25,866 nucleotides of DNA from a virus, in IMG/VR virus record IMGVR_UViG_3300045135_003244, positions 1 to 25,866 of that record. One strand, 5' to 3'. The first letter of the stretch is position 1. Every line of letters begins with the position of its first letter. Of the stretch, positions 1-25,866 are shown piece after piece. Below the pieces are notes generated by a model. It was not told where the DNA came from, made no database searches, and worked only from the letters and a program-made list of their open reading frames with translations. Position numbers and translations under genes: made by a program.

Positions 1-32
1 AGCACTACCCGCTTATTGGATAGACGGAACGC

Positions 33-122
33 GGACAGGTGGCCGAGTGGTCGAAGGCGCGCGCCTGGAAAGTGCGTAGGCGGGTGACCGTCTCGAGGGT
101 TCGAATCCCTTCCTGTCCGCCA
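33..122 (+). tRNA. tRNA-Ser (anticodon GGA), CCA encoded
   Basis: The acceptor stem GGACAGG (33-39) pairs perfectly with CCTGTCC (112-118). The discriminator base is G119 and the CCA is encoded at 120-122. T and G follow the 5' acceptor strand, then a GCC/GGC D stem. The anticodon arm is CGCGC-CTGGAAA-GTGCG, giving anticodon GGA, which reads UCC and UCU. A long variable arm and a TTCGAAT T-loop complete a class II tRNA of 90 nt, as expected for serine. It is the only core-genome gene visible and lies at the left edge of an accessory region, so it is a natural integration landmark. No second copy of its 3' end was seen in the window. Confidence 0.96.
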
Positions 123-148
123 CTTGCCCTCGCGAAAGCGTTCTCCCG

Positions 149-172
149 ATCCGGCTCCGGCCGGATTTTCTC
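149..172 (+). terminator. Probable intrinsic terminator after tRNA-Ser
   Basis: ATCCGG (149-154) and CCGGAT (161-166) form a perfect 6-bp GC-rich stem with a 6-nt loop, followed by TTTTCTCGTTGTTTT. The position, 26 nt past the tRNA 3' end, fits a terminator for the tRNA transcript. Confidence 0.55.
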
Positions 173-423
173 GTTGTTTTCGAGGGTTATGCGGGAGGGG
201 CTGAGCACTGACCTCTGGGCCAAGGAGTCAGGAAGTGGTCTCTCCGGGCCAATATTCTCCGGACCTCATGACTGCGCCGATTTGGTGAATAGCTTTTAAG
301 TATATGAAATTGATTACATTTTCTGGGGCTACAGCTAAGCATTTCGATGCCAGTGGCGTTCGAAAGAAGGAACCCACATCGAACACTTAACGCGCGCAAC
401 ATACCTCTGCAGCGCTCGATCAA
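173..423. other. Non-coding stretch between tRNA-Ser and vsr
   Basis: No gene is supported here. The middle (about 285-325) is visibly A+T-rich. TCTCCGG occurs twice, 17 bp apart, around 240-262. No integrase, attachment-site duplicate or insertion sequence was recognised. Confidence 0.5.
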
Positions 424-921
424 TCACTTGGAAGTCCTGACATCTTGGCCTTCTCTTGCGAGTGCCGAACCCTCGCGTTCGCCTAACTCGAGCGCGTCAG
501 CTTCAGTGTGCAGCCATGCTGAAAGTCGGTCGGTGGTCAAGGTAACCTGTTCGGGCTTTCGCAAGGCGCACTCCCATATTGTCGCCACACGCCAGCCCCC
601 CGAAAGAAGCGCGCCTCGAACGGCGCTGTCCCGCACGATATTCGCGTCGAACTTTGCCTGCCAGAATTCCAAGCGCGTCGCGGGAATGGAAGCGTAGCGG
701 CATCCCTCATGCCGATGCCAGAAGCAACCATGCACAAAGACAACGGCGCGGTACCTGGGAAGGACTAGGTCGGGTCGTCCGTGGACTTTCTTCGAATGAA
801 GCCGGTAGCGAAACCCGCGTGCGTGGAGAGTCCGTCGAAGCGCCAGCTCAGGCTTCGTGTTCTTTCCTTTGATCCCTGCCATCATGCGGGAGCGAGTCTC
901 GCCATCGACGATGTCCACCAT
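424..921 (-). CDS. vsr: Very-short-patch repair endonuclease Vsr
   Basis: This 165-aa protein has the usual length for Vsr, which nicks 5' of the T in T:G mismatches left by deamination of 5-methylcytosine. The signature is complete: MAGIKGKNTKPE near residue 14, GRPDLVLP with catalytic Asp51, and HGCFWHRHEGC with His64, Cys66, His69 and His71 falling at the same numbers as in the E. coli enzyme, then Cys74 and a later WEC cysteine for the structural zinc. The start is ATG at 921, because AAGGAGG (926-932) lies 4 nt upstream. An upstream in-frame start at 966 would add 15 residues but lacks such a site. It is divergent from the C5-methyltransferase, its usual functional partner, which makes the repair role very likely. 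Confidence 0.93.
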   Translation of the reverse strand: MVDIVDGETRSRMMAGIKGKNTKPELALRRTLHARGFRYRLHSKKVHGRPDLVLPRYRAVVFVHGCFWHRHEGCRYASIPATRLEFWQAKFDANIVRDSAVRGALLSGGWRVATIWECALRKPEQVTLTTDRLSAWLHTEADALELGEREGSALAREGQDVRTSK

Positions 922-967
922 CTCTCCTCCTTGCCATGTCTGCGAAAAGCTGGAAAGAGAAGACACC

Positions 968-973
968 GGAGGA
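968..973 (+). promoter_or_regulatory. Ribosome-binding site fixing a TTG start for the methyltransferase
   Basis: GGAGGA sits 5 nt before an in-frame TTG at 979. The nearby ATG at 974 is out of frame. In-frame starts further upstream would overlap vsr and encode no methylase motif. The 57 bp between the two divergent starts (922-978) must hold both promoters. Confidence 0.75.
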
Positions 974-978
974 ATGAA

Positions 979-2493
979 TTGTCAAAACCCGTTCAAATCG
1001 TTGATCTGTTTTCAGGCCCGGGAGGGCTCGGGGAAGGATTTTCTTCTTGCAAGAGGAATGATGGGTCGCGCGCCTATGAAATAGCTGTCTCGATAGAAAA
1101 GGATCTTGCTGCGCACAAGACGCTGAGGCTTCGAGCATTCTTGCGGCAATTCGATGAACTCCCGCCCGAATACTACTCATGGATTGCCGGGAAGCACGAA
1201 TGCCCGGATTGGAAAGAACTGTACCCTCCGCAATGGAAAGCGGCCGAAAACGAGGCGCTTTGTGCAGAGCTCGGGAAACCTGAAACGACAGCAATTCTCT
1301 CTGAGAGGATTTCTTCAACGAAGCGGTTGGCGGGCGACCTCACTCTCCTGATCGGGGGTCCCCCTTGTCAGGCTTACTCCCTTGCCGGGAGGTCAAGAAA
1401 CGCCGGTATTCGGGATTACAGACCGAAAGACGATGACCGGCACTTCCTTTATCGCGAATATTGCCGAGTGTTGAACGAATTGAGCCCTGCGGCATTCGTA
1501 ATGGAGAACGTCAAGGGCATGCTTTCTTCGTCTGTCGAGGGGCTGGCGATCTTTGAGCAGGTCGTTTCCGACCTTGAGCATGCAGGCCCGGGTTACAAGC
1601 TTATTGCCCTGTCAGCTGACCTCCAGCCTGACGCAAATCCTGAACCGAGAGACTTCGTCATCCGGGCCGAAGATCACGGAGTTCCACAGGCACGACACAG
1701 GGTCATTATCGTCGGCATCAGGTCTGATGTCACCAGTGATAGCATCACGAAACTCCAAATGCGAAACGCGGTGGTTCCAGTCAGAGACGTGCTGACAGGC
1801 TTGCCTCGACTAAGAAGCGGCTTGAGCAGACGTGATGACGAGCATGCGTGGTATGATGCGGTGGTCGACGCTATGGAGTCTGTCGGCAAGATCGTCCGGG
1901 ATTATCCGGGCGAGAACTTTGGCGTCTTTCTGGATGAGCTGGATCGGGTCGAGGAACGGCTCCTAGCGACTTCACAGATGGGACGCGTGAGCAACGCAAG
2001 AAAACCTCTTTCCAAGAAGCTGCAGCCGGGACTCGCTGCGTTTCTGGACGATCCGAAGCTCGTCGGCGTCTCGGGTCACGAAACCCGAGGCCATATGCCA
2101 TCCGATCTTGCGCGCTACCTCTATGCTGCCTGTTTCGCGAAGGCCGAGGGTCTTAGTCCACGCGCGCACCAGTTTCCGGACATGCTAGCGCCAAACCACA
2201 AGAACTGGAATACGGGCAAATTCAACGACAGATTCCGCGTTCAGATTGGTACAGCTCCGGCCTCCACTGTAACGAGCCACATCTCGAAGGACGGGCACTA
2301 CTTCATTCACCCGGATCCGACCCAGTGCCGCAGCCTGACCGTACGCGAGGCCGCGAGACTGCAGACTTTCCCTGACAATTACCACTTCATGGGCAATCGC
2401 ACCGAGCAATTCGTGCAGGTTGGCAATGCAGTGCCTCCATTTCTCGCGAGGCAGATCGCAGACGCCCTGTTGCCTGTATTCGAAGGCCTTTAA
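979..2493 (+). CDS. DNA (cytosine-5)-methyltransferase
   Basis: This 504-aa protein transfers methyl from S-adenosylmethionine to C5 of cytosine. Motif I DLFSGPGG is at residues 9-16. The catalytic loop GGPPCQAYS carries Cys130. Motif VI ENV is at 176-178, motif VIII QARHRVIIVG follows, and motif X QVGNAVPP begins at 480. The roughly 200-residue stretch between motifs VIII and IX is the target-recognition region, so it is longer than a minimal enzyme. The start is TTG at 979, with GGAGGA 5 nt upstream. The pairing with vsr suggests a Dcm-like target whose deamination needs T:G repair, but the recognition sequence cannot be read from here. It may be the modification arm of the adjoining Z1/AIPR system. 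The weak TTG start may keep expression low. Confidence 0.93.
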   Translation: MSKPVQIVDLFSGPGGLGEGFSSCKRNDGSRAYEIAVSIEKDLAAHKTLRLRAFLRQFDELPPEYYSWIAGKHECPDWKELYPPQWKAAENEALCAELGKPETTAILSERISSTKRLAGDLTLLIGGPPCQAYSLAGRSRNAGIRDYRPKDDDRHFLYREYCRVLNELSPAAFVMENVKGMLSSSVEGLAIFEQVVSDLEHAGPGYKLIALSADLQPDANPEPRDFVIRAEDHGVPQARHRVIIVGIRSDVTSDSITKLQMRNAVVPVRDVLTGLPRLRSGLSRRDDEHAWYDAVVDAMESVGKIVRDYPGENFGVFLDELDRVEERLLATSQMGRVSNARKPLSKKLQPGLAAFLDDPKLVGVSGHETRGHMPSDLARYLYAACFAKAEGLSPRAHQFPDMLAPNHKNWNTGKFNDRFRVQIGTAPASTVTSHISKDGHYFIHPDPTQCRSLTVREAARLQTFPDNYHFMGNRTEQFVQVGNAVPPFLARQIADALLPVFEGL

Positions 2494-2496
2494 GCT

Positions 2497-4581
2497 TCAG
2501 CTTGTCAATTCAAGGCTCGCATGTGAGAAGCCTTCATCTTGGAGCTTCTTGAGCGCGCTCGTGGCAATGGCGCACTGCTTGTCCGAGGGCATCTTGTTCG
2601 GGATCGCAGCGCAGGTCTCCAGAATGCCGTTTTCTCGCGGAGATAAAAGCCCCCGTTCCCGTGCCCAATTGCGAGCTTCTGCCCAGAACGCAGCGCCGAG
2701 CCTATGCACTTCGAGCTCTGCCTCGACGCTGGTCTCGACAGCCTTTTCTGCACGGGCTTCTCTCGCCCGTTCATTGGCCAAGTCCGGCGAGACCAGAGCG
2801 CGGTCGAATTCCCCCGGGTAGCTCAACTCGCGATCTTCCAGTCCCTTCCAGCAGGCCTGCTTCTTGGCCCACTCGCTGAAGTTCCGCACCCCCTCGGGCG
2901 GGTGCGTGATGACGTCCTGTGCTTCTGCGGCAGAAACCAACAAGGCTGCCTTCAGGTCGGGCGAGACGTCTTGGTATCTCCAAACGGCGTCGAGATCGAC
3001 CACCATGTCCCGTCCTTCTGCGTCATGTACGAGCTTGGCGATCGCATAGGTTACGATGTTGGCGCGATAACCGCCTTCGTACCACTCTGCGCCTGAGACA
3101 AGCTTTTCGGTGGTCCGGAAGATGATGGCCTTTGCGATCATGCGCCTGAACCAGAGCTCATCGAACGCCGCGCCTTCAGTGCCCCACCGCTTGCCGATTT
3201 GCTTGGCGAATTCCGCAAAGTTCTTCTGCGCGCCAAGGCTCACGATATGTGGCAGGCAGGCCCAAGTGTTCTCGAACTTCGCAAGGTCGGTTTTCGTGAG
3301 GAACTGAGAACGCGGGAACTCGGCATCGAATTTCTTTCGCTCCGCAATGGTCCTTCGACCACGTTCGTCGGCATATTGCCCCCTCGCACGCTCGTAGAAC
3401 CATTTGGTGTCCCGATACCCGTCTTCTCCCCGCGCCAAGACCTTGCGCGACAGCTCTTCCGTACGGATGTGGAAAGGATGGTTGGCGAAGAAGTCCGCCG
3501 CGTTCACCTTGTTCTGGCTGTTCGCGTATTCTGAGATGCGCGGTACCACTTGTTCGGATTTTTCCCGCGGCACGATTGTCAGCTTCATCTGTACGTGGAC
3601 AAGTTCTAGCTGTTCAGAGAATGCCTTGCGCGCAGCGTGAAGTGAAGCAGTCGTTTGGCCACCATTCACGATCTGAAGATTGTCCGCCCTTACCAACTGG
3701 AGGCCGAGATCGGTCTGCTCCACCTCAATCCCGTCGGCCGTCGCACTGAGACCGTTGTTGTAGGAAAAGAACATATGCGGCTCATCGCGGATGGTGTTGC
3801 GAATGCCCTGATTTACCTTACCGCGTGCCTGCAGAAAGCTTCTTACGTTGGCCTCAAGCAGACGCGGTCCCCACTTGTCGTAGATGGCCGCCAGCTGTTT
3901 TCCGGGAATGACTGCAAGGTAGCTTTCGAGTGCGCTGTCGCTTCCGGATGCCGCAAGAAGAGGAACGCCCCCGCCAAAATCCCTGTCGAAATCGATGATT
4001 AGGTTCGCCCGTGCCTGCCCCTGTTCGATGTATTGCTTGAGACGCTTCAGGTCCCAGACGCTGAGGGTAACCGGTCTGCCATCAAGATCCTTAACGTTCG
4101 CCGCATCGGCACGGGCGCGAAAGTCTGCGTTGGTCACGATGATGAGCTTGACCTTCTCGACGTCTTTCCACGTCGTGGCAATTAGGTCTGCTACGCCGAA
4201 CCCCGCACTGGTCTCTTCCAATTGCTCCCGGAAATCGACCTTGAGACTTGATACAACGAACCTGTAGACACGCTGTAGAAGGCGCTGGATCTGATCCTTG
4301 TTTTGAACACGCACCTCGTCGGAAAGCTCGAAGTCGCACAAAACGACGCTTAGAACGCCGTCACCATCCCTTGGATCCCCACCATAGCCGTCGATCCGCA
4401 TAGGATTTCTGGCACCGCCGCCCTCGAAATACGCCCTGTTGGCGCCATCCAATTCCCCGGCCTCGGTTAGCAGTTCGCCCACCTTCTCGAAAAACGCTTC
4501 GACTGTGACGAGACCGAGAACGTCAGCATCGCCCTGAATGTCCGCGATGAGTTCATGATGGAATTCTTCCAGATCACTCAT
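2497..4581 (-). CDS. AIPR-family (abortive phage infection) protein
   Basis: This 694-aa protein carries the AIPR hallmark blocks: LLEANVRSFL near residue 240, FFSYNNGLSATADGI near 272, and QIVNGGQTTASL near 303. AIPR proteins are tied to abortive phage infection, and their biochemical activity is poorly defined. The N-terminal part has IDGYGGD and VVLCDF, which resembles a degenerate Mrr/PD-(D/E)XK fold seen in some relatives; that is only a resemblance. The start is ATG at 4581. A TTG two codons upstream is in frame, but GAGGAGG lies better for the ATG. The gene overlaps the upstream nuclease gene by 8 bp and is the last gene of the operon. Its stop is 3 bp from the stop of the convergent methyltransferase, leaving no room for separate terminators. 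Confidence 0.88.
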   Translation of the reverse strand: MSDLEEFHHELIADIQGDADVLGLVTVEAFFEKVGELLTEAGELDGANRAYFEGGGARNPMRIDGYGGDPRDGDGVLSVVLCDFELSDEVRVQNKDQIQRLLQRVYRFVVSSLKVDFREQLEETSAGFGVADLIATTWKDVEKVKLIIVTNADFRARADAANVKDLDGRPVTLSVWDLKRLKQYIEQGQARANLIIDFDRDFGGGVPLLAASGSDSALESYLAVIPGKQLAAIYDKWGPRLLEANVRSFLQARGKVNQGIRNTIRDEPHMFFSYNNGLSATADGIEVEQTDLGLQLVRADNLQIVNGGQTTASLHAARKAFSEQLELVHVQMKLTIVPREKSEQVVPRISEYANSQNKVNAADFFANHPFHIRTEELSRKVLARGEDGYRDTKWFYERARGQYADERGRRTIAERKKFDAEFPRSQFLTKTDLAKFENTWACLPHIVSLGAQKNFAEFAKQIGKRWGTEGAAFDELWFRRMIAKAIIFRTTEKLVSGAEWYEGGYRANIVTYAIAKLVHDAEGRDMVVDLDAVWRYQDVSPDLKAALLVSAAEAQDVITHPPEGVRNFSEWAKKQACWKGLEDRELSYPGEFDRALVSPDLANERAREARAEKAVETSVEAELEVHRLGAAFWAEARNWARERGLLSPRENGILETCAAIPNKMPSDKQCAIATSALKKLQDEGFSHASLELTS

Positions 4582-5536
4582 GGTCAAGCCCTCCTCGGAT
4601 GACGTCGATCAGATCACCTTCCAGTTTGAACGGTTCGCAGGCATCGAGAGCGATCGCGTACCGGACATTCTCCACGCCCGGCGCAAGAGGTGTGGAAATC
4701 CGAGGAAAACCTTCTGTCACCTCGTAGTCCTTCGCAGCGCCAAGAAGCCATCGCCGCTCGTCGTAATCGTTCTCGGAATCATATCCTGTCGAATAGAGCG
4801 TCTCTTCCCACGCATCGAAGGCCGCGCCGTCATCTTCGAACATCTCGGACGTCATTCGCACGTGATCATGCAGGCTCTGACCTTCCGGCAGGACGGCCGA
4901 CGCCACATTGACCACACGAAGGCACAGGCGGCTCCCTTCGACATCCGCAAGCTGGTCTTCGGACGAAATGGCTACGAACGGCTTTGCAGCCACCCGCCTT
5001 GCCTTCACCTCGACGCAGCTTCCGATGAGCTCGAAGTCCTTCGCCGAGCCGGTCGGGCCGGTCCAGGCCTCGATTGCAGTCTCTGGGCCGAATGCGGACA
5101 CAAGGTCCCGAACGAAGGCCAACTCGCCGACAAGCCCCCGCTGCTCTTCAACGGACAACCCATTTGTCTTTCCACCACGCAGAAGGTGATACCATCGCCG
5201 TGTGCGTTGCAGCGCTCTGACGAGCGCTTCGTCGCGATCCGCACCTGCCTCTCCGGCCTCAACGACATCCCGGCAAAGGGTTTCGAATATCTCAACCTGA
5301 CTTCGTTCCTTGAGGCCGAGAACGAATGCCGATCCACCTGAAACAGGGCGGAACGAAGCGACAAGGTTTTTCAACTTCGGTAGTCGCGGCAATGGTTGCG
5401 GCAGGCCGGGCAGCCTCAACATCAGGCCTGGCATGCCCGCTTCCAGTACCACCCAGAAGAAATCGAAGCGGCCCGCGACATCGACCCGCTTTGCGTCGTC
5501 CGGGTCGAGCCTGTCCCAAGGATCACGAGGCTTCAA
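4574..5536 (-). CDS. PD-(D/E)XK motif protein, DUF4420 type
   Basis: A 320-aa protein of the DUF4420 type with a readable nuclease core: GELAF with Glu138, then AKDFEL with Asp167 and VEVKA with Glu176 and Lys178. That is the PD-(D/E)XK arrangement, so DNA cleavage is the expected activity. It begins MKPRDPWDRLDP, the DPW beginning being typical of the family as I recall it. I chose TTG at 5536, which has AGGAGG (5543-5548) exactly 6 nt upstream. An ATG at 5554 is in frame but would place the ribosome site inside the gene. It overlaps the Z1 gene by 14 bp and the AIPR gene by 8 bp, so translation is probably coupled. Likely the nuclease effector of the operon (inference). Confidence 0.85.
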   Translation of the reverse strand: MKPRDPWDRLDPDDAKRVDVAGRFDFFWVVLEAGMPGLMLRLPGLPQPLPRLPKLKNLVASFRPVSGGSAFVLGLKERSQVEIFETLCRDVVEAGEAGADRDEALVRALQRTRRWYHLLRGGKTNGLSVEEQRGLVGELAFVRDLVSAFGPETAIEAWTGPTGSAKDFELIGSCVEVKARRVAAKPFVAISSEDQLADVEGSRLCLRVVNVASAVLPEGQSLHDHVRMTSEMFEDDGAAFDAWEETLYSTGYDSENDYDERRWLLGAAKDYEVTEGFPRISTPLAPGVENVRYAIALDACEPFKLEGDLIDVIRGGLDHE

Positions 5537-8273
5537 GATCAGCCTCCTGATCATCGTCCTCGTCGTCTTCCCCGAAGAGCTCTCTGAATTTCACGGTGTT
5601 TACAATGAACTCTTCGCCTTCATCCTCATATTTGGACTCGGGCAGGCTGATTCCCCAAGCAACTACGGGATCCGACGGAATCAACGTAGCTTCATTCTTG
5701 GTTTCTTCTCCTTTCGGTGCTCTGCCCTTCACGAAATACAGAATGAAAAGGCCTAGATCCCTTTCTTTCCGATAGATCGAGTCCGGATAGTTCACTCGCT
5801 CAACTTCCGATCTTCCCGCTTTCGCTCGATACGTTGCTTCCGCAGCTTGAGCCTTCGACGCGTCGACCCCAGCCTTTTCAATACCACGAGACGCAACTCT
5901 CATTTTCTTCCCACTGAAAGACATAAAATCATGCTTCAAGTCATGAAGGTCAACAGAACGGTTCGCCGGAACAACGCTGGTTCCCAATGTGTCGTCCGCT
6001 GTTCCCTTTTCTAGACTTGGGATAAGAACGTCCCATGTCTGCAACTGGTCGCTTTTTCTTGCACGGATATAGCTACGGATAGGACGGGGGTCTGTCGTCA
6101 CACTGCGATCTTCATTGCGCCAGCCCGCGAGAAATTCATCTACGTAGCCCACCGGAACGCCTCTTATGAGTCTGCCCCATTGTGTTTTCTCTTCATGAAA
6201 CGTCCCAGCGTCAATTTTCGAGATCAGCGATTTCGCGAGTTCAAGATTGGCGGCGAGATCACTAGGTTTGATACTGACTTTGGCGGTTTCTACGAACTTA
6301 TTGGATAGGCCAATCCGCATAGTGACCTTCTGGCCGGACCCCAACTTATTTCGCGCAGTCACCAGCAAAGAGGCGGGATGGCTCCGCACCGCAAGACCAA
6401 ACATTCGCGGAGTCGCCTTGGCCTTTTCCATGGTGCGCAACTCATCATGCAGTTCATCGGCAGCATTGGCGATGAATGCGTACCAATCTATTGCCTCACT
6501 TGGCATCCATATGCGGCAAAGGTCTTCGTAACCGCCCCGATAGCCGAACCAGCGCCCCATCTGCATGAGGGTGTCGTACATCATGGTGTTGCGTAGGAAC
6601 CAAGTGACCGTGAGGCCCTCCAGCGTAAGACCGCGTGACAGAGAGAACCCGCCAACAGCAACGACGGTCTGTCCACGTTCACCGGAATTCGAATAGTCCA
6701 GATCGTTGGCCCGGCTATTCACTTCGACGATTTTGGCCGATGCAATTGCATCAAGCAGCGCAAACTGAACCTCAGACCAATCGGGTTGCGTTTCGGAGTA
6801 TTCTTCTAGCCAGACGCTATGGAGCGCCGCGATTTCTGGATCTCTCAATGCTGCAGTGCCCCGGCTGGCATTTATCCGAACAGAATTCTGGATCCGCTCG
6901 AGTGTTTCATGCAGGCGGTTTCGCAAGCGCCCCTGAACGGCGGTGAAACGGCTCGCGTTTACAAGCATAGAGCAATGTGCGGCCTTTTGCCCACGCAAGT
7001 TCCTGATGGTTCTCGCCAGCAGGAAAGTTCGCAACGCCCGCGTCAGTGACGACGGCAGCGCATCTAGTTCGTGATCGATCTTGTGTTTGATTGGCAGTAA
7101 ATCTTCGTTGTCGGTGATATACCGAAGCCACGTCGGATCGCCCTCCTCAGGCAGCCCATCGACGAAAATCTTGGTCGGGCCAAAGTAGTTCGATGGCGCA
7201 TCTAGACCGATGATGAAATCCCTCGGGAAGAGGTCTTCATTGTACATCTCGTCATCTTGATCTGGGTCGATGAAGATGTTGGCGAACGGGGTTGCAGTGT
7301 AGCCTACATAGCAGCTCCTGTGGAACATATTCAGCAGATCACGAATCTGGCCATTAATTGTAGTGACAAGTTTCTTGCCATACTTCGTGTTGATTGATGC
7401 GTTGTCAGCTTCATCGTCAATCAACAGCATCGGCTGATCGATCATGGCTTTTTCGTCGCGTACACTGGTGTCGCGAAGCCACTCGAGCAAGTTCTCGAGA
7501 GTTCGGTGATTTTTTTTGATAACAAAAACTACTGGCTCAACATATGCACCAAATCCGCTACTGTCCTCTGATGCTCGCGCCTTGTTGAAGTCGAATATGC
7601 GGGTAGTTAGAGGTACCGGTCTGCGACTGGGGTCAAATTCACCCGCACCCAAGACATACTTTCTACCAGCAATCTCCCGACCCCAATTTTTACCGCTATC
7701 ATAGCCCAAAAGGCCTTCGTCTACACGTTCTTGAGTTTGATTCCGAAGGTTGTTGTGAATTCCTGCAATGACGATGATAAGCCTATAACCTGCATCTGCA
7801 GCTTTGCAGATCAGGCCCGTATAGTTGGCGGTCTTTCCACTTTGGACATGACCCACCACCATACCACGGCGATCCCATGGCACCTGCTTGTCAGGGTTTC
7901 CCAAGCGACTGAGAATCGTATCAGTGACCTTATCTGTCGAAATCACAACGTCCTTGGGAAGGCCGTTCTGCAGAAGCAGTTTCTGGTAACGGTTCCAGTA
8001 GAACGGTTCGATAGTTGGTTTGGCATCATCAAGCCAAGGTTCGAAGTCTTCGCTGTCAACGACTGCGCCAAGGCCAGCTTTGATGCCCTCCTTGGCCTCG
8101 ATTTCTTTGGCAATCAGCTCAATTTCGTCATCAGTCACCCCTGGAGGATTTCTGCGCGCATGTACCATGTTTAGTTCGGAGATATAAGCGCGCAATTCTT
8201 CCCCAGTCATTTTCGGGCTGTCAAAAAGATCCATTTCGACAGTATTCTTAAGTTTTTCGAACGCATTTCTCAT
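5523..8273 (-). CDS. Z1 domain-containing ATPase (SF2 helicase-like)
   Basis: This 916-aa protein has helicase-type motifs in order: Walker A GHVQSGKT at 141-148, Walker B LLIDDEAD ending at residue 290, and the motif III-like GYTATPFAN at 324-332. The Z1 block follows with GGFSLSRGLTLEGL and MGRWFGYRGGY. Z1 proteins are found with MutL-like ATPases in restriction-type and defence operons and probably move along or remodel DNA using ATP. The ATG at 8273 overlaps the upstream ATPase stop as ATGA, and GAGG lies 7 nt upstream. The length is in the usual range and all motifs are intact, so the gene looks functional. Its base composition is lower in G+C than the genes right of 14 kb. Confidence 0.92.
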   Translation of the reverse strand: MRNAFEKLKNTVEMDLFDSPKMTGEELRAYISELNMVHARRNPPGVTDDEIELIAKEIEAKEGIKAGLGAVVDSEDFEPWLDDAKPTIEPFYWNRYQKLLLQNGLPKDVVISTDKVTDTILSRLGNPDKQVPWDRRGMVVGHVQSGKTANYTGLICKAADAGYRLIIVIAGIHNNLRNQTQERVDEGLLGYDSGKNWGREIAGRKYVLGAGEFDPSRRPVPLTTRIFDFNKARASEDSSGFGAYVEPVVFVIKKNHRTLENLLEWLRDTSVRDEKAMIDQPMLLIDDEADNASINTKYGKKLVTTINGQIRDLLNMFHRSCYVGYTATPFANIFIDPDQDDEMYNEDLFPRDFIIGLDAPSNYFGPTKIFVDGLPEEGDPTWLRYITDNEDLLPIKHKIDHELDALPSSLTRALRTFLLARTIRNLRGQKAAHCSMLVNASRFTAVQGRLRNRLHETLERIQNSVRINASRGTAALRDPEIAALHSVWLEEYSETQPDWSEVQFALLDAIASAKIVEVNSRANDLDYSNSGERGQTVVAVGGFSLSRGLTLEGLTVTWFLRNTMMYDTLMQMGRWFGYRGGYEDLCRIWMPSEAIDWYAFIANAADELHDELRTMEKAKATPRMFGLAVRSHPASLLVTARNKLGSGQKVTMRIGLSNKFVETAKVSIKPSDLAANLELAKSLISKIDAGTFHEEKTQWGRLIRGVPVGYVDEFLAGWRNEDRSVTTDPRPIRSYIRARKSDQLQTWDVLIPSLEKGTADDTLGTSVVPANRSVDLHDLKHDFMSFSGKKMRVASRGIEKAGVDASKAQAAEATYRAKAGRSEVERVNYPDSIYRKERDLGLFILYFVKGRAPKGEETKNEATLIPSDPVVAWGISLPESKYEDEGEEFIVNTVKFRELFGEDDEDDDQEADLEAS
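5543..5548 (-). promoter_or_regulatory. Ribosome-binding site supporting a TTG start of the DUF4420 gene
   Basis: AGGAGG on the minus strand lies inside the 3' end of the Z1 gene, 6 nt before TTG at 5536. It is the second gene in this block whose best site points to TTG rather than ATG. Confidence 0.65.
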
Positions 8274-9775
8274 TGCTCTACCTCGAGGAGAAATCTTTGT
8301 AAAATAGGCTCAACGCTCTCCCACTGCGAACGCAAGAATGCATAATTTCTCATTGTATCAGTTAGGGTGTCAGTAGACATGCCATTTTCCAATAGGTTGA
8401 CTGCAAGAGAATAGATCAGCTCTTCTAAATCAGCGGCTGATGTTTCGTCAGCTGTCACTGCCTCGGCGTTTCCGACGAGTTCCGCGTGTAGTGTTTCAAT
8501 TGGCAAACCTGACCCGACAATGCGCAAGCATCGCTCGAAGCCCTCTCGCAGTTCTTCGGGCAGTCGCTCAGCGTACGTCCTGAATACCGGATGATCTTGA
8601 TTGGGACGAAAGACGATCTGTCCATCCTTGTGCACCCGATTCCAAATTGGGAAACGGGTTTCATCCACTAGCTTCTGACCCCTACTTCGGTAAGTGCGTT
8701 TGGAAGTCCCAACGAACCTCTCAACCACCTTTCTCAGGCGCTCACGCACCACCGGCGGCAACTGCGCCGATGCCTTTTTGACGTCAATCTTCCACTCCGC
8801 ATCCATCGTGTTCGGGATATCGACGGCTATCCGACAGAGCTTTGTGAGTTCGGTTTGGCGTGCGAGACCCAGCCATCCCCCTGCGATAATGAGACGTTTC
8901 TCGCGATAGACATAGAGACCCTGCGACTTCAAATGACCCTCCGGACCGCCAATTTCCTCCCACTCTTCGCGGCTTATCCGCTTGTGATGGGGAAGCGTAT
9001 GGCACCTGATGAGAACGTCACCCTGACGCAGGCGAAGTATTTCCTCCGGGTCCTTTTGCGTTGCAGCATTCGACGTTGCCATGGGATCGATGGGTTTCAG
9101 GGGGCGGCCGTTCAGTGACAGTTTCAGACGCGGCTTTGAACCTTCCAGAAAGCGATGAAACACCAATCGCAGATGATGTTCTGCGCGGGACAACTCCGAA
9201 TTCATGTGCTCGGCCCGCTTCGCACGGTCATGCGCATAACCACCGCTCAAGCGATCGAGTTTTTCCCAGACGACAACCGTTCCGGTCTCCGGAAGTAGGT
9301 CATCTCCCGTAACGAGTTCGGGATTGTCGATGAGTTCCAGGCTCCAGTTGTTGCGTTTCGCCACGCGATCTAGGTCCCAGCGCGCGCAAGATGTTCGGCC
9401 CTCTTGCCGCGTCACAACAGTCAAACTTCGGCACTGTGAGAAGCTGGCACTCTTCAGGCCGAGACCGAACCGGCCGAGGTCTTCTGTGTCGCGCTCGTCA
9501 GTCGGGTTCTTCGAGCCAAGACGCATAGCCTCAATCAGTTCGGCCTCCGTCATGCCTGAACCGTCATCTGCCAGCGCTATCCACGGCTCGTCAGCAACAG
9601 TGTCTGCGATCAATTCTACTGACTGCGCGCCGGCGGTAATGGCGTTATCGATGATGTCGGCGAGAGCTGTCTCGAGGCTGTAACCAAAGTCACGATGGCC
9701 CTCGATGAGAGAAGCAGCGTATGGCGTCGCATCGACTTCTCGTGTTTTGGGTTTTGGATTCGAAGCATCTCGCAT
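8270..9775 (-). CDS. GHKL/MutL-like ATP-binding protein
   Basis: This 501-aa protein is the first gene of the minus-strand defence operon. The GHKL ATP-binding (Bergerat) fold is clear: the N box ALADIIDNAI (Asp40 to Asn44), G1 box DDGSGM at 70-75, and G2 box GRFGLGLKSAS at 101-111. These resemble MutL, HSP90 and type II topoisomerase ATPases. Such proteins act as ATP-gated clamps. Here it may sense or hold DNA for the Z1 and nuclease partners (inference). No catalytic nuclease motif was seen in the C-terminal half, so it is not a MutL endonuclease in the ordinary sense. The ATG at 9775 has only GAGG very close upstream, so initiation may be weak. It ends in an ATGA overlap with the Z1 gene. 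Confidence 0.88.
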   Translation of the reverse strand: MRDASNPKPKTREVDATPYAASLIEGHRDFGYSLETALADIIDNAITAGAQSVELIADTVADEPWIALADDGSGMTEAELIEAMRLGSKNPTDERDTEDLGRFGLGLKSASFSQCRSLTVVTRQEGRTSCARWDLDRVAKRNNWSLELIDNPELVTGDDLLPETGTVVVWEKLDRLSGGYAHDRAKRAEHMNSELSRAEHHLRLVFHRFLEGSKPRLKLSLNGRPLKPIDPMATSNAATQKDPEEILRLRQGDVLIRCHTLPHHKRISREEWEEIGGPEGHLKSQGLYVYREKRLIIAGGWLGLARQTELTKLCRIAVDIPNTMDAEWKIDVKKASAQLPPVVRERLRKVVERFVGTSKRTYRSRGQKLVDETRFPIWNRVHKDGQIVFRPNQDHPVFRTYAERLPEELREGFERCLRIVGSGLPIETLHAELVGNAEAVTADETSAADLEELIYSLAVNLLENGMSTDTLTDTMRNYAFLRSQWESVEPILQRFLLEVEQ

Positions 9776-9870
9776 GCCTCAAATCTTAACGTGCGCTCAC
9801 TGGGATACAACCGCAAGAGAACAGATACGCTGTAACATTATGAGGCCAAAATACGGACCATCCCGCGTTT
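9776..9870 (-). promoter_or_regulatory. Gap upstream of the defence operon, probable promoter region
   Basis: This 95-bp gap separates the recombinase cassette from the ATPase gene on the same strand. CATAAT on the minus strand (9837-9842) matches a -10 box at 5 of 6 positions, but no convincing -35 was found. It may instead be an internal gap of one long transcript starting at 12216. Confidence 0.3.
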
Positions 9871-10260
9871 TCAGGTCTGCATGAAGAGCGCCACTTGCAT
9901 CTCCCACTCGGTTGGAAATGGATTCAGAAGCCGTGCGAGCGTCACCTCCGGCCCCTGCTTCCCGTCCAGGATCGCCTCGACGATGTCCGGCGCGAGCAGC
10001 GTCAGGCGCAGGACACGGGTCATGTAGGAGGGCGCGATGCCCTCGCGCTCGGCCAGTTCGGCGATGGTGGCGAACTCCCCGGATTCGAGCATCCGCTTCC
10101 ACCGGAACGCACGGGCCATCGCCTTAACGAGCGCGTTGTCGGTCCGGCGCGGTTGCTTGACGCAGTCCGGCAGCTGCATCTCCTTCCGCCCACCACGCTT
10201 AACGATGCGGAATGGCACATTCAGTGTCACGGTGTCCGGGATCGGCGTCCTGCTGGTCAT
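9871..10260 (-). CDS. Small ParB/KorB-like helix-turn-helix protein of the recombinase cassette
   Basis: A 129-aa basic protein with a predicted helix-turn-helix at about residues 63-88 (ATIAELAEREGIAPSYMTRV), like the central DNA-binding domain of ParB-type proteins but without a ParB nuclease domain. Its ATG overlaps the recombinase stop as ATGA, so it is made with the recombinase. Genes of this kind follow DUF2924-associated serine recombinases in many alphaproteobacterial elements (recalled). A role as recombination directionality factor or as autoregulator of the cassette is plausible but unproven. I do not know an experimentally assigned function. Confidence 0.8.
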   Translation of the reverse strand: MTSRTPIPDTVTLNVPFRIVKRGGRKEMQLPDCVKQPRRTDNALVKAMARAFRWKRMLESGEFATIAELAEREGIAPSYMTRVLRLTLLAPDIVEAILDGKQGPEVTLARLLNPFPTEWEMQVALFMQT

Positions 10261-11567
10261 GCTGCCGCCTCAATGCCGCCTGCAAGCATCTCGCGCGCTA
10301 AGCCACTGAGGCCGTCGACGCGCAGCCGGACATTGAGCCCGTCCATGCGGATGTCCACGCGTTCAACCAGCAGCGCCACGATGCGCGCCTGTTTGGCAGG
10401 GAACAGTTCATCCCACAGCGGATCGAACTGCTGCAGGACCGTGCGGGCGTCGGTCTCAATGATGTCGCCGTCAAGCGCTCGGGCCGCCTTCCACGTGCCC
10501 GCCACGATTTCGGGCTGGCGGAACACGGCGCGAAGCTGGTCGATGACCGCCGCCTCGATCTCGCCTGCAGGCACGCGGCCGACGGGGCACGATCCGGCGC
10601 CATGCTTCAGCACGGTCTGGCTGACGTAGTAGCGGTAGAGCCTGTTGCCCTTGCGGGTGTGGGTCGGTGAGAAGGCCGCGCCATCGGGTCCGAAGAGCAG
10701 CCCTTTGAGCAGCGCGGGTGTATCGGCGCGCGTGCGGGCGGCGCGCTTGCGGGGGCTCTCCTTCAGGATAGCGTGGACCTTGTCCCAAACACCCATGTCG
10801 ATGATGGCATCATGCTCGCCGGGATAGCTGTCGCCCTTGTGCACGGCCTCGCCGATATAGGCGCGGTTGCTCAGCATGCGGTAGAGGTACTTCTTGTCGA
10901 TCCGGTTGCCGCGCGGGGTGCGGATGCCGCGTTTGGCAACCTCTCGCGCCAGTTCCGTGGCCGAACCGATCTCGAGGAAGCGCGCGAAGATCCAGCGAAC
11001 ATGCTCGGCGCGCTCGTCGTCGACGACCAACTTCCGGTTTTCGACGCGATACCCATAGGGAGGCACCCCGCCCATCCACATGCCCTTTTTACGGCTTGCG
11101 GCGACCTTGTCGCGGATGCGCTCGGCTGTGACTTCACGCTCGAACTGAGCGAAGCTGAGCAGGATATTCAGCGTCAGCCTGCCCATCGATGTGGTCGTGT
11201 TGAACGACTGCGTCACCGACACGAAGGTCACGTCATTGCGGTCGAACACCTCGACCAGCTTGGCAAAATCGGCCAGCGAACGGCTGAGGCGGTCGATCTT
11301 GTAGACAATGACCACGTCGACCAGCCCGTCCTCAATATCTGCCATCAGCTGCTGCAGGCCCGGGCGGTCTAGCGTGCCGCCAGAAATGCCACCATCGTTA
11401 TACTGATCGCGGACGAGCACCCAGCCCTCGGAGCGCTGGCTTGCGATATAGGCCTCGCAGGCCTCTCGTTGCGCATGCAGGCTGTTGAACTCCTGCTCCA
11501 GCCCTTCCTCGGAGGATTTGCGCGTGTAGATCGCGCAGCGGAGCTTCCGGACAATCGGCTTGGTCAT
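10257..11567 (-). CDS. Large serine recombinase (resolvase/invertase family)
   Basis: A 436-aa site-specific recombinase. The N-terminal catalytic domain begins AIYTRKSSEEGLEQEFNSL with nucleophile Ser18. It continues with the YKIDRLSRSLADF block, then SFAQFEREVTAERI. The central recombinase domain contains GMWMGGVPPYGY and the RAYIGEAVHKG region. The zinc-ribbon position lacks the usual CxxC: GLLFGPDGAAFSPTHTRK has GPDG where cysteines normally stand. I recall this as typical of DUF2924-linked members. The length is at the short end for large serine recombinases but complete. It lies between the DUF2924 and HTH genes with ATGA overlaps on both sides. It is the only integrase-like gene in the window and probably mobilises the element. 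Confidence 0.93.
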   Translation of the reverse strand: MTKPIVRKLRCAIYTRKSSEEGLEQEFNSLHAQREACEAYIASQRSEGWVLVRDQYNDGGISGGTLDRPGLQQLMADIEDGLVDVVIVYKIDRLSRSLADFAKLVEVFDRNDVTFVSVTQSFNTTTSMGRLTLNILLSFAQFEREVTAERIRDKVAASRKKGMWMGGVPPYGYRVENRKLVVDDERAEHVRWIFARFLEIGSATELAREVAKRGIRTPRGNRIDKKYLYRMLSNRAYIGEAVHKGDSYPGEHDAIIDMGVWDKVHAILKESPRKRAARTRADTPALLKGLLFGPDGAAFSPTHTRKGNRLYRYYVSQTVLKHGAGSCPVGRVPAGEIEAAVIDQLRAVFRQPEIVAGTWKAARALDGDIIETDARTVLQQFDPLWDELFPAKQARIVALLVERVDIRMDGLNVRLRVDGLSGLAREMLAGGIEAAA

Positions 11568-12016
11568 GCGCCCCTCCGGTGGTTTTTCAGTCCAAAGAAG
11601 ACCCAGCCGTTCCAGCGTGTGCCAGTGATGGCGCGAGCAATCGCGGAGAGCGATTTGTAGGGGCGGCCCTGCCAGTCAAAACCGTCGGCGGTGACGGTGA
11701 CAACATGCTCAACGCCCTTCCATTCACGGATCAGCCGCGTACCGACAATGGGCGTCAAGTCAGCGCGGACTCGGCTCTTTTTGCGGTCACCGCCGTCCAG
11801 CTGTTCTCCAAGGGCTTCCAACCTTTTCACGGTCTCAGGCTTCAGACCGCCATAAGCCAGTTCCTGGATGCGGTACGCGAGGCGGCTTTCGAGATAGCGC
11901 CGGTTAAACGGCGGCGGTTCGCTGTCGAACAACTCCCGCCATTGCGCCTTTAGGTCCGGCGTCGATGTGGTCTTGAGCGCGGCCAGGCGCGCGGGGATCG
12001 GATCGTGGGTCGTCAT
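11564..12016 (-). CDS. DUF2924 domain-containing protein
   Basis: A 150-aa protein of the DUF2924 family: LKAQWRELFDSEPPPFNRRYLESRLAYRIQE is in the first half (quoted in parts: RELFDSEPPPFNRR, LAYRIQELAYGG), and the second half has GTRLIREWKG and the WNGWVFFGLK ending. The family is small, basic, and almost always beside a serine recombinase of this type. It is presumed to bind DNA or assist recombination, with no tested activity that I know of. The ATG at 12016 has GGAG 6 nt upstream and overlaps the stop of the upstream 67-aa gene as ATGA. Its own stop overlaps the recombinase start the same way. Confidence 0.9.
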   Translation of the reverse strand: MTTHDPIPARLAALKTTSTPDLKAQWRELFDSEPPPFNRRYLESRLAYRIQELAYGGLKPETVKRLEALGEQLDGGDRKKSRVRADLTPIVGTRLIREWKGVEHVVTVTADGFDWQGRPYKSLSAIARAITGTRWNGWVFFGLKNHRRGA

Positions 12017-12216
12017 ACATTTCTCCGGTGAGTTGGAGTTGCATGACGCCATTCGTCGGCCTGATAGTGTAGTCCACTTTCTCCCGTATCGTCAGATACT
12101 TCCACCCGATCACGCATCCGCAACCGAACCAGCCCGAGAGCCAGCAGGCCGCATAGTTCGGCGCGGCGTTCCGCGGGCGTCATGTAGTCGGGTGGCAAGG
12201 GGTTGGGTCGTTTCAT
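12013..12216 (-). CDS. Small protein (67 aa) heading the recombinase cassette
   Basis: Starts MKRPNPLPPDYMTPAERRAE and continues with LCGLLALGLVRLRMRDR, then a polar tail. I recall near-identical short proteins ahead of DUF2924 genes in other alphaproteobacteria, which supports it as real. The ATGA overlap with the DUF2924 start is strong independent support. The amphipathic helix at 17-35 may mediate protein contacts. No known domain. It is the first gene of the minus-strand cassette, divergent from the 749-aa gene. Confidence 0.75.
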   Translation of the reverse strand: MKRPNPLPPDYMTPAERRAELCGLLALGLVRLRMRDRVEVSDDTGESGLHYQADEWRHATPTHRRNV

Positions 12217-12411
12217 GTCTAGGGCGGCCGTGCTTGCTGGTGTCGTTACCAACCAAAAGCCACCTGGCAGCCCTTTGTGGGACATGCGCTTTGGACTGCC
12301 AATTGAAGTGCGAACAGGTAGTGAACATCGACCCTTGTGGAACTGCCTTTCGTCAACGATTATCGGAGGTTGAATCAAGTTGAGAGACAGCATGCATTGA
12401 GAGGTGAGTTC
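12217..12411. promoter_or_regulatory. Divergent promoter region between recombinase cassette and 749-aa gene
   Basis: This 195-bp stretch without a gene separates two divergent units. On the plus strand TTGTGG (12335-12340), a 17-bp spacer and GATTAT (12358-12363) form a weak promoter-like pair (3/6 and 4/6). GAGAGGTG just before 12412 is the ribosome site of the plus gene. No clear operator repeat was found. Confidence 0.35.
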
Positions 12412-14661
12412 ATGGCGCGCAAAGCAATTCCGATCGGTCCAAATATTCTTGCGTTGATCGAAGATGCGCGCATCGACCTTGCTCGAGCAGCGCTTGCCGT
12501 CCGAGAGGGCGAAAACGAGCCAGATTTCGCCCTGCCAGATAACCCATCTGACCTGACAGATGATGGTGCCGTGGAGGCGTTTCGGCTGGACCTCATCCAA
12601 ACGCTCTCTGAATTTGACCAGGATGAACTGCGACCGGCAGAGCAACGATCACGCCGAATCCGGGCGCTCGCCGACGGAAAGGGCGTGACCTCCCTCATGA
12701 CCATTGTCGATCAGCAACTTGATGATGCGCAGTCGCAGGAGTTCGACCGGCAGCCAGACCAGCTCTGCAGAAGCATTTGGACCTATCTCAATGCGCGTGA
12801 AACGTTTGAGGACGCGGAAAGCTTTCATTTTGCACGACAGTTTCGTGAGCACGGAAAGCTATATGACGCCTTCGAGGTCGAGCTCGAAAACCATGTCGCC
12901 CTCGATGCGACCGCAATCGACGAGGTGGTGCTGGCAGCCAGGATCAAGGGGGTGCTCGAGCTGAAACCCGAGATTTTCTGCACGGTGAAAGCGCTCGATC
13001 TGCCCGCAACTGAAACACACCCGGCGTCCATCATGTTGATCGTCCGGCATGGCGGGCCGCTGTCCAGCGTCTATGACTATCGACATGACGGACGCAGGGG
13101 AACCATCTACTATCGCCCACCCAACGAGGCGACGCTTATTTACACGCCGTCGCTCCGCCAGATTGAGGTCTGCGCGGACAGCCCCGTGGTGCGCCAGACG
13201 GTTAGCGACTCGTTCGCCGAAGTTGCCCTCGACCACGACATCTCGCAAAAACCGCTGACGTGGAAGCGTTACAACCTCTCGCGGTTTCGTACCTCGCTTC
13301 GTCTGCAGCCGCCGGAAATCGATGGTTATGCATTCGCGTTTGTCCGAGTTGTGGAAGCCGAGATCCGGCTAGGGATCTGGCGCCGCAAGCTCCAACTGAA
13401 GGTCGCCGTCGATGACGATATTGAAGAGGTTGCGGACAAGTATCTTGGGGCCCGAAACATCTTTCGGCGTGCGGAAGCGTTCAGTCGGATTGCCATTGCT
13501 GTCGCCTACAACCGTGTCGGTGATGAAAAGGAGCGGACGCTCAATCTCACGATCTCCGGCACGAAGAGCTGTAACCTGCAAAGCAAGACGGATCCCGAAG
13601 AGCGCGCCCTGGGATTCGCTCTATTGAAAGAATTGGGGATCCTGAGCGCATTCCGGCAGATCGCGCCCGATGACCTTCAGACAATCTTCCCCCAACTGGT
13701 GCAACTCCATGACCGCGTTGAAGATGAGGTCAGCGGAGGATACTTGCTGGAACTCGGGCTCGACGCCAGTCGCCTGATCGAGGGTGGGCTGCTTGAGCGA
13801 CGCGACCGTCAGGATGTGGTCCTGATCGACGATGACGACGTTGACGGCGAAGGCACCGTGAAGCCGTCGGCGACAGAGGGCATGGTCAACACGGTGGGCC
13901 CGTTCGGCGAGGACGCAGGCAAGCGCCCGGTGTCGGATGTCGAGATGTTCGCGATCAACGGCCAATGGCTTCACGAGACCATCATGCGGCTGATAAAGCC
14001 GCTCTTGAGCAAGCGAACGGCCCAGATCCTCGACCCGGACCTGACCCTGCTCGGCGCAATGCGGGTGGATGGTGCCGAGGTGCCCGTCTATTTCGCCCGG
14101 CGCCTAAATGACCCGAAAACTGCCCAAAGGCTGGACCTGGCTTTGCGCGCGAGAGACACAGCTGGCGTCGGCATCATCCTCGCGGCCGGTGAGGAAATGC
14201 CGTCGCATCTCGGCTCCAACGTGGTTGTGCCACTTCTATCCCATCTCGCATCGGCCGACGAGGAGTTCCTGTTCGCCCGCGACGGTATCGAACTCGCATA
14301 TCGAAACAACCTCTCGCTCGCACGCGGGGGCGTGTCGCCGCGGGTCGTACGGACAGGTGCGCAGTCTGGCACCCTGTTCATTCCGGGCAAGGCGCCGCTG
14401 CACCTCACCGGGAACGATCAACTTACAATCTTCGAACGCCTTGTTGTCGCCGCCGGGAAAGGCAGCCCTGATATTCAGGTCAAAGCGCTGATGGACGGCT
14501 TCGAATCCAGAAGTCCCCAACAGACGTTCCGGAAAAACATGTGGGACAGCATTCGGGACGTCTATATCGGCAAGGGGGCAAAGAACGGATACTGGCGTCT
14601 GGTGCTAGCCGAGCAACCGACCGAAGACGTCTCCGATGCGCTGGCCGAAGGGCCCGTCTAA
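12412..14661 (+). CDS. Large protein of unknown function (749 aa)
   Basis: Not recognised. The start is ATG at 12412 (MARKAIPIGPN) with GAGAGGTG about 6 nt upstream; an in-frame GTG 75 bp earlier lacks such a site. The N-terminal half is rich in helices and charged residues. A beta-rich segment lies around residues 205-260 (SIMLIVRHGG, VYDYRHDGRRGTIYYR). An acidic linker LIDDDDVDGEG sits at about 470-480. The C-terminal part has AAGEEMPSHLGSNVVVPL and ends with FRKNMWDSIRDVYIGKG and NGYWRLVL, which recalls the wing of a winged-helix domain. No signal peptide, transmembrane span or Walker motif was seen. It stands alone, divergent from the recombinase cassette. A role in defence, replication control or transcription is equally open. 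Confidence 0.85.
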   Translation: MARKAIPIGPNILALIEDARIDLARAALAVREGENEPDFALPDNPSDLTDDGAVEAFRLDLIQTLSEFDQDELRPAEQRSRRIRALADGKGVTSLMTIVDQQLDDAQSQEFDRQPDQLCRSIWTYLNARETFEDAESFHFARQFREHGKLYDAFEVELENHVALDATAIDEVVLAARIKGVLELKPEIFCTVKALDLPATETHPASIMLIVRHGGPLSSVYDYRHDGRRGTIYYRPPNEATLIYTPSLRQIEVCADSPVVRQTVSDSFAEVALDHDISQKPLTWKRYNLSRFRTSLRLQPPEIDGYAFAFVRVVEAEIRLGIWRRKLQLKVAVDDDIEEVADKYLGARNIFRRAEAFSRIAIAVAYNRVGDEKERTLNLTISGTKSCNLQSKTDPEERALGFALLKELGILSAFRQIAPDDLQTIFPQLVQLHDRVEDEVSGGYLLELGLDASRLIEGGLLERRDRQDVVLIDDDDVDGEGTVKPSATEGMVNTVGPFGEDAGKRPVSDVEMFAINGQWLHETIMRLIKPLLSKRTAQILDPDLTLLGAMRVDGAEVPVYFARRLNDPKTAQRLDLALRARDTAGVGIILAAGEEMPSHLGSNVVVPLLSHLASADEEFLFARDGIELAYRNNLSLARGGVSPRVVRTGAQSGTLFIPGKAPLHLTGNDQLTIFERLVVAAGKGSPDIQVKALMDGFESRSPQQTFRKNMWDSIRDVYIGKGAKNGYWRLVLAEQPTEDVSDALAEGPV

Positions 14662-14695
14662 CGTCGGTCTAACATGCGCCGGGAGACGGTCTAAC
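14656..14695 (+). repeat. Three GTCTAAC direct repeats at helical-turn spacing
   Basis: GTCTAAC occurs at 14656-14662 (overlapping the stop of the 749-aa gene), 14667-14673 and 14689-14695. Start-to-start distances are 11 and 22 bp, one and two DNA turns. The position is directly upstream of the Com-like gene, so these may be binding sites of a regulator of the rightward operon. Confidence 0.5.
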
Positions 14696-14742
14696 AAATC
14701 GTTGATTATTGGAAAGGCTCACTCAGTCAGAGGAGCACTTCC

Positions 14743-14988
14743 ATGCCGACTCCCATCTCTTCCCGCCAGCCAGCTAAGATCAGCTGGACCGGTGGCCAAA
14801 AATCAAAACCCACCCCTTTGAATTCTGAATGGCGCTGCACGCGCTGTGACAAGCTGCTCGGCGTTTGCCGGGACGGCCGCATGCACCTGCGTTTTGGGCG
14901 GGGTCACGAATATCTCGTGGGCTTTCCGGTTCAGGCCACGTGTCGCGGCTGCGGCTCGCTGAACCAGACGCAATCACCCGCGCGCTGA
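14743..14988 (+). CDS. Com-like zinc-ribbon protein
   Basis: An 81-aa protein with a four-cysteine zinc ribbon: RCTRCDKLLG (Cys32, Cys35) and CRGCGSLN (Cys67, Cys70). The pattern CxxC-D/N-KLL followed by CxxC resembles phage Mu Com, a small zinc-finger RNA-binding protein that switches on translation of mom by opening a hairpin over its ribosome site. AGAGGAG lies 7 nt before the ATG. It is followed after about 70 bp by a perfect hairpin touching the start codon of the sigma-like gene, which makes a Com-type role attractive but unproven. No mom-like gene was recognised nearby. It could equally be a DNA-binding or structural zinc ribbon. Confidence 0.75.
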   Translation: MPTPISSRQPAKISWTGGQKSKPTPLNSEWRCTRCDKLLGVCRDGRMHLRFGRGHEYLVGFPVQATCRGCGSLNQTQSPAR

Positions 14989-15058
14989 GGCGCTCATCCA
15001 CCCAATTCCCTGAAATCGCAGAGACGCACGACGTCCTGACCTGGCCACGACAAGGCGC

Positions 15059-15087
15059 TGGACGCCTGGCCACAAGGCAGGCGTCCA
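15059..15087 (+). repeat. Perfect 10-bp hairpin abutting the sigma-like gene start
   Basis: TGGACGCCTG (15059-15068) and CAGGCGTCCA (15078-15087) are perfect inverted copies with a 9-nt loop. The stem ends at the base before ATG 15088 and covers the only AGG that could serve as its ribosome site. There is no T-tract, so it is not a classic terminator. CTGGCCAC(GAC)AAGGC is also repeated at 15041 and 15066. Confidence 0.7.
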
Positions 15088-15807
15088 ATGTCCATCGCGT
15101 GGCACAAGATCCGTGATCACCTCATGTTGTCTTCTTCAACTCTCAACTTTCAAAGGAACTTCGAAGCGCTTCGTCGCAACAGCGAACCGCTCGCGCGTTT
15201 CGCTGATCCGGCCGCATTACTGGATACGATGCACGTCAGCGGCCGCGGCCCAGATCAGAAAAACCGGCTGCTGGTCGCACTGATCGGGGCCGCACAGTCC
15301 GGCGGCGCGGTTTCCGATTGTGCCCTGACGCTGATGCTGTTGGCGCTCTGGCCGGGGCTGGATGCGGTTCGGCGCAGATCGATCTGGCGCAGGGTTGGCG
15401 CTGGCGACGAAGTCGCATCCGAAATCCTTACACGAGCTTCCGAGGCCATTCGGGGTCTGGATCTGCAGCGCGTCAATTGGGTCGCGGCAACCATCCTGCG
15501 GAACATCGAGCGGGACCTGATCAGAACACGTCAACGCGAGGACAGGCACCAGAGCCTGCGCAGAGAGGCCGATCCCAACGAAATCCCGACTGACGATGAA
15601 GTGTCAGCCATCGCAAGTCCCGCACTGCTCCACCGCGATCTCGTCCGCATCATAGGCAAGGATGCTGATCTGGTGATCCGTGTGGCCATCGACGGGTTCT
15701 CTCAATCCGAGGTCGCGACCGAACTGGGGCTGTCTGAGGCGGCGACGCGCAAACGCTATCAGCGGGCAACCCGGCGTCTGCGCGACGTCCTGCAAGAATT
15801 TCGCTGA
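15088..15807 (+). CDS. Sigma-70-like HTH regulator
   Basis: A 239-aa protein ending in a sigma region 4-like helix-turn-helix at about 203-230: DGFSQSEVATELGLSEAATR followed by KRYQRATRRL. A helical segment at about 125-151 (WVAATILRNIERDLIRTRQR) resembles a region 2 helix. The overall layout is of a small sigma-like or phage transcription factor, perhaps for later genes of the element. The start is uncertain. ATG 15088 has a weak AGG buried in the hairpin before it; ATG 15124 has no ribosome site either, so I keep the longer form. The gene is followed by two hairpins before the next gene. Confidence 0.8.
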   Translation: MSIAWHKIRDHLMLSSSTLNFQRNFEALRRNSEPLARFADPAALLDTMHVSGRGPDQKNRLLVALIGAAQSGGAVSDCALTLMLLALWPGLDAVRRRSIWRRVGAGDEVASEILTRASEAIRGLDLQRVNWVAATILRNIERDLIRTRQREDRHQSLRREADPNEIPTDDEVSAIASPALLHRDLVRIIGKDADLVIRVAIDGFSQSEVATELGLSEAATRKRYQRATRRLRDVLQEFR

Positions 15808-15822
15808 TCGGGTGTCCCGATC
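15806..15822 (+). repeat. Short perfect hairpin at the end of the sigma-like gene
   Basis: GATCGGG and CCCGATC flank a 3-nt TGT loop, beginning inside the stop codon. The GC-rich stem with no T-run may act as a pause or mRNA-stability element. Confidence 0.45.
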
Positions 15823-15828
15823 CCTGCT

Positions 15829-15863
15829 GCGCGGTGGCTTTTCCCATTCAGACGCCACCGCGC
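15829..15863 (+). repeat. Perfect 10-bp GC-rich hairpin in an intergenic gap
   Basis: GCGCGGTGGC (15829-15838) and GCCACCGCGC (15854-15863) are perfect inverted copies around a 15-nt loop that starts TTTT. It lies between the sigma-like gene and the 86-aa gene. It may be a terminator read from either strand, or a protein-binding dyad. Confidence 0.6.
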
Positions 15864-15891
15864 GCGCCACTCAAACAGAAAGTCGACCCGC

Positions 15892-16152
15892 ATGATCCGC
15901 AAAGCCGACCTCTTGTCCGCAGACCTCAAGCGCATCCCCGGCCTCTACCGCCGCTGGGAGCTGCCGGAAATCCTGAAGAACCAGCGTGCATACCGCATCG
16001 AGAATGCCGGTGCCCACCAGGATGGGACGCCTCTCGTGGCGGTCTTTGCCGACGCTGACGTGAGCCAGTCAGACGATCAGCAAGACGCCTCGAACCAAGC
16101 CACTGAAGCGGTTTCGGTTCCCGCAGAGACGATGTCGCGGCGGCCTGAGTAG
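15892..16152 (+). CDS. Hypothetical protein (86 aa)
   Basis: Begins MIRKADLLSADLKRIPGLYR and continues RRWELPEILKNQRAYRIENA. The first 55 residues look folded and the rest is a polar Gln/Asp/Ser-rich tail. No domain was recognised. The ribosome site is weak. Its position at the head of the small-gene cluster leading into the recombination genes, and a similar N-terminus recalled from related elements, support it as real. The low-complexity tail suggests a flexible end. Confidence 0.65.
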   Translation: MIRKADLLSADLKRIPGLYRRWELPEILKNQRAYRIENAGAHQDGTPLVAVFADADVSQSDDQQDASNQATEAVSVPAETMSRRPE

Positions 16153-16170
16153 AGGCGAAAGGAGGAGATC

Positions 16171-16515
16171 ATGTTCATGGAAACCACACCCTTTATCACG
16201 GTCCGCGCCAGCCGACCGCTGTCGGAAATCGAGTTCGCCGCTTGGGTGGCGCAGGCTGAACCAGGCGACAGGCTGGAATATCACCGCGGCTACCTCTCGG
16301 TGGATGCCGATAAGCTCACCTCGAAGTTGGACCTGAATACGCGCGCTGAACTGGCGCTTCTGCGCGACCGTGCTTTTGGGTGCGAGGGGCAGGGCCTCGT
16401 CCACCTCGTCCAAGATCGCCTCGGGCCGGATCTCTTTTCCTATCTCGCAATCGCACGCCCCCAAACATCTCGAACCGCTGATGCCGTGACGCAGCTCGCA
16501 AATGTCGCGGCCTGA
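16171..16515 (+). CDS. Hypothetical protein (114 aa)
   Basis: A strong AAAGGAGGAG lies 3 nt before ATG 16171; a second ATG follows two codons later. The sequence holds FITVRASRPLSEIEFAAWVA and DRLEYHRGYLSVD, then RAELALLRDRAFGCEGQGLV. These suggest a small alpha/beta protein acting in the cytoplasm; no signal peptide or membrane span is seen. No family was recognised. It lies 18 bp after the 86-aa gene and 24 bp before the 161-aa gene, so it is in the same operon as the Sak4-like ATPase. Confidence 0.75.
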   Translation: MFMETTPFITVRASRPLSEIEFAAWVAQAEPGDRLEYHRGYLSVDADKLTSKLDLNTRAELALLRDRAFGCEGQGLVHLVQDRLGPDLFSYLAIARPQTSRTADAVTQLANVAA

Positions 16516-16539
16516 CCCATCACCAAAAAAGGAGCCCCG

Positions 16540-17025
16540 ATGACCTATCCCGAAAACACCCCGAGCGTGGACGACATGCTCAACATGACGACTGGCGAGC
16601 TGGCACAGATGCCAGCGGGCCTGCTAGCCGCACTTCAAGGCGAGCTGGATCACGCCAGTAAACAACTGAAGGCCGCGACTGCCCGGTTCAGCGCCGCCCT
16701 TGAGGTGCGTTATGCTACGCGCGCTTCAGAGGCCCGCCGCGCTTGTGGCAAGGATACAGGCACCGTGCGGCTGGCGGACGGCGACTACACCGTGGTGGCT
16801 TATCTGCCGAAACGCGTCGACTGGGATCAGGACAAACTGGCGCAGATCGCAGCGAATATCGCCGAGAGCGGTGAGGAGCCGGCCGAGTTCATCGACACCA
16901 AGTTGACAGTCTCGGAGCGCAAATATCGGGCACTGCCTGACGCCTGGCGCAAAGGGTTCGAGCCTGCGCGCACCGTGAAGGTGGGTGCGCTGAAGGTCAC
17001 ACTTGAATTGGGAGAGCGCGCATGA
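16540..17025 (+). CDS. Phage-like hypothetical protein (161 aa), Sak4-associated
   Basis: AAAAAAGGAG precedes ATG 16540. The N-terminal part contains a predicted helix or coiled coil at about 28-65 (LLAALQGELDHASKQLKAAT). A folded part follows with TGTVRLADGDYTVVAYLPKR and YRALPDAWRKGFEPARTVKV. Phage proteins of similar size precede RecA-fold single-strand annealing ATPases; an accessory role in recombination is inferred from that context only. It ends in an ATGA overlap with the ATPase gene, so the two are translationally coupled. Confidence 0.78.
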   Translation: MTYPENTPSVDDMLNMTTGELAQMPAGLLAALQGELDHASKQLKAATARFSAALEVRYATRASEARRACGKDTGTVRLADGDYTVVAYLPKRVDWDQDKLAQIAANIAESGEEPAEFIDTKLTVSERKYRALPDAWRKGFEPARTVKVGALKVTLELGERA

Positions 17026-17870
17026 GCTTGCGCATCCTTTCCGCCGATGAGCGCCTGCGCGAAGCACAGGGTAAGACCACCATAGCGCTGTTCGGGCCGA
17101 GCGGCGCGGGCAAGACGACGTTGCTGAAGACATTGCCGCCGGCTGAGACGCTCTGCATCGATCTCGAAGCGGGTCTCAAATCCGTTCAGCACTGGCCGGG
17201 CGACAGCATTCCAGTCCGCCGTTTTGCAGACGCGGTCGATGTTGCGTGCCTGATTGGCGGGGCCAACCCGGCAGCACAACCCGATGAGCATTTCTCGGAA
17301 GCGCACCATGCGCATCTGCGCGCGCAGCATCCAGACCTCGCCGAAAGGATTGACGGCAAGCGCATCGTATTCGTCGACAGCATTACCGACTTGACCCGTC
17401 AGGCGATGGCCTGGGCCAAGACCCGACCCGAGGCCTTGTCGGAACGGACGGGCAAGCCGGACACGCGCGGCGCTTACGGCCTGCTGGCACGTGAGGTCAT
17501 CGGGCTCTTGAAGCACCTCCAGCATGCGCCGGGGCGGACGGTCATCTTTGTCGGCATTCTCGAGAAGGTTGTCGACGACATGAACCGGGTGAGTTGGCAG
17601 CCGCAGATGGAGGGCGGCAAGGCCGCGCGTGAGCTGCCCGGCATCGTCGACCAGGTCCTGACGTTGGGCCTGTTCACGCAAGAGACTGGCGAGGATGGCG
17701 GCGTCAGCTGGCAATACGACCCGGACAAGGGCCAGGCGCGCCGCCTTGTTTGCAAGGCGGGTAACCCATGGGGGCTGCCGGCCAAGGACCGCAGTGGACA
17801 GCTCGATCTCACTGAGCCCCCCAACCTGGGCGCGCTGCTCACCAAGATTAACCAGACCCCGAAAGGATAA
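17022..17870 (+). CDS. Sak4-like RecA-fold ATP-binding protein
   Basis: A 282-aa phage-type ATPase with Walker A FGPSGAGKTT (Lys31) and Walker B RIVFVDSIT (Asp119). Small single-domain RecA-like proteins of this kind (Sak4 group) promote single-strand annealing and strand exchange in phage recombination, usually with a partner ssDNA-binding protein. Here the next gene encodes a DUF669/SSB-like protein 4 bp downstream, the expected partner. It overlaps the 161-aa gene as ATGA. There is no N-terminal or C-terminal extension as in RecA itself. The assignment to Sak4 rather than another AAA_24-type ATPase is by size, motifs and neighbours. Confidence 0.85.
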   Translation: MSLRILSADERLREAQGKTTIALFGPSGAGKTTLLKTLPPAETLCIDLEAGLKSVQHWPGDSIPVRRFADAVDVACLIGGANPAAQPDEHFSEAHHAHLRAQHPDLAERIDGKRIVFVDSITDLTRQAMAWAKTRPEALSERTGKPDTRGAYGLLAREVIGLLKHLQHAPGRTVIFVGILEKVVDDMNRVSWQPQMEGGKAARELPGIVDQVLTLGLFTQETGEDGGVSWQYDPDKGQARRLVCKAGNPWGLPAKDRSGQLDLTEPPNLGALLTKINQTPKG

Positions 17871-17874
17871 TTCG

Positions 17875-18603
17875 ATGACCTTTGATATGAACGAAGTGGC
17901 ACCGCAGCAGTCCGGTGACCTGATCCCCGATGGCACCTTTGCCAAGGTGACTATGTCCATCCGCAAAGGGGGTACGGATGGTATGAGCGAGGTGGATCGT
18001 GGCCTCCTCAAACCCTCGAACCAGCCCGGTAGCGATGTGTTGATGGTGGATGCGGAGTTCACCGTGGCGGAGGGGCCATTTGCCCGGCGCAAGTTCTGGC
18101 AGAACTTCACGGTGCAGGGCGGCAAGCTTGACGAGCAGGGCCAGTCGATCGGCTGGAAAATCTCGAAAAGCCAATTTCGCGCGATGATCGACAGTGCGCT
18201 TGGCCTGAACCCGGAAGATATGAGCGACGCTGCCAAGGCAAAACGCGTGCTGCGGGGGCTTGCCGATCTCGATGGCATCACCTTCGTGGCCAAGATCCAG
18301 GTCGAGCCCAACCGGAACCCGGCCTACAAGGACGCCAATAAGCTCGACCATGTGGTCCTGCCCACCGCGCCGGAATGGCAAAAGGTCATGGCAGGGGAAC
18401 AGGTCCAGGCGCAGCCCTCGAACCGCGCGCGCCCTGCAGCTGCGGCGCCAGTATCCGCCGCGCCAGCCTGGGGACAATCGCAGCCCGCCAGCAGCGCTTC
18501 GACCCCTGCATGGTCCACCGGCTCATCTCAACCCAGCGGTCAGTCGGCCGCACCTGCTGAGGCAGCCAAACCCGCTGGTGGCCCTGCCTGGTTGAACCCG
18601 TGA
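17875..18603 (+). CDS. DUF669/SSB-like single-strand DNA-binding protein
   Basis: A 242-aa protein. Residues about 15-145 form the conserved domain: DGTFAKVTMSIRKGG, then FARRKFWQNFTVQGG, WKISKSQFRAMIDSALGL and FVAKIQVEPNRNPAYKD. The last 80 residues are a Pro/Ala/Gln/Ser-rich disordered tail ending GGPAWLNP, like the tail-and-tip layout of SSB proteins. It likely coats ssDNA and feeds the Sak4-like ATPase (inference). The start is ATG 17875 with AAAGGA upstream; longer in-frame starts would run inside the ATPase gene. The stop overlaps the next gene as GTGA. Confidence 0.78.
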   Translation: MTFDMNEVAPQQSGDLIPDGTFAKVTMSIRKGGTDGMSEVDRGLLKPSNQPGSDVLMVDAEFTVAEGPFARRKFWQNFTVQGGKLDEQGQSIGWKISKSQFRAMIDSALGLNPEDMSDAAKAKRVLRGLADLDGITFVAKIQVEPNRNPAYKDANKLDHVVLPTAPEWQKVMAGEQVQAQPSNRARPAAAAPVSAAPAWGQSQPASSASTPAWSTGSSQPSGQSAAPAEAAKPAGGPAWLNP

Positions 18604-18833
18604 GCCCGGATGACTGGCAGGCGCATGTCACCACGGAAGCGGCCCTTGCCATGGGGCGTTGGTTGGAAGCGCGGGGGCGGCTCGACCGCCCCATCGCCAG
18701 CCTCACGCGAAAGGATCTCGAATGCATGGCGTCAAACGCGATCAGCCGCTTCATCGTGCTGGCCTCGGAACGCAGGACACGAGGACCCGATCCAGAGGAA
18801 CGCGCAGCACTCGACCTGCTGCTCATGGGGTGA
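18600..18833 (+). CDS. Hypothetical protein (77 aa)
   Basis: GTG start inside the stop of the SSB-like gene (GTGA). Reads MSPDDWQAHVTTEAALAMGR and ASLTRKDLECMASNAISRFI, mostly helical and charged. Its own stop overlaps the next GTG start in the same way. Two consecutive GTGA couplings and conserved-looking helices support a real gene. No domain was recognised and no function is proposed. Confidence 0.7.
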   Translation: MSPDDWQAHVTTEAALAMGRWLEARGRLDRPIASLTRKDLECMASNAISRFIVLASERRTRGPDPEERAALDLLLMG

Positions 18834-19198
18834 GCCGGGCAAGTCTGGCTCGCCGCATGCCCTGCGCACTCTGCGGCCGGGAAGCCCGGGGCTTCGGCTA
18901 CTGCCACCAACTGCGATGGGATCGCCATCCCCATCACCGATTTTGTTCGATGGCCTGCCTCACCGTGGGCAGCGCCATCGCCCGGAGGAATTTTGGAATG
19001 ATTGACAAGACAGACATGGAAATCCGCGCAATCCGCGAGGCCCGGCGCGATCTGGCTGAGGCGCTGACCGAGATGGGGCTGATGGAGGCCTTCTTCGACC
19101 GCTCGGCCGAGGAGATCGACTGTCTGATTGAGGCCTGTGTGGACGGGTTCCAGACCTCCATGCGCCGCCAGTCGGACACCGGCGATATCCCCTTTTGA
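18830..19198 (+). CDS. Zinc-finger protein, DUF6511-like (122 aa)
   Basis: GTG start overlapping the previous stop; an internal ATG at 18857 is possible but has no ribosome site. The N-terminal part has a cysteine cluster PCALCGR (Cys12, Cys15), Cys25 and FCSMAC (Cys39, Cys43), a probable zinc site. The C-terminal half, MEIRAIREARRDLAEALTEM followed by GLMEAFFDRSAEEIDCLIEA, is a helical module I associate with phage DUF6511. It lies between the SSB-like and nuclease genes. A DNA-processing accessory role is inferred from location only. Confidence 0.75.
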   Translation: MSRASLARRMPCALCGREARGFGYCHQLRWDRHPHHRFCSMACLTVGSAIARRNFGMIDKTDMEIRAIREARRDLAEALTEMGLMEAFFDRSAEEIDCLIEACVDGFQTSMRRQSDTGDIPF

Positions 19199-19210
19199 TC
19201 GGAGGCCGAC

Positions 19211-19981
19211 ATGCTTGACCTGAACCACAATTCTGGCTTTGTCTATGGGCGCGAGGCCACCGACCCCCAGCCACTCGGCGCCCGGATCAATACGCGACTG
19301 GATGCGGCGCTCGAAGCAGAGCGGCAAAGGCAGCAGCCCCGCGACTATCTTGGCGCCAGCCGCATCGGTGAACCCTGTGCGCGCCGGCTTGTCTATGAAT
19401 TTACCAAAACCCCGGTTGATCCCGGCAAGGAATTTGCCGGGCAGACATTGCGCATCTTCGAGGCAGGTCATGTCTTTGAGGATCTGGCAATCCGCTGGCT
19501 GCGTGCAGCAGGGTTCGATCTGCGCACGCAAAAGCGCGACGGCGGCCAGTTCGGCTTCGAGACCGCGGGCGGCCGGATCCGCGGCCATGTCGACGGCGTT
19601 ATTGTTGATGGCCCGGAGATTGGCCTGACCTGGCCGGTGCTGTGGGAGCACAAGGCGCTGAAGGCCACAAGTTGGAATGACACCGCGAAGAAGGGCGTGC
19701 AGGTTTCAAAGCCGGTCTATTTCGCGCAAATGCAGATTTACATGGCCTATATGGCACTTGAGGCCGCGCTGTTCACTGCGTTGAACAAGGATACCTGCGA
19801 GCTTTACCATGAATATGTGCCTTTCGACGCTGCCGAGGCTCAGGCGCTCTCTGACAAGGCAGTCGATGTGCTGCGCGCCGCAGATGCAGGTGATCTTCTG
19901 CCCCGCATTGCCGCGCACGCCGATTTCTACCTCTGCCGCTTCTGCCCCTTCAGCCGGCGCTGCTGGTCGGAGGTGCGGTGA
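19211..19981 (+). CDS. Cas4/AddB-like PD-(D/E)XK nuclease with Fe-S cysteines
   Basis: A 256-aa exonuclease of the Cas4/RecB-like group. Nuclease residues are Glu90 in GHVFEDLA, Asp128 in GHVDGVIVDG, Glu146 and Lys148 in LWEHKALK, and the QMQIY motif near 173. Four cysteines, Cys56 in GEPCARRL and Cys242, Cys245, Cys251 in CRFCPFSRRC, match the bipartite 4Fe-4S ligand pattern of Cas4 and AddB. GGAGG stands 5 nt before ATG 19211. It probably resects DNA ends for the Sak4/SSB annealing pair, with the next gene's helicase. No CRISPR genes or array are present, so this is a phage-type rather than an adaptation nuclease. Confidence 0.87.
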   Translation: MLDLNHNSGFVYGREATDPQPLGARINTRLDAALEAERQRQQPRDYLGASRIGEPCARRLVYEFTKTPVDPGKEFAGQTLRIFEAGHVFEDLAIRWLRAAGFDLRTQKRDGGQFGFETAGGRIRGHVDGVIVDGPEIGLTWPVLWEHKALKATSWNDTAKKGVQVSKPVYFAQMQIYMAYMALEAALFTALNKDTCELYHEYVPFDAAEAQALSDKAVDVLRAADAGDLLPRIAAHADFYLCRFCPFSRRCWSEVR

Positions 19982-21264
19982 TGAGTATAGTTGTCTCAGA
20001 GGCGCAAGCCGAAGCGATTAGGGCCATCCGCGACTGGTATCGCCACCGCACACACGAACAGCAGGTCTTCCGCGTTTTCGGATATGCAGGGGTGGGCAAG
20101 AGCACCATTACGGCCATGGCGATTGAGGCGCTCGGCCTTGAGCCCATGACGCCTGGTGGTTTGGGCGGTGTGCTCTTCGCCGCCTTCACAGGCAAGGCTG
20201 TTCTGGTCATGACACGCAAGGGGACGCCGGCACAGACCATTCACAGTCTGATCTATCGTATTTCCGAAGCCTCGCCTGAGGAAATCGCGCGTGTGACAGA
20301 GGAACTGGCGGCGCTGGAGCGGGACCTGCCGCGCATGGGCGTGGCCGAGCGCGGCTTTGCCGAGGCCCAGATTGCGCAGCTTAAGCTCCGGCTTGACCAC
20401 ATCCATGAGCCGCAATTCGTGCTGAACCCGCAATCCGATCTGCGCGATGCCGATCTCCTGGTGCTCGACGAGGTGTCTATGGTGGGAAAGCAGATGGCCG
20501 AGGACCTTCTGGCCTTTGGCAAACCGATCCTCGTGTTGGGCGACCCCGGGCAATTGCCGCCTGTTGGGGAGGAGAGCTTTTTCACCGATGCCGAACCGGA
20601 CGTCATGTTGACGGAAATCCACCGTCAGGCGGCGGACAGCCCGATCCTGCGTTTGGCCACGATGGCGCGGCGGGGCGAGCCCATTCCCTTTGGCGGGTTC
20701 GACGAGAATGTCTGGAAGATGCCGCAGCGCGAGGTGATGCCGGGGCAGTTGCTCAACGGTGGGCAGGTGATCTGCGGCAAGAACGCGACGCGCCGCCGTC
20801 TCAACATGGGGATGAAGCTGGCCGCCGGGTTTGACGCCGACTATCCAACTGGCGCTGGTGAAAAGATCATTTGTCTGCGTAACCGCAATGATCTTGGCCT
20901 GATCAACGGCATGTTTCTGACGCTCAGCGCAGTGCGCGCGCATCCACATAATCCTCGGGCCTTCTATGCCGCAGTCCAGACCGAGGACGGGGTTGCGATC
21001 GACGGTGAGCACGAGTTCTGGCGTGGCGAATATGACGATCATGTCGTCTTTGCCCCGAACCGCCACCGTCAGGACTGGGTACAGCGCCACGGTCTGATCG
21101 AGACCAGCTGGGGCTACGCCATCACCTGCCATAAGGCCCAAGGTTCATCCTTCGGCACGGTTGTCGTCTTCGACGAAGGCTTTGGTCGCAGCGCCGAGGA
21201 TTACAAGCGCTGGCTCTACACCGCTATCACCCGGGCCGAGCATGGCCTGCTGATCCTTTCATGA
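19981..21264 (+). CDS. Dda/RecD-like SF1B DNA helicase
   Basis: A 427-aa helicase with Walker A GYAGVGKS at 34-41, Walker B VLDEVSM (Asp163, Glu164) and motif III GDPGQLPPV at 187-195. EIHRQ follows, then motif V/VI ITCHKAQGSSFGTVVVFDE and YTAITRAEHGL. These define the RecD/Dda branch, which moves 5' to 3' on ssDNA. The length is like T4 Dda, without RecD2's long N-terminus. I chose ATG 19981, which overlaps the nuclease stop by one base; a GTG one codon earlier is possible. Paired with the Cas4-like nuclease it resembles a minimal end-resection unit and could also help replication start. Confidence 0.9.
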   Translation: MSIVVSEAQAEAIRAIRDWYRHRTHEQQVFRVFGYAGVGKSTITAMAIEALGLEPMTPGGLGGVLFAAFTGKAVLVMTRKGTPAQTIHSLIYRISEASPEEIARVTEELAALERDLPRMGVAERGFAEAQIAQLKLRLDHIHEPQFVLNPQSDLRDADLLVLDEVSMVGKQMAEDLLAFGKPILVLGDPGQLPPVGEESFFTDAEPDVMLTEIHRQAADSPILRLATMARRGEPIPFGGFDENVWKMPQREVMPGQLLNGGQVICGKNATRRRLNMGMKLAAGFDADYPTGAGEKIICLRNRNDLGLINGMFLTLSAVRAHPHNPRAFYAAVQTEDGVAIDGEHEFWRGEYDDHVVFAPNRHRQDWVQRHGLIETSWGYAITCHKAQGSSFGTVVVFDEGFGRSAEDYKRWLYTAITRAEHGLLILS

Positions 21265-21277
21265 AGGGGGCGTTCCA

Positions 21278-24220
21278 ATGACCGCAGCTGTAATCGACTT
21301 CAACGACGTCGCCCCCGCCCATGCCCAGCCTGTGCGCTATGATCTCGACCTGATCGTTCAGCGTCTCCGTGAAACGGCAGAGAACTGGGTGCCGCGGTTG
21401 TTTCCCAACGGCAAGCGTGTCGGCGACGAGTGGCGGCTGGCCAATATCCGCGGGGACGCCCCGCGCAACACGGGCTCTTGTGTCATTGCCCTGCGCGGTC
21501 CGCATGCCGGCGACTGGATCGACTTCGACGGAAATGAAGGTGGCGGGCCCATCAGCACGCTGGAGGCCGGAACGGGGCTCATGGGGCGCGCTCTGATTGT
21601 CGAGGCTGCAGACATGACCGCTGTGACCGCGGGGGCACCAGCGCGTCAGGCATCTGTGGTCACGGCTACGTCGAAGCGGGACGCGGGGCAGGAGATCGCG
21701 CATATCCTGTCTGGTGCTGTGCCGATTCAGGACACGCCCGCTGCCGCGTATCTCGCGGGCCGTGCCTTGGACGTGCCCGATGCAACCGACTTGCTGTTTC
21801 ATGAAGATCTGACGCACTGGGAAACCAAGACCGGCTATGCTGCGATGTTGGGGCAGGTGCGCGATCGCAGCGGAGAGGTCATCGGGCTGCACCGCACCTA
21901 CCTTGTTGAGGATGTAAACGAGGTTCGTAAGGCGCCAGTTGCCAAACCCAAGATGATGCTGGGCCGCATTGCAGGTGGCGCCGTCAGGTTGGCATCGATC
22001 GGTAAAGATGGTCGCCTCGCACTCTGCGAAGGCATCGAAACCGGCCTTGCGGTGGTGACGGCCTGCCCGGACCTGCCGGTCTGGGCGACCTTGTCCACCT
22101 CAGGGCTGGAGCAGGTCGACTTGCCGCCTGCTGCCCAGCGTGTGCTGATCCTGGCCGATCATGATGCCTCCGGCGCCGGTCTGCGGGCCGCCGAGGCCGC
22201 CGCCCGCCGGCTGCGCGCCCAAGGCCGAGATGTGGCGATCGCGATGCCGCCCGAGGAAGGCGAGGATTTCAACGATATGTTGCTAGGGGCGGGATCATCA
22301 TCCATTGCCCAGTTGATCTCGGCCACTGAACAGGAGGTCGATGCCGACGCTGTACTGCAAATCGGCCAGCACCGGCCGCTGAATTACCAAGGCAGCGGCA
22401 ATGACATCCCCGTCCTGCGCGCTGATGAGGGCGATCTGGGCCGAGCTGTGGCGCAGGTCTGGAGCGTGGTCATGGCCTCGAACCGCACGCCCTGGGTGTT
22501 CCGTTTTGCAGGCCAACCGACCTGGGTTGTGCCGGACGATGAAGGCCGCCCTGTCGCTACGATCCTGAATGAAGAGCGTCTGCGGCACATGCTGGCGCGA
22601 CTGGCCCGCTGGGTGCGCGAAAACGCCAAGGGAGATTTGATGCCTGCGCCGCCGCCGGTGGCCACGGTCAAATCGGTTCTCGCTACGCCTGACCCTGCGC
22701 TGCCCGTGCTCACGGGCATCGTCAACACGCCCGTCTTCGGACGCAGCGGCACGCTAATCACGGCCCCGGGATACCATCCTGATGCGCGGCTGCTCTATGT
22801 GCCCGCACCGGGCTTCACCGTGCCGGATATTCCAAAGCGCCCCACAGAAGCGGAGATTGCTGCGGCCCGCGAGTTGATCTGCGACGACCTCTTCGGTGAC
22901 TTCCCTTTCACCGGTGAGGCGGAACGCGCCCATGTTGTGGCATTGCTGCTGCTTGGCTTCCTGCGCGGCATGATCGATGGGCCCACGCCGCTGCATTTGA
23001 TCGAAAAGCCCACGCCGGGCACGGGCGCTACGCTCATGGTGGACGCCGTGGCCACGATCCTGACCGGCACCGGGGCCAGCGTCATGACGGAGGGGCGTGA
23101 CGACGAGGAATGGCGCAAGCGCGTCACCGCAAAGCTACGCCAGATCCCCTCGATCATTCTGATCGACAACCTGCGGGCCAAGCTCGACAGCTCTGCCGTC
23201 GCCGCAGCGCTTACCGCACCTTTCTGGGAGGACCGCGTGCTCGGGGCGTCGGAGATGACGCGGCTGCCGATCCGCTGCCTCTGGATTGCCACGGGCAACA
23301 ACCCCGAGTTCTCAAACGAGATGGCCCGCCGCCTCGTGCGCATCCGTCTCGATGCCAATGTGGAGCAGCCGTGGCAGCGCAAGGGGTTTCGCCATCCTGA
23401 CCTCATGGTTTGGATCCGCGCCAACCGCGCGCGCCTCGTCGCCGCCTGCCTGACGCTCTGCCAGGCCTGGATTGCCGCGGGCAAACCGCGCGGCAGCAAG
23501 ACTATCGGCTCCTATGAAAACTGGGCGCAGGTCATTGGGGGCGTATTGGAAGTCGCCCGTATTCCTGGCTTCCTCGACAACCTCGAGGACATGATGGCGG
23601 CCTCCGATAGTGAGGGTGCGGGCTGGAGTAACTTCATTTCAGCTTGGTGGGATCGGTTTGGAACTGGGTCTGTGCTGACCTCGGATTTGTTCGACGTCGC
23701 AGCGTTTTGTGATCCTGCTCCACCGATCCATGGCGCTACCGAGCGCGCGCAGAAAATCGCTTTTGGGAAAGCGATCTCTCGCATGAGGGACCGAGTGTTT
23801 CGAATTGGCTCGGTCCATGTGCGAGTACGAAAGGCTGGTATCGAGCACAAGGCTGCCCGCTGGAAACTCGAGCTTTTTGAACGCAAGCCGCATCAAGGCA
23901 TGATCGTTCAACCTAGGGCTGGGGAATGTCAGGGGGCTGAGGGGAATGTTGAAACGCAACATTCCCCTGGGCAAACCATTGATAACATTAGCCAAAGGGA
24001 ATGTGGGGAATGTGGGGAATGTTTTTCCGCCCTCTCACACACGCGCATGCGCGCACGCGCGCACGATAGGGATGGCCCCGGAAAACATTCCCCACATACC
24101 CAACATTCCCAAAGTATCGAAAAATCAAATGGTTACGAAGGGGAATGTTTGGGGGAATGTCCAAACTCACCTTCCCAACATTCCCCAAAGCCCGATTGGC
24201 TGAAGGAACTCGACCCATGA
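21278..24220 (+). CDS. Toprim primase fused to a P-loop ATPase/helicase-like domain
   Basis: A 980-aa replication protein. The N-terminal region (1-110) precedes a Toprim domain: LALCEGIETG (Glu251) and ILADHDASGAG (Asp294, Asp296), typical of DnaG/P4-type primases. Residues about 540-700 form an ATPase-like core: EKPTPGTGATLM stands where Walker A should be, SIILIDN (Asp630) is Walker B, and IATGNNPEFSNEMARRLVRI looks like sensor 1 plus arginine finger. The Walker A lysine is replaced by Ala584, so nucleotide binding may be altered. GAAGGGGG precedes ATG 21278. The last 100 residues are low-complexity with repeated GEC and HSP tripeptides, produced by the iteron-like DNA array. The gene very likely primes, and possibly initiates, element replication. 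Confidence 0.88.
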   Translation: MTAAVIDFNDVAPAHAQPVRYDLDLIVQRLRETAENWVPRLFPNGKRVGDEWRLANIRGDAPRNTGSCVIALRGPHAGDWIDFDGNEGGGPISTLEAGTGLMGRALIVEAADMTAVTAGAPARQASVVTATSKRDAGQEIAHILSGAVPIQDTPAAAYLAGRALDVPDATDLLFHEDLTHWETKTGYAAMLGQVRDRSGEVIGLHRTYLVEDVNEVRKAPVAKPKMMLGRIAGGAVRLASIGKDGRLALCEGIETGLAVVTACPDLPVWATLSTSGLEQVDLPPAAQRVLILADHDASGAGLRAAEAAARRLRAQGRDVAIAMPPEEGEDFNDMLLGAGSSSIAQLISATEQEVDADAVLQIGQHRPLNYQGSGNDIPVLRADEGDLGRAVAQVWSVVMASNRTPWVFRFAGQPTWVVPDDEGRPVATILNEERLRHMLARLARWVRENAKGDLMPAPPPVATVKSVLATPDPALPVLTGIVNTPVFGRSGTLITAPGYHPDARLLYVPAPGFTVPDIPKRPTEAEIAAARELICDDLFGDFPFTGEAERAHVVALLLLGFLRGMIDGPTPLHLIEKPTPGTGATLMVDAVATILTGTGASVMTEGRDDEEWRKRVTAKLRQIPSIILIDNLRAKLDSSAVAAALTAPFWEDRVLGASEMTRLPIRCLWIATGNNPEFSNEMARRLVRIRLDANVEQPWQRKGFRHPDLMVWIRANRARLVAACLTLCQAWIAAGKPRGSKTIGSYENWAQVIGGVLEVARIPGFLDNLEDMMAASDSEGAGWSNFISAWWDRFGTGSVLTSDLFDVAAFCDPAPPIHGATERAQKIAFGKAISRMRDRVFRIGSVHVRVRKAGIEHKAARWKLELFERKPHQGMIVQPRAGECQGAEGNVETQHSPGQTIDNISQRECGECGECFSALSHTRMRARAHDRDGPGKHSPHTQHSQSIEKSNGYEGECLGECPNSPSQHSPKPDWLKELDP
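23941..23967. repeat. Perfect inverted pair of array repeats
   Basis: GGGGAATGTT and AACATTCCCC are exact reverse complements around a 7-nt GAAACGC loop. This is the longest palindrome of the array and could be a hairpin or a dimer-binding site. Confidence 0.8.
24036..24065. other. 30-bp perfect alternating pyrimidine-purine tract (Z-DNA-prone)
   Basis: CA and CG dinucleotide steps, with a single TG, alternate without a break over 30 bases in the centre of the repeat array. Such tracts favour Z-DNA under negative supercoiling. The base pairs are mostly G:C, so this is not an AT-rich melting region. Confidence 0.75.
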
Positions 24221-24248
24221 GCCCTCTGACGATCGCACCGCTTCATCC

Positions 24249-24290
24249 GACGACGGCGGCCGGTACCGCCAAGCATCAACCGCCGTCGTC
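24249..24290 (+). repeat. Perfect 11-bp hairpin between primase and RuvC-like genes
   Basis: GACGACGGCGG (24249-24259) and CCGCCGTCGTC (24280-24290) are perfect inverted copies with a 20-nt loop that contains the palindrome CGGTACCG. It lies in the 107-bp stretch after the primase stop. That argues that this stretch is regulatory rather than the N-terminus of the RuvC-like protein. Confidence 0.65.
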
Positions 24291-24327
24291 TTCCACCCGA
24301 GCAGGCCACCAGAACAGGAGACCACCC

Positions 24328-24861
24328 ATGGCTGATACGACTTTGTCCAGCGCCGCAGTTGGCGCAACCCCGAAAATGCCGCCGTCCGAGCGCGGTCGCA
24401 CAATCCTTGCCCTCGACCTCGGCACCACAACCGGCTGGGCCATCCGAGGCTTCGATGGCCTCATCACCAGCGGCACCGTCAGCTTCAAGCCCGGCCGCTA
24501 CGATGGCGGTGGTATGCGTTATCTGCGCTTCACCAACTGGCTCACGGAGATTGACCGACTCTCTGGTCCGATTGCCGCGATCTGGTTCGAGGAAGTCCGC
24601 CGCCACGCGGGCACAGACGCGGCCCATGTCTACGGCGGTCTGATGGCGACGCTGACCGCTTGGGCCGAGTTGCGGGGAATTCCCTATCAGGGCGTCCCAG
24701 TTGGCACGATCAAGCGCCACGCCACCGGCAAGGGTAATGCACCGAAGCAGGCGATGATAGCGGCTGCACGGCAGCGTGGGTTCAGCCCCACAGATGACAA
24801 CGAGGCGGATGCCATCGCGATTCTGCTCTGGGCGATTGAGACGCAGGGAGGGTTGGTCTGA
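24328..24861 (+). CDS. RuvC-like Holliday junction resolvase
   Basis: A 177-aa RNase H-fold protein. ILALDLGTTTGWA holds the first catalytic Asp30, IWFEEVRRH the glutamate (88 or 89), and DDNEADAIAILLWA the final acidic pair with Asp161. This is the acidic signature of phage RuvC-type resolvases, which cut four-way junctions formed during recombination-dependent replication. I chose ATG 24328, with AGGAG 7 nt upstream. ATG 24217 overlaps the primase stop as ATGA and would add 37 low-complexity residues spanning an 11-bp hairpin, so it is less likely. It completes the recombination set with Sak4, SSB, nuclease and helicase. Confidence 0.85.
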   Translation: MADTTLSSAAVGATPKMPPSERGRTILALDLGTTTGWAIRGFDGLITSGTVSFKPGRYDGGGMRYLRFTNWLTEIDRLSGPIAAIWFEEVRRHAGTDAAHVYGGLMATLTAWAELRGIPYQGVPVGTIKRHATGKGNAPKQAMIAAARQRGFSPTDDNEADAIAILLWAIETQGGLV

Positions 24862-25070
24862 TGGGTATGCGCTTCACTCCCAAAGGCTACGGCGGCCAAC
24901 GCCGTGATCCTGAACAGGTCAAACGGGACGGCTGGCACGAACAAGGCGTGCTGGCTGTCAGCGTCGACGATCACCGACTGACTTGGCCGGAACGGGAACT
25001 GGTTCGCCAGCTGGGCGAGAAGCTATATGGCAAGCTGCCAGCCGTGAGGGAGGTGCGTCATGGCCGATGA
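24861..25070 (+). CDS. Hypothetical protein (69 aa)
   Basis: The ATG overlaps the RuvC-like stop by one base (TGATG), and its end overlaps the next gene by 11 bp. The sequence MGMRFTPKGYGGQRRDPEQV is followed by DGWHEQGVLAVSVDDHRLTW and a helical end with ERELVRQLGEKLYGKL. It is basic and small, with no domain recognised. Its tight packing in the operon is the main support. Confidence 0.72.
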   Translation: MGMRFTPKGYGGQRRDPEQVKRDGWHEQGVLAVSVDDHRLTWPERELVRQLGEKLYGKLPAVREVRHGR

Positions 25071-25485
25071 ATGGACACGGGCAATGGTAGCCGACCGGCT
25101 GGACCTTGCGGCGGACGTGATGCGGTCCATGCCGCCGGTTCGCCCACAGGGTTATGTCAGCGCCTGGCCGGAATGCGTTTCCACCTTCGCCGATCAGGTC
25201 GAGCAAGAACCGAGCATGAAAAAGCCTCTGCCATCGCCGCGGATGGTCACGCAGGCCGATGAGGCGATGCTGTGGCTGCGGTGGGTCGACAAGGACATCG
25301 GCCAGATCCTCTGGGCGCGGGCCAATCGCAAGCCGTGGAAGCGGATCACATGGCACCACGGGATCAGCCGGGCTACGGCACACCGGCGTCATGAGTATGG
25401 GCTGGCCGTGATCGTCTGGAAGCTGAATGGCAGAACCGTGCCGCGCAAGCGGTCGATGGAGTACGTGATCGGGCAGACGGTGTGA
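25060..25485 (+). CDS. DUF6362-like helix-turn-helix protein
   Basis: A 141-aa protein with GGGAGGTG upstream of ATG 25060. The C-terminal half contains WKRITWHHGISRATAHRRHE, a helix-turn-helix-like segment, after a helical stretch EAMLWLRWVDKDIGQILWAR. I associate this layout with DUF6362 proteins that stand at the end of phage early modules, just before packaging genes. A role as a DNA-binding regulator or small terminase-like protein is possible but not shown. It is the last gene of the rightward operon in the window. Confidence 0.78.
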   Translation: MADEWTRAMVADRLDLAADVMRSMPPVRPQGYVSAWPECVSTFADQVEQEPSMKKPLPSPRMVTQADEAMLWLRWVDKDIGQILWARANRKPWKRITWHHGISRATAHRRHEYGLAVIVWKLNGRTVPRKRSMEYVIGQTV

Positions 25486-25866
25486 CCCTTGGGGCGGTCG
25501 CGTTGTGGCCGTCCTGTCAACCCCTCTCGTGCAAGTGAGACACTTTTCGGTGAGACACCGGAAAGCAAGACAGATGTCGAGCGAGACGCTATAAAACAGA
25601 TAAGATGACCGTCGTGTGGCTGAGAGAGCCGTGTCGGTTTGAACGGGTTTGTGGGAGTGTAACTGGTGACCGTTTGTCCGAAAAAACTGTCTATGGTCGA
25701 TTTTGTGAGACACGTAACCCATTGAAATTGAACGGGTCCTTCCTGTTCGTGACCGTATACGGGGGGGCGAGGCGCGAGGCTTTCCCAGTGACATCGCGGA
25801 AAATACCCGTTTCGTTTCGTTTTGACGCGAACCCCAATAAACACTGGGCCTGAAGGCTCGTAAAAC
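25486..25866. other. Repeat-rich non-coding stretch at the right end
   Basis: No gene is supported in these 381 bp; open frames here lack ribosome sites and coding character. The stretch contains a 15-bp-periodic repeat cluster, TATAAAA at 25590, an extra GTGAGACAC at 25705, and paired copies of TTGAACGGGT (25639, 25728) and GTGACCGT (25666, 25749). It looks like a regulatory region for genes to the right. Confidence 0.55.
25535..25589 (+). repeat. Four degenerate 9-bp repeats with 15-16 bp period
   Basis: GTGAGACAC (25535), GTGAGACAC (25550), GCAAGACAG (25565) and GCGAGACGC (25581) are spaced 15, 15 and 16 bp start to start, and TATAAAA follows at once. A fifth exact copy lies at 25705. The spacing suggests an operator or iteron cluster bound on alternate helix faces. 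Confidence 0.6.

Follow-up and report, generated by a model that had tools for sequence, protein, structure and literature searches.

The locus and its primase-ATPase

The window, as we call the whole 25,866-nt stretch of viral DNA analyzed here, is a fragment that carries a tRNA-Ser at its left end (33-122), followed by a probable Mza-type defence island (424-9775; matches to MzaB, C, D and E) whose cargo is Vsr and a cytosine methyltransferase, and by a large serine recombinase gene recognized by eye (10257-11567); the tRNA-Ser and the serine recombinase would fit the boundary of an integrated prophage or island. Farther along lies the gene that concerns us, which encodes a primase, an ATPase and a putative DNA-binding domain and bears an array of short repeats in its 3′ tail. 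The next gene (24217-24861) starts in an ATGA overlap; its product has a RuvC-like LALDLGTTTGWAI motif by eye, and no Pfam match was found for the residues encoded from 24328. The features of the protein-coding part are as follows:

21278-24220, + strand: putative initiator gene, 980 aa; DUF7146-Toprim primase, D5-like AAA+ ATPase, C-terminal winged helix and unstructured, array-bearing tail
22016-22297, + strand: Toprim catalytic domain, residues 247-340 (Pfam and fold matches)
22835-23482, + strand: D5/SF3-like AAA+ domain, approximately residues 520-735
23624-23875, + strand: C-terminal winged helix, approximately residues 783-866, predicted iteron-binding domain (AlphaFold elements)
23741-23779, + strand: recognition helix, residues 822-834; I827 and K831 track letters 6 and 7 of the repeated word
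23813-23878, + strand: wing hairpin, residues 846-867; tip H857/K858 and A859 track letters 2 and 4

Pfam assigns residues 138-238 to DUF7146 and residues 247-340 to Toprim_3, and the N-terminal part matches the folds of the DnaG and T7 primases. An earlier model of the full-length protein was of low quality over the ATPase, and a sequence search of the PDB with a profile gave nothing useful; a model of residues 372-871 built from a more diverse alignment (pLDDT 85, pTM 0.77) has fold matches to poxvirus D5/E5, the NrS-1 CTR and the SaPI5 PriRep1 (Pri-Rep), including the dsDNA complex 7pds. The modeled wing tip, 857-858, lies between strands 846-856 and 859-867. The winged helix is the quickest-evolving part of the protein core, and residues 869-980, which make up the array-bearing tail, are predicted to be disordered.

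A Toprim primase, an ATPase and a C-terminal winged helix on one polypeptide are what would be expected of a P4-type initiator; an intact Walker A motif, GxxxxGK[ST], would be expected as well and is absent. The P-loop reads KPTPGTGAT (residues 577-584, 23006-23029), with Ala584 in place of the Walker A lysine, and all aligned members of the subfamily share this alanine, with a conserved lysine, Lys577, seven residues upstream. Since homologs with a canonical GSGK (those of pWTY27, the Streptomyces plasmid NBC_01335 and the Chloroflexota relative L288) lack the upstream lysine, the alignment suggests that the P-loop lysine has been relocated, Lys577 standing in for the Walker A lysine. With the canonical residue missing and Lys577 in its stead, the helicase activity and mechanism of this subfamily are uncertain.

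The iteron array and its relatives

A first-pass annotation, made from the letters alone, had reported eleven copies of a short word, seven direct and four inverted, with three in tandem, at the end of this gene, and an exact-match count over the whole window bears it out: GGGGAATGT occurs nine times and AGGGAATGT and TGGGAATGT once each, all within 23921-24186, and all eleven copies contain the 8-mer GGGAATGT without mismatch. Seven copies lie on the + strand (23921, 23941, 23996, 24005, 24014, 24140 and 24152), the run at 23996-24022 being a tandem of three with a 9-bp period, and four on the − strand (23959, 24085, 24103 and 24178); two more carry a single mismatch (ACATACCC at 24094 and ACCTTCCC at 24169), and outside the array the sole site in the window within one mismatch of the word is at 4665. 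The “perfect 10-bp palindrome” reported alongside was not quite so: the sequence contains a perfect inverted repeat with 12-nt arms and a 5-nt loop (23940-23951/23957-23968) and, in the spacer, a 12-bp GC palindrome, CGCGCATGCGCG. Written with forward (F) and reverse (R) sites, the array comprises:

23921-23967: outer left iterons, F 23921, F 23941, R 23959
23968-23995: left core flank, relatively AT-rich (family AT profile); inferred candidate melting region
23996-24022, + strand: left triplet of the core, three iterons in forward orientation, 9-bp period
24023-24084: central spacer, 62 bp
24085-24111, − strand: right triplet of the core, three iterons in reverse orientation, of which the central one (24094) has one mismatch
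24112-24139: right core flank, relatively AT-rich (family AT profile); inferred candidate melting region
24140-24186: outer right iterons, F 24140, F 24152, one-mismatch R 24169, R 24178

When the tail was resampled 2000 times with synonymous codons, no 8-mer exceeded seven copies and GGGAATGT never exceeded five, and 2000 shuffles of its codon order gave no more than four copies, against the eleven observed. Because the copies lie on both strands and in all three phases relative to the primase gene, the constraint must act on the DNA, and an explanation of the array by a repeated peptide is ruled out. GC skew across the fragment has no clear switch and is uninformative on an origin, and no second iteron cluster was found in the 25.9-kb window, so that the bipartite origin of P4, with ori1 and a distant crr, has no match within this fragment.

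To place the array in its family we drew on viral contigs and species genomes, which supplied 160 loci; 154 of these, the window included, were usable. The first-pass annotation had named homologous elements with intact primases and no repeat cluster at an equivalent place as grounds for refutation; in 152 of the 154 loci at least five copies are present there, one 8-mer recurring 5-15 times within 440 nt after residue 866, as compared with a maximum of three copies of any one 8-mer in control stretches of the same genes. The word varies among relatives in about 25 versions, among them GTGAACCT, GTGAGCCT, GGGAACCT, GGGAACGT, GGGGACCT, GTGAATGT, GGGAGGAT and GGGGGTCT, which with few exceptions have the form GKGRRNNT, and within any locus one word is common to all copies, which thus change in concert. 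The layout, F F R, FFF (9-bp period), spacer, RRR, F F R(R), is kept in 134 loci with a core spacer of mostly 56, 59 or 62 bp, and differences in spacer length are almost always multiples of three. In 126 of 132 relatives, as in the window, the array is wholly within the open primase frame; in L170 and L288 all of it lies 3′ of the stop codon. Beyond the core triplets the segments are comparatively rich in AT, the family profile reaching an AT content of ~0.57 at −72 to −61 from the center. The spacer itself contains a 30-nt alternating purine-pyrimidine tract (24036-24065) that is prone to form Z-DNA and is kept in most relatives, in which the longest such run in the spacer has a median of 28, versus 6 in shuffled spacers.

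Among relatives below 40% identity (30-40%), about ten, including pWTY27, have 7-16 word copies just 3′ of the gene's stop, and others have no detectable array. Likewise, no cluster was found within ~4 kb in lytic Caulobacter and Roseobacter phages that have the protein (RpAliso, RcXuper, MAL1, phiCbK and C1).

Covariation and cassette exchange

The variety of words allowed a covariation scan of 117 primases (effective number 36) over ~800 columns, in which the best column for letters 2, 4, 6 and 7 was always within the winged helix: H857/K858 for letter 2, A859 for letter 4, I827 for letter 6 and K831/A828 for letter 7. As a phylogenetic control, co-change was scored on a tree built from residues 5-780 only. 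Of 18 changes in letter 2, 16 fall on branches on which K858 changes (p 9e-16), and the pairs letter 4/A859, letter 6/I827 and letter 7/K831 give p values of 3e-10, 8e-15 and 1e-13; the best column within residues 5-780 reaches only 2e-4 to 8e-3. Letter 5 is weakly assigned, being linked to 820-825 and 851 (R823/Q825/R851) with disagreement between the MI and co-change tests.

These associations can be put as simple rules: letter 2 is G with His857 and otherwise T; letter 4 is A when residue 859 is Ala and G when it is Thr, Ser or Val; letter 6 is C with Thr at 827 and T, G or A with Ile or Val; and letter 7 is G or A with Lys or Arg at 831 and otherwise C. Of the 117 training loci, 116, 112, 112 and 109 obey the rules for letters 2, 4, 6 and 7, respectively, as do 22, 21, 22 and 22 of 22 held-out primases, which came from a second scan and about nine of which, unlike the others, are near-identical to training members. 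The sole held-out miss, L231, combines a new residue, Leu859, with a new letter, T4 (GGGTACCT), a pairing found again in L288 (~50% identity; word GTGTACCT), which fits at all four letters. A partial Chloroflexota array at a contig end, L284, has the apparent word GTGAGTTT, read by eye, which fits at letters 2 and 4 and not at 7. When donors were limited to those below 95% core identity, eleven residues gave the complete word correctly for 109 of 139, as against 47 of 139 when the most similar core was used for prediction. In the absence of binding data, this covariation supports the winged helix of the primase itself as reader of the word, with the recognition helix and the wing setting its letters; the first-pass annotation had named the primase-ATPase or a partner as the reader, and the former is now to be preferred. 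A reading of the word as a DnaA box or a pac site was set aside on account of its covariation with the primase.

Pairs of elements with different words are 90-97% identical in DNA over most of the primase and in the following genes, and their identity falls to 56-77% over roughly −150 to +300, around where the winged helix ends; a control pair that shares its word has no such dip. As the dip spans both the DNA-binding domain and the array, reader and sites must have been exchanged together, and the comparison, though confined to sequence, suffices to show that the two are swapped as a ~0.5-kb cassette between otherwise 90-97% identical elements.

Substitution in the tail is 0.011 at iteron bases versus 0.096 elsewhere, the core standing at 0.065. 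Outside the iterons the tail changes faster than the core with little third-position bias, and in the absence of a third-position excess its protein sequence appears to be loosely constrained; we infer that selection in the middle of the tail acts on DNA. The reading frame is nevertheless kept open, and a W[LW] peptide, in many cases DWLKELDP, closes 126 of 137 tails; in the window it is represented by one further feature:

24191-24220, + strand: conserved C-terminal peptide PDWLKELDP and stop codon, which overlaps the next start (ATGA at 24217)

We infer that the tail is translated as a linker, probably either for coupling to the next gene through this ATGA or for the terminal peptide, which is possibly a short interaction motif. 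The consensus of the peptide is (P/D)WL(K/R)E(L/V); P4 alpha has GDWL near its C terminus, and the L170 protein ends in DWL.

A predicted origin and its known counterparts

We hold it very probable that 23921-24186 is a replication origin whose 8-bp iterons are bound by the winged helix of the element's own primase-ATPase and exchanged with it as a cassette, binding and origin activity being inferred. The array, its layout, the covariation and the cassette exchange are established by comparative analysis, and binding and replicon function are known from experiment only in homologs or analogs. We envisage that the two inverted triplets, each with a 9-bp period and lying ~60 bp apart, would form the origin core and load two facing initiator complexes (double-ring loading is inferred), the recognition helix (827, 831) reading letters 6 and 7 and the wing (857-859) letters 2 and 4. 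The outer F F R/F F R sites and the relatively AT-rich flanks would aid assembly and melting, the site of which is likewise an inference, and the Toprim domain would prime after melting. Cassette recombination would then change origin specificity, and incompatibility may be the selective force for such change. Counting against an origin are the GC-rich center of the spacer, where a classical unwinding element would be rich in AT, and the lack of a detectable array in some distant homologs.

The covariation would imply binding by the winged helix of the primase just as well if the array were an operator, that is, a primase-binding cluster that mainly represses or times expression of its own or the downstream gene, at the ATGA-coupled start of which (24217) it lies. 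We nevertheless regard an operator as unlikely, because the array sits at the far 3′ end of a long gene, no cluster like it lies near a promoter, and its layout agrees with P4 crr and with the footprinted, replicon-essential iteron of pWTY27. In that plasmid, the repAB genes and the iteron constitute a minimal replicon, and RepA was studied by EMSA and DNase I footprinting, with footprints at 405-447 and 462-509 (PMC3583192); in locus coordinates these are 4605-4647 and 4543-4590, and they cover the RR and FF core. The 3′-terminal position and the part of the footprinted array in a minimal replicon thus favor an origin over a self-regulating operator, both of which the first-pass annotation had entertained, with origin activity of the segment itself inferred.

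Alternatively, the inverted triplets could be recognized by DNA or RNA structure and not by their word, as proposed for pWTY27 IR2 and pRN1. The inverted arms, 29 nt long and 93% complementary, would permit this, and stem-loop proposals have been published (PMC3583192; PMC4234260), the pWTY27 authors having described no code (PMC3583192). A hairpin, however, predicts neither that outer sites in direct orientation change in step with the core nor that single letters track single residues of the recognition helix and wing, and it appears very unlikely to be what is recognized. It is scarcely credible that another protein of the element, such as the adjacent helicase or the next gene's product, is the reader and that the primase covaries by linkage only: the cassette is indeed linked to neighboring genes, which the covariation scan did not cover, but flanks that remain 90-97% identical between elements with different words imply that linked genes do not change with the word, and the signal coincides precisely with two predicted elements, the wing tip and the recognition helix. 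Spread of a repeat by slippage or gene conversion, or of a repeat peptide, with no binding function can be dismissed with hardly any reservation, since the latitude of a tail without third-position excess outside the iterons cannot account for copies on both strands and in three phases at conserved positions, for iteron bases almost frozen at 0.011 against 0.096, or for a word that predicts winged-helix residues.

If the array is an origin, the analysis predicts where replication starts in a family of alphaproteobacterial prophages that is large and has gone unstudied. We think it likely that these widespread phage initiators carry a readable code and that reader and sites form one swappable ~0.5-kb cassette, giving many origin-compatibility types within one phage family. 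The ~25 words are a natural data set for residue-by-residue reading of initiator-origin specificity, and the code could aid origin prediction wherever the primase-ATPase occurs; an origin, moreover, can persist in a stretch that is translated as a tail of almost unconstrained protein sequence. It is now testable how initiators, via cassette exchange, change their origin specificity and survive the transition, and whether words set incompatibility or superinfection exclusion among related prophages.

The closest known counterpart is the Streptomyces plasmid pWTY27, whose RepA is homologous to residues 372-871 (31% identity over 95%) and whose array, just 3′ of the RepA gene, reads FFR FF-64 bp-RR FRR. 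The two share a D5-like initiator and, at the gene's 3′ end, an array of an 8-bp word with an inverted tandem core; unlike the window, pWTY27 has an intergenic array, in non-coding DNA after the stop, a separate RepB primase and the canonical Walker A lysine. P4 alpha, too, is a single polypeptide with a Toprim primase, an ATPase and a winged helix at its C terminus, and crr lies directly 3′ of alpha, with a type I iteron, GGTGAACA, of the same GKGRRN type as the window's word; type I iterons beside the gene, as in P4, are thus matched here by position, word class and covariation, without binding data. P4 differs in its two separate iteron regions, its intergenic array, its Walker A lysine and its slight sequence similarity. 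SaPI Rep and SCC Cch2 bind, through a C-terminal domain, iterons directly downstream of their own genes (PMC7581432). SaPI Rep/Pri-Rep and SCC Cch2 resemble the window's protein as self-loading D5/SF3-type initiators, SaPI5 PriRep1 being a fold match, and differ in their iterons, which are not the same and are intergenic. We know of no comparable residue-to-base code in SaPI or SCC elements. Phage lambda carries origin iterons within its initiator gene O, but O is neither a primase nor an ATPase, and its iterons are 18 bp long and mid-gene, as opposed to an 8-bp word in a 3′ tail. In geminivirus Rep, residues covary with iterons among relatives, which has been used for finding specificity determinants; Rep, however, is a rolling-circle HUH endonuclease, and neither the protein nor its origin is related to those described here. 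In the open-access literature that we searched, the residue-to-letter code and the intragenic array are undescribed for this primase family. An iteron origin of the P4, SaPI and pWTY27 kind is known; the recognition code, the exchange of reader and sites as a cassette, and the overlap of the array with the end of the gene appear to be new.
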